DNA of 64,000 bases from NCBI GenBank assembly GCA_021029095.1, contig JAJOHG010000002.1:806001-870000 (forward strand), given 5' to 3'. Below are positions 1 through 64,000 of the stretch, in pieces. The stretch's first letter is position 1. Each line of letters begins with the position of its first letter. Under the pieces are notes generated by a model. That model was not told the DNA's origin, did no database searches, and saw only the letters and a list, made by a program, of their open reading frames with translations. Source of the DNA: Phellopilus nigrolimitatus. Taxonomy: Eukaryota; Basidiomycota; Agaricomycetes; Hymenochaetales; Hymenochaetaceae. The translations under genes were made by a program, and so were the position numbers.

Positions 1-384
1 TAGTTACAGTTACATTTTTTGGATCTGGGCGCAAATGACGACGCGGTCAAGACAAGACAGGGGCAAGACACGGGAAGGGCGCCGGCATGATGGACGAGCG
101 TCCGTTAAAGATGAAAATGAAGAAAGGAAAGCTGCGATGCGAGCCAAGGACGGTCGCCGAGAGTATGGGGTTTATATACGCATGAAGGATTTAAAAAAGA
201 ATAGTAAATGAGACGGGAGACGGACACCGATAAATGGAGGCGAGACAGAGAGAAAAGAAACATGGAAGTCGGAGCCGTGAACAAGATGAGCGCATATCGA
301 AGCACTAAGAGAACGCTGAGGAAACCCGAAGACGTCCGTTAATGCTGTCAGCAACTGTGGAACCACACAAACGCTGTGCTAACC
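1..384. other. intergenic, no gene seen
   Basis: This is the 3' flank of the glycine-rich RNA-binding gene, whose stop codon is at 385-387. The short open frames on both strands lack domain similarity and coding character. I see nothing else that can be supported. Confidence 0.5.
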
Positions 385-1405
385 TCAGTAGCCGCCACCG
401 CCCTGTTGGTAGCCTCCACCACCGTAGCCTCCCTGCTGAGGGTAGCCTCCGCCGTAACCTCCGAAGCCGGGAGCTAAAGCGTCGCATCAGAATAGACTTC
501 CAAATGCTAAAAATCCTTCACTCACCACCAGCGTTGTATCCACCAGCACCTTAATCAATAAACATTCGCTCGTCAGACCTAATGCAAACATCAGAATAAG
601 GAGAAACTAACCGTAACCTCCTCCACCGCCACTGAAGCCCCCACCGCCTATACCACAAAAACAGTAAAATTTAACATCACAGCAATAAAATCGTTAGGCG
701 CTTACCGTAGCCGGCCTGACCTCCAGGGGCAGGATAACCTCCCCCTCCGCCTCCTCCTAACATACCGACGTCAATTTTGCATCCTCTAGAATGCTTGTGA
801 TTGTCGCTGTCTTACCACCTGCCTGGCCACCTGTCGGACGGGCATTCGCAAAATTGACCTTAATGCGCCTGCCCTCGAACTCCTGTTCGTTGAGAGTGTT
901 TATGGCGTTGGTCGCCTCTGGCTCATTACTGAAAGTCACAAAGCCGAAGCCACGGGAACGGCCGGTATCGCGGTCGCGCATGACGATGGCCTGTGGGGCA
1001 CGCATATAGCGAACAAACAAAAAAAAGACACAGACGCGTGTTAATTAACGGCGACGGGTCATCCAACAATATTGTTTTATGTGGAATTATCTCAGTGAAT
1101 CACAGAATCGACGAGAGACTAAAGAGCGCGCACGTCAAGAACCTGACCATAGTCGGAGAAAGCCTAGACGTGCAGAAGCATATGCGAGCACGGGAAAAAA
1201 AAGGCAAAACAAAATCACGATTCACGACGGAGACACGGAAACGAGAGCGCGGCACAGCAGACTGACTTTACGCAGGGTGTCATCGGTTGTATTCCAGGAC
1301 AAATTGCTATACATGCGGAGAACGCATCAGTCGAGGGATCCCATGTGAGGGAACGCCCCTGAGAGGACGATGAAGTACCGACCCGACGTAAACTTTTGCG
1401 GCCAT
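385..1405 (-). CDS. glycine-rich RRM RNA-binding protein
   Basis: Small single-RRM protein of the cold-inducible/glycine-rich type, expected to bind RNA in nucleus or cytoplasm. I reconstruct eight exons on the minus strand: 1383-1405, 1267-1306, 1134-1163, 816-990, 706-756, 612-647, 526-549 and 385-473. They join in phase to 468 nt, 155 residues plus stop. The N-terminus MAAKVYVGNLSW carries RNP2, and RGFGFVTF is RNP1. From about residue 88 the tail is nearly all Gly, Tyr, Gln and Pro (GGYGGGGYQQGGGGY and similar). The start at 1405 is chosen because it puts RNP2 directly after a four-residue leader, as in the family. Several exons are only 23-40 nt, so simple open-frame searches see only the RNP1 exon. 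A TATA-like TATATAAGA lies about 115 bp upstream. The domain is certain; the splice borders are inferred from GT/AG and phase. Confidence 0.88.
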
Positions 1406-1962
1406 GATGTGCTATGCTACACGGGACGAGCGAACGGCGAGGAAAGGGGAACGGGACTGGGACGGGAGGAGGTGGGGGACGGAAGAGAGATGGGAGTTGG
1501 GGTGGAAGAGAGCGTGGGCGTCTTATATAGGAGGGCGGTGCAAGCCGAGAACAGGTGAGACATGACCCTGGGATCTTCGCTGGCCCAGAACAGCCCACCC
1601 CTGCTTCCACTGCTTCCCTGCCCGCTTCCCCGTACGCCCGCTGCCGCTGCCGTTACACCCTCGTTTTCTAATGTAGGCAATTATAATCTTTATTGCCTTC
1701 CAACAAATTAACTTAATCCTCCCTAATCAATATACGCTAGCAACGAACTTATGTATACACGATCCGGATCATGTTGAAGACTAATGATGATGATGAGAAT
1801 GAATCCGTGTGGTCGAGAATGAAAAATGGAAAACAAGCTGCGCATGATGAAAGATGGAGAAGGAAAACAGAAACAAAAAGAGAGAAGAAACAGTAGTCGT
1901 CGCGGTCGTGAAATAGAGATTAGAATAGAACAGCCCCAAGTCTCTGGCGGTCGAGGCACGCC
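1406..1962. other. promoter of RRM gene and 3' flank of ABC transporter
   Basis: Gap between the RRM start codon (1405) and the ABC transporter stop (1963), both genes on the minus strand. Besides the TATA-like box at 1521-1529 I see no coding sequence. Open frames here are pyrimidine-rich low-complexity translations. Confidence 0.5.
1521..1529 (-). promoter_or_regulatory. TATA-like box of the RRM gene
   Basis: Read on the minus strand the sequence is TATATAAGA, about 115 bp upstream of the inferred start codon at 1405. Position and sequence fit a fungal TATA element; there is no other evidence. Confidence 0.45.
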
Positions 1963-4900
1963 TCATTTGCCCATGGATAGCCTCTTCTTCAGCTTCTCTC
2001 TCCTATCCTTCAGCTTCTTCCCCTCGTTCAGGCTCGCGGCGGGACTTTCGCCCTCCCCACGGGCACTCCCCTCCCCACGGACACTACTGTCGTCTTTGCC
2101 ATCCTTCGTCTTGTCGTCCTTGGCCACCTGCGAACCAGGCACAGACGACACGGATCCCTGACGCTTTCCAACAAGCGACACCCTCCTTGCAAAGCGCTGG
2201 AAGTTCTGCGATGCCGTACGCTTCCGCCTCGGCTCCGCAGACGGGTCTGGCGTGCCACTCCGAGCAGGAGGCTGCACACTCTCGTCAAAGGTCACACCCG
2301 GCGTTGGTTGAGATGTAGCGCTAGGCTCCTGTCCATGCTCGTATTCAGGATCATCGGACGACGGGAACGAAATAGGTGCGCCGGGGAAAGCGACGGGCGC
2401 CGCGGACGGGAAAGCAACAGGTGCATCAGGCGCAGCAGCGGGTGCCGGAGCGTGCTCAACAACAGGTGCATCCTCCGCTGGCTCCGATGCTGCAACCGCA
2501 GCAAACGTCTCGGCGGTACTATTATCCTTTGTATCCGTCTCGGCAGGTGCAGCATTCGTCGGTTCAACTTCAGTTACAGCCTCCGACTCTGGGGCGGTCC
2601 GCGGCACGCTGACCTCTTCTTGAGTAGCAGGCTCCGACACGGGTTCAAATTCAGAGCCGGCAGCAGTGCCAGCTCTCGACGCCTCAACGTCGGGGCCTTT
2701 CCCAGGTTGCTCCACAGAATAACCAGTGACCTCCTTCTTGCCGTCGAAAGGCGGTTCCTCTGCACGGATCTGGTCTGCCCACATGGTGGCAAAGATGCCA
2801 TTCTTCTCCAGAAGCTCGCGGTGGCTACCTTGTTCCACAATCTGACCATCTCTTAGAACCAAAATCCTAGAAAACGCAGAAGAGCAAGGTTTAGCAAGGA
2901 ACAGCGGTGATTAAAGCATTACGTACACATCCGCCGATGCAATGGTCTAAAGTTATGGAATGTATTCATATTAGAACTTGGATAGTGTAACAAACAGATT
3001 TTACTCACAGACAAACGGTGAGCAATAGACAACGATGAACGTCCCCGTACGAGGTTCTGCAGTGCCTTCTGAATATCCTTTTCTGTGGACGTATCTAACG
3101 CACTAATTTGCAAATGGGAAGACGAATGAGATTAGCTCTTAAGATCCAGGCAGAACTTAAGCGTAATGCCGAAACTCTAACTTACCTGGTCGCCTCATCG
3201 AGCAACAGAACAGGTGGGTTTTTGAGAAGAGTCCGGGCGATAGCCACACGCTGCTTCTCCCCACCGCTCAATCGCACACCGCGCTCGCCGACCTTCGTAT
3301 CGTATCCATCTGGGAAAGACATGATCCTGTCGTGCATTTGCGCAGCCTTTGCAGCTGCTTCGATCTCTTCATGAGAAGCGCCAAACTTGCCATAACTTTC
3401 AAAAACAGCATCAGTGCGTAAACTCAAAACTAGTTGCGCAATTGTACTCACCCGACATTGTATGCGATGCTGGCGTTGAACAGAACAGAATCCTGGGGCA
3501 CGACGCCAATAGCCTTGCGGAGAGAAAGTTGCGTAACATCCCGAATATCCTGACCATCAATAAGAATCCTACCCCCGCCTTCCTTTAAGTCATAGAAACG
3601 GTACAGAAGACGAAGAACAGTGGATTTCCCAGACCCAGATTCGCCCACTAGTGCAACTGAAGAGCCTTTTGGAACTTTGAAGGAAACGCCATTCAAAGCG
3701 GTAGTTCGTCCATCGTAAGAGAAGGATACGTTATCTGCATTCGATGAATAAAGTGTTAACGCTCTTGTCGTCATAAGCTTGAAATAGACGCACCGAATTC
3801 AATTTCACCATCGTCAACGACCAAATCTGGAGCGCCTGGTTTGTCATTCACTTCCGTCGGCTCCTCCAGAAGCTTCATGAGACGTTCGGTATCAACCAAG
3901 CTCGTGTTAATTGATCTGTACACATAGCCGAGTTGATTGAGAGGACCATACAGCTGGGGACCAAGTTAAATTTCCAGCCGGAAGGTTGGCTAAGTAGTCT
4001 TGCAACTCACCTGGCCGAGATATGTAATGAAAATAACAAATTCGCTCGGGCGCGAAATTCCATTGGTCACGCGGAGGGCTACAAGCATGCCACCAACGAG
4101 GAATCCGATTGTCTATGAAGTGAAATTATAAATTCAACCTAAGTAGGCCCGTTTACTTTTTGTATCCGCTACATACCATCAATAAATTCTGGACGAGGTT
4201 GAGGAGATTGAGTGACGCTAAAAGAGTCGAAAGAAATCAGTGAGACCCTAATCAGACATCTGACTTCTTTAAACGTACCAATGACACGGTACTCCAGAGA
4301 CTGGTAATCCTTGATTGCGTTGGCGTAGCGCTCGCCCTCGTATGCCTCTCCTCCGAAGTACTTAACGGTCTCATAGTTCAAAAGGCAATCCGTATGAATA
4401 CCACGAGTGATCTGATATGCGTTAGAAATGGTTGCCAGTGATGAGCGCGATGAACTCACAATGTCTCTGTCATTCATCTGGCGCCTGATGCGAGTACGCC
4501 AGGTGGTGAGAGAAACCTAAAGAACAACACGTGTGAGCCAGTCAGTCACAAGCGATGGTTGCACACACTAACGCTTGCTGTAACTATTAGAAAACATGTC
4601 AGGAAGTTATCGCAGTCACGCATGGATGCAAAACGCACTATATCCAAAAATCACAAATGCGACGAGGATTGCAAGCTCCCAGTCGAACTTCCATACGAAG
4701 ACACCCAGTGCCACGAAAATATCGATGAAAGTTGGGAGAATGTTAAACAACAAGAGCTCGAAGACACGGTTGATTGCGGCACCACGGTCAAGAATTCGCA
4801 GAATCTCGCCCGTCTTCCGGCGCGTGTGGAAAGAGAGTGAAAGGGATAGAAGGTGATTAAACGTCATTTGAGACATTTCTGTACCACTATCAGAGATTAT

Positions 4901-6428
4901 CCAGCATATATGGACCGTGAATGCATACCGCGATCAGAATACTGCATGACCGATGCCCATAGAGTCTAAATCATAACCATTCAGCACAATCGTTAAGCAA
5001 GTCGAGTTAAATAAAAAGACTCACGTCGCGCAGGGCGCCCAGCCCGCCGCTTCCTTGCAAAAAGCGAAGCCCCACATACGCCATGAGGTAAGGCCAGAAA
5101 GAGCGCGAATCCGACGAAGGATTGCCTGATCCATACTGGCTTTCGAAAATGTCCACAATTGTACCAAATGTGAGCGGTACCGCGACATTGACAACGCGCC
5201 CAACAAGAAGCACAAGCACGCTAAGTAGCTATAAATGACGTCATCAATAACGAGCCGTGACCTCGAAAATTGAAACTCAGCGTACGGCGAGAAACTGCAA
5301 CGAGGCGATCCCAGTGGGCCAAAGGAAAGGTGCAAGCTTCTTAATGCGACGGTACAGCTCTCCCCAAGTGGGATTTTCAACCTTAACCACGTCAGGGGAT
5401 TGAATCTTTGTCGCAGAAGACGACGGCTTCAAAGACTACACATTTCAAACAAATCAGTAACTCTCAACATATGCAAATAAGACAGAATGTACCTGCAAAA
5501 CGTCTTGCGCCTCACTGGGCGAAGGTGTATGCGACCGTGTAATTGTTCCGATAGTCGGAGCGAGCGAACGCGCTCCCCCAAATGTACCGTACGCAGACTG
5601 ACCATTGACGTTGCTTGTGCTTAGGCCTTGACTCGCCAAAGCGCCATCTTCTGCGGGAACAAGCAGACTTGTGTCTTCCGCAGTGGCTACGCTTACAACA
5701 CCGCCATCCGTTTGACGAACTTCAGAAGCAGACACGTAGTTCACACGCGGCAGGGCGAGCGCAGGGTACAATGGAATGAGAACCAGTAAGCGAAAAGAGG
5801 AAAGAACGAGTGGATGAGGACCGCGAAGTTTGTAGACTTTGGTAGCTCAGGTATTCCTGGGGCCGCTAATGGTATAGAGAATAGAACATCAGTCTCGCGC
5901 ACGACCGAGAAAAGATGATAACACGTGTTACGACGTACGCTTACTACGAAATTCCACCGACGAGGCGATGAGAACGACTTCAATGATAGTGCCAACAAGT
6001 GCTAAAACAGCCCAGAACTTCGGTCGTTTCTTAGTCCATACTGCCACTCCCTGGGACTCCTTCCAGACGCCAAGAACAGCGAGGAAACCCGATGCCAGTA
6101 GCCCAACAACAGCCTCAAAATCCAGACCGCTCCATTGAGCACGCCGCCAATCATGAGAAGGAGTTCCCTGCCAAGTTTTGCTCAGGACCGAATGCAGAAC
6201 AAGGGCAAAGCCGTCGAGGAAATAGGTCAACGCGACCAGAGACAGAATTGAGAGAATGAAAGACCTGCGCGGAGTTGTGACTGCAACTACGACAGATGTG
6301 ATAGGAGATGGAGATGCTCCCGTATGCGTGACTTTTACGGCGACAAGAGAGAGGGATGTCGCGAGAAGGGCGACGGGGAAGGCAAGTCGAACGGCAAACA
6401 GTGCCTGAAGCACATCCTGAGCAGCCAT
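1963..6428 (-). CDS. Atm1/HMT1-type ABC half-transporter
   Basis: Multi-exon ABC transporter of the ABCB6/HMT1 (heavy-metal tolerance) branch, likely moving glutathione- or phytochelatin-like conjugates across a vacuolar or other internal membrane. In order: N-terminal membrane segments (5928-6428 exon, then the exon around 5454-5850), a linker rich in Ser/Ala/Gly, the ABC membrane domain (about 4170-5390), and the nucleotide-binding domain. The membrane domain carries [13 protein letters not shown], the hallmark of Atm1/HMT1 proteins. The ATPase has Walker [11 protein letters not shown]-loop VPQDSVLFN, signature [13 protein letters not shown], Walker [10 protein letters not shown]-loop SALDT and H-loop IAHRLS. 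The last exon adds about 270 residues of Pro/Ala/Glu/Ser-rich, probably disordered sequence ending in a basic stretch. The protein is roughly 1,200 residues. The start MAAQDVLQ at 6428 opens directly into the first membrane segment. The transported substrate is inference from the family. Confidence 0.9.
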
Positions 6429-6642
6429 AGTCGTCGACGTCGTTGTCGGGACGGTGACGGACAGTGCTCGAGGACGGAAGGCGTCGGGAAGAAATCTAAT
6501 CGTTGAGGAGAGTCGTGAAAGTCGTGGTCGTGAGCAAGCAGCGTGTTGCAGGGGGCAATCCGCTTATGTACCCGCTGCCGAGCTCGCTTGACCTCGTTGA
6601 CCATCACATTCTAGCACATTTTATCGGTAAGTATTTTTTCTC

Positions 6643-7161
6643 CTATCTTTTTTGTTCGCTAGCAGCAACATTAAAATTCTCGGAGTTTACGTCTTGCGCA
6701 TAATCAGAGATTAGAACATGTTCGATTTTTCGGCAGCCTGTGCAATTTACAGGCACGCATTTCTCTTCTACGCCGTAGCCGCGTCTGTACTGGTCAGCAC
6801 CCTGATCCAGCCCACGCAAGATGTCCTCCAGTCCACTTCGCACGCTGTCAATCCTTGCACCTTGACTGTCTACATGGCCGTGGTGGAGGAGTCTAATCGC
6901 TGCTCTCGCCTCACGTACATAGTCGAACGACCGCGTCACTAGTCGATCTGAATCCTGCTCGTCCAGATGGTCTGACGATGATTCTAAAATAGTGGAGCTC
7001 GCGACGGCTTTCGTCTTCATATCCTGGTCATGGGTTGAAGAAGACGGCAGAAATGCAGAAAACTCAATACCCGAAGCACGGAGGACAGCGAGGTCTTGGA
7101 GCGTGTCGCTGAGAGGAAGCGGCTTCGTGTCTGCGGACCTAGACGACGTAGGTGCGGGCAT
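6643..7161 (-). CDS. hypothetical protein, 172 aa
   Basis: Single-exon open frame starting MPAPTSSRSADTKPLPLSDT. I do not recognise it. The first 80 residues are Ser/Asp-rich; residues about 75-125 (RLVTRSFDYVREARAAIRLL and the following segment to about GLEDILRGL) look helical and amphipathic, compatible with a short coiled coil. There is no signal peptide or membrane segment. It lies divergently spaced about 215 bp upstream of the ABC transporter start, same strand. The composition is protein-like rather than a shadow, but there is no family support; an unspliced intron near the end is possible. Confidence 0.5.
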   Translation of the reverse strand: MPAPTSSRSADTKPLPLSDTLQDLAVLRASGIEFSAFLPSSSTHDQDMKTKAVASSTILESSSDHLDEQDSDRLVTRSFDYVREARAAIRLLHHGHVDSQGARIDSVRSGLEDILRGLDQGADQYRRGYGVEEKCVPVNCTGCRKIEHVLISDYAQDVNSENFNVAASEQKR

Positions 7162-8198
7162 TTTACAACTGGCCTGAGTGACGTCGTCAGTAATGGTGAT
7201 ATTGCCTAAGGTGTCAGCCCTAACGTTGTACCTCTGAGTTTCTCTCTTTCTTACGGTCGTCGTCGTCGATGTTCAGGAAGTGTACTCAGTCATCGCTCTA
7301 CTTGCCAAATCCAGCACTATTTGGTATCAACATTTGGTTCTATCCGTCGGGGCCCAACGATGACAGACGATGCTCGATTGACGCAATTGAAAGCCACCTT
7401 GCTCTGTCACAATGTTACTGACTGATATTTCGTCGCTTCAATAACACCTATGGTGCCATCTCGCTGAGTATGTCCTTGATTAGCACTGGTATATCCACTT
7501 GGTATTTGTCGGCATGCAAGCCTGCTAGACGGTATCAAAGCGTCGTCTTAGCTCGCACTAAATGAAAGGGTGATAACAAAATACTCGCAAATAATTAATT
7601 CTATTTACTACAGGTCACGTCTTTTACTTGTTACTCCACACCAGTTTTCGACCGACGCTTAACATGCGCTGCCCGTTTGGAGCCGTCCAGCATTCAAAAA
7701 TGCACAGCTCGCCTGGGTTCTCAATGGTCGATCTCGTTCTCCGCTCTGGGGGCGATTTGTACGCACTGGATTCAAGCATTCCTGTTTGCTAGTATGTCTC
7801 GCTCCGTTGTTCTCCACGTGCACGGCATGTCGACAATTTTACGATGGCCGCTCAACCATTATCAACGTGATCTGATTCATCACTTCGAGCCAGCAGACGA
7901 CGAACATCGATTCCTTGCAACTGAAATAGTATATCAAGTGTTTGTATTGAATCCTGAAGGCGAGAGTGAAGATGAATTCGGAAACTTGACATAGGCCACA
8001 AATGAGCTACTTTCAGATCAAGGGATCTCCGAGTCTCATACTACCTTCCTTTTAGTGGCAGAGCTCACATTCCATTCCGTCGACCATTCGCGCTGAGCGC
8101 GTTGTTGTCACCTGTTTGTGTGAGGCGCGTCAAGCTTCATTGACATCGTGTCCAACAAAAGTCACTCTTTAGCTCCGTCACGATATCGGAAAAACAAT
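7162..8198. other. intergenic with weak coding-like ORF at 7677-7994
   Basis: Mostly without clear coding sequence. An ORF at 7677-7994 (+) ends in an acidic segment FVLNPEGESEDEFGNLT that reads like a real C-terminus. A second overlapping frame starting at 7664 (MRCPFGAVQHSKMH) is also coding-like and meets a GT donor near 7791. I could not join these into one gene, so I do not call a CDS. Confidence 0.3.
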
Positions 8199-8912
8199 AT
8201 GGCAGACAACTACGGTCGCTCTCGTTTTTATATGCTCAACGGCACTAGCACAACATTTGAAGTTTTCTGCGACAACGAAGAAATGTAAGTATCCCCACTT
8301 TTCCGTACTAGAGTTCAGTTTTCTTATGTATTTGCAGAGTTCTTCTCCTCAGGAAGATATGTGAATAAGGCGGGGAGCCCGCGACGGAAAGTATAAGTTG
8401 TCTACGAAGAAGAGGCGGCAGTCCGACTGCATTACCTCGGCGCGATGGTCGGAAGATATGGATAGACGGTGTATCGGGCGAGGCGCTACGCGCTCGACGA
8501 CACTATTGCAGGAACGCTTACGATAAAGTGACGAAAGATGAGCCACGAGTCCGATCGTCGTGCTGAAGCTGCTCGTGATGGGCCAGGTAGTGCAGTCAGA
8601 GAATTTAAGGAGACTATTATCCCACAGCGTGTCCTAGGTGTCGATACTGCACCCATGTTGGTCATACATCGACCCGCAGCTGTGTTTCCGCTTATACCAA
8701 GAGGTGACTTTCGCCGCCCTACTCGGCTACATTTCAAATGTAGCATTGAAAAAGTCCAACATAATATGTAGTGCAGAAAGAGAAAACATACAGCGCGGAG
8801 CTCAGTAGAAGTTCAAGATGAGGAAGATGAGCCGTCTTCAGTGAAAACTAGTAGTCAAGCAGCTGAGGCAAGACCAGTTAATTGGACTCATATCTCCAAG
8901 ATGCTTGAGTAA
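8199..8912 (+). pseudogene. unresolved small gene, possibly broken
   Basis: Exon 1 starts MADNYGRSRFYMLNGTSTTF and ends at a good donor (GTAAGT, 8286). The next exon after TTTGCAG reaches a stop within about ten codons in the phase set by exon 1. Coding-like segments follow in other frames: VYEEEAAVRLHYLGAMVGRYG near 8396-8460, an ORF at 8538-8771 containing GVDTAPMLVIHRPAAVFPLI, and a last exon with SSVEVQDEEDEPSSVKTSS, ending ISKMLE at about 8912. Together they suggest one basidiomycete gene that is either frame-broken or spliced in a way I cannot fix. No function is assigned. Confidence 0.35.
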
Positions 8913-9026
8913 CGAAGAGATGCTTACTGCTCGGTGGTAAATTTGTTGACTAAACCGATTAGCGGCAACGTGCGGAACGTGTGCCGCGATCGTCGGGCGT
9001 CACGTCTTTAGTCTAAAACTATCATC

Positions 9027-10761
9027 ATGTCAAACAACGCTCTGCCGCAAGTTCCGACGGCCTCGTCGTCCTCGTCGGCGAACACTCAGCGCATACACCA
9101 TCAGCAGCAGCCGGCAGGCAATATCTACTCCTTTTCCGTGCACCAGCCGTACACGAACTGGCCATTACATGCTTCGACGGCAGCCCCGTATGCGCCCTCA
9201 TGGTACGCGATGCCAGCCCAGTCGTACGGCCCGCCAAAGACATACCGCGAGAATTCAACGCAGACGCGTCTTCCAGGAGATGAAGGGGTGAAAAGCGGAG
9301 CTGGGAAGGGGAAGGGAAAAGAGAATGCAGAGAGACCGCCGTTGCAGTACAAAAGGCATTGGGACGCGGCGCTCAGCAAATTCTTGAAATGCGCAGGACT
9401 GTTCCAAGCGCTGTCTGGGCTGCACGAGGACATGTTGCTACTTAACGTTGATTGGGAACGAGAACAGTTGCATGCAGCGCTACAGGCGTTCGTGAAAGAC
9501 ATTTCGGTGGGTGCGTGCTCTAATATGGTTGTCTGTGTGCACGTCCCTGAACGCGGAATCGCTATGAATTAGGATATTGAAACCGAAAAAGACAGCGTTC
9601 TTGTTAAACAGCCCCTAGACGAGCGCAAGCTGGAGTACGTGCATACGCAGAATGGGACCGAAGCTCAATCACCTTCGACTGTATGCATCTTGACTTTCGT
9701 TTTAGTGTCAGGACTACTTACAGATCACTCAACAATTTAGGTCGCCAAGTCGGTCTCGCGGCTCCTTCGGCAGTCACGGAAGCGCAACGATGCCTCGAAT
9801 CGTGCTGAATTCCTAAAATCACATGCGGAGAAGCGCCGTAGACTGACTGAACTAGGCGAGCCATCGTCAGCATCGCCTACTGTCGCTGCTGCCAGCGAAG
9901 CAGAGCAACCCAGTCAGACTCAACCCCAGGGTAAGTCGATAGAGACAAGGCTTGTGCAATTATTTATCCGGATGTCATAGATGCTAGTGGAGTGTCTGGG
10001 TCCGCCGACGACAACATCGTATCTTGCGCCCGAACCGACGCTAAGCCGCAGAACAGAGATCTTCAAATGAAATATGACATTGCGAAGAACGAAGACGGAC
10101 CACTCAGACGTACTATGAAGCAAGCCGACCAAGGCAAGGGGACGGATCCTGCTATCAAAAGTTCAGGAAAGCGGAAGGCATCCGGAGACGAATTCGGTGT
10201 GGGAGCAAGCGCTTTTGCAAAACAGCATCTCGACTTCGGAGAGCGCTTTGGGAATATTGAAGCCCATGTTGCCGTACGCTACGGTGAGTTATTCACGGAT
10301 ATGTTTCAGCGTTGCACTGCTACAATTGTTTTTATAGTCCCATCCCCTCCGCGCTCCTTGCACGATCGCTTGAAATTTCTGGAAGACCACATCATAAAGC
10401 TCGAGAGGGAGTACCCTCCATGGGCGGCTCTACACTTCAGTCAACCGAACCGAGGTGTAAGTTTCTAATTGCATTGCCTTCTTTATTATATATGATTTCT
10501 TTCTTTCTCCATGGGACGCAACAGTGGCCACCTCCGCCGCGCCTCACACCCATTATTGTGCCTCCGCATCTCGCATCTTGGGACTCTCGGCTCAGCAGCT
10601 CTGGTGATTTCCCTTCCACGTCCATTGCGAGCGACGGCCAAAATACGCTCCCAAAGGCTGGCACCGGTGCGAAAAGTGCGAAAATGAAACCGATTCAATC
10701 GAGTTTACATCGCGCGGTGATGGAGAAACTTGAAATCCAACGTGCTATGGGTGACTTGTAA
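9027..10761 (+). CDS. hypothetical protein with conserved C-terminal LEREYPPW block
   Basis: Six exons join in phase: 9027-9506, 9573-9680, 9741-9930, 9981-10283, 10338-10456 and 10525-10761 (478 residues). The N-terminal 100 residues are Ser/Gln/Pro/Tyr-rich and probably disordered. A helical segment follows (about residues 110-160, FLKCAGLFQALSGLHEDMLL). The middle is charged, with KRKASGDE. Near the C-terminus a dense, apparently conserved block contains LHDRLKFLEDHIIKLEREYP and PPWAALHFSQPNRGWPPPP. The short helix followed by an aromatic/Pro segment resembles the C-terminal region of MBIP-like chromatin-complex subunits, but I hold that only as a weak suggestion. No signal peptide or membrane segment, so it is likely cytoplasmic or nuclear. 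Gene existence is well supported by five consistent introns; function is unknown. Confidence 0.72.
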
Positions 10762-10969
10762 GCACGGTTTGGGCGTATTGATCTCCGGATATAAGTTATT
10801 CGAGGACTAATTCGTATATAACACTGCTTCTGTACGCGCTAAGTGTTCGCGAATGAGGATGGGTAATTTGAGACTGGCTAAAGAGCAAAGTCCAAGTTAT
10901 TTGACACGGTAGCTCAGGTTAGGACTAGTCGGCAAACCGATTCTGCGTTCGTTAATTAGAACATAGCTG
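10762..10969. other. 3' flank, nothing seen
   Basis: AT-richer sequence between the hypothetical gene and the first repeat copy. No coding or structural signal was found. Confidence 0.4.
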
Positions 10970-11545
10970 AAAGGTAGAAAGAAAAGGCCATAGGCAGATT
11001 TTGTCAGACGAATGGGCTGTTTCGAGAAGTATATAAAGCGAAATTTAACGAAAAGTCACGGCCATGGTGGCATGGCGGTTTGGGTGCTTGAACTGATTGC
11101 GGATCTGAAGGTGGCTGGATCGAATTCGGCGCGTGCCCGAAGACCATTATCTATGTGACAGCAACTTACCCGTGCCCAGGTTCTCCTTTTTTGACGCTTC
11201 AACTATTTTTCACACCGTCTTTTATTTCCCTTATTTTTCCTTTCGTTCGAGAACCGAGCGCAGGATAGATGGAAGTATTTCTACTAGTAACACAGTTCGG
11301 CGGAACAAATTTGCGACCTAATTAGGTTTCACATATATTCGTCTTCAGATATTCTGTCGCTGCAACCTCCTCATTTTTCCCTGAGCAAACTATTTAGCAG
11401 CGCCTTGTCTAGAACTAGCAGATATGAGCATTAAGCTTGAGGTTTGAGACCTCGTCGTCGTTGCTAGAGAAAAATGGTCCAGCGTCACCGATTCTCTTTG
11501 AGATGGACCGCGGGCTGTAAACAAACCATGCCAATGGCCCTGCTC
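10970..11545 (+). repeat. dispersed repeat R, copy A (Pol III-like head)
   Basis: First of several related copies (see 14802, 26230, 31195). It begins with a segment containing GCAGATTTTGTCAGACGAAT, then TATATAAAGCG. A tRNA-like head follows: A-box-like TGGCGGTTTGG and B-box-like GGATCGAATTC about 45 bp apart, and then a body with GACAGCAACTTACCCGTGCC. Internal A and B boxes suggest RNA polymerase III transcription and a SINE-like origin; that is inference. No transposase or reverse transcriptase is encoded. The far end overlaps sequence (GTAAACAAACCAT) shared by all copies. Confidence 0.7.
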
Positions 11546-11751
11546 GATACAAATCGATGCGGCTATCCGTACACGGACTACGGCCATACTTCGTGAATGC
11601 ATGTCCATTATGGCACCGCGCGGACGTCGCGTCAGGCGCCTTACCTTTTATATGTAAGAGGGAGAGAGGAGCCCACCCGGCGCAGTAAAAATAAAAATCC
11701 GTTTCGTGTCCCACACTGAGGAAAAACATGTACCATCACCTTATACATACT

Positions 11752-11825
11752 TAGCAACAACTGGTATCGATCCAGTGACCTCAAGGTTATGAGCCTTGCG
11801 CGCAAAAACACTGCGCCATGCCGCT
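11752..11825 (-). tRNA. initiator-like tRNA-Met(CAT), or relic
   Basis: A 74-nt cloverleaf can be drawn on the minus strand. The acceptor AGCGGCA pairs with TGTTGCT, with A1-T72 and a discriminator A. The D stem is GCGC/GCGC, the anticodon stem CAAGG/CCTTG around CTCATAA (anticodon CAT), and the T stem ACTGG/CCAGT around ATCGATA. The A at position 54 and the A1-T72 pair are initiator features. The D loop reads AGTGTTTTT, lacking the normal GG pair, so function is doubtful. It lies inside arm 1 between the CNT gene and repeat R. The arm 2 copy has the reverse pattern of damage. Confidence 0.6.
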
Positions 11826-12186
11826 CGCAGAATGTGGCTCGCTTGGGCCGCCAGCATGCTCATCTTACATAATTACCGCTCACGGTTTTCCCGACAGGAA
11901 ACCTGCGCAGCCACAAAGTACATACTTATTGTGCATGTAGGCCCGTACGATCTTCGTCTTTGTGTTACTGGTCGACGCCTCTTCGGAAGGATAAAAAAAG
12001 GATGAGTAACAACAGACTATGGCGTACAGGGGACTTCGTATATCGCGGAGCGCAGATAACAGGTTAGCACTATATATGCATAGAAAACAGCAGCGGGCGC
12101 CGCACAGCCGGCCGCCCGGACCCAAGCCCAAGAATAGAGAGGTAAGAGATACACCGAGGAGGGGGAGGGACGGGGCGCCTGGGCAC

Positions 12187-14491
12187 CTAGATGAGCATAC
12201 CGCTGTGGGAGAGGAGAACGCACGCGTGAGCACACTCATCAACAAACAGAGGCGCAGAACGGATTGGGGCGGGGCGGGGCGGGCGCACTCACGCGATGCC
12301 CGCGGTCTGGAGCGTCGAGAGGAAGCCGCACACCATCGCAGAGAACGCGATGCGCGCGATGATTTTGCTGCGCGAGGGCGCGAGCGCGCCGAGCACGCCG
12401 ATCTGGATGCCGAGCGAGCCGAGGTTCGCGAACCCACAGAGCGAGTACGACGCGATCGTGAACGCGCGCGCGCTCAGCGGGTCGCCGCTCGCCATGATCG
12501 CATGCAGCTCTGGCGGGTGCGTGTCACAGAGTTCAAGAGGCTGTCAGAAAGAGGAAGAGAGAGAGAAGCGGCGGGCAGGCGCACCAAGGTAGGCCGCGAA
12601 CTCATTCGCGATCAGTTTCGTCGCAAGCAGCTGCGAGACGCGCAGGATCTCCGCGCGGGGCACGCCGAGGAAGAACGTGACGGGGTAGAAAATGTACCCG
12701 ATGATCAGCTGCAGCGTGAGGTGGTTGATGCCAAAGCCGTGGCCGATCCACGTGAGGAGGCCGTTGATCGCCGCGACGAGAGACAGGATCGTGAGCACGT
12801 TCGTCAGTATGGAGCCCGCGACGACGAGCCCGAACGCGGCGCCCTTCGAGAATGCGTGCAGCGCGTTCGCGGGCGGGTTGCGCTCTTCGGCGGCGCCGCG
12901 GTCGACGACGACGCGCCCGCGCGTGACGGGCTCCTCGCACTCCGGCAAATGCAGCTTGCTGATCGCGATCGACGCGGGAATGGACATGACGGAGGACGTG
13001 ATGAGGTTCTGCGCGGGCACGCCGAGCGCGATGTATGCGGAGAGCACGGAGCCGGAGATCGTGGAGAAGCCTGCGGGAGGGCGCGCGCGTCGGTGCGCTG
13101 CGTGGTGGGCACGGAGAGGGGAGAAGGAGGGGCGTACCGGACGTCATGGTCAGGTGCAGCTCGGATTCGGTCATGAGGTCGACGTAGGGGCGGACGAGGC
13201 ATGCACTCTCGCCCATCCCGATCCAAGGGGAGGCCGCGGCGACGACGGCCTCTGCGCCGGACACATCCATAACTTTGCAGAAGAGCCAAGCGAAGTTCTT
13301 GATGATCCATTGCATCACTCCCAGCTAGCTGAATGTCAAATCCGAGGAGTAGCAAAAACAATCAGCATGGACGTACATAGTACATCATCTGTACGAACGC
13401 AATGAAGAAAATGACCTCGCCGAGCTAATTCCATCGTTCATTGAGCAACGCACGCATCGTCAATATTTAAAAATAAAAATAAAATAAAAACCCCCCGAAA
13501 ACAAAACACGCACCGTGTTGACAAAGAACCACGAGTCCGCAATGACATCCGCAGAGAAGAAGAACTGCGCGCCGACGAGGCCCTGGTTAAGGAAGTCGCG
13601 CGCGAGCGCCGCGAGCCACTTGAAGATACTGAAGCCCGCGCCGGTCTTGAGCACGAAGAGCGCGATGGCCTGCTGGAGGAAGAGGCCGACGACGACGGTC
13701 GGCCACGGGACCGCGCTGCGGCGCGTCGAGGAGAGGTAGAGGCCACACTGGAAGACGAACAGCCCGAGCACGGAGATCGCGCGGTCGCCGTATTTGGTGT
13801 TCTGTGTGATTGCAATGATAAGAAACAACGCAGGGTCGAAGCTACGGGTCGGAGAAGGGACGAAGGGTCAGAGACGCGGGTCGTCTCTGATCACATCGTA
13901 TCAAGGGAAGCGAAGATTTTTCTTATAAAAAAAGGAAAGAAAAGGACGCACGCCGGTGAGCTGGAAGCCGAAGGCGGAGCCAAAGACTATGCCCAGGAGG
14001 CAAAGCCAGCCGACGGTGAGGCGCACTGGGTAGGGCAGACGGTACCAAGGCGTCTGGACGAGGGGCATCCAAACCGCCGCTATGGGCTCGGAGACGACGC
14101 GGGCTGGGATGAAGCGGAAGGCGATGACGGCGAGGAAGAACCACGCGAAGATGGTCTGCACGATCCTGCGCGAAAGTAGCGCGTTCAGCAATTAAAAAAA
14201 AAAAAAAGAACAAAATGCGGGAACGCACCAGCGATGGCGCGTCGCCTTCAAGACGGTCGCAGAGATCCACCAGGCGAGGATGAGCGCAGCGAGGCCGCCC
14301 AGGATGAAGGGCCTGCACCTTGCATAGAGCGCGCGGCGGCGCTCGCGCTCGCGCTCTGCGTCTGCTTCGGGGTCGTCCGACGTGTGCTCAGAGTCGAGGA
14401 CCTGCTTCTCCTTGTCGACGGGCGGAGCGGCGCCCTTGGAGAGGCTGTCGACGGACTCGCGGGGCTGGGGAGCCTCGTACGGGAGAGTCAT
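12187..14491 (-). CDS. concentrative nucleoside transporter, copy 1
   Basis: Member of the CNT family, expected to import nucleosides across the plasma membrane with an ion gradient. Eight exons: 14229-14491, 13952-14165, 13514-13801, 13377-13424, 13138-13324, 12585-13070, 12293-12509 and 12187-12202, in phase, 572 residues. An acidic cytosolic N-terminus (about 75 residues) precedes roughly 10-13 membrane segments. Family landmarks are [17 protein letters not shown] (the NExxAY-type motif) and [17 protein letters not shown] near the C-terminus. The last exon adds only GMLI. Start MTLPYEAPQ at 14491 is the same as in copy 2. No frame break is seen. The exon nearest the C-terminus is separated from the stop exon by an intron of about 90 nt. 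Substrate preference cannot be read from sequence. Confidence 0.93.
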
Positions 14492-14584
14492 GGCGGAGAC
14501 GGGGATGGAGGGGACGGGAGATAGGGAGCGCGAAGATAGATAGATATAAAAGAGAGCTTATCTAGGGCGACATGCCTACATACA

Positions 14585-14801
14585 GCCATGGCCATTCCTT
14601 CCTCAGGATACTTTCAGTAAATACCGAGAGTAGAATATGTACAACCTTGATTCTGAAGTTGCGGCGGTAAATGTCACGTGTTGGATTCCGTGCCTGGTCC
14701 CACGCCTATGTAACGGATGCTGTCAGTGTAAGTCTACGTTATGTGTATGCTCGAAATCCCACTCAAAGAAGAAGTCGGTGAGATCCGCCATACTCACTTT
14801 A
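14585..14801. other. spacer, nothing seen
   Basis: Lies between the inner edge of arm 1 and repeat copy B. No coding or structural signal. Confidence 0.35.
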
Positions 14802-15790
14802 TGAAAGGTAGATGTGACAGAAAGAAAGGCCATAGGCAGATTTTGTTAGACGAATGGGCTGTTTGGAGGGGTATATAAAACGAAGTTTAACGAAAAAGTC
14901 ACGGCCGTGGCAGCATGGCGGTTTGGACGCTTGAACTGAATTGCGGTTCTGAAGGTGGCTGGATCGAATCCGGCGAGTGCCCGAAGACCACTTATGTATG
15001 TGACAGCAACTTACCCGTGCCCAGGTTCTCTCTCTTTCTATCTTTCACACCGTCTTTTATTTCCCTGATATTTTTTCTTTCGTTCGAGAATCGAGCACAG
15101 GATGGATTAGAGTGTTTTCTGCTAGTAACGCAGTTGGAGAAAATAAATCTGCATCTTCTCGAAAAGGGATGCGACCCGATTGCGGCAACACGTGTACCAC
15201 CCTACTGAGTCTTAGCTATCAGCTTGCACAGTAGCTGCTAGATGACTAGGTCATCCATTAATTGGAATGTTATACATAACAATGAATGTTTCGCGTCTAC
15301 TGTACTGATTTATGAAGCTGACTCGAGTTCGCAGCGACTCCGCAATTATTTCTGTTTCACAAATATTTGTCTTCAAAATTTCTGTCGCTGTCTCAGCGAC
15401 TGTGGGTTCATTTTTTAATCCCTTTGAGAAAACTATGAGGTAGCGCCTTTTCTGAGACCGGAAAATGTGGACATTAAATTTGAAGTTTGCGCCGTTATTG
15501 TAGTTGCTTAAAAGAGTTGGTTCAGTGGCACCAACTGTTCTTGAATGGACCACATCCCGTAAACAAACCATAACAACGCGTCCACAATTGTAGCCGATCA
15601 CAATCAAGCTATCGATCCCAATCTTTCCGTATGTAAATTTATAAGTGTATAGCTCGTTGGAGAGATTAGAAACGTGTTATGAAAGTACAGAACAGGAATA
15701 CAAAGGACTTTTCAAGCCAAGATTTTCATGGGTTGATATCGCCGGATAACCATGCCTCGCAGAGTGTAGATTGAATAAGTAGTATAAAAA
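14802..15790 (+). repeat. dispersed repeat R, copy B (longest)
   Basis: Same orientation as copy A. It has the segment with GCAGATTTTGTTAGACGAAT, then TATATAAAACGAAG, A-box-like TGGCGGTTTGG and B-box-like GGATCGAATCC. The body shares GACAGCAACTTACCCGTGCC with copy A. The 3' part (about 15540-15790) matches 31200-31480, including AACAAACCATAACAACGCGT. It is not inside either duplication arm, so the family was already dispersed. The minus-strand open frames here (for example one containing VIGYNCGRVVMVCL) recur in the 31-kb copy, but I regard them as repeat sequence, not genes. Confidence 0.65.
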
Positions 15791-15909
15791 CAGTATAAAA
15801 ATAAGGATCCTTGGGAGAATGCGGATTCCATACTATATGCATAGGAAGTAAGAGCGAAGTCCACAACCAGCCGTCCGAAGAATAACAAAAAAGGGCTCGA
15901 AACCGAGGT

Positions 15910-17684
15910 TCAATTGCCGGCGGCCGTCCCTTTCGGACCACCCCGGGCCATCGCGGTGAACGCATTGAAATTGTACGTCTGCGGGCTGCCCTCGAACGTG
16001 AAGTTGCTCAACGCGAGCTGCACGACCGTCGTGTTCGCGCGGCTCAGCGAGGCGCGCACGGTGTCGCCCGCACTGAGCGGGATGGACAGCTGCGAGAGGC
16101 CCGCAGGCACGGCGACGACGGTCGTGGCGTTCGAGGACGTCGCGAGCGTCACGTTGGCCGACGAAGTGGCCAGAACGACGACGAAGAGGGCGTCTTCGAG
16201 CTGAAGGACAGACGATCAGAATCTATTCGTTGTCTGAAGGGTAAGACGAGAAGCAACGCACGATGTCATAATTAGCGGGCTTCCCCACCGCGTCCGATTT
16301 CGCCGTCGCGCCCTTCGCATGCGGCCTTGCCCACAGGTAGATCGCGTCGTCCAGCACAAGCGGGTACGTCCCAGTTTTGTACGCAAGCGCGAAGTACTTC
16401 GTGAGGTCGAGCCACGCGGTGTGGTTGAACCCGTCGACCCAGGCTTGGCTGTTCGGCTGTGCGCCCTTGATAGGACCTAGATAAGAAGATTCGCCGTAGT
16501 CGTTCCAGGTGACGAGCTCGACCATGGGGATTTGGTCGCGCGCGGCGATGATGGACTGCCAGCGGGAGGGATAGAGCTGGTCTGACAAGTAGACGAACTG
16601 CCGGGAGAAGTGGATGAGAAGATAGACGAGAGTATATATAAGAAGGGACACACGTTCTTATTAAGAGTCTGGGGAGAGTAGTGCGTGAAGAACCACGGGG
16701 AGACTGTAATTCTAATCAGCAGCGGTTTATTCGATGCGAAAGGCAGGTAAAACTCACCGGACGCCATGTACAGCTTGTTCCCGGCGGCTTTCAAAGCGTC
16801 AATGTACTGCTGGTCCAAGCTGAGCGAGCTCGTGATGTTCTTGGATACTTGGCCAATATCCGTGATGACCGGCGCGCCGGCCACGCTGAGGAGCTTGCCT
16901 GCGACGGCGCCTGCTTTCTGCAACAGCGCATTAAAGGTGCTGGTCGTCACCGTGGTCGGCCAGGCGGAGTTCCACTAGAAGACGCATCAGGACCATCGAA
17001 ACAAGAATAAGAGAAGCGGAAAGCAAAGTTACGTTCAGCTGGCCGTCCATCACGCTCGCGTACGTCACAAAGGTCGCAGGGTCGACGAAAAAGCTCGGGA
17101 CGAAAAACACGGCGTCGGCCCCCGTCAGCCGCCCCGTGAACTGCGACGCCCAGCCCTGCGTGACGTTCCCCTGCCCGAACGTGCACTTCTCTCCGGAAAA
17201 GGTTGACGCGAAGACCTTGCCGCCGTGCTTGAATTGCGCGGAGTGGTTTGCGTACGTCGTGATGTAGTTGCGGAGTGGCGCAGCATCGGCGGAGGCAGTA
17301 CACGGCAGTGCACTGCTTAATGGTTAGCGTGCGAGGAAAGACCGGTCAACGGCACGAGAGCACGTACGTCATGTCGAAGGAAATAAACAACTTGAACGTA
17401 CTGTTCGCTTGCTGCGCGGCTGCATACGCGTTTTTGACCTGGGTCGCCTGCCACGAGTCCGAGCCGACGTTCAGCGCGAATGCATCGATCCCGCTCGCAC
17501 TCGCAAGCTCGATATCGTCGAGCCAGTCGGCAACCGTGTATGGGGCTGTGTTTCCGACCATGTGGTGGGCAAAGACGTACCGCTGGTTGCTGTCGGTACT
17601 ATTGTTGGACGCAGCGAGGACTGAGGACGAGCATGTCGCGAGAAAGAGGACTAGAAGTCCGCCGAGCAGGGATAAGTGGCGCAT
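15910..17684 (-). CDS. GH71 alpha-1,3-glucanase (mutanase), secreted
   Basis: Glycoside hydrolase family 71 enzyme, cleaving alpha-1,3-glucan of fungal walls. The start MRHLSLLGGLLVLFLATCSS at 17684 gives a clear signal peptide with cleavage near residue 24. The family core follows: YVFAHHMVGNTAPYTVADWL, DDIELASASGIDAFALNVGS, then further exons with KVFASTFSGEKCTFG, ITDIGQVSKN, VSPWFFTHYSPQTLNKN and VELVTWNDYGESSYLGP, the last strongly conserved in GH71. The minus-strand exons are separated by short introns (for example 16668-16751 region and 16983-17032 region). The C-terminal part (about 16260 to 15910) is a Ser/Thr/Asn-rich beta-type domain with several N-glycosylation sequons, ending ARGGPKGTAAGN. 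No separate carbohydrate-binding module or GPI signal is visible. The frame is intact. Confidence 0.9.
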
Positions 17685-17925
17685 AAGTTATTCGTGTGAT
17701 CCAGCCTGTTTCAAAGCAGAAGAGATAACGAATGCGATATCAACTTAAGTAAGGCGAGCGCGAGCAAGGTTCGCAAGCAAAGTGAGGCCAGTTCGAGATA
17801 CAGCCCGACCATATGAGCATAAGTGTTATCAAAAGTCAGTAAAGGAGAATGGAAGAAAGCATAGTGATCGCAGCGTCCACCTCAAGTACGCCAGACCAAG
17901 GAACAAAGCAGTTCTATTTGTGGGT

Positions 17926-18679
17926 TTAATTCTCGTCACATTTTCGAAGCAAACCAACGATTTGCAGCTTTCGGTGCTCCAATTCAGGCAGTTCCAATAC
18001 GCGCTGCAGCTGCTGCCTACTCACAATCATCATTGACTTCTTGAGGAAACATTAGGAAAGATAGTGTCCTTCGGCAGTAACTGGCGTCATGATCTCGGTT
18101 CTTCCTTTGCGTTGTGCAATTGTTACCAGGTTTAGACTACCGTCGTCTAGATGGAGCTTGAAAAACCATCTTCGTAAGCTTCGTCACAGCAAAGTAATAT
18201 ACTCGCTGCATCTTCTTTGCAAAGTCGTGTGCGAGTCAGCGCTGCGACTTGCTGGTTATCTCCGGATCCAAATCTGGACTGCTGCCTCCCTGCAAGAGAT
18301 TGTGGCTAGAAATCTCCGACTTGAGAAAGAGCGCAGGCTGTCGACGGGGTTCGACGCCTTCCAGCTCAGCTGGGTTGTCTGGGTTGACTCGGGCGTCGTC
18401 TACGGGCACGGCGTGCAGCGACAACCCGACTCGTATGCCGGAGAGAGCAAAGCGCACGAGTCGCTCTGAGCAAGCGTTTGTGCCAAATTTAGGCAGAACA
18501 TTGCGGAAGCCTTCGGTGGCCGGTTGCAACGTCTACATCCTCCGTCCACGCGGCTGCGAGAGGGTCGTACCTTTTCTTCGTCGAGCTCGACGTCGTCCTT
18601 CTGGATCTTCGTCGGTGCCTGGAGACTCGATACTTATAAACGAGCTTGTTCGTAATTTGCTGCATTCGTGGAAGCTTGA
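17926..18679 (-). CDS. hypothetical protein, 3' part of a gene
   Basis: I reconstruct a spliced minus-strand gene from consistent phases. One exon begins after ATAG at 18679 (SSFHECSKLRTS), followed by a charged stretch TDEDPEGRRRARRRKG. Next comes an exon with FRNVLPKFGTNACSERLVRF, an exon with WFFKLHLDDGSLNLVTIAQR and KGRTEIMTP, and a last exon QLQRVLELPELEHRKLQIVG ending LLRKCDEN. The stop is at 17926-17928. I could not place the first exon. No domain is recognised; the last exon looks like a leucine-rich amphipathic helix. No signal peptide or membrane segment. The plus-strand open frames over this stretch are shadows. Splice sites are tentative, in particular a weak GTCGCA donor. Confidence 0.5.
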
Positions 18680-19429
18680 CTATGTGAGAACGGCGTTGAG
18701 CACTTCAAAAAAGCGCCTATCTTTGTGCGAACTTGAGCGTCCACTCGACGTCTAACAGGCGTTAATCATCGCGGGAGCCGGCGCATGCTCGAGAAGTAGA
18801 CCGGCCGGCGTTTCTCACCACCCTTCGAGCGTCCTGCTACAAACTGTGCGACTCGACGTCCTTGTCTATCTGAAACAGATGACTGTATGTGCGAGGGTCG
18901 GATGCAAACACAGATGTGTCTTTGCTCTCAAAGGGCATCGTTGATGATGGTTGGATCGCACGTAAATACGCGTCCTAACATGCGCGGAGGACATGGGCGA
19001 TCACAGTCATCAGACGGAGGGGGTTTGAGGCACTGATTGGCCAGAAGTAGTCTTGACGACGTTCACCAACGCGAGCCGGCGCCCAATGAAGCGGCGTCGA
19101 CAGGAGACAGCCAACGAAAGTTTGCGATGCGAGATGGGCTGTCGGTGTGCGCGGATTGGACGGAGAGTCGAACGTTGAAACTCTAGACTGCAGAAGCACG
19201 TTGGCAAATAAAATCTAGGCAATGAACGGTAGCCTCGCGTCGCCTGGGAGATTGAATCCCGGCCGCTGAGTTTTGGTACATAAACCGCGAATATCGACCC
19301 GCACTATCCACGTCTTCCATCTTTTCTCAAAAACATTTTTACACCTTTTCCCCTTCGTTCATCTCATCTCTTGTTGAGCAGCGAGCAGCAGGCCTGCGAG
19401 TATCTTGAAGAGATTTTTTTTTTGAGTCA
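18680..19429. other. intergenic, NAD kinase promoter side
   Basis: May hold the missing first exon of the 17926-18679 gene and the promoter of the NAD kinase gene. Pyrimidine-rich sequence (19310-19380) lies just upstream of the NAD kinase start. Nothing else can be supported. Confidence 0.4.
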
Positions 19430-22400
19430 ATGTCGATGCTGCAGCAGTTCCTCCGCTCCATACATTCTTCTTCCGTTTCCGCTTCCGAGTCCACTACCGG
19501 TTCCATTTCCAGCACGCCTGCCGCGTCTGACCTCGCTGCGACCGACGACGACGACTACGACACGTTCTCCACCCCGCCCTCCACCCCGACGCCAACGATG
19601 TCGCACTCGCCCTCCTCGTCGTCCTCAGACTCCCTAGCCTCGTACGTCGCCACGTCAGGCGAAGCAAGGCCGGCGCTCTCGCGGCGAAACAGCCGCCCGA
19701 CGAGCCTGCAGCTCGCCACGGCCGCGGCCCAGGACTGGACACCGGACGTCGAGCTCGACGCAGGGGCGGGCTCACCGGGCAGCGTGGGGCGCGATGCGAG
19801 CGGTCGCAGCGGTCAGCAGGATGACCAACGCCGCGTCGAAGGGCCCGCGGGATGCCCGGCCTCTGCTTCGCATGACAGAGACAGCGCACTCACGCCCCAG
19901 CCGCGCGCGTCGTCAGCACCCCGGCCGGCTGCGGGCGTGCAACGCTTATCACCCGCCGCAAATTCCCCTAATTTCACAAATTTCAGCGCGCTGTCGCCCT
20001 CGCCCCTCAATTTGCCCTCGCGCGCGCCGTCCGCACCCGGCCCCGCGGCCTCAGCGAGCTCGTCGTCGGGCGCGCACACCGTGTCCCCGCGGCACTATCC
20101 CCATCCCCATCATACAGCGAGCGCGCCGACTGCGCAGCAGACGCAGTACCACCAGCCCGCCCCGCTCAAGTCCCCGTGCTTCGTGCATTCCTACCTCGAC
20201 AAGGGCGCGTCGCTCGCCGACTGGCTCAAGGGCAAACAGCAGGACAACATGCTCGGGCCCGTCAACCCCGTCTCGTCCCATGCGTCGCACCACAATTCAC
20301 ATGCACACCACAACGTTCAATCGCTCCCCCATCTGCACGCCGGCCCCAAATCGCCGGGCAACGTTCATCATCCCCATCATCACCCGCAGTACCAGCCGGC
20401 GACGCATCCCGTTATGCCCATCCCGCCATCTCACGGCTCTCCAGGAAGCTCGCCGTCCGAGTACGACGACGACGACGATGGGGCGGGCAGCCTTACGCGC
20501 CAGCTAGCAGAGACGGCGGTTGGCGTCCGCGAGATGAGCAAGCAACTCGGTTAGTCATTTTCTTTGGTCTGGCTGTATGCACCCTATCTCGTTGTTTGGT
20601 AGCGTAGGGTCAGCTATAGGACTGTTTCCTGCCTTCTATGGCTTTCGTTCCCGTCTCCGACAGGAACGCGTTCGAGTACTTACTGATCAGTGTCCTGCAG
20701 GCCGCGCCCGGGTGCGCTCGAACATCCAAAACGTGCTTATCATCACCAAGGCGCGGGACAACCGCCTCATCAAGCTCACGCGCGAGCTCGCGCTCTACCT
20801 GATGCAGAAGCCGCGCTACGGCGGGCGCGGGCTCGTCGTGTACGTCGACAACCAGCTGCGCTACAGCAAGCGCTTCGACGCGGCCGGCATCGAGCGCGAG
20901 CACCCCGAGCTCTTCGTGCCCTTCCCGCGCCGCCGGAGCTCGAGCAGCAACTCGCTCGCGTCGATGGCGAACGGCACCGGCTACGGCAACGGCGCGGAGT
21001 TCCAGACGAACCCCGAGGGCCAGCTGCGCTACTGGACGAGCGAGATGTGCAACAAGAGCCCGCACCTCTTCGACTTTGTCGTCACTGTGCGTGTCTTCCT
21101 ACCCCACGCTTCGCGTCCGGCTGGCTGACCCCCCCCCCCCCCCCCCGGCTGTGATAGCTCGGCGGCGACGGCACCGTGCTCTTCACGTCGTGGCTCTTCC
21201 AGCGCATCGTGCCGCCGGTGCTGCCGTTCGCGCTCGGCTCGCTCGGCTTCCTCACGAACTTCGACTTCGCGGACCACCGCGCGGTGATGGACGGCGCAAT
21301 CGACGCGGGCATCCGCGTGAACCTGCGCATGCGCTTCACGTGCACGGTGTTCCGCGCGGTCGCGCCCGAGCCGGGCACGGGCCGCCGCGCGGTGAAGAAG
21401 GCGGGCACGGGCGAGATCATGATGCGCAACATCGAGAAGGACGGCTGGGAGGCGCTCGAGGGCGGCTGGAGCGAGGGCGTCGCGTCCGGCGCGGCCGCGA
21501 AGGAGGGCAAGAAGTGCGCGCGGGATAAGGAGATCATGTGCTTCACGACGCGCCCCGTGGAGAGCTTCGAGGTGCTCAACGATCTCGTCGTCGATCGTGG
21601 TCCGAGCCCGTATGTGTCCCTGCTGGAGCTCTTTGGTGCGTTGCTCCGCCCTCCTTTCCCTATCTTTCCACTCATTAATTGCATGTAGGCGACGAGCACC
21701 ACATGACGACCGTGCAGGCGGACGGACTGACAGTCTCGACGCCGACCGGGTCCACAGCGTACTCTGTGAGCTTGTTCATTCTATTAGACGACGTTGTGCT
21801 AACTACATACATGCAAGCTCTCTGCAGGGGGCTCGCTCGTGCACCCGGAGATCCCTGCGCTGCTGATCACGCCCATATGCCCGCACACGCTCTCGTTCCG
21901 GCCGATGCTCCTGCCGGACAGCATGGAGCTGCGGATCTGCGTGCCGTTCAACTCGCGCAGCACGGCGTGGGCGTCCTTCGACGGGCGCGGGCGCGTGGAG
22001 CTCAAACGTACGTCGTGTCTCTGATGATTTTTGCGCGCGGCGCTCATTCTCACCCCCGGTTGCAGAGGGCGACCACATCAAGGTGACGGCGTCGAAGTAC
22101 CCGTTCCCGACGGTGTGCGCGGACAAGCAGTCGACGGACTGGTTCCACGCGATCTCGCGCACGCTCAAGTGGAACGAGCGCGAGCGGCAGAAGTCGTTCG
22201 TGGTGGTCGAGGAGGGCCCCGCGAAGCCGAAGAAGAGCCCGAAACGCGGGAGCGTCGACGGCGGCGCGGCGGTCGCAAAGCCTGGCATCCCGGAGCGGTC
22301 CGACGAGGACGCGGAGGAGCAGGAGGAGGAGGAAGGTGAGGCGTCGGACGATGAGGAAGACGAGAACGACGACGAGGACGAGGAGAAGTTCGACATCGAC

Positions 22401-23027
22401 GACTCGAGCGCGCCCGAGGCGAGCGCGGTGCCGTCGAGCACGGACCTGGTCGCGATGGCGAAGGCGCAGAAGGAGGTCCGCGCGGCGGCGCTGCGCGCGC
22501 GGGATGCGGCGTTCGCGCTCGCAGGGGAGGCGCCGCCGGCGGAGTTCGGCGGGGGCGCGGGCGGTGGCGGTGGGATCGAGACGCCGGACCGGTTCGCGGG
22601 CGAGCACCCGCACCCGCCGCGCGTCTCGCCGCGGCACGTGAGCTTCGGGAGCGAGTCGGGGTCGCAGGGCGGGTCGGGGAGCGAGGCGGAGGGTCGGTTC
22701 GGGCACGCGGCGGAGAAGGGCTCGCGGGACCACATCCACGCGCCGCAGCTGCTGAGCGGGGGGCGCTCGCGGATCCCGCGGGACCGCGACGTGGAGGCGG
22801 AGAGCGCGAGCCTGAAGACGCCGACACTTGCGGACGCGCGGCATGCGCGGCCCGGGGCGGGAGCGGAGGCGCGGGCGGCGGCGCGGTCGGCGTCAGCCCC
22901 GGGACCCGGTGGGATGAGGAGCGGGCGGAGCCGCAGCCGGGGGCGCGAGGACGGCGGGGTGCGCCGGGCGTTTGCGGTGTGGGGCCAGGACGAGAGCGAT
23001 AGCAACGCGAGCGATAGTGACGTGTGA
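19430..23027 (+). CDS. NAD(+) kinase with long disordered tails
   Basis: ATP-NAD kinase of the UTR1/POS5 type, making NADP from NAD in the cytosol. Six exons in phase: 19430-20549, 20701-21086, 21158-21635, 21689-21765, 21817-22007 and 22066-23027. Residues 1-370 are Ser/Pro/His-rich and probably disordered. The catalytic part begins NIQNVLIITKARDNRLIKLT. It has LGGDGTVLFTSW (the GGDGT nucleotide motif), FALGSLGFLTNF, NDLVVDRGPSPY (family consensus NE; here ND), TTVQADGLTVSTPTGSTAYS and LSAGGSLVHPEIPALLITPI. After the core comes an acidic run (about 22300-22400, mostly Asp/Glu), then Ala/Gly/Ser/Arg-rich sequence ending SDSNASDSDV. The intron before the GGDGT exon contains a run of about 17 cytosines. 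The start follows a long 5' leader, and alternative in-frame starts within the disordered region cannot be excluded. Confidence 0.93.
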
Positions 23028-23362
23028 GCGTCAAAGGCTTTCCTTTCGTTTTATCTTTTTCTTTTTCTGAGTGGGATTTCGAGCATAAAGATATAACAGA
23101 CGTAGACGCACGGCTTACATCATCCAATCTGATCATTTTCATGTGTATAATAATACTCGGTATACGTAGATAACAGACTATAGGGACCACGATTGCTTCC
23201 GTTACACATGCTCGGTACCGCATGGGCTTTTCTACTTCACTGAACATTTACTGAAAAAAGTGTCCCTATGAAGGCGGACTTTTGACTGGATATTTATTTT
23301 TGAAATTGTCCTGAATCCTGATGGTCGGCCCTGGACAAGAGCCGGCATCGAACACTCAGTGG
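23028..23362. other. 3' flank of NAD kinase, nothing seen
   Basis: Short gap before the inner edge of duplication arm 2. No coding sequence seen. Confidence 0.4.
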
Positions 23363-23486
23363 CTGTATGTATGCACTGTGTGTACTCGCCGCTCTCCACA
23401 TGCATATCGCCCTAGATAAGCTCTTCTCTTATATCTATCCCACTTCGCGCTCCCTATCTCGCGTCCCCTCCATTCCCGTCCCCGCC

Positions 23487-25766
23487 ATGACTCTCGCATA
23501 CGAGGCTCCCCAGCCCCATGAGTCCGTCGACAGCCTCTCCAAGGGTGCCGCACCGCCCGTCGACAAGGAGAAGCAGGTCCTCGACTCTGAGCACGCGTCG
23601 GACGACCCAGATTCGGACGCAGAGCGCGAGCGCGAGCGCCGCCGCGCGCTCTATGCGAGGTGCAGGCCCTTCATCCTGGGCGGCCTCGCTGCGCTCATCC
23701 TCGCCTGGTGGATCTCCGCGACCGTCCTGAAGGCGACGCGCCATCGCTGGTGCGTTCCCGCATTTTCTTATTTTTTTATCTATTTAAATTTTATTGCTGA
23801 ACGCGCTACTTTCGCGCAGGATCGTGCAGACCATCTTCGCGTGGTTCTTCCTCGCCGTCATCGCATTCCGCTTCATCCCCGCCCGCGTCGTCTCCGAGCC
23901 CATAGCGGCGGTGTGGATGCCCCTCGTCCAGACGCCTTGGTACCGTCTGGCCTACCCCGTGCGCCTCACCGTTGGCTGGCTTTGCCTCCTCGGCATCGTC
24001 TTTGGCTCCGCCTTCGGCTTCCAGCTCACCGGCGTACGTCCTTTTTTTCTACTTTTTTAAATAAACAATCATCGCTTCCCTTGATACGATGTGATCAGAG
24101 ACGACCCGCGTCTCTGACCCTTTGTCCCTTCTCCGACCCGTCGCGTCGACCCTGCATTATTTCTTATCATTGATCACATAGAATACCAAGTACGGCGACC
24201 GCGCGATCTCCGTGCTCGGGCTGTTCGTCTTCCAGTGTGGCCTCTACCTCTCCTCGACGCGCCGCAGCGCGGTCCCGTGGCCGACCGTCGTCGTCGGCCT
24301 CTTCCTCCAGCAGGCCATCGCGCTGTTCGTGCTCAAGACCGGCGCGGGCTTCAGCATCTTCAAGTGGCTCGCGGCGCTCGCGCGCGACTTCCTCAACCAG
24401 GGCCTCGTCGGCGCGCAGTTCTTCTTTTCCGCGGATGTCATTGCGGATTCGTGGTTCTTTGTCAACACGGTGCGTGTTTTTCTTTTTATACCGGCGATGC
24501 GTATTGCTCAATGAGCGGTGGAATTAGCTCGGCGAGATCATTTTCTTCATCGCGTTCATACAAATGATGTACTATGTATGTCCATGCTTTCTTATTCTTT
24601 TACTTGTCCTCAGATTTGACATTCGGCTAGCTGGGAGTGATGCAATGGATCATCAAAAACTTCGCTTGGCTCTTCTTCAAAATCATGGACGTCTCCGGCG
24701 CGGAGGCCGTCGTCGCCGCCGCCTCCCCCTGGATCGGGCAGGGCGAGAGCGCGTGCCTCGTCCGGCCCTACGTCGACCTCATGACCGAGTCCGAACTGCA
24801 CCTGACCATGACGTCCGGTACGCCCCTCCCTCTCCCCTCTCCGTGTTGCCCGCAGCGCAGCGCACCGACGCGCGCGCCCTCCCGCAGGCTTCTCCACGAT
24901 CTCCGGCTCCGTGCTCTCCGCGTACATCGCGCTCGGCGTGCCCGCGCAGAACCTCATCACGTCCTCCGTCATGTCCATCCCCGCGTCGATCGCGATCAGC
25001 AAGCTGCGCATGCCCGAGCGCGAGGAGCCCGTCACGCGCGGGCGCGTCGTCGTCGACCGCGGCGCCGCCGAAGAGCGCAACCCGCCCGCGAACGCGCTGC
25101 ACGCGTTCTCGAAGGGCGCCGCGTTCGGGCTCGTCGTCGCCGGCTCGATCCTGACGAACGTGCTCACGATTTTGTCGCTCGTCGCGGCGATCAACGGCCT
25201 CCTCACGTGGATCGGCCACGGCTTTGGCATCAACCACCTCACGTTGCAGCTGATCATCGGGTACATTTTCTACCCCGTCACGTTCTTCCTCGGCGTGCCC
25301 CGTGCGGAGATCCTGCGCGTCTCGCAGCTCCTCGCGACGAAGCTCGTCGCGAACGAGTTCGCAGCCTACCTCGGTGCGCCCGCCGCTTTTTCTCTCTCTC
25401 TCCCTTTCTGTAACAGCTGAACCGTGGTGTTGCGCGCCCGCCAGAGCTGCAGGCGATCATGGCGAGCGCCGACCCGCTGAGCGCGCGCGCGTTCACGATC
25501 GCGTCGTACTCGCTCTGCGGGTTCGCGAACCTCGGCTCGCTCGGCATCCAGATCGGCGTGCTCGGCGCGCTCGCGCCCTCGCGCAGCCGCGTCATCGCGC
25601 GCATCGCGCTCTCCGCGATGGTGTGCGGCTTCCTCTCGACGCTCCAGACCGCGGGCATCGCGTGAGTGCGCGCCCACCCCGGGCTTTCCTCTCTGCCTCA
25701 ACCCGTTCTGCTCCTCTGTGCTTACGCATGCGCTCTCTCCTCCCCCACAGCGGCATGCTCATCTAG
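23487..25766 (+). CDS. concentrative nucleoside transporter, copy 2
   Basis: Paralogue of the 12187-14491 gene with identical exon number and phase: 23487-23749, 23820-24033, 24182-24469, 24528-24575, 24631-24817, 24888-25373, 25445-25661 and 25751-25766, 572 residues. Same CNT landmarks: [17 protein letters not shown] and [17 protein letters not shown]. Only scattered substitutions distinguish the two proteins, for example [13 protein letters not shown] versus [21 protein letters not shown] versus WLFCKVMD, and LRMPEREEP versus LHLPECEEP. Both frames are intact, so both may be expressed. The introns differ more than the exons, which is consistent with selection on the protein after duplication. 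Function as in copy 1: ion-coupled nucleoside uptake at the plasma membrane. Confidence 0.93.
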
Positions 25767-26160
25767 GCGCCCAGGCGCCCGGTCCCTCCTCCCTCCTCGG
25801 TGTATCTCCTACCCCCTTCTATCCTTGGGCCTTGGTCCGGGCGGCCGGCTGTGCGGCGCCCGCCACTGTATTTATATGCGTAGATAGTGCTTACCTGTTG
25901 TCCGCGCTCCGCGCTATGCGAAGATCCGTCGCCTGTTGATCCCTCGTCCTTTTCTTTAACATTTCGACGAGGCGTCGACCAATTAAGCAAGACCGGAGGT
26001 CGTCCTGACCTTTGATAAGTACTTTGCATACTTTGTGGTTGCCGCTGCTTTCGCGCTATCGCAATGCACAGCACAGCAAGCAGCACACATTCTCGGGAGT
26101 GATAATTATGTAAGACGAGCATACATGTAGGCTGACGGCCGAAGCGAGCCACATTCTGCG
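25767..26160. other. 3' flank of CNT copy 2, within arm 2
   Basis: Homologous to 11826-12186 read on the minus strand (shared GGGCGGCCGGCTGTGCGGCG and AATTATGTAAGA). No separate gene is seen. The corresponding arm 1 sequence is shorter and diverged. Confidence 0.5.
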
Positions 26161-26234
26161 AGCGGCACGGCGCAGTGGTTTAGCGCGCAAGGCTCATAAC
26201 CTTGAGGTCACTGGATCGATACCAGTTGCTATGT
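26161..26234 (+). tRNA. initiator-like tRNA-Met(CAT), damaged acceptor
   Basis: Arm 2 partner of the 11752-11825 sequence. The D loop here is normal (AGTGGTTTA), with the anticodon loop CTCATAA and T arm ACTGG-ATCGATA-CCAGT. The 3' acceptor strand reads TGCTATG and pairs poorly with AGCGGCA because three bases (TTG) are missing relative to arm 1. It is probably a pseudogene. Confidence 0.5.
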
Positions 26235-26736
26235 AGCATGGTTTGTTTACAGCCCGCGGTCCATTCAAAGAGAGTCGGTACCGCTGGACCAACTCTTTTT
26301 AGCAACGACGACGACGTCGCAAACCTCAAGCTTAATGCTCATATCTGCTAGTTCCAGAAAAGGCTCTGCTAAATAGTTTGCTCAGGGAAAAATGAGGAGA
26401 ATGCAGTGGCCTAGACAGCGACAGAGTATTTGGAGACGAATATTTGTGAAACCTAATCGGGTCGCAAATTTGTTCCACCGAACTGTGTTACTAGTAGAAA
26501 TACTTCCATCTGTCCTGCGCTCGGTTCTCGGACGAAAGGAAAAATAAAGGAAACAAAAGACGGTGTAAAATATAGAAAAAGAGAGAACCTGTGCACGGGT
26601 AAGTTGCTGTCACATAGATAGTGGTCTTCGGGCACGCGCCGGATTCGATCCAGCCACCTTCAAATCCGCAATCAGTTCAAGCGCCCAAACCGCCATGCCA
26701 CCACGGCCGTGACTTTTTCGTTAAACTTCGCTTTAT
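26230..26736 (-). repeat. dispersed repeat R, copy C, interrupted
   Basis: Minus-strand copy of repeat R: shared body (GACAGCAACTTACCCGTGC on minus), B-box-like GGATCGAATCC and A-box-like TGGCGGTTTGG. It stops abruptly at CTTTAT (26731-26736). The missing end, with GCAGATTTTGTTAGACGAGT on minus, is found at 29461-29525. The two parts flank the TIR element and rejoin exactly if it is removed. Confidence 0.75.
26731..26736. repeat. target site duplication, left (CTTTAT)
   Basis: CTTTAT directly outside the left inverted repeat, repeated at 29461-29466 outside the right one. The uninterrupted copy A has this hexamer once, at 11033-11038 on the opposite strand (ATAAAG). Confidence 0.75.
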
Positions 26737-26778
26737 TATGGTGGTCGGGACAGCTCAGCTTCCCAAATTGCCTTATTG
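26737..26778 (+). repeat. terminal inverted repeat, left
   Basis: Begins TATGGTGGTCGGGACAGC. The first 28 bases match the right repeat perfectly, then two mismatches (AA versus TG), then 12 more matching bases (ATTGCCTTATTG). Confidence 0.85.
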
Positions 26779-26948
26779 AGCCAGTGATGCCGATCAATTC
26801 AAGCCCCGACTAAGGGTCTTGACGCGTGTTGCTTAGGACCTCGAATACCACTGATGTATTGGTCATAGAAAAGGTCATAGAATAATTATTAATATTTTTT
26901 ATGTGCCTCCGCTAGCCCGACCGTGCTGTACACTCTGGGCCAGTATCT

Positions 26949-27915
26949 GTGGGGAAATTTTTCTTCTGGCGTTCTCGTTCTCCATCGCATATAAGGACGA
27001 TGATGGCGATGCCATGGACGTCACGACTGAATTCAACCTCACAGCGGCTAATCAATACTTTTAGGCAGGTGTCGATAACCTCCCGCCTCCTCTGCAGTCC
27101 ATCCTGCCCGGACGCAGCTTTGGAAGCAGGCGCATAGCGCTGCGCGTGAATATCACTGTCGACTACGACGGCTCAAGTTTGTCCGACACCTCGTCGCTTA
27201 TGAGCCTGGATGAATACAAGAATTACAATAGCAGTAGCTCTTCACTGTCTCTTCCGTTTGGGTCAGCCGTGCACATCAAGACGGAGTACCACTATCGGCT
27301 TGAGGGACACCGGGTTACTCGTGCAAAAGACGAAGACAATCGTGGACGGCGGGAGCGAGTTTACGGTGCAATACTTCCACACCTTGTCCGGCTTGGAGTT
27401 TGATTCTGACACAAGCGCGTTCGATGGTACGTCCCCTGGTGTCCAAATATCCGTTTTTTTTTTTTTTTTTTTTTTTTCCTAAAGTCCGGGAAAAAAGAGC
27501 GGTACCCCGTGGATCCCTCTGCAGCTATCAAGCGGCTGAAACTGTCCGAATCCTCCGAGTCCATCAAGCGAAACACATGCAATGACTGCGCGACCAGACG
27601 TCGCGCGATATCAACGGCATCATGATGCCTGAGTCTGTCGTCTCCGATGGCTCCTTACCCGCTCTAAGTGGCGATGATCTGGATGCGCGGAGTCTTTTTG
27701 ACGGTGACCTCGCACTGCAGCAGGATAAGAGCCTCTACTACTACGCGTATACCTCCGGGAGCTCGTCGTCCGCGCCCGCAGCAGCTATTCACGACGACAT
27801 CATCATCGGTGAGCACGGCAGCCGCCGTGTCGAGGACTGGCACGAGCCGAAGCTACAGTACACTGGCTCCCGAACTCACGCGACCCGCTGCGTACCGCAG
27901 CAATCGATGCGGTAG
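26949..27915 (+). pseudogene. coding-like fragments of unknown function in the TIR element
   Basis: Several short plus-strand frames read like protein but do not join cleanly: NITVDYDGSSLSDTSSLMSL at 27146, LVQKTKTIVDGGSEFTVQYF near 27316, KKERYPVDPSAAIKRLKLSE near 27492, and DGSLPALSGDDLDARSLFDG near 27640. A run of 24 thymines (27454-27477) interrupts them. They do not resemble the N or PAZ domains of Argonaute. They may be a second captured fragment or remains of the element's own gene. I do not recognise them. Confidence 0.35.
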
Positions 27916-27918
27916 AGA

Positions 27919-28998
27919 ATGGTATCAAGACGCTTCTTGGGTGTCCGAATACCATGCTTTGTCTTCGCATCCATTAGCGAGATCTACTCAGGTCTGAAGA
28001 AACTCTGCGACTCCAAGCTCGGGATCGCGGCCGTCTGCATGCAAATGGCGAGTGTTAGAAAAGAAAAGGTCAGCATCGATACCTCGAGTATTGCGCTCCA
28101 AATCAACACGAAGCTTGGCGGCGTCAACCACCAGCTCGATGCGAGCTCCATGTGCTGGCTCAAAAACACGATGCTCGTCGGAATGAACTTGACACACCCT
28201 GATGTTGGCTGCATAAAAGGACGCCGTCGATTGCTGCGTTGTAGCGAGCTGTGATGAGGAGTTCATGCACTATCCCGCAAGTTTCGGCCCCCAAAGACAC
28301 GAAAAAGAGGCGAGCGCTGTCTTCAATTTTTATCATTCTATTCTGACCGTTTCATCAAAACAGATGATTACTGGGGTCAAGCAAGTGGTGATCGAGTGTC
28401 TGAATGAATATTTGAAGCACACGAAGACCCTTCCCGAGCGCGTCGTTGTGTTCCGCGACGGGGTCTTCGACGGCCAGTTCAAATGCATGGTCACTCTCGA
28501 GCACCCGGAGATCAGAGCAGCGTTTTGCTCTTTCAAGGGCTTCAGTCCCAAGTTCGCCATCGCGATCTGCAGGAAGCGGCACCGTACGTGCTTCTACCCA
28601 ATGAGGCCTGAGCAGGCGGATTAGACCTCAAGCGTTAAGGCCGGGACGCTCGCCGACTGGGGCATCACTGCGGTGTATAACTTCGATTTATTCCTGCAGG
28701 CGCACGCGGGGCAGCAAGGTACAGCGTGCGTGAGGATTACACGGTGATATTCGACGAGAACCGTTCCCCCGCGGATAACATCCAACAAAACGTGCATGAC
28801 GCGAGCTGCCCACGACGAATAGCGTGCGGCTAATTCCATCGGCGTACGCGGTGGAACGAACAAGCGCGCCAACGCGCGCGGCTGTACCTGCACAGGATCC
28901 TTCCGCCGCAGCATGGACGATGGTAAGATACTGCGCAGGGCGAAAGAGCTAAGGGGCACGAGAATCCATGAGAGTCTGAGGGGACCCATGCTTTACTT
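27919..28998 (+). pseudogene. Argonaute (MID-PIWI) pseudogene
   Basis: C-terminal half of an Argonaute, the small-RNA-guided protein of RNA interference. In order: EIYSGLKKLCDSKLGIAAVC (MID-type), ALQINTKLGGVNHQLD, MLVGMNLTHPDVGCIKG (family: GMD.THP), EEFMHYPASF, TGVKQVVIECLNEYLKHTKT, ERVVVFRDGVFDGQF, FAIAICRKRHRTCFYPM, ITAVYNFDLFLQAHAG, YTVIFDENR, ADNIQQNVHDASC, and the terminus ESLRGPMLYL. Lesions: at least two single-base losses near 28220-28250, an in-frame stop at about 28622 and a frame change near 28720. The first catalytic Asp is Asn (GMN). N and PAZ domains are not recognisable. It lies wholly inside the TIR element, so it was probably captured and then decayed. It cannot encode an active slicer. 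Confidence 0.85.
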
Positions 28999-29418
28999 GT
29001 GAGTTGCGACAAGAGGAGAAATAGTACGGATTTGAATACGAATGCGAATATGTATTTCTATGTATGCTGAAATCTATCAGTGTATTACATGAGACTGTTG
29101 TCATTGTGTACAATTAGTTCTAGTGAAGTAGAGTTTGAAGATTGAACGTCAGTATGCGCACGCCGGCACATTCGATTACTTCCATGCGACATTCAGTGGA
29201 CCTACAACACTAGCTCCTTTACGTTCGAGAAGCAGGCGAGGAGCATTACCGCGCTGCATGCCCGGTGAAGGTATCGTTTGTATGCCTGTTATCGACAGTA
29301 AATGGCTTATTACTAATTATTTAAATTATCTATAGCGGTCCCGGGGGTCTTACTGCTCCGGTTAATCGAGTGCTGCCTATATATGGTAGCAATCAATCGG
29401 AGCTCTAACAAGGTGTAC

Positions 29419-29460
29419 CAATAAGGCAATCAGGGAAGCTGAGCTGTCCCGACCACCATA
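29419..29460 (-). repeat. terminal inverted repeat, right
   Basis: Reverse complement of the left repeat, with two mismatches. It is directly followed by CTTTAT (29461-29466), the second copy of the target duplication. Confidence 0.85.
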
Positions 29461-29525
29461 CTTTATATACCCCTCGAAACAGCCCACTCGTCTAACAAAA
29501 TCTGCTCATGGCTACTTCTTTCTGT
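29461..29525 (-). repeat. outer end of repeat R copy C
   Basis: Minus-strand GACAGAAAGAAG followed by GCAGATTTTGTTAGACGAGT and a TATATAAAG end. It matches the first 65 bp of copies A and B and completes copy C across the TIR element. Confidence 0.75.
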
Positions 29526-30200
29526 CAAAGTTATCTTGCATGCTTCAAAGTCTGCGGGAATGCAGCATGATGGCTCGCACCTACAACAGCGACATCCACC
29601 GCGCTCTCGGCATTCAGTGTATCTCAGACAGAATACCAACTGACACGAGTGTGCAGACTGTCATCTGAAGCCACAACGATAAGATTCTGACAAAGAGAAC
29701 AAAGGGAACGACGCATAACTGCTAGAAAAACTCTCGTTATCGCACGCAACCGACGACATATTGTTAATAAATCCAGAAAAACTTGGACTTTGGCACAGGA
29801 CCTCGTATTACTGCGCGTGAAAGATACGTCAATCATAAAGACAGGCAAAAATCTGTAAATGACAGTATTCACCTCCACCTTTACCTCCTTGTCGCTCACG
29901 GTCACATACGCACCGTCGAGCTTCGTGCTCTCCTTCCCGGGGAAGAGACCTTCTTTGTCACCAGCCCCAATGCCCATTACGCCTTGCCTCTCGTGTGCAC
30001 GCGCAATCGCAAGTAGGAGTTCGTCGGTCTCGTGTGTCCGCCCGCGACGGCTTATGCTCCGCCGAGCACACTGATCGTCGGAGGACCCTTATGAGGCACC
30101 CACTTTACGCCCTTCGAAAAAGCATAAAAATCAAGAAACAAACGTACGAATTCCTCCATTGTGATGTTTTTAGAAATTGCAGTGACTTAGATTAGGACCG
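29526..30200 (-). pseudogene. fragment of an unrecognised gene
   Basis: On the minus strand a clearly coding-like block runs from about 30140: KGVKWVPHKGPPTISVLGG, then in another frame ETDELLLAIARAHERQGVMG and IGAGDKEGLFPGKESTKLDG, AYVTVSDKE, before a donor-like GTAAAG at 29870. After that no continuation is found. The frame change near 30060 and the lack of a terminus suggest a truncated or broken gene next to the TIR element. I do not recognise the family. Confidence 0.35.
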
Positions 30201-30551
30201 CCAGACTTCCGCCTCCAAGACTTCGAGTGGCCTCAAGAATAAAAGGATATGTGAATGATAAGAACAGCAGAGATTCGTAGGAAAGGATCTACTCGACGTC
30301 CATGTTCAGGGAAACAGAAATCTCACCAACTTATTTAATTTATGCCTCGGTTATGAGCTATATAGATGTTGTCGCAAAACGACCACGGGTTCGAAACATA
30401 CGGAAGGGTACAGTGTATTGGTACAAAATGAAGTCCTGCGAGAAGATAGATGATGTGATAGGTCCAAGGGATATGTTGTGATAGAATAGGTGATGTGATA
30501 GGGAGGAGAATTGAAAGTGGGCAGACATCATACATATGATATGAAGACCGA

Positions 30552-30980
30552 TTAAAGTACTGACGGAAGACAAACAATGATTAAATGATGAAGCAGCAAC
30601 ACACCAAAACCAAATAAGATGGCTGGCGCAATGGACCCCATGACCCATTCATTGCATCGCCCTACGGAAGCGGAGGCTGCGGTGGCATCACGACTCTTCA
30701 CGAGCGAGGTTCGGGCATTTCGCGCCCTCGAAGCCTCCAAAGACGCGTAAAATCGCTCCTTCTGGTCTTTTCTAGTCAGCAGAGACAGTACGTAGTCCTT
30801 CGTCTGGTGATCTTCTGAAGTCGGCAGAGAAATCCTCCAGCCCTTCATCTGGCGGCAGATCAGCTCGGAAAGGACGGAGTCCCGCGTGCACAGACAAAGG
30901 TAGTGCACACGGTCATCGTGTATGTCTCGAATCATACAATCACTTTGATTGTATAGTATCAGACCTTGATGTAATAGCAA
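30552..30980 (-). CDS. hypothetical fragment with C-terminal membrane helix
   Basis: Open frame of 142 codons. Residues about 27-115 look coding (LCTRDSVLSELICRQMKGWR, VLSLLTRKDQKERFYASLEA), and a hydrophobic segment SIAPAILFGFGVLLLHHLII near the end could be a tail anchor. No upstream exon is found and the surroundings are repeat-rich, so it may be a gene remnant. No family is recognised. Confidence 0.3.
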   Translation of the reverse strand: MLLHQGLILYNQSDCMIRDIHDDRVHYLCLCTRDSVLSELICRQMKGWRISLPTSEDHQTKDYVLSLLTRKDQKERFYASLEASRARNARTSLVKSRDATAASASVGRCNEWVMGSIAPAILFGFGVLLLHHLIIVCLPSVL

Positions 30981-31194
30981 GGAGGCTTATAGGCTAGTCT
31001 CACATGGTTACAGATCCGTTTGGCCAATATGTGTGTCCACACTCTTGTTCGGATGCGTTCTCGTGCAGTGCCGTTGCCTTCAAGAAATAGAGGTGGTATG
31101 GCTTGGCATTTGAAGACATTGGTGTTTATCTGGTAGAGATGCGGATATGTTTGTCTTGCGATGTCGTTCAAGTTGTAGTTGGAGTCGGTGGCAT

Positions 31195-31480
31195 CAACCG
31201 GACTACATATACATAAATGGACCATGCTCAGCAAACAAACCATAACAACGCGTCCGCAATTATAGCCGATCACGTCTTCAACACCGATCTGATTCTGTAT
31301 ATAAAATGAAAACATATGGTTCGTTGGTAAGCAAATAGACCTGATAGATACAGTATTAGAACAATACAGGACACGGATATAAATAATTTGGAAAGCTGGC
31401 ATTTTCATAGGGTCATACAAGTCGGCTGCTTCGCAAAGACTACATTGAATAAGTAGAACAAATAAATTGATAAAACAAAT
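31195..31480 (+). repeat. repeat R, partial copy D (3' part)
   Basis: Shares AACAAACCATAACAACGCGT and GCCGATCAC with copy B (15553-15601) and stays alignable to ATTGAATAAGTAG (15770 region). The Pol III-like head is absent. A 234-codon minus-strand frame spans it, but its segment VIGYNCGRVVMVCL also occurs in copy B, so I treat it as repeat sequence. Confidence 0.5.
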
Positions 31481-33186
31481 CCATTGGCGGGTAATGTGCG
31501 TCCGAGCAGTATGAGCTATTAGCTTAGACGTATTCCGCTGATAGTACTTTACTTCTGAGATCAAGCTCCAACCAAGCAGCAACAGTATGCCAATGGCTTG
31601 CACCAATTTAAAATCGTGATAATCTCCGTCTTCTTTCACAGAAAAGGAACAATAAATAAACAAACTAATACCTGAACAAAGTTCAACATTACACAGAGCT
31701 CAGACAATGAAGCAGAAGAAGAGCACATGGCGCCAATCTACGCAACATCGTATACTACGCGTAGCAGAGTACTTCGTATTCCTGCGCATAAAAGCTACGT
31801 CGATCGTAAGGATAGCAAAGGACTGCAAAATGACGATGCTTACCTCGACCTGTACAACAGAGCAGAGGAAGAAGCCCATAATGTTCAGGAATATTCTGAC
31901 ATAAACCGATTGGCGATATTCTAGTGATAAACGCCGAGGTTATCTCAACTTAAAAGCAAACCTCGAAGCCGAAGGACTCGCTGGCATGCCAAGCCAAAAT
32001 AGATTCGAAGTGGACTATGCCAACGAGAAGATCGGGTGCAACGCCTCACACGCACTTAGGGTCTAACGCCAAAGCTTCCGAGCCGTCTACGCGACGAGTT
32101 CCGTGCAGGGCGTATGTGGCTAATCTCCTCACAACATCCTGCTCAACGATCACGCGAAAGATGCTGGTAACCGCGAGGAGGACTCCGTATGTTGCAGGTT
32201 TCACGGAGCTGCATGCGTCCAAGAAGGGAGTGGCAATGGAGCCCTTGGAGCGCAAACAGGCATCACAATAAGATCGGTACGTCAGGCAACAGCGGCTCCA
32301 GCGCGCCACCCGAGCGCCTCAAGCACACGGCGCAGGTAATCAGCTTGAAGATGCGGTCGAATCATGCCCCATTTGCACAAATAGTGACAGTCGCCAACCA
32401 AATTGAAGTGAAATGAGCTCACATTATAATTCGGACCTGGCGAGATTTTGACATCGCCAACTCGTGAATAGCTTCCTGCATTCTGAGCATTTTGAAGAAT
32501 GGTTCATCCTGTACAGATGAGGTGCTGCACCTCTCCGGCTATCAATGCCACAATGCCACTTTCAGCGTAGATCTGCACCTCTTAGATACAAACTCCCCTG
32601 CATCGGGTACATGTACACCGTCAGTCCACACGTTTAACTTGGCCAGTTTTGCTCTACACTCGCTTATGTGAGCTAGCCCAATACTAGAGAATCGTGATCG
32701 GTAAGATTCAGCACACTCAATGGCCCGCATTCTCATCGAGCCTTCTTGTGGACATAGCCAGCCACAGCTGGTCTGGGATACGTGGCTCGGCACTTCTATT
32801 TGTGGCGACTGAGTACGAGTCAATAGAGCGCGCCACATTGGCAATGTAGGTGGATTCCTTTGTCTTTTTTTCTTTTTCTTTTTTGTGAGCGGCAGAGCTG
32901 AGAAAAAGAAAGTCGCTGTAGAGTTTGCGGTTGCCGAAAGATCGAGCGACTGGCTCGGAGCAGCACGATGCGATCCTACTTGCAAGATCCAGGCGGTGTT
33001 CGCCGCATTATACGCGACTTTTTCTTTATTAGCTGGCTAGACCGGAAATAGACACATCTTCAACCACACCTTCTCACTCGCCGTCTTCACGGTGGTAAGC
33101 CTCAATTACTGTCCTTGTCACTTTTAATGAGCTAACAGCCTTTTAGTCGTGGAACATTTCCACCCCTGACTATCTACACTCTCGAC
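31481..33186. other. degenerate repeat-containing DNA
   Basis: Contains the first copy of a duplicated segment (31927-32360, see next entry). Minus-strand fragments such as AVTSIFRVIVEQDVVRRLA look like remains of a membrane-protein gene. No intact gene is found. Pyrimidine-rich and AT-rich stretches fill the rest, up to the promoter of the 33187 gene. Confidence 0.4.
31927..32360. repeat. diverged direct repeat, copy 1
   Basis: Alignable in the same orientation with 34120-34510. Shared landmarks are GATAAACGCCGAGGT, CGCGAAAGATGCTGGTAACC versus CGCGGAAGATGCTAGTGACC, and GCGCAGGTAATC. Read on minus, both give AVTSIFR-like peptides, suggesting duplicated remains of one gene. Confidence 0.5.
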
Positions 33187-33651
33187 ATGAGAAAGGTCGC
33201 CGGATTCATGCTCGACGCAGATGACGTTTTGAAGATCACAAAAGATCAAGGAATCGAAGACGATGCCAATGCCGTGCTCCGTACTCCTGAGGAGGTAGAG
33301 TTCAAGGGGAAGAAAGCCATATGTATGCCATTGCGTTGGCCGCCGGGAATTCAGGAGACTAAGCTCTGCGTCATCGTGCGTAGCAGCGACAACGCGAAGG
33401 AATTCATGTACAGATACAAAGAAATGCTTCCGGAGAAGGAGGACCAATTCTGGTTGAAATGGATGGAGGATCGCGGGCTCGATACGTGCAAGGTATGGGC
33501 TTCTTGGACGACTGTGCCGAATCCTGCTCGTTGGGAAAGTCCGATGCGTCCTCACAACAAACCAATGCACGAGTCTATAAAAGAACAGCCAAAACAACTA
33601 CCAGGGCTTACTGAAGAACAAACTACTGTAGCCCGTAAACCATCCGATTAA
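33187..33651 (+). CDS. hypothetical protein, 154 aa
   Basis: Intact single-exon frame, start MRKVAGFMLDADDVLKITKD, end VARKPSD. Well-mixed composition with many charged residues; segments KKAICMPLRWPPGIQETKLC and KEMLPEKEDQFWLKWM look like a small folded domain, and WASWTTVPNPARW follows. No signal peptide, membrane segment or known motif. It is the only convincing gene between 29.5 and 34.9 kb and stands among degenerate DNA, so it may be a lineage-specific protein. The start is the first ATG after an AT-rich leader. Confidence 0.65.
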   Translation: MRKVAGFMLDADDVLKITKDQGIEDDANAVLRTPEEVEFKGKKAICMPLRWPPGIQETKLCVIVRSSDNAKEFMYRYKEMLPEKEDQFWLKWMEDRGLDTCKVWASWTTVPNPARWESPMRPHNKPMHESIKEQPKQLPGLTEEQTTVARKPSD

Positions 33652-34910
33652 ATTGTAATTTGCCATTCTACTTATCCAGTACGCCCCCATTGCATTTCCT
33701 TCAGACACCGTGCTTCGTAAACTAATGTCTGTTCGCATATGTCATGTACAGACAGCACGCTGGTCCAACAACTCCTCTCATCCCAAAGTGTCGAGGGATT
33801 GGGAGAAGGACAATTCTATAGTGTGGTGGGAAGGCACACGGGTTGCTCATCGTTGTTGTTGTCGCATTGTCGTGCTTATCCTGTTTTTAAAAATACATTC
33901 AATACCATCTTGCTCGATTTTGCTCGATTTCACATGACTTTACGGTGATTTTTACAATGCGAGGCGGGTTTTTTTTTTTGCGTCGCATGTAAAGCGAAGG
34001 TTCGCCGCCTGAGAATAGAATCACGCCTTAACTATTATACCCATCATACAAAGTTTCGAGGCTGTCCAAAAAAAAAATACAGTACTCACAATTTGGATTA
34101 CGAGAGCAGGCGAGGGGTTGATAGCGATAAACGCCGAGGTCGTTCCAATTTAAAAACGATGCCGAGGGGTGGAAAACTTACCGGGATGTCGAGTCAGAAT
34201 AGACTTGAAAGAAAATACGTCCGGCGCCCTGAACGCCACGTACGCACTCAGGGCCAACGCCAGAGCTCACGTGCGGATTCCGTGAAGGCCGTATGTTGTG
34301 TCTGATTTCTTCACATGTCCTGGACAGCAATCGCGCGGAAGATGCTAGTGACCGCGAGGACCCGTCCCAGACGAGTAACAGAGTGTATATACAAGAAAGC
34401 AGTGACAAGGAGCTCTTTGGAGCGCAGACAGGCAGAGGATACAGGGAGAGCGCGCCACTTGCGCGCTTGAAGCACGTAGCGCAGGTAATCGGCCTTACCG
34501 AACACGAGGATAGTCAGCAGACGGGCTGTACGACGGGTTTTAAAAAGGCTCAAACGGTGGACCCGGGCTCATACGACATGATGACGCTGGCCTCGGATTC
34601 TGGAAGCGGCGATTGTCCGTTATGCTGTTTAGCCTCGGCGAAGGACAGTACAAGGGCCAGAGAAACAGACGAAATACTCGGGATGATAAAAGAAAGAATA
34701 TAAAAGAAAGGGAAAGGCAGTGATAATCAGTGGTCACTGATGGTCCGACAAGAACCTGGAGGGGAGTGTGTGACAGTATTAGTCACGGTAAGCGTATGGG
34801 CGTCTAGACTCTTGCGCAGGGGGTCTATAGTATACACTGGATGGCTTTTGGACACCACGACCGACGCCCTCTTTCCCCTCCATAACTCAACGGCGGCCGA
34901 CGCTTTCGAT
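33652..34910. other. intergenic with diverged direct repeat, copy 2
   Basis: Holds the second copy (34120-34510) of the duplicated segment and the promoter region of the kinase gene. A frame from 34740 runs into the kinase gene, but the kinase start at 34911 is preferred. No other gene seen. Confidence 0.45.
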
Positions 34911-37547
34911 ATGCTCCATGTCCAGGTATCAAAGCCCTCCCCGGACAGCCCCCGTCAGCCCTCCCTCGCAGACCTGAGCAGGAATGCCTCCGTCATTTCC
35001 TCCTCTTCCAGCTCCAGCTCGGCCAGCTCTCTTGTTCTCGACACCCCTCGCCCCCGCCCCGCCCGCACTTTCTCCTCCCCCAGGTCTCGCAGCCGCGAGC
35101 CCCCGCCCACCCCGCGCGCGGCAAAACCGCCCGCCTATCTTGCCAAGGAACTCGGTCTCGCAGACCGCGATGACAGCTATGCCGATCTCAAGAAACGGGC
35201 CCAGTCGCGTTCCCAATCCCGCACAAAGTCGTCGCGCAACAGCTCCGTCGGCCTCAAGATCCAGGCGAACGACTTCGAGTTTGGCGAAATTCTGGGCGAA
35301 GGCTCCTACTCCACAGTGCGTACATAAGACCTTGCTCGTCGTCCTGTCCCATTTTTTTCTCACCCTTTTTTCGTAGGTCGTACACGCTATCTATCCTCCG
35401 ACGGAGCAGGAATACGCCATAAAAATCCTCGACAAAGGCCACCTGAAGCGCAACAACAAGCTCCAGACGGCATTCGCAGAGAAGAACACGCTTGTTCGTC
35501 TAGGTGCTGGCCACCCCGGTATCGTGAGGCTGCACTGGGCACTGCAGGATGAATGGAGTTTATGTAAGTCTTCCAATGTGTTTTAAATGAAATCCTTGCC
35601 AAACTCGTCTGTTTCAAATAAGACTTTGTCCTCGATCTCGCGAAAAATGGAGAACTGCAGAGTCGAATATCTAGACTCGGTTCTTTGTCGTTACGTTCCT
35701 CTCGCTATTATGCAGCCCAGATCGTGGATGCTGTGGCGTACATGCATTCGAAAGGCGTAATACACCGGTATGGTTTTATTATACTCACACGTGTCTGTTT
35801 TCTCATATGGTCGACAGGGATTTGAAACCTGAGAATTTGCTGCTGGATGATAACATGCGGATAAAAATCACTGATTTTGGGACGGGGAAAATGCTTGACG
35901 ATAGCATTGAGCGCGCTGGCACTTTTGTTGGGACGGCGCAGTACGTAGCACCCGAATTGTTGACTACTAATACCACCTCGAGAGCGTGAGTTCTTTTTCT
36001 TCGCCTATTTGGCACTGAATTGAGTTTTATCCAAATCCTTCTTCTCCGCAGTTCGGACCTCTGGGCGGTGGGGTGTGTGATCTTCCAAATGATTGCGGGC
36101 AAATTCCCTTTCCACGCACTCTCCGAGTACTTGATGTGGCAGAAAGTTAAAATTTTGGAGTACACTTTTCCCGAGGGCTTCGATGTCGTGGCTAAGGACC
36201 TGGTGGAGAAGCTCCTGGTGCACATCTTTGTATTCAGTTTTTATTCATATGGAACACTAAAAGAGATTTACACTAGGTTATTGACCCCGCGCAACGGCTT
36301 GGAGTTGGAGAACCTGGCACATGGAACGACTTCGATGCTCTCCGTCGTCATCCCTTTTTTGAAAGCATCAACTGGCCCTCTCTTTGGACTGATCCTGCCC
36401 CTCCCATGGAGGCCGGACTGCTGAAGAAGGAGCACCCGCTTTCGGAACAGAGCAACTACGACGTCGGGCTTGCATGGGACCAGTTTGTCGGCAACCCCGG
36501 CGAGTCGAGCGATCACGAATCACATTGGGCCGAAAGCGACGGCGAATTCGGCTCGGCACATACACCGGTAACTCCCTATTCGGGCTACCCCTTCTCCGGT
36601 GTTGGCGGAGAGATTGGGCCGCTGGACGCCGCGCCCCCGCCAAAGAGCACGGCGCAGGCCGTCGCTTCCGTCGACGCGGCGGAGACACGTGGCCGTGTCG
36701 GCTTACCGGGGCCAATAGCCGGCCCGTCGAGCACCGCGACGCTCAGCGACACCAACGGCCGCACGCCCGCGCAGCCCGTCGACATCCCGCTCAGCGACAC
36801 CGCGCCTCGCGGCTCAATCATCTCGTCGGGCTCGACGAGCTCGTCCGAAGGCTCGCCAGAGGGGCGCCTGTGTACGGCGGCGGAGGCGCTCGCGCTCGCG
36901 TCCGACCGCGGGCGCGACCGCGCGACGACGCCGATCCAGCTCGGCGCGCCGGACGCGTCCGACTCCGACGCGCCGTGGGCGGCGCTGCTCGCGCCGGGCG
37001 AGGCGCTCGTGTACACCGCGCCCGTCGAGCTCAAGAGCCGCACGCGCCGCCTGACGGCGACGCTGCTGCCGATCCCCGCGACGCAGAACCGCCCGAAGAT
37101 CCGCCAGCTCGTGCTCACGACGCGCCGCCTGATTTGCGCGAAGGGGAAGCACGGGCGCAAGGTCGTGGTGAAGAGCGAGGTGCTGCTGCGGAGCGCGGGC
37201 GCGGGCGCGGGGCGCGAGGGCCGCGAGGGTAAGGAGGAGAAGCGGGACACGCGGCCGGTGGTCACGAACGTGATGCCGAAGGGCCAGAAGGCCTTCGTCG
37301 TCCTCACCGTGAGTCGTCCCTGCCTTTACTCTGGGCATCGCATAATGAACGCGCGTGATTTGCCCCGCAGACCGCGAAGCCGCAGCAGTTCGTCGCCGCC
37401 GAGCCGGCGATAGCGCAGCGGTGGATATCGGAGATCCGCCGTCTCATGCGGCCGGACGAGAAGCCCCAGAGTCCGACCGCGACGCGGTCCCCGAGCCCCG
37501 TGCTGGCGCCGCCCGCGCCCCTGCTCAATGGACTCCCGCGGACATGA
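34911..37547 (+). CDS. PDK1-like AGC protein kinase with C-terminal PH-like domain
   Basis: 3-phosphoinositide-dependent kinase-1 homologue (yeast Pkh type), expected to phosphorylate the activation loops of AGC kinases such as Ypk, Pkc and S6K. About seven exons, roughly 760 residues. A Ser/Pro/Arg-rich N-terminus (about 115 residues) precedes the kinase domain: [15 protein letters not shown] (P-loop), [15 protein letters not shown] (VAIK Lys), [22 protein letters not shown] (DFG), activation segment [36 protein letters not shown], and [21 protein letters not shown] Ser/Pro/Asp-rich linker follows. Near the C-terminus [34 protein letters not shown] and [16 protein letters not shown] form a PH-like domain, closing with [13 protein letters not shown]. 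The stop is at 37545-37547. The start at 34911 ([13 protein letters not shown]) is one of several in-frame ATGs; an upstream one at 34740 is less likely. Thr replaces the Ser found in many PDK1 activation loops. Confidence 0.9.
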
Positions 37548-38123
37548 TCTTCCCTTACGCGAATAACCTCCGTTGACTCCGTGTCTGTCTCTTTTCTCCA
37601 GGCTTTCGACTGTGCGCATATGGACACTGCTGCTGCTGCTGCTGCTGCTTGTATTTGGGTATTAATTCTTGTGTCGATATTCTTGACTCGCGCGCGCCCC
37701 CGGATTACTCACCGCACCGAGTTGTGTTTTCTTATATTCTTTTCTTTCGTTTAGTTTTCGGTTCCTGCTCATTTCAGACCGCGCACGACAATCAACTCAT
37801 CGTATGTATCAAATATACCCTAGTGATTTATTGCTTTTCATCGTACATAAGTCGACGGACGGAGTAACGGTGTCAATGATTCTAAGGGTGTTTTGAGTGT
37901 TGGCGATGCCGCCTTGGTAGCTATGCAAGAAGCCAGAAAAACGTCCGTTTTTTTTTTCGGAACGAGACAGCATACTTGAACACAATAGCTAGAACCCTAT
38001 CCCGATTCCCAACATATTTTGCCCCAAGAATAGCACGCTTTCGCATGCTGGAAGGGAAGAAATTAAATATAAACGAAATAGCGTATGCTGCATGGCCGAG
38101 ATGGCAATAAAGATAAAAACGGC
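37548..38123. other. convergent intergenic region, (GCT)n microsatellite
   Basis: Between the stop codons of the convergent kinase and ILV6 genes. It holds a short GCT/CTG trinucleotide run near 37628-37651. No gene seen. Confidence 0.5.
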
Positions 38124-39402
38124 TTAGCCAGGAGGGAGGAGGCTGGCGTCGACATCGTCAATGACATCGGTGGTATCCTCTCTAGCCTGCGAGCCAATCG
38201 GTGTACGTGGCATGACCATCGTGCCTTGCAGGAAAGAAATAGCTTAGCGCTGCCTGACGCAAGAAAAAAAGAAAAGAAAAGAAAAACCAAACACACCTGT
38301 CCGTGCGGACTCGATGATGCCGAAGGGCTTGACGAGGCTCAGGAACGCCTCTACGCGGTGCGTCTTGCCGCTCATCTCCACGATCACGCTGTTCTCGCTC
38401 ACGTCGACGATGCGCGCGCCGAACTGCTCCGCGAGGACGGTGACGGCGTGCAGGTGCTGGTGCTTCAGGCGGAGCGCCTCGGCGGGCGTGAGCGGGGGCG
38501 GCGCTGCCGCCGCACGCGCGGCCGCGTCGGCACCCGCGCCGTGCGCGAAGCCCTCCGCGAGCGCGACCTCCTGCTCGAAGACGAGCGAGCGGTCCTCGAG
38601 CGCGGCGTCGGGGTCGTGCAGCGGCTGCGCGAAGGCGGGGCCCTGCCGCGGGTCGTGCGAGGGCCCGCCGACGAGCTGCGCCTCGAGGTAGTCCGGCCCC
38701 AGGATGGAGACCTTCGCGAGGAGCAGCTCGCGCGAGATGCAGCGCGTGTTGGTGTAGTCGAGCACGGCCCAGACGGGGACCTGGGGGTTTTTTTTTTCGC
38801 AGTGTAGGTGTTAGTTTATTTTTGTGGTTAAGAGAAGGGTGGACGGGAGATGCGTACGAGGTCCTCGAGCTGCCGCCGCGCCTGCTCGACCACGCCGTCC
38901 TGGCCGCTCAGCACGATGCACATCCGGCTCAGGTCGCGGATCTCCGTCGAGCACACGACCAGCGAGTCGATATTGAACCCACGCGCGGCGAGAATCCCAG
39001 ATACACGCGACAGCACACCCGGCTCGTTCTGCACGAGACAGTTCAGGACATGTCTGGGTAGCAAAAGCACAAGCAATCGGTCAAAAGCAGCAATTACTCC
39101 CGGGCTCGTCTGACTCACTTTTTGAACGGCTGCAGGCTCGGCGGCGGCGTGTTGTACAAGATGTTCGTAACGGCCTCTTCGGCGGACCGCGACCGTGGCA
39201 GGTCTGTCGCGGGCAACGGGGCGGGGCGGGTGCGATGGGTGGACTTGTAGGTGAGCGCCGACGTCGAGTCCTCGATGGGCGGCGGCGGTCTGGGAATGTT
39301 CTGCTCTGAGAAACGACACGCGGAGGAGCTAAAGGGCTGCGGGCGCTGTGCTCTGAGCAGGCGAGCGGTGGGCCGCAGGTGGGATGCCAGTCTTGACGCC
39401 AT
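38124..39402 (-). CDS. ILV6: acetolactate synthase regulatory (small) subunit
   Basis: Regulatory subunit of acetohydroxyacid synthase, which activates the catalytic subunit and confers valine feedback in mitochondria. Four exons on minus. The first codes an Arg/Ser/Ala-rich mitochondrial presequence (MASRLASHLRPTARLLRAQR) and a Pro-rich linker. The second holds the ACT domain: HVLNCLVQNEPGVLSRVSGI, LAARGFNIDSLVVC. The third begins VPVWAVLDYTNTRC and contains REL-LLAKVSILGPDYLEAQ, a Gly/Ala/Pro-rich insertion, and HAVTVLAEQFGARIVDVSEN with IVEMSGKTHRVEAFLSLVKP of the C-terminal domain. The short last exon gives TMVMPRTPIGSQ and ends VDASLLPPG. The frame is intact and length is about 330-360 residues, usual for the family. 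It is convergent with the PDK1-like gene. Confidence 0.93.
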
Positions 39403-40021
39403 GGACGCTCTACCAGAAACTGACTCGAAACTTTTGGGTGGAAATATTGCTTACATACGCGACCAATGGCTCTTCTCGAAGTCTCCGCCAATCTCCCGCT
39501 CGACTTGACATTATTGTACACTATCGTACATATCTCACCTTGATACAGGAGAATCGTAAGTTAAAATAAGCACAAGCTCTTATCCTTATCAGAATTAAAA
39601 CTTATCGCACTGTGCTTCTCAGCGCCAGGTCTGGAATGGCCAATCCGGCTAAAGACTGCAGTGAACGTTCGTGGACGCAAGTTCGCCTAAGGATCTTTTG
39701 CCTATTCTTCTGGCTAGCCTATTCTCACATCAGGGGGAAATGCCCATAGCGCGCTGTTGGACAGTGTGTTACAGTAAATGGCATACCGCTCTGGACAGCT
39801 TTTCGGAACATAAGTTTTTATCAGCATGAGGTCCGCTCATCCGCACGTGCTCCCGTCGACCAGATGGTTTTTAACGCTCGGCGCGCCCTGAAACAAGTCC
39901 AGTGACCGGCTTTGGATTTTTCGGGCTCCACAAAAATTTGCTTTTCGATCAGCATATAAGGGAGCTAATTCGCCGCGCACTTCGGGATGCAACCCGACCT
40001 TCCTCTCTTTGCGTGTGAAAC
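39403..40021. other. divergent promoter region ILV6 / MFS transporter
   Basis: The two genes are divergently transcribed from this gap of about 620 bp. I see no coding sequence and no motif I could name with confidence. Confidence 0.5.
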
Positions 40022-42395
40022 ATGGCAAACAAAATCAACAACTTTCGTGGTCTCGATGCGAAGGAGGACCTTCAGGATGTGGAGCTCGAGCCTACGGCAG
40101 ACCAGGAAGCCACCGATAAAGGCGTAGATAGGTCGTACGAGCTGAAGAGTCAACTGAGTGAGCCACATGTTACTCGACTTTCGATAGATTCGGCTCAACT
40201 CCCTCTGGCTTATGTGTTTGCAGTAAACGACTGTCTGCAACATGAAATCGGCTTCGGTCGCTTCCAGTGGGAGCTCTTCATACTGTCGGGCTTCGGTTGG
40301 ATGGCAGATAGTGAGTGCATAGTTTCTTGAGTCCTGCGGTGCTGACAACTGGTAGGACAGATATATGGCTGCAAGGCGTCGCTGTGATCCTTCCGCAAAT
40401 ACAAGAGGATCTGAACCCGTCCCGTGTCGAATATGTTACGCTTTCTTTGTACGTCGGCCTAATCATTGGCGCTACAGTATGGGGAAGTCTTGCAGATGTG
40501 ATTGGGAGGAAGCTATCTTGGCAAATAACACTGTTCTTAGCGGTGCGTTTCTTGCACATGATTTTCGTCTTAGTGTACTTGACTGACGTATGCCATTCAG
40601 GGGACGTTCGGCATTGCCGCAGGCGGTGCCCCCAATTTTGTTACATTGTGTGCGCTCGTAGCTTGTATTGGATTCGGAACAGGTGGAAAGTGAGTAATGT
40701 ATTTTATTTTATGTTATTCAGGTTATTATTGACTCGACCGACACTGTCTTTCAAAGTTTGCCTGTAGACGGTAAGTATCGGATTCTTTCCTATATCCCAC
40801 TCCGTGCTGATGACATTGTCTTTCTTATTAGGCGCTCTTTTTCTTGAGCACATCCCGCAATCACATCAGGTGAGTTATATTTTACCCCCCACTAGCTCGA
40901 GCGCTCATTTCCGACAAAAAGTGGCTCCTGACCTTTCTGTCTGCTTGGTGGTCAGTTGGCCAGCTTATTGCGTCGCTCGTTGTGTGGGTTTTTATCACCA
41001 ACTATCCAGCCGATAAAGGATGGAGATATTCCCTGTACGTACTACTAATAAACCCCAATGATAGTTTACTTATCCTTTCCCGTTTTGATTAGTTATACAA
41101 TGTGAGCTTTGAATCTCGCGCATTACAATCTTCAAATAACTGACATTGCCGTACTTCAGGGGTGCAATGACTTTCGCCATGTTCCTATGTCGATATGTCA
41201 TTTTCGATCTTCAAGAATCATCTAAATATCTTGTCGCAGCTGGCCGCGACGAAGATGCGATCAGGGTGCTACAATACATTGCAAACCGCAACGGGAAGAC
41301 AATAACACTTACAACTGAGAAACTACTGTCAGTGTCTCACGGAGCTGCCAGCGTCAGGCGCGCCTCTGTTTGGTCCACGCTAAAGAAATCGTTAAATCAT
41401 TTTACTTTGTAAGAGCTAATTCGACGCATTCTTGTACATGTCTAACAAGGTGTTATCGAAGGTCGCATATTCGGCCGCTCTTCTCAACCAGAAGATTGGC
41501 TCTGAATTCTTCGCTCATCATTCTTATCTGGGGGTGCGTGCCATCCTATTCTCAAGCTTAATATCATTCTCATATACTATCCAGTATCATCGGGCTTGCA
41601 TATCCCCTTTTCAACGGTTTCCTTCCCCTCTATCTCCAGAGCCGTCTCGAGACCTCATCAAACTCTCTTGACTCGACTTATCGCGACTACAGCATAGTAT
41701 CTGTGCTTGGAATACCCGGTTCCATCATTGCGTGCATTCTGGTGGATTGGACGAGGAACCCCGGAAAGGTAGCGATCGGAGGAAGAAAGATGGCGCTTGC
41801 TTTGTCTACCCTTTTGACAGGCTTATTCTTATTCTTATTCACGACGAGCAAAACCGATGCTGCGTATCTTGCATTTTCTTGCGTGACTAGTCTGACACAG
41901 TCAGTAAAAATCATTTTTTTGACTTACGGACTTCGCAGCTGATCTTATCTTCGTTAGGAACGCCGTGAGTTCCATATCTTCGGGAGCATGGCAAAATTCT
42001 TGACGCTACTCTTGCAGATGTACGGCGTCTTGTACGCCTATACCCCGGAGGTCTTTCCTGCGCCTCATAGAGGAACAGCGGATGCTCTCTGCTCCGCCTT
42101 CAACCGTATCACTGGCATATTAGCTCCAGTTATCAAAATTACCACAACGAGCCGGGACGGAAGCACGTCCAGTGTGGGACCAAACGTGTAAATGATGCTG
42201 CCAAAATCCTTTTACTCACGAACATTTACTGATGATTAAACCATAGACCTGTATTCGTATCTGCCGCTTTGTTCATGGTATCTGCAGTTCTTTCTATGCT
42301 GCTGCCGATCGAAGTGAGTTTTTCTTTGTGATATTCTGGAAGTAGATGTGCTCAACTATAACTCATCAAAGACGGCGGGAAAGGCGGCGCTCTAG
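40022..42395 (+). CDS. MFS transporter, SVOP/SV2-like
   Basis: Major facilitator of the synaptic-vesicle-2-related type found in fungi; the substrate is unknown. About a dozen short exons join in phase. A 65-residue hydrophilic N-terminus (MANKINNFRGLDAKEDLQDV) is followed by ALAYVFAVND-like and FGRFQWELFILSGFGWMADN, the entry motif of SVOP proteins. Then come IWLQGVAVILPQIQ, YVGLIIGATVWGSLADVIGR (MFS motif A), GTFGIAAGGAPNFVTLC, IGFGTGGNLPVDGALFLEHI, VGQLIASLVVWVFITNYPAD, QESSKYLVAAGRDEDAIRVL, a cytosolic loop, SIVSVLGIPGSIIACILVDW, and YGVLYAYTPEVFPAPHRGTA with FNRITGILAPVI. The end is LLPIETAGKAAL. About 12 membrane segments and an intact frame. The acceptor at ACAG near 40363 is chosen because it gives ADNIWLQG. 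Confidence 0.87.
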
Positions 42396-43366
42396 TTCGT
42401 TTGAGGAACTTAATGTACTCACTTGTACGTTGGATCGTAATCATCGGAGCCGCCAACTCTTCTTATATCGATACCTTCCTAGTCATTTGTTGCTACATAC
42501 CTTTTCACTGAGCTCATAAGAGACGCTACTGGTTGTAACGGTACGTCGTGGTGTTACTAAACCAAAAAAGGCTGTTTTGAGGTCGCAGGTCAATGTTGCC
42601 GTGTATCTTGCATAACTTCTGTCAGTTCCGATTTCTGTCTGCTTCAGTGGCATCTGGTGTCGAATAAAGTCTTCGGGTCTCAAACTTCCCTCGTTCATTA
42701 AGAGCGGCCATGCCGCAACAGGTCGTCTTGCGTAACGCTAGTTAATCTGCGATAGAATTTCATGCCTATTCCTGGGAAACAATACCTGGCGTATTGCATA
42801 TAAGTTATAATTCACTGTAATTTTTTTCCGACTTCTGGGAGAACTGTAATTGTTTGCACTCCATAAATATTTTATTGTATCGTATTGTACTACATTACCA
42901 GGATATTACTAGCACCTTCCGTACGTCCGAGTCAGTCACTATACATACAACCAACATTTTCATACCGAAATTTGTAAAACAAGTTTGCTACTTCTCGTGT
43001 AACGCGGTGGCGACTGACAATCCACCAACAGGGAAATCATAACGAGCTTCTTTTTTCTCCAAATCTCTGCTGTATTTATCATTCGCATACCATTTTGATT
43101 TGGAATCCACTTCAAGTGTTGGAACCGGAGATTCGGCGGCAATCGCGCGCACGCAGCATCTCAGTAGTAAATACTCTAGTACACATTACGCACCTTATAC
43201 TGTATCGTATCTATATTGTACTCACTGAAAATTGTACGAATGGACAGCCTACATAATCAATAGAACAAGTTAGATAAAAACGGAAGTACAGATGCTCCTG
43301 GCAGATAATTTTAGTTAAGAGAAAAGTAGCACTTCAGCATAAACACGTAAGGCTCGTATATATTTA
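42396..43366. other. convergent intergenic, no gene seen
   Basis: Between the stop of the MFS gene and the stop of the minus-strand seven-helix gene. AT-rich, with only short open frames. Confidence 0.5.
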
Positions 43367-45023
43367 CTACGCAACACCTGAGTCTAGCACAGGTGCTAAT
43401 TTGGACTCTTTGATTACTCGTACAGGCCTGGGCTTCCGTCTTATCCAGTGCCAGATGCGAATCACACCCCATACTTCCAGTAGATCCTATTCCGATTGTG
43501 AATGAGCAAGCGATCTCACGGAAAAGCCGTCACTCACCTTTTGTGTCCCAAAGATTAAGAAAGCTGCGGTAGGAACTATAGAACTCGTATGAATACGATG
43601 GCCAAACCCGCGTGAAACGGTACTCACGTGATGCCTGGATGATGTATGGCAATTCTGCGCCTGCTCTTGACCAAAACCCGATGCACGCGCTAGATGAAGA
43701 TATTTATTCTAGTCAAGACCAAGAGTCTCGTTTAATTTTTAGTCTGATAATGCGCTTACATGATGGCCAGAAAAGAATATACGCTGAAGACTCCGACCCG
43801 GACAACAAGATGCATTGGAGGCCCGCCATTGGACCTCATATGTACGAAGGCTTTGTGCATATGGTAGAGCTTGAATGCAATGAGAGCTAGAGCGGATGCA
43901 CCAAATAGCATAATTTAAGAAAATGCACTACCTTTGGATGCGAAACTTCTTACCCTCAAATAAAATGATCGTGAACATAATCATCGCAGAGACAGCAGGA
44001 ATTATATCCCTACATGGTGACTGTCAACGCCCGATATTCTTAATCTTTCTACTGAAAGTCAGAAGAAAAGACATACATTGCCTTAGAGTTGATCGTGCAA
44101 TAAAATAAGTACCGGTTTCGCGTCACCAGACTTGGATTAGTAGAGCCGAACTGAGGAACCACACTGTTAACAGAAAATTTGACATGGAAGAATAAATTGT
44201 GCATAAGCTTACGATAGCCGCGAAGATGACGAAAATTGCGAAAGTGACGTATGGGGAAGCTATCAGCTTGAATCGTTTATTTCTATCAGTAATATGTAGA
44301 GAAGAACAGAGGTCGGAGGGACACTGACCGCGATGTTCCGCCAATTACTCTGGTCCACAACGGACTTATTGTTTGACATTGCACGCAAGGTCAACCATAA
44401 CTAGAGGCGTATAAACAACAAAGCTCAGAATAATTCATTATTTCGTACATTCAGTACAAAGGAGAGGCCTGCAGTGGCTGTCCTAATTTTAATCCATAGA
44501 TACATGAGGACTATTGGAAAACGATGATTATCCTAAGAGTTGACTCACATAACAGCAGTTCCGTAGATAGCCGACGCTTGAAAAACGCAAAGCCCGTATG
44601 TAGGCTCAGGACCGAACTGTTTTCCGAGATAAAGTCTAAAATGAAGAAAATATCAAAGAACAAATCGACAAACGGTGAAACCATGACCTACAGAACACAG
44701 AATGACGTTGAATAGATCACCCAAGTGACCAGGAAATTTATGAGCATCGGGTGTCTTCGCAAGCCTTTTGCATAAAACAGGGTGACAAGGACAGAAGGGA
44801 CACCGACGTGCCCTCCGAGAATCTGCAGGACGAAAAACATCACCATAGCATTTAGACTGTATCGTCGACCATCTGCAGTAACGAGAAAAGACTGGGGGAC
44901 TAGTTTAATATAAGAAAGACAGTCAGCCAAATGTCGCCCTTCGTCAGACAAAGATTAGAACGTACATTCGTAATCGTCGCTGTCCCGGAGAGGAAAATAA
45001 AAGGAAGGCAGGCCAGCAAGCAT
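43367..45023 (-). CDS. seven-transmembrane protein, basidiomycete GPCR-like family
   Basis: I reconstruct about 12 small exons on the minus strand. Start MLAGLPSFYFPLRDSDDYE at 45023; then FPQSFLVTADGRRYS, MFFVLQILGGHVGVPSVLVT, GLRRHPMLINFLVTWVIYST, LYLGKQFGPEPTYGLCVFQA, TATAGLSFVLN, LWLTLRAMSNNKS, KRFKLIASPYVTFAIFVIFA, VVPQFGSTNPSLVTRNRYLF, AVSAMIMFTIILFE, ALALIAFKLYHMHKAFVHM, VRVGVFSVYSFLAIM, ELPYIIQASLPTAAFLIFGT. The cytosolic tail is DLLEVWGVIRIWHWIRRKPR, ending at 43367. This gives about seven hydrophobic helices with extracellular N-terminus and basic tail. I know comparable proteins (the RHP-LINFLVTWVIYST signature) only from agaricomycetes. A receptor role is a guess; ligand and partners are unknown. 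Phases fit at every junction I checked. Confidence 0.75.
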
Positions 45024-45736
45024 TGTGGTATGGTGGCCTTTCCAGAAAGCATCCACTAGGCTTTATTGGAAACCGATAGGCAAAGCGTAACCAGCGCGAA
45101 AGAAAGTGAGATGGACAGCCTTTTGGATTCTGTCGGCCTCTTAGGAGCGCCGGAAAGATTGTAAGATGAACATAAGCCATGGCGACTCAAGTGATGATCA
45201 GTCAAACTCGCGCTTCACATGGAGAACCTGCCAAACTTCGAGCTATTGGTAGTAGCTTGGCGCTTGGTGGCCATGAGAGCCAGATCACCGCAGATTGATT
45301 GATCATCCACATATGCGGCCTAGAAACAACAGAAGTCCAAGGATACCCGCTATTTCGTACTTAGTCGCACGTGCAAGAGATACTAGAGTCACATCCGCTT
45401 CAATCCACAAGGTGGATCGGTTCGACTGCGAATCTGAATCCCGCGAGAATGGACCGACTGACGAAGTCGGAGAAAGTATTTGCTCACCCGAGCCGAAGGC
45501 CTGCGACATGGATAGGATACTGGCATGACGAACACAGTGAGTCAGGCTCCATTAACATCGAATCAATCAAAATTTACAGGTCTTTTCCAGACCGGAGAAG
45601 TTCATTGAGTGATAGAATCGATAGCTGAAGCACTCTTACTTGAAAACTTTCGATCATACACCCCTCAATCAAAATCATAGGTCCCCATCAATGCAGAGAG
45701 GCCGGGAGTAACCATCCATACCAACTACCCGCATAT
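45024..45736. other. intergenic, no gene seen
   Basis: Between the seven-helix gene start and the COG5 stop. The short open frames on both strands lack coding character. Confidence 0.45.
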
Positions 45737-48700
45737 CTATGTGCTCCGTCGCTTCGCGTTTGCGAGTACAATGCGCGCCAAATCTAGATACTCCCTCGAG
45801 GTGTCAAGCTCAGTGGGAGAATCATGCACCTTTTCCCAGTGTGTCAACACGCCATCCACGAGCGTCAGCGCCTCCTCTTCGGAGTGCTCGTCCACCCAGC
45901 GGACATACTCAGATTCACTCCACCCATGGAGTGAATGTGGAAGGGGTAGCGGGGAGCGCACGAGTATGTGATGCAAGACGATCAACGGTGGCAGGCCTAG
46001 TGTGTTTTCCGGTGATGCCAGCATGCTGTTATCCAGGAATAGAAGAGGTCTGCGAAAAAAGCGCCTCGGTCAGTGGCTGTAACTGAGACGAGAGTGTGAC
46101 TGATAGACCTCATTGCACGTAGGGCGCGGTAGTCGTCTCCAATGACATCCAGTTTGAAGCCGCGCTTGCTCTGAGAACCCCCTTCGACCATGAACGCGCC
46201 GAGAGCAAATTCCATCTCAGTCATGTCACCTGTGAGCTGTAGCTTCCCACCCTCGCCTAGAGGCTTTGCAATCGAAGCATTCAAGACAAACGAGCGTATT
46301 ACATTCTTCACGATTGTCGATACCCTATACCCCAAACACCCCATCAGTTTCGGGCTTTGCTTGCTCATTGCATATTGAAATCTTACCATACGCGAGCAGC
46401 ATCGCCAACATTAAACTTCGCTAACACTTCCGTCTTGATGAAGGTGAGCTTGTCAACGAGGTCTTTCATGTAAGTACTCGGCCCGCCCATACCCGCAGAC
46501 GCATCGGGTGCTTTACCAAGATCTAACTTGCGCAGCTTCCCGACGATCGCGCCGAGCTCTCGTCGGATAGCGACAAGCAGCGGGTCTACAATCCGGTCGT
46601 ATGAACGACGAATTTCCTGTTCAAAGAAAAGTTCAAGTCTAGAAGGGGGAAAGAAGCTGAATCAGAAACCTTTATCGAAGGCTGCAATATAGCTGTAACG
46701 CTCTCCGAATATTCGCCTTCCAACGTGCTAAGTCGAGTTGCACAGTGATACAAACATGTCGCCACCTGGGCGTTCTGCGCTTGCTGGGGTGTGCTGACTG
46801 GACCCAGCAAACTCGTCGCCCACCTGTCACGTACGACCTGAACCCCCGAAACTCGTCAGTACATTCGGCTCTTGTTCTCTTGTTAACCACTCAGGCAAGA
46901 TGTCAGCGCATTACCAGTGGTTCCAGTCTCGTTAAGAGCAGCTCCAAGCTCGTTTGCACGTTCTTCGCAACAGCCTTGACGAGCAACGGATCGAACTTCG
47001 CCGAGTCTAGCTCGTTCGCCGCCGTGCGCGCGATGCCGATGCCTTCTCCCATGGCGGGTGGAGACCGCGCGCCGCCTGCCACAGACTGAGCGACGACCTC
47101 GTTGAGCCGGTTTGCTGATCGCTGGAGGTAGGATTGCTCGAAAACGGAGAGCGCGCGGAGGATGAGGATGGTCTCTGGACTGTCACCAGAAAGTCTGTAA
47201 GTATTTAAAAAAGGAGAAGAATGGCCACGCACCTTTGCCTCTCCTGGGTATAAATTGTGTCCGTGTGCACTGCGATTTTAGCAAAGAATTCATGAAACAG
47301 CCGTAGCAGGCAGTGGGTAGCCTGTACTTAAAGTTTGCTGCATAAAGGTCGAGCCTAAAAGCATAACACGAGTCAGGAGTTAAAACAAATTCACGCGCGA
47401 CTCGACCTACTGCGAGCCGCATCCTTGCATTGCCTCTCAAGCGTCCGTGCGAGGACGGTCCAAAACGTCGCGCTTGGTTTGTTCTCAAGGACCTGGATTT
47501 AATATATATATTAATGATACCGATTAGGAGAAAAACAAGTAAAATCTATATATAAGCCAAAGAATTACCTTCATTGCCTCGTCCATGAAGTTTGTCTGCG
47601 TCACTGTATCCTTTTTGAGTTGTAGGACCTTTTCAAGGGTGTAAACCTTGAATTAAAATAGTCAGGATGCCTACAGTACTTCAAGATAGAACAGATCGAG
47701 GCCGCAGAGTAAAGAAGACTGAAAGCGAGGGAAAAATACCTTGATACAGCAGTCTGCTAATTCTTCGATTAAGCCCTCAAGCCGAGACCACAGCGCCGCT
47801 GTCCACTGAGGTGCCGTGACGTTTGTGGGTTCTGTCCGGACTCGGGACCTGTACAGCAGGCCATGAGACGCAGGCGCGGAATCTGCGAGGAGAGGAGAGT
47901 CATTGTGTGAAATAATAAATTACGCTGAAAACAGAAACAAAAACACTGATTTCAGTAGAGGATGGCCGCACCTTTCGCATTAACTTCTTTCGATATCCGC
48001 GAGATGTCGAAAGTGGTCCTTATGCGCTGGTCGACCGAGTCCGTCAGGTCGGAAAGGAGGAACTGCACGAGGTTCGGGAGGACACGCAGGTTGTGGGACG
48101 TCTGGAGAGACGAGGCAAGGAGCGAGCGGTTCTAAACGCAAAGTGCAGCCAAACCGGATGATCAGCCACTTTTTCGCAATGAAAAGCCAATTTATTCCTT
48201 GAATAGATCTAATATACACAACAGTCTTAACGAATGTACGTACAAGAGTTGCTAAGCCTGTCACAACCATCATCTCCATCTCGGAAGTTATTTTTGAGCG
48301 GGCAGGCCTCGATGGCGGGAATGTGACCAGTGACGGCACGAATTGAACGAAGAGAATTTCACTCGTTTCGGAGTCCTCGTCGACTTTGACGAGATGCATC
48401 TTCGCTTGTGGATGGAGGCTCAGCAGGAGCGTCGAGAAGAGCAACTGTTTCGATAAATTAGCTGAAAGACTCGCTACCCTCCTTTATTTTATTTTGAAGA
48501 AGTAGAAACATAAAATAATAACACTCACCTAACTCGGCAACACTCAAGGCCGCCTTCGCGATTGCTCTCTCCTTCTCACCCTCGACACCCAGGTTCAGTA
48601 TCAGATCTTCTGACACCTTCCGATCCGACGACATAGTTATCCTTCCAAGACTCTCGCTTTTCTTCGCCTTCTTCTCCTGTCCATTTATCGCTGAGTCCGA

Positions 48701-50024
48701 TGCTCTCACTAGCAGACACGCGTGCGAGCTCGGCTATCTGGCCCTCGAGGCGGCGCTGCGACGACAACAAAGCGTGCTGCGCGGCGGAGAGCGTCGGCAG
48801 CGCATTGGAGACGTGCGAGGACGCGTCGCGTGTCCTCCAAGAGCGGTGCACGGCGTGCGGACCTTCGTACGTAGTCTGTGTTATTCGTGGAGTGGCCATG
48901 TGAGCGAGATGCATGCAGATGGAGCGAAAGGTGCGATCCGTAAAAGATATGGGTATTTTTATAGTTTGGGAGTAAACCCAGGTGGAGCGGAAAGAAGAGG
49001 AAAACACGACCAGCGAAGATGTGCGGATTTTGTGACAGGAAGACAAAACAGACCGGAGGAATCGCCGGGGATTCCAGATATGAGATAGTCCAGAAGATAT
49101 CGAGGATAGGCGGGACATGCGAGACCATTCGGGGTATGTCGAGGGTCGTTTCGTCAGTTTTTGGACAAAGAACCAAGTGCAGAAGTGGAAGCCGGGCGCC
49201 GCGGCGTCAATTGGATTGACGCCATTTTGTGAATACAAAACGTTAAAGGCAAGCGTTCGTAAGCAAATGCACAGCATGCCAGGAGATAACGGTAGCGTTC
49301 ATAAAGCAGTTCACGAGAAATCAGATGGAGAATCAGAGATCAGTCAAGCATGTCTACTTTACTCAGAAACAAAATAGCAACGCACTTGTCTTGAGAAGCC
49401 GTCACCTCATCCAGGCCTGACCGCACCGTCCGCAACTTCTCTTGAAGTGCACCTACGCCTGCAGCCTGGACAAGCAATGCTTCATGATTGGAGGTTACCT
49501 ACGGGGCATCGGAACGGTTTGTCATGGGTCCCGGAGATTAGGAGATAGATGGCAACGAATGAGGAACACGCGTGTAGTAGGATAGGATAGCGAGGATTGA
49601 GTTATGAGCGCAGATGAAAGAGCGTATCGTTTCGATAGGCAAGAAGTAAAGACCGCAGATTTCACAGAAATAAGACGAATTAGAGAACGACGTAAAGCAC
49701 GCAAGGCGACGCACCACGTTCTTGAGTTGCTTGGAGACATCGTCGATGCCCACTGTCAACTTCGAAATGGCAACAGAAATATCCTCTTTTGCGGGTTCAC
49801 TCAAGGAAGATAACGTTGAAGCCTGCTTCGATATCTTAATTCCTGAAGGACGAGCATCTCCTGACGATGAGGGTTGCGGCGGGGGGAAGGGCTCGCCGGC
49901 GAGGATGGCATTCGCGTATTCATTCGCGTCAAAATTAGGAGCAGCGAACGCAGTATAGAGGGAGTCTGGACGCGTCATTCAGTTTTGAATGCAACTAGAT
50001 ACGGCTGAAAGACTGACCTGACAT
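45737..50024 (-). CDS. COG5: conserved oligomeric Golgi complex subunit 5, with apparent frame breaks
   Basis: Lobe B subunit of the COG tethering complex, for retrograde traffic within the Golgi. Exon 1 is tiny (ATG-TCA-G at 50024-50018), followed by DSLYTAFAAPNFDANEYA and AISKLTVGIDDVSKQLKNVV. Typical later blocks are LARLQCAADALRRAARFVVV, RRLEGQIAELARVS, ERAIAKAALSVAEL, SKITSEMEMMVVTGLATL, LPNLVQFLLSDLTDSVDQRI, VYTLEKVLQLKKDTVTQTNF, SPETILILRALSVFEQSYLQ, TPQQAQNAQVATCLYHCATR, YMKDLVDKLTFIKTEVLAKF, NVIRSFVLNASIAKPLGEGG, and a C-terminus ending LANAKRRST. Most exons are intact, but at least four single-base shifts are needed to keep the family reading: about 48757, one between there and 48700, about 48300 and 48358, and about 47312. 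In addition, roughly 500 bp of promoter-like sequence separate two early exons (48870-49372). Either sequence errors or decay of the gene would explain this. Confidence 0.85.
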
Positions 50025-50995
50025 TCTAAAGGGCAAGACGGGCCTCCAGAACGTCGTGGACGACGAACAAGTTACTTCCGACGGCGTCGAGGACCTTTCT
50101 TCCGTAAGGGGCGATATTTCCCAGGGTCAAGCTAATAGAGGTCTTTTGCTATCAATCAGAGGCTTAGTATCAATCCGAGGCTGCACTTGTATCAATCAGA
50201 CCTTGCTCGCTTAGCAGGCCCTGTGCCGGGCTTCGATATCTCGGCATATCCTAAAATAGGTCGCATTAATAATCATGGAAAGTTCGACGCCTCAGTGCGC
50301 TGCACAGCGTAACACGATGTAACACCTACCATAAACATTAGTCTTGCTGCCACTGCCGCCGCCATCGTGTCCTCTAGGAGTTGCAAACACCAAATGAGGC
50401 ATTTACTAGTCATTTAATCGTCATGGTGAACATAATTCTAAGCTAATAATTTAATGGAGGACAAGCAAGGATACTGTGGGTGTAAAATGTGCTATGTAAG
50501 CGATCGGCTCCGCTGAAAATAGAAATTCCGACTCGTTTTCTCCGTTTTAGGCAGCGTCGATCGAAGATTGGATCCGATGCGTGACAAGCTCGCTCGCTGT
50601 TGTGCCGAGTCGGCCATCTTCTCGGCTACGCATTAGTCACTGCTTCTCACGCCACTCGCTTATTTTCATTCTGAGGTTCGTTTTCAATCCGAGCTAATCG
50701 CACCTCGGATTGAAAGCAAAAGACCTCTAATGCCCGAACTCGGCAAGGATTTTCGCATTTCAATGTTTTCGACACGCGCCCGAAGGCTGTTCTACCTCTT
50801 TCACTTTCTCCGCCATGGTCAGAAAACACGTTCACGAAGAACGGAACCTGAACTGCATGACGTCGCGCCAGCCGGCACAGCGTTTGTATTGGAATTGCCT
50901 GCGTGTATGCGCATTCACTCAGCCACTCAGTTATACTATACCCGGTCGCCCCTTTATAAACCTCAGAACTTCATATCCAATCTATATCTCTCCTG
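50025..50995. other. divergent promoter region COG5 / CipC-like gene
   Basis: No gene recognised. A TATA-like CTTTATAAAC at 50951-50960 lies 36 bp upstream of the CipC-like start codon. Confidence 0.5.
50951..50960 (+). promoter_or_regulatory. TATA-like box of the CipC-like gene
   Basis: CTTTATAAAC, 36 bp upstream of the ATG at 50996. A strong TATA with a short leader suggests a highly or conditionally expressed gene. Confidence 0.5.
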
Positions 50996-52412
50996 ATGGC
51001 CTACTACGATGCCTACCGCAGCGCACCTGGTTGGGGTACATCTAACTATCAGTTCGTGACCCCCCAGGCCCCCTCCTACCAGCCACAGCCCAACTGGGGC
51101 GGCCTCGATTACTACCGAGCGCACAACGGCCAGGCAGATCCGTGAGTCTTCATCTTCCGGATGCTCGTTCCGCAGATCGCTCACTACCGCCTTTTTTTCC
51201 CTGTTTCCCGATCACAGTACCATCTACGACTATGCATATAACAAGGTGCACAATCACCCCAACATGGGCGTCGGCATCGAGGAGGCGCGCCATTGGCACC
51301 GTCGCGCGTACGGCGGGCTCGTGCGTATGGTCATTCTTCTCCGTTTCATTCTTCGGAACAGGGAAATTTTGGTCAAGTACCAGCTGACTCTTGTCTGCAG
51401 GGCGATATCATGCGCATGCTCCCAAACGACATCGGCTCGGCGGCCGCGTACGAGATCTGGCGGAACTGGAAGCACAACTACGGCGTGTATGGCCAACCTC
51501 TGGCCGGCGATCGCGAACGGCAGCGTGAGGCTATCATCGGATTAGCAGTCGGGGAAGGTAAGCCTATCTCCCCCTTTCGTTTCCGCAAGCCATCTGACCC
51601 CCTATTTTCTGGAATTTTAATTAGCGACGCGCCTCTGGCAGTATACCGGGCGCCCCGCTGACACATACGGGCGCCTCGAAGCCGTCGAGGCAGCCGCAGC
51701 TGCCGCGTCCCGCATCCTCACCCAATCATGGGTGCTCGAGGGCGGTGGATACGATGGGTACGACGGGCGCCTCTCGCGGCGCGCCTCTGCCACGTCCCTG
51801 CGCGCGCCCACTCTTGGCAGCGCCCAATCGCTCTCCCGCGGCCGCTCACACTCCCGCTCTCGCATCGCGTCACCCGTCCGCTCGCGCCCCGCGTCACCCT
51901 TCGGCGGATATGTGGATCCTGGGTACGCTGGCGCTGGCGGATACGCTGGTGCTGGCGGATACGCAGGCTCTGGTGGGTATGCAGGCTCCAATGGATACGC
52001 AGGCTCTGCCGGCTACGGGGGCTCCCCATACGGCGACACGCTCGGCGCGTATGACAGCGGCGCTGGCGGTGCGGTGAACTTGGGACGCCGCCGCTCGTTC
52101 TCGGGCGCGACAAACGCGTACTCGCCGGGCGGCGTTGCGCAGCCTGCCGTGCAGTACGGTACGCCGATGGCAGGAGGGTACGGCACATACAATGCAGGCG
52201 GAGGCGGCAGCCCGTACGCAGGGGGCTACGCCGCGCAGCCTTTGTCGCCGACATACGGCACCCAGCCGCAACAGGTGACGATTATCCAGACGCCTTCGGG
52301 CTCGCACCGCCACCGCTCGCGTTCGCGCCATCGTCTATTCAGCAAGTCTAAGCGCCATAGGAGTAGCTCTAGACATGCAGAGGGCAGCGGTACGTACTAC
52401 GTTCAGAGGTAG
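50996..52412 (+). CDS. CipC-like (DUF3759-type) protein with Gly/Tyr repeat tail
   Basis: Four exons in phase: 50996-51141, 51218-51320, 51401-51557 and 51625-52412; 397 residues. Residues 1-50 are Tyr/Pro/Gln-rich (MAYYDAYRSAPGWGTSNYQF). Residues about 50-160 form a helical domain (TIYDYAYNKVHNHPNMGVGI, ARHWHRRAYGG, AAAYEIWRNWKHNYG, GLAVGEATRLWQYTG). Its layout resembles fungal CipC-like stress proteins, in which an AAxxE.xRxWE helix is followed by a Gly-Leu-Ala helix; I regard this as tentative. The tail has Ser/Arg dipeptides, then about eight GGYAG-type repeats (for example GYAGAGGYAGAGGYAGSGG), and ends in a basic His/Arg/Ser stretch. No signal peptide. The tail is likely disordered and could phase-separate or bind nucleic acid, which is inference. 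Confidence 0.75.
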
Positions 52413-52895
52413 CCGGGCACCGATCGTCGCGGATCGTCACCCGCCTTCGCGCCGAGAGGCAGACCTCATTCCGTCATCTTCTTTTGACAACACCATACTG
52501 CTGATCGAAACACGACGATCTTCCTCCGCAAAAAGAAAAAAAAAATCACATCCTTTCTTGTTGTATTTGTATCATCGACCTGCCTATTCTGATTTTTGAT
52601 TGTTAGTACGCATGTCTATTTGTCATACCCTACCTAACACTGCGGATGTACGAGAGCTTGAAGTGATCTTAGATTTCCATCCCTGTAGTAAAAAACAATG
52701 CAGAAACTTTTTCTGGTGTTGAAAAATACAATTGCGTCAGTGGAGTTATATAGCAGCAGCAAATACATCTATGCAGCAAAATACGACAGAATCAATTCTT
52801 TCATACAGGAAAAAGCGAACAGCTTGGCAGCAGATTATCCACACCTCAGCGAAATGCAACACAGAAACAACCAGCTGACCCCATGCACAGACCCC
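52413..52895. other. convergent intergenic, no gene seen
   Basis: Between the CipC-like stop and the WD40 gene stop. AT-rich, with nothing to support a gene. Confidence 0.5.
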
Positions 52896-54417
52896 TCACA
52901 CCTTGAGCGCCTTGATGTTGCGGCCCATCGTGATGGCGACCCACTCGCCGGGCGCTGTGGAGTGGCCCGAGGCCATCGTCATTCCCGCGATCTGTGGGCT
53001 CCAGCACAGGTTGCTGATCTCCGCGGGCGCGGTGTACGCGAGCACGGGGTCCGCCAGCACCTTCGCCTTTTTCGAGGACGTCGTGGACGAGGCAGACGCG
53101 CTGGGCGAGGCGCCCGATGCGGGGGCGCTTCCGCGCGGGGAGTTCGGCACGTGCGCCTGCTGCGAGAGCGAGCTCGACGGCGGGCGCACGGGCTGCTGCG
53201 TGATGTCCCAGAGGAGAAGCTGGCAGTCGTCCGCTATTTAAAAAACATAAAAACATAAAAAACAGCTAAGCTCAAAGAAAGCGAGTATCGCCTACCTGCA
53301 GTAGCCAGCAGCGGCTGGTCCGCGGAGCCCCACCCGAGCGCGTTGATCGGCGCCCTGTGCGCCTTCAGCTCGAGCACCGGTTGGCCGGGGCTCCGCATGT
53401 CCAGAATCTGCACGTCGTTGTTGTCGATATGGAACGTGCTCATGTAGTTCGCGTCCGCGGGGTTGAACGCGATGCGCAGCAGCGGCGCGGTCGCCGGGCG
53501 GCCCGCGGCGGCGGCGCTCACGGCGGCGGCGCTCTGCGGCTTCGGCGTCGGCGTCTCGTAGAGGATCGTCGAGTGCTCGAGCGAGCGCAGGTCGAACGCG
53601 CGCAGCGAGCCGTCCGCGCCGACGGAGACGAAGATGTCCGTCGAGCCGGGCAGCCACGCGACGTCGTACACCTCGCGGTCGTGCGCGATGAGCTGCGTGA
53701 CCGCGCTCGCGGTCTCGATGTTCCACACCGTGCACGTCGTGTCGATCGAGCTCGTCACGATCATCGACGGCGTCTTTTCGTTCCACGAGAAGTTCGTGAT
53801 CGGCGCGCCCGTGTTCCCGGGCTGCTGCACCTTGGACTGATAACCCATCCGTTCCGCTGTTTGAGTTTATGACTTCAGAAGAGTAAGCTCGATGCGACGC
53901 ACCCCAGACAGCGTGCTCTTTAACGTAAGCCTGTGCCCTCCGCCCGCCTGCTTGACGCCCACATACCCCCCGCCCTGCGCACCCGCGCCGTCGCCCGCAT
54001 ACTCCCACACGCGCAGCGCATCGCCCGAGGTCGCCAGCAGCTCCGCGCCGCCGCCCATGCCCGCTGCGGCAGCCGCGGCGGGCTGCCACTGCACGCTCGT
54101 CGCGGGGTATCCGTGGTGCGCCTCGACGAGCGTGACGAAGTCCGCGTGCTGCGCGTAGTCGTAGTCGTCCTCGACGAGCACGCGCTCGTCCTGCAGGCCG
54201 ACGACCGCGAGCCGGTTGCGCGCGTCCTCCGTGAACGAGCCGAGCGCGAGGCGGAAGGCCGAGCGGGGGCGTGCGTGCTGCCCAGGCGCGGGCGTCTTGC
54301 ACCAGTCGAGTGCGTAGACGGGCCCTGCGGCGTGTGAGTTACATCAGCGACAATACAGCGCAGAGAATGGCAGGCCGTACAAGGGGCCTCGTAGTTGAGC
54401 AGAGATGTCTGCGTCAT
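52896..54417 (-). CDS. WD40-repeat protein, DCAF7/HAN11/TTG1 type
   Basis: Scaffold WD40 protein of the family conserved from fungi to animals (DCAF7) and plants (TTG1/LWD), which binds kinases and other regulators. Four exons on minus. The first (MTQTSLLNYEAP) was found by splicing: it joins to WPVYALDWCKTPAPGQH. Later landmarks are FRLALGSFTEDARNRLAVVG, SVQWQP, LLATSGDALRVWEYAG, NTGAPITNFSWNEKTPSMIV, TSSIDTTCTVWNIETASAV, TQLIAHDREVYDVAWLPGST, FVSVGADGSLRAFDLRSLEH, LLRIAFNPADANYMSTFHID, and VLELKAHRAPINALGWGSAD. The last blade has DDCQLLLWDITQQP, a Ser/Ala-rich insertion, and AEISNLCWSPQIAGMTMASG. The final WVAITMGRNIKALKV is typical of the family. Frame intact; the junction before NTGAPITN uses a weak donor and may be off by a few bases. 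Confidence 0.87.
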
Positions 54418-54825
54418 CTCATGAGTCGGCCGTCGTGGCCGTCGATGTTGAGCTTGTCGTCCTTTCAAGCCTATCGTCAGGTCGTGTGAATTCCCTTTTC
54501 GGCTGTACTCCAGACTCGTTTCAACGACGAACTTGCAACGCTCTTCACGACAATTGATAGCCATCGTAAACAAAGCCACATAAATTCATGACCATTCTAA
54601 TATAGAACGATCGTAATACTAACGATACATTATTACAAGAAATTTGTATAGAAAAGCACAAACAACAGGAATTCGTTCCGACTCGTAGGCCGTCTTTTGA
54701 CGATCCGCATGCAAAATCCTCGTCAGAAAGAAAAGTGCAACAACACAACATTAATCCACAGCACAGATCGCCCTACCCGGAAACGAAAGAAACGGGGGAG
54801 AAGAACGCGAAAGTGGAAAGGGCGC
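54418..54825. other. intergenic, no gene seen
   Basis: Promoter side of the WD40 gene and 3' flank of the first sugar transporter. No coding sequence seen. Confidence 0.5.
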
Positions 54826-57177
54826 TCATGCAGCCGCCGCACCTGTCGGCGCATAGGTCTTGGCACCCTCGTGGTGGTACAGGGGCTCCATCGGCTCGAC
54901 GTTCATGCGGAAAATATACTTCTTGATATTGTGCGGCAACGCGCGCAGCTGGTATGCAGAGTGTTTACGCGTCGACACGGAAAAGACAGAGTCGAGTTCC
55001 TCAAGTGAGAGTGCCTTTGTCTCTGGCATGAAGAGCAAAACGGCGACGAAGCCGAAGACGCTGGAGAATAGATGTTTAAGTAAGGAAAAGCTGAAGCGCA
55101 GGCATTCGAGTTCACTCACTTCCACGCTGCGTACCACCCGAAGGCACCTTGCGGCTGGAAAGCACCAAGCAGACGCGGGAAGGTGATCGAAATAATGAAG
55201 TTGAAAAACCAAAGTGTCGCCGTCGCAAAAGACATGCCGATATCACGAATATATAGAGGGAATGCCTCGGCCGAGTACTGGATCGAAATGGTGAGTATAG
55301 GTCTTCCGCGAGGTAGTTAGTGACTCACGGTAAAGGGTACCGGACCTGCGCCAGGGGAATACGCCATGGTGAAGAGATAGATTCCGAGAGCAACAACACC
55401 GACATGTGCCGGATTCGACTGCGGAATCCAGAATGCGAAGCCCGTCATCAGCAGGAACACGGACATTAATGGGAAAGTCGTTAAAAGAAGGTTCCGACGT
55501 CCGAACGTGTCGATGGTCTTCACGGCAGGGAAAGAGAAAAAGAAGTTGACTAAATAAAATACCTTGTTTAGAGGGCTTAATATTGCATAACAGAACGCGA
55601 ATACGCACTGGCACCGAAACCGAAACTAGCCAAAAACGCCTGCGTGTCGCTGAAGCTTGCTTGCTTGAAGACATTTGTCGAGTAATATGCGATGACATTT
55701 ATACCACAGAATTGCTGCATAAACATGACGATCCAGGAGGCAAGAGTTGCACGCCGATTACGGGGGATCGTGAACAGTTCGATATAGCGATTATTTCCAC
55801 GGACAATAGACTCCTCCACCTGAAGAAGAATATGAATATCTGTTTGAAACCCCGATAAGTAAATAAATAAGTAAAGGAGCCCGCATGAATGAGACTGCTT
55901 ACAATAGAGATCACGCGCAGCTTGTATGGGGTGCGGGCGCAGACGCGCGAGACTTTCGTAAGCCTTGTCGTATCTTCCCTTACCCATCAGCCAGCGAGGA
56001 CTCTCCGGGCAGAAGAGCACTACAGCCATAACAACTAAAGCAGGCATGCCTGCACTCGCGAGCATGAGACGCCAGTTGAGGCCAGTGATGTGTGGTTTGT
56101 TTGGGACCTTCAAGAAGATGAGATCGGACGCAAAACCAAGCATGATACCGAAAGCAGCTGCATGGAAAGTCAGAATCAGAAAACTAATCGCGCGTATACT
56201 TTAGAGCTCGGGCTTACTCCACATCTGCCACATCATGACGAGTGCTCCTCGAATCGGTGGCGGCGCGCATTCAGCTGCATAAACGGGCACCGTAGCCGAC
56301 TTGGGACCAATACCCAGCCCAAGGACGAAGCGGGCAATCTAGAAGGGGAAAAAGGTCAAGACACCCTACACTGCTCTCAAACGCGGAATCGGCGCTTACA
56401 AAGAGGTGAGGCCAAGAATTCGTGACGCCTTGCCATATGCAAGCGAGGAAGGAAATCGCGGCGGTGAGGAATATAGTGCCCTTACGGCCCAAGAACTTGT
56501 TTAAGGGGTCGGTGAGCCAGCACCCAAGGACGGCGCAACACAGCTATGGGCAGAAACGAATTACTTATGGGCGGATAAAGGCGGTAAATGACAAGAAAAC
56601 GAACGTAGGGCGCGGAGTTGACAAGGCCTAGAAGCCATTGGTTGCGTCCTTGAGCATTGACGTCCGATGTATTCGGGTCGATACTAAACTGTACCGCAAA
56701 GAAAAGTTGAGCTCCGTTGATGACGGTCTCGTCCATTCCCTGCACGGCGGCAGCGACGGAACAGGTTATGACCATCCTGACACGGAAACGAGTGAGCCTT
56801 GAGGAAAAGAAAACTGCATGCAGAAGGGAGGTGGTGGCGTACCAGTACAAGGTCAAGGGCTGACTCCAACGATGGGTCTGCTCTCTCCTGAGGGCCTCCT
56901 TCTCTTCCTCGGTGAGGAGGTCGAGACTCTCGAACGCGAGCGGGTCCTGTGCGACGAGGGCGCCCTTGGCGAACATTTCTGAGAGGTGGCCGAGACCGTA
57001 CTTGTTCGCGAAGGCGACGGCATCGGTCATAAGCTGCTCCTGGGTGAAGCCAGAGAGGGGGTTTGCGAGCTTGGCATTGACGTTCTCTGCTGTGATGGTG
57101 TGGCCCTTGCCCGAGTCCTCGTCGGAGAAGTCATGTTTCTTCTCGGAAGCCGCCTTCTCGTTGGCGTCGTATCCCAT
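54826..57177 (-). CDS. hexose/polyol-type MFS transporter 1
   Basis: Sugar porter of the plasma membrane. About ten exons on minus, starting [20 protein letters not shown] at 57177. A long cytosolic N-terminus (about 110 residues, with [20 protein letters not shown]) precedes the first helix, a layout typical of this fungal branch. Then come [57 protein letters not shown] and [32 protein letters not shown] is the sugar-porter signature. [60 protein letters not shown] and [20 protein letters not shown] follow. It ends [20 protein letters not shown]. Twelve helices, intact frame. Paralogue of the 59804 gene, with the same orientation. Confidence 0.9.
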
Positions 57178-59803
57178 GGCGGGCAGTGCGGAGTGCGGGG
57201 AGGAGAAATGCGAACGAGGCTGACGCGAGCGACGATTTTATATGTAACGGGGAAAGGCTGGAGCGCTGGTCAGAAACGGAACTACCTAGATACGATGTTT
57301 TTTGGGTTACTCAACGATCAAATACTCCACTCTTTCTGTTCTTCTAATTGGCCCTGCCGGTGCCCCCGCAGGGCCGCCGAAGGTGGGGCTCGCATGAATT
57401 GCCCTGTCCTCGTCGGCGTCCCGCCCGACGTGCAGTGCATACCCAAACAAGTGCAGCAGACCGCCCCTTGCATCTTGTCGGTCGTCGCCAACTGTTATCT
57501 GTGCGACTTGGGTTAGGATATGTTGTGGACGATAGCTCCATTGCGCAATCTCGGGCTTCTGCGGATGCCCGGCTGTGGCTGTTCGAAAACGTTCTACTAA
57601 ATATAGCACTTCCTGCACACACTTCAAGCTCCGTGTCCCGAAAAAGCCTGCATATTTGGCCACCGCCGTATTTCACACCCGCCAATCGATCAGCGAGCAT
57701 ATGCATCGTCTCCTCCATCAGACCTCGCCTACCCCTCATATTCTGATCTTTGCAGCAAAAACAGAGCATCTTGCAGATCCCCCACGGGCGCGCGCCCTTC
57801 GCGTTTTTCTTCGTCCGAAGGGACCGGCCGACCCCCCGCTGGTGCCTGCGGGGAACAAACATTTCACACCGAATCGGAACATATCTTCTTCTTTAACGAA
57901 TATCGTTCTGGTCATGTGCAAAGCATATCACAGCATAGCCACCGCGCGAAGGCGTTTGTTCTATCGATAAAAAAATCTGAGCTCGCCTCTTCAGACTCGT
58001 TTTGTAGATTTTTCTTTTTCTTGCGACGGACGAGAAGGTTTTCGTGGGTTTTTCATTCGGTATGGCAGATGACTACGGGATGGCGCGCAAAGGAAGATGT
58101 AAATGAAGATTGGGGTCCTCTTGGGTGCCCGCAATGCTTCTCCGCGATATGTGGCTAGTCTTTGATTGGTGTTCTGTCCTTCGTGTTACATGACTCATCC
58201 AGGCCCTTGGCAGCTGTTAAAAAACGTACAAAAGCACACGATCAAATTACTCTGCGAAAGAGATGAAATAGCTCTCGTCAGCGCTGATTGCCACGGCTTG
58301 ATTCGTCAGGAAGACAAATTCAAGAACATTATCTATTGCAGAGGAGACTCTGTTCATCGCGCAGAAGAAGAAGATGTGTGCCAAGCCGCCACGCGCTTCC
58401 AGGCCAGAATATATAGCCCAGGACCAGAACTATCGGACTGCCGCAAGTATGGAGATAAAGAAATGCGCTGCGGACGGACGCGACGGGCCTGTGGCTATGC
58501 CTGCCGGCCAAATCACATGTCGGGGCAGCCCGCCAAAAGGCCCCGGATTTATTTTATTTTATTCTGGGAGCAAGCCACAGACCATGTTCCGATTCGACGG
58601 GTCTTCCGGGCAAAGCTGACGGCACGGTTCGCGTTATATCCGAGCTTGACGGTTGATGACCGTGACTTGCGTTGTCTCTAGCGATTCTCGTAGTACATGT
58701 ACAGTACATGTATGTAAGTATGGCGAGGTTGCCTTCCAAACTGCAATTTTACAGAATTGAGACCGTTTTATACTCGTTTGGTCATGGGGAAACCAGACTA
58801 ATTATGTGCTTCCGCGATGATAATACATACGCGCGAAACGGGTGACTTTCATCGGTTGGTTGACTGGTCCGCTCAGCGCGTCCCGGTCCACCCGGACCCT
58901 CCTGCTCGCAAGCAGCTGCAGAAGAAATGTTCCGACACGGCATTCCATTCTGTTTTTGTAGTAGATCCATCCTCCTTCGCGCAAAGTTCCAGCCCTCGGG
59001 ACGCCACTTGTCCTGAGCACGAAGTTATCAAATTACCCAATCCCCTATCAGGTACGCACTGTCGATCCACACACTCCCTTTCTGGACGTAAGTCGCACGC
59101 GCTCCGTGTTCAATACCCGGCGCGGGACGCCGTCTGCCCCCGCGTTCTGCGCAATTGTGCGCGCCGCGTCGGGAATAACCAAACGCGAAGTAAAAGTAGG
59201 GGCAGCCCGATCTGCTTGCCTTTTTCGGCACAAACGACTCGCGCGCCGAGCCACAAAGGCACAAGGCGGAGGGCCGGCGTCCGCCCGCGGAGCCTGCTGC
59301 TTTTCTGCGGCTCGGCGCTCTACTCCGGTACTGTCTGGTCTACCACAATAATTTCACTGTGGGTCCGGACACCGTCCCGCCTACGCGTACCGGACAAAAG
59401 TCCGGCTTACTCCCTGATCGCCTTTTCGCTGTCCTTCCTGCCTCCCTCATCCAACTTCTGCACAATTCTGCAACAAAAAAAAAAGCCGAAGAATACCTGC
59501 TGCTCGCGGTGTCCTTACTTTTCCAGAGCAGCAGTCACCCTCGCCCGCACTGGCTAACCCATTTTTATTCGCCGCCGGCTTACATTTACACATTGTTGTT
59601 GGCGCGTCAATTGTATCGAGCATATCCAAACCAAATAACATTATTCACCGCAAGAGAAAGACAAAACGAGTAACTACCAGAAGAAGCTAAGTGATACAAG
59701 TATATGGTCCTGGCTGAGCCGCGACCATCACATACAACATTAAATCATGAGCATAGAACAAAACACCGGCACCTCCCTCCCTCACACCAACCACAGCTCC
59801 CCA
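57178..59803. other. intergenic with unassigned open frames
   Basis: A 2.6-kb gap between the two sugar transporters. Minus-strand frames at 57307-57862 contain coding-like bits (CVQEVLYLVERFRTATAGHP; RGLMEETMHMLADRLAGVKY) in different frames. The plus-strand frames at 58166-58681 and 58817-59557 show biased, frame-independent composition and include a TATA-like and poly-A-like stretch. I cannot support a gene here. Confidence 0.35.
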
Positions 59804-61891
59804 TCACAGCGCCTTGACAAGCTCCGACTCGTCGGCCGTCACGCCCTCGAAGTGGTACAGCGGCTCGAGGTGCGCGTTTTTGTTCCGGAGCACGTGGCGG
59901 CGGAAGAAGTGCGGCAGCACCTTCGTGACCTGGTACGCCATGTGCTTGCGCGTCGGCACCGCGAACACGTAGTCGAGCTCCTCGAGCGTGCGCTGCTTCG
60001 TCTCGGGCACCCACAGGAAGATCATCACGAGCGCGCACACGTTGAGCCCCGCGTAGAACCCGAACGCGCCCTGCGGCGAGAACAGCGCGAGCATGCGCGG
60101 GAACGTGATGCTCAGCACCGCCGCCCACCCGAGGCACGTCGCGACCGCCCACGCCATCCCGACCTCGCGGTGCGACAGCGGGAACACCTCCGCCGAGTAC
60201 GTGAACGGGACGGGGCCCTCGCCCGGCGAGTAGAACGCGGCGAAGAGAAAGATGAAGAGCGCGATCAGCCCGAGATGCGCTTTGCTCGATTCCGGGATGA
60301 AGAAGCACATCCCGGCCGCGAGGAGCGTCCATGCCATCTGAGGGAACGTAAAAAGCAGCAGCGTGCGGCGCCCGTACGTGTCGATTGTGCGCAACGCGGG
60401 GAACGCAAAGACGAAATTGACGAGGCCAAAGCCCCAGGAGGCAAGCAGAGCGTTCTTCGGAGTTGCACCAGCGTTGACGAAGATAGTGGAAGAGTAGAAT
60501 GCGATGATATTAATACCGCACATCTGCTGGGCCAGCATGACGACAAACGAAGCAAGGGTCGCGCGGCGCACACGAGGGATGGTGAAGAGTTCGATGAAGC
60601 GCGTCAGGTAGTTCGACTTGCCAATAATCTCGAATTCGACCTGGAGCTGCGCGTGAATATAGTAAAGGTCACGAGCGGCCTGGATAGGGTGGTTGCGGAG
60701 TCTGCAAAGTGAATTGTATGCCTTGGCGTACTTATTCTTCTTCATGTACCAACGGGGCGACTCGGGGCAAAAGTAGATACCAACGACAAGTGGTACTGCC
60801 GGAATGAACGCGGACCCGAGCTGAAGACGCCAAGCAATCTTGCCGACGTTTTCAACAGCGAGATTGGCACAGAATCCTCTGAGTTTCAGTCCGAATTAGA
60901 CGAAATTGAGAAAAAATAAAACAAAACAAGGACTCACAGGAAAATACCGAAGGCTGTCCACAGCTGCCATGTCATGACCAACGACCCTCTGATAAGTGCA
61001 GGTGAATTTTCAGCGGCGTAAATGGGAACGGTTGAAGCCTTCGCGCCCATGCCAATGCCGAGAAGCAAGCGAGTAACAAAGAGCTGCTCCCAGCTTTTGG
61101 TAAATCCCGATCCAATGACAGACACAAGACAAAAAACGGCGGAAATGAAAATTGTTCCACGACGCCCGAGATAGTTGTTCAGAGGATCAGAAACCCAACA
61201 ACCGCTATGAATAGGAGTAAATCAACGAGTAATGGAAAGTAGATGATGATAATTCTTACATGGTTGCAACTGCGATGTACGGGGCTGCATTGACAACACC
61301 GACGAGGTAGGTGTCTCTAGCAGATTTACCGCCAATACCAAATTCGTCCGGGAAGGACAAGTTTGCGCCATTGGAACCAGTCTGATCCCAACCCCTGAAT
61401 AATGCAAAGTAATTTGAAATGATATTTTTAAAAAAGGACACTGAAAATTATTACTCACTGGACAGCAGCGCCAATGGAGCAAAGAATGACAGTCATGTAA
61501 AGTGCGGCCGGATGCTTCCATTTATGCGTAACCTCGAACTGTAGGGCGACGCGTTCCTCCGGTTCCAGTCCCTTCACGGACTGGTACGACAGTGGGTTCT
61601 GCGCGACGAGTGCGCCACGCTTGAGAAGCGGAATAATATCAGTAAGCCCCTTTTCCTTCGCGAAATCCTCGACATCTGCCATAAGCTGGTCCTCTGGAAT
61701 GCCGAGGAGCGGATTTTTGATCCTGGAAATGCGCAGGATGGGTCAGCATAGCGAAATACGGAAGTAGTTTGAGGGGAACGAAAGACGCACTTCGCTGAGA
61801 CATTAGAATTCAGATCAATGGTCTTGGCACCCTCTTTGTCGCTTTGAGCGTACTCCTCTGTGAACTTGACTTCCTTGTCGTCGATAGACAT
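59804..61891 (-). CDS. hexose/polyol-type MFS transporter 2
   Basis: Sugar porter of the plasma membrane, start [20 protein letters not shown] at 61891. About seven exons on minus. Landmarks in order: [20 protein letters not shown] (cytosolic N-terminus), [56 protein letters not shown] with [99 protein letters not shown], and [20 protein letters not shown]. It ends [12 protein letters not shown]. The QTG motif near the first helix and PESPRW fit H+-sugar symport. The last exon alone (59804-60745) carries more than half of the protein. Intact frame; TATA-like CTATAAGAG about 110 bp upstream. Confidence 0.92.
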
Positions 61892-62000
61892 GACGGATGC
61901 GTTCGATAGTCGTTACGGCAAGTACAGGAGGAGGAGCGCGTCGCGAGGGTCGCGAGATGGGAGGCGGGGGAGACAGGAGATGAGCGCTAAATCACCCCCG

Positions 62001-62009
62001 CTCTTATAG
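62001..62009 (-). promoter_or_regulatory. TATA-like box of MFS transporter 2
   Basis: CTATAAGAG on minus, about 110 bp upstream of the start codon at 61891, following a C-rich stretch. Confidence 0.45.
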
Positions 62010-64000
62010 CGGTGGGAAGTGCCATTCCGGCAAGGCAGGTCCATCAAACGCAACATAGCGGTAATCATGAATTGTACATGTCACGGGGCCAACGGCTTCC
62101 GAGTGGCTAGGATGGACAGCCCCATCACTTCATTCCACGACGTGAACCTTGTAACACAATACCAAGACCATCTCGCGTTGCTTCCCCCGCCTGATTCACC
62201 GACCAAATTAGCACTAAATCCCGCAAAACGTGGGGCGACATACACCGACATAGATCGGGATCTGGGAAGCCCGTACCCCGTGACAGCGTCGCATCTCGCG
62301 CAAGGGGATATAGCATAGGGCGAATCAGGGCAAAAATATCTAATATAATACTCAGGAACAGAGCAGACACCAGGCAGCAACAAAACAGAAAAAAAAATCG
62401 GACGAGACAGCAAAAGACAACGATGGAAAGACGGACATTCTAGATTCTATAAATCCCCACGGGGCGTTGTCACGGCCGTGACTAACCAGGCACGACGCGA
62501 TCAGCCACACTGCCTTAAGCTTCTATCCAAAGTCTGCCATGGGCATTCTTCCAACGGGTCTGTTTCAGGTTTGCCGACATCCACGCAGCGCTGTAATGTA
62601 TAAATCTAGGCTATTCCCGTAGTGAGAGTATTTTGCATTACTAATTGTCACTTGCAGTGCATACACACAGGCGAAGAGGCATCGGCAGCTCTGAAAGCAC
62701 CCTCAAACCCACGAAAACTCCAATAGCATCACCGATCACTGTGAACAAACTGTTTTGCTGATGAGGGTGCTATAGCAAGCCTGCCTTCTTGAGCGCCTTT
62801 GGCCTTCAATATATTACAACTCAATTCTAAGGTTCAGCGCTGATCTCGATCAATCCGTATAAAAAGCAAATAAGACAAAGGCGCTCCGCGCCGCATCTTA
62901 AAATACTCGGGGCCTTTCTTGGTCTTTTCCCTTCCCTCTCCAAGCCTTTGCTGTTCCCGCTACACCGAACACTGGGCACTGTGTGTTTTCGTGAACAAAA
63001 GGTAAAGATAGAAGCTTATTTCTCGGCATTCGAGGCCCGGTGCTTTTTATGTCCTTCTTGGGCGGTCATCCGTTGGAATCGCGCTCTTCCGTGATATTTT
63101 ACGCGGTTGCTTTCGACTCCTGATGCTGCCCCACAATTCAAACCCGACTCCGCTCAGCGACTAAGGGAGGGCCTGCCGCGTGAATCGGCATGGGTCTTGT
63201 GACCAGGGGAGACCGAGGACGCCATGTGGCTCGATCGACGATTGAGTAAGCATATAAATGTTAACGAAAGGCACCGGTTACACAGCCTCAACCGTCGGTC
63301 AGCGTCGGTCAGTAAGAAAACCGGATTGCGAATACCGACGCGGCGACGCCCGTCACGAGCCTCGGGGCCGAAACCGTGTCAGATGTTGCGCGTGCACAGC
63401 AAATTAAGGAGCCGGGGCAGCTTTCTGGCGTCCAGTGATCCGACTCGCGCACGAGTGCGCACGCCGATGGGGCGATAGCAGGGACGTCTTCTTCTTCCAT
63501 AAAAAAAACTCGATACTTTGGACTCGAGGCCTGTGAAGAGCTCGCGGTGCCTGTAAGGACCAGTGCTGCATAATTGCGGTTGGTCCTGGCTGGATAGGGC
63601 TGGACATCCCAATAATGTCGGCGACCCAATCGTTTCGATCACATGTATATGCAATTGACGCGGGTCGACTGAAGTGGCGGGAGTGACCAGGTCTCAAGGA
63701 ATCCGCGAAAAGTGCTGGGAAGGATAGACAAAAAATTGACTCGCCAAGTGTACTCTACAAAAGATTTTGGTCGTCTGAGGTCGTCTGCAACCTCCTCGAA
63801 ATGATCGCGACCTTGCGGCAATGCGCAACAAGTAAAAAATGCTTGAACACTTTGCAGCACGCTAGGACGAGAGGACCACAGCCGAATTCCATTCGACATC
63901 ACGTGCTTACATGGTCAACAATTTCGGTCGCTGAATAAATAAACAGCTGCAGGAGTAAAAACTACACGGAATCTAAATTTGTTTACTAGACTATGCCCGC
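62010..64000. other. end of window, no gene seen
   Basis: Promoter side of MFS transporter 2 and further sequence without coding character. All open frames are short. I looked for tRNA, repeat R and the TIR ends here and did not find them. Confidence 0.45.

Follow-up and report, generated by a model that had tools for sequence, protein, structure and literature searches.

The DNA analysed is a stretch of 64,000 nucleotides (hereafter the window) from the genome of Phellopilus nigrolimitatus (Hymenochaetales), and its positions 26737–29460 form an element of 2724 bp bounded by terminal inverted repeats (TIRs) of 42 nt, 95% complementary to one another and with the termini TATGG..CCATA (Table 1). 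A 6-bp direct repeat, CTTTAT, stands on both flanks. An earlier note on this DNA had described the 42-bp repeats, the 6-bp duplication and, inside, recognisable MID-PIWI segments of Argonaute, and all three were borne out. No Rfam match at gathering score was obtained for window positions 26400–29800, and a tRNA scan of positions 26400–26800 found none.

When the outer flanks, joined with one CTTTAT, were used as the query, two paralogous sites in the window were found to match them without interruption, which demonstrates that the 2.7 kb was inserted. The element lies at the edge of a large inverted duplication (window 11051–14553 / 23425–26717, pieces 89–96% alike), inside which a gene for a Na+-dependent nucleoside transporter is found (PF07662, 4.8e-45).

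Table 1. Features of the 2.7-kb element in the window, its empty sites, and the four elements found in the assembly
Feature	Position	Strand	Remarks
Left target-site duplication CTTTAT	26731..26736	.	single copy at paralogous empty sites
Left terminal inverted repeat, 42 bp, TATGG...	26737..26778	+	
Subterminal transposon sequence, left	26779..26957	.	88% identity between the terminal ~134 bp, TIR included, and one end of the 22-kb elements
Captured NBR1-like PB1/ZZ zinc-finger gene fragment	26958..27857	+	83–84% to C603/C181; frames broken
Intron-like stretch kept in the NBR1-like fragment	about 27427–27489	+	
13-bp junction joining the two captured fragments	27858..27870	.	
Captured Argonaute fragment, frameshifted	27871..29153	+	end of MID, PIWI, C-terminus, 3' UTR; P0121 residues about 549–916
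Retained Argonaute intron, donor GT changed to GC	28310..28363	+	from alignment to C90; stretch skipped in annotated P0121
In-frame TAG common to C114/C146 Argonaute pseudogenes	28622..28624	+	
Subterminal sequence, right	29154..29418	.	92% identity between the terminal ~170 bp, TIR included, and the opposite end of the 22-kb elements
Right terminal inverted repeat, 42 bp, ...CCATA	29419..29460	-	
Right target-site duplication CTTTAT	29461..29466	.	
Paralogous empty site, 90%	14801..14992	-	target hexamer once, one mismatch
Second paralogous empty site, 91%	10976..11151	-	CTTTAT once, exact
Small element copy 1	window 26737–29460		2724 bp; duplication CTTTAT
Small element copy 2	C33:23201–25920		2720 bp; duplication CGGGCG
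Large element copy 1	C334:974759–997119		22.4 kb; duplication GCGACG
Large element copy 2	C279:258584–280845		22.3 kb; duplication CTGCTG

Captured host DNA and its decay

Argonaute is a core gene of gene silencing, the pathway that polices transposons. In the element, PIWI (PF02171) was recognised in broken frames at 27916–28254 (E 2.3e-10) and 28217–28624 (E 7.1e-19), both over the curated cut-off, and in a six-frame PIWI search of the genome the locus scored 7.0e-24. The similarity is thus far above the chance level that the earlier note had named as speaking against its reading; nor does Argonaute homology continue across the TIR borders, the other such outcome it had named, but stops inside the ends. 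The homologous stretch measures 1283 bp, compared with the 1.1 kb noted previously, reaches into the 3' UTR, and is preceded by a second captured gene.

Compared with the genome, the interior gave at least 46 matches, comprising the two copies of the element, 15 matches of its left part and 29 of its right part (lower bounds, 40 of 132 candidates having been scored). The left part shows 83% identity to loci on C603 and C181, the former of which encodes a PB1 domain and a ZZ zinc finger that narrowly exceed the cut-offs (1.8e-5 and 4.8e-6, respectively), a make-up that we take to be NBR1-like. The right part is Argonaute, sharing approximately 85% identity with C114 and C146 and approximately 81% with C90, the locus of the full-length, 916-aa Argonaute P0121, in which N, L1, PAZ, L2 and PIWI score over the cut-offs and MID below. 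Intron-like sequence is kept in both parts, and 3' UTR in the right one; therefore, the capture was of DNA, not of spliced RNA. As none of the left-part matches listed (at least 15) falls on C114 or C146, the two parts were probably joined inside the transposon. The full-length Argonautes P0121 and P0122 (C368) have RGG or RAG where their relative P0125 has RDG, presumably the slicer motif, and slicer activity may be lost.

The Argonaute piece contains frameshifting indels and its frames are broken. Its TAG at 28622 is present in C114 and C146 and absent from six other aligned paralogues; furthermore, 43 alignment columns are common to the element, C114 and C146 and to none of the five other paralogues compared, with columns shared by the element alone numbering 10 with C90, 5 with C13, 4 with C27 and 0 with C612. 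On account of the common TAG and the 43 columns, the Argonaute donor was probably a pseudogene before capture. The proposal of the earlier note, that an RNAi gene had been captured by a non-autonomous element, is therefore well supported as regards the capture and has to be amended in two respects: two genes were taken, and the Argonaute donor had probably decayed already.

Substitutions at codon positions 1/2/3 were 38/28/35 between the element and C114, against 23/24/115 between C90 and C27. Hence, no coding constraint on the piece was seen in the comparison with C114, and its indels, the TAG and this even distribution differ from the open frame under protein selection of a functional Argonaute. 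The element and C90 differ by 47/36/74, with a third-position excess that is also seen between C114 and C90 (37/34/72), as expected if constraint ended before capture; we attribute the excess to the period preceding decay of the donor. C>T or G>A changes specific to the element affect 18 of 187 CpG sites, against 11 of 320 C/G sites elsewhere (p = 0.005), whereas C114 gave 4/156 and 10/333 (p = 1.0) and C90 9/163 and 16/339, with little or no excess in either. This CpG-biased decay suggests that the DNA was methylated.

Copies of the ends and the 22-kb partner

The earlier note had proposed a search for further copies of the 42-bp ends, and across the 56.4-Mb assembly of 635 contigs these were found in four elements, two of 2.7 kb and two of 22 kb. 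All 8 matches of a 121-base left-end query were the two ends of these elements, and a 28-base end pattern, allowing up to 3 mismatches, hit 9 sites, 8 of them exact (the same ends) and a ninth, on C46, that differs at 3 positions; in the assembly, the reversed pattern used as a control gave 0 sites. An 18-base pattern with up to 2 mismatches hit 15 sites compared with 5 in the control, so that lone 2-mismatch matches carry little meaning. The right-end query returned 11 matches, namely the 8 element ends and diverged ones on C246, C46 and C60. The first of these (C246:164771–164914, L062) is a relic of the right end, 83% identical, with the outermost bases absent. The others (C46:361337, L070, and C60:12682, L071) are IS3EU-like ends that share one outer flank, with PIWI matches 10.6 kb and 15.7 kb away, respectively; the 28-base and 18-base end patterns detected no second end on either contig.

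Each of the four elements is flanked by a perfect 6-bp duplication, and since the four duplications are all different and unrelated, they record four separate insertions. Uninterrupted counterparts were found by joined-flank searches for the other three sites as well: for C334 on C313 (97% over 200/200 bases), which looks like the other allele, for C279 on C97 (85%), and for C33, in a repeat region, at C633:54799 (92%) and elsewhere (76–87%). Counterparts at 76–92% may be paralogues rather than alleles. Between the two 2.7-kb copies there are no substitutions and two 2-nt indels; that the C33 copy is the second haplotype of the same insertion is ruled out by its different flanks and duplication. 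The 22-kb copies are 99.4–99.9% identical over five long aligned pieces outside a nested Copia, which sits at a different point in each (L011 3136–8796; L014 697–6246; 91% alike) and in the C334 copy has an open frame of 1527 aa. Without Copia, they measure 16,706 and 16,712 bp.

The 22-kb elements possess a six-exon transposase gene (L011 951–2755, identical in both copies) with five introns, all GT..AG, and exon borders placed by hand, from which a protein of 479 aa without internal stops is predicted. Spliced, this protein matches the integrase-core family PF24764 (E 2e-15, over the cut-off). A search of the genome with the PF24764 profile listed only C616 and C489 and missed the 22-kb transposase because single exons score too low; the assignment consequently rests on the spliced protein. 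Its relatives in the protein database number 256 at E 0.001 among 7993 scored candidates, and 118 of the 120 listed belong, as far as recognised, to Agaricomycete genera. Residues D129, D188 and E229 are invariant in 12/12 aligned sequences (the query and 11 chosen from the 120 listed). In the genome, the protein matches only the two 22-kb loci (12 exon matches, 6 each). The transposase lies on the plus strand of the 22-kb element and an alpha-kinase domain (PF02816, E 2.5e-6, over the cut-off) on the minus strand. Neither a Pfam scan nor the genome search with the 22-kb protein revealed a transposase in the 2.7-kb element, which is therefore non-autonomous.

Class of the elements and mode of capture

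IS3EU transposons have TA..TA ends and, usually, 6-bp duplications (PMC10045372), and those of rust fungi are described with TAYGG..CCRTA termini, TIRs longer than 30 bp, duplications of 6 bp, and a transposase gene and an alpha-kinase gene that run in opposite directions (PMC12730594). These features recur here: 6-bp duplications in 4/4 elements, 42-bp TIRs with TATGG..CCATA, a DDE transposase with an integrase-like core, present in the 22-kb partner only, and, in the same partner, an alpha-kinase opposed to it. The 22-kb elements accordingly fit IS3EU, where they are filed by ends, duplications, transposase profile and gene orientation. Among their scanned ORFs (many short ORFs were outside the scan), no TET/JBP gene, as carried by the TET+ IS3EU families, was found. 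Polinton/Maverick, considered for the 22-kb element in view of its size and 6-bp duplication, was set aside as the transposase is of a different type; the same subset of ORFs gave no Pfam match to DNA polymerase B or capsid. Capture by a Helitron is ruled out by the TIRs and duplications.

The Pack-TYPE and Pack-MULE elements of plants are non-autonomous TIR elements that hold host gene fragments in a chimeric interior. With no transposase, and with host gene fragments between TIRs flanked by a duplication, the 2.7-kb element is of this make-up. It differs from those of plants (PMC8903248) in its fungal host, in its IS3EU ends and in the number of copies, only two of which were found.

We consider it very probable that the 2.7-kb element is a young, non-autonomous Pack-type IS3EU transposon with NBR1-like and decayed-Argonaute cargo, moved by cut-and-paste with the 22-kb transposase acting in trans. 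In such an element, 42-bp IS3EU ends and subterminal DNA would enclose a host-derived interior, in which the NBR1-like PB1/ZZ fragment would have been joined to an Argonaute fragment from a paralogue already decayed; capture would have occurred by DNA repair during transposition, and movement would depend on the transposase of the 22-kb elements (~16.7 kb without Copia). Mobilisation in trans is likely, and as the ends of the two element sizes are only 88–92% identical (Table 1), it is by inference that we assign recognition of the 2.7-kb ends to this transposase. The captured DNA would travel as a passenger.

Comparable systems have been described in fungi as well. A histone H3 gene has been captured by a hAT transposon in Dothideomycetes (PMC6710886), and TET/JBP genes are carried by IS3EU and other fungal transposons (PMC12730594). 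To the earlier note, which knew of no fungal example of this exact arrangement, it is to be added that gene capture by TIR transposons as such is on record in fungi. The fungal IS3EU of Kojima 2025 (PMC12730594) agree with the present elements in 6-bp duplications, TIRs over 30 bp and TAYGG..CCRTA ends, and with the 22-kb partner in the opposed transposase and alpha-kinase and in carrying host-type genes. The cargo described for them is TET/JBP, and they come mainly from rusts, whereas the present elements carry pieces of Argonaute, NBR1-like, cyclin and eIF3a genes, lie in a Hymenochaetales genome and include a transposase-free derivative of 2.7 kb. The hAT-histone H3 case (PMC6710886) is similar in that a fungal DNA transposon captured a host gene and the copies decay by mutation, and differs in its hundreds of copies and RIP, compared with two copies of an IS3EU element holding a fragment of a silencing-pathway gene. 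Among the titles and abstract openings listed from the open-licence literature, none mentioned an Argonaute fragment in a fungal DNA transposon, which is weak evidence of novelty. The present case is a clean and young gene-fragment capture by IS3EU, for which a partner that is likely autonomous, four distinct insertion sites and their uninterrupted counterparts are all available, and the captured gene belongs to the very pathway that polices transposons.

Argonaute pieces in other transposons and possible function

Argonaute DNA is also found in the 22-kb element, as an N-PAZ piece (tblastn with P0121, E 5e-55, in several pieces) on which the ArgoN profile scores 1.5e-4, below the Pfam cut-off. 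The same element holds a piece of eIF3a (PF22591, 9e-36; 91% to C90:294777) and a piece that shares 91% identity with C86, at a locus coding for a Pho80-type cyclin (PF08613, 2e-22). In addition, 39 Argonaute-bearing locus windows (overlapping, and not 39 genes) were scanned for TIRs with abutting duplications; these windows extend only ~1.5 kb past the match, and larger elements would be missed. One match was obtained, an element of 2351 bp at C43:55230–57580 (L028 189–2539), with 21-bp ends (20/21) starting TAGGG, an 8-bp duplication (ATTGGCTG) and Argonaute residues about 423–916, compared with 2/780 in the shuffled-sequence control at the same 10-bp limit. From the length of its duplication we take it to be hAT-like. 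Three types of element with Argonaute cargo, belonging to two superfamilies, occur together in this genome, which makes an effect on host silencing directly testable.

Most likely, the captured DNA has no function and is passenger cargo. The suggestion that the Argonaute piece works as RNA, read-through small RNAs lowering host Argonaute to the benefit of the transposon, draws on 33 shared 21-mers and a longest exact match of 29 nt with the full-length Argonaute on C90, on the corresponding figures of 117 and 41 nt for the pseudogene on C114, and on the three kinds of transposon-borne fragment; however, identity is only ~85% to the best match and ~81% to C90, and the CpG-biased decay is suggestive of methylated DNA, and we regard this role as very improbable. 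There is an equally slim chance that two transposon superfamilies repeatedly carry Argonaute pieces as an anti-silencing strategy in which small RNAs would damp Argonaute, and it bears on this idea that the window was picked for its Argonaute and the hAT-like case sought on purpose.

Alternatively, the 2.7-kb element might have arisen when a 22-kb element with Argonaute already inside it lost internal DNA, with no separate capture. Both element types do have Argonaute DNA and matching ends, but the pieces cover residues about 15–435 in the 22-kb and 549–916 in the 2.7-kb element without overlap, lie in opposite orientation relative to the matching ends and have different closest relatives, and beyond the ends and one 21-bp match there is no nucleotide match between the 2.7-kb element and the fetched 22-kb pieces. 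We hold a deletion origin to be very improbable; given the lack of overlap, the opposed orientation and the differing relatives, the pieces were most likely captured separately.

An ordinary decayed Argonaute paralogue with an inverted repeat beside it by chance might be imagined in a genome this rich in Argonaute fragments (73 exon-level PIWI matches), and is practically negligible in view of the unrelated site at which these ends and this interior recur, the four duplications and the uninterrupted sites. A Pack-type IS3EU element is thus the reading we retain.

The PIWI matches fall into about 44 places, both 2.7-kb copies included, and many are broken; Argonaute copies and relics are thus numerous in this genome. 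A 1.39-kb Argonaute fragment occurs on C614 (L072 532–1920) and C164 (L073 554–1943), where no TIR or duplication was found. The two share 1391 bp at 99.1% identity with sharp ends, and similar matches are present at C446 and C290.
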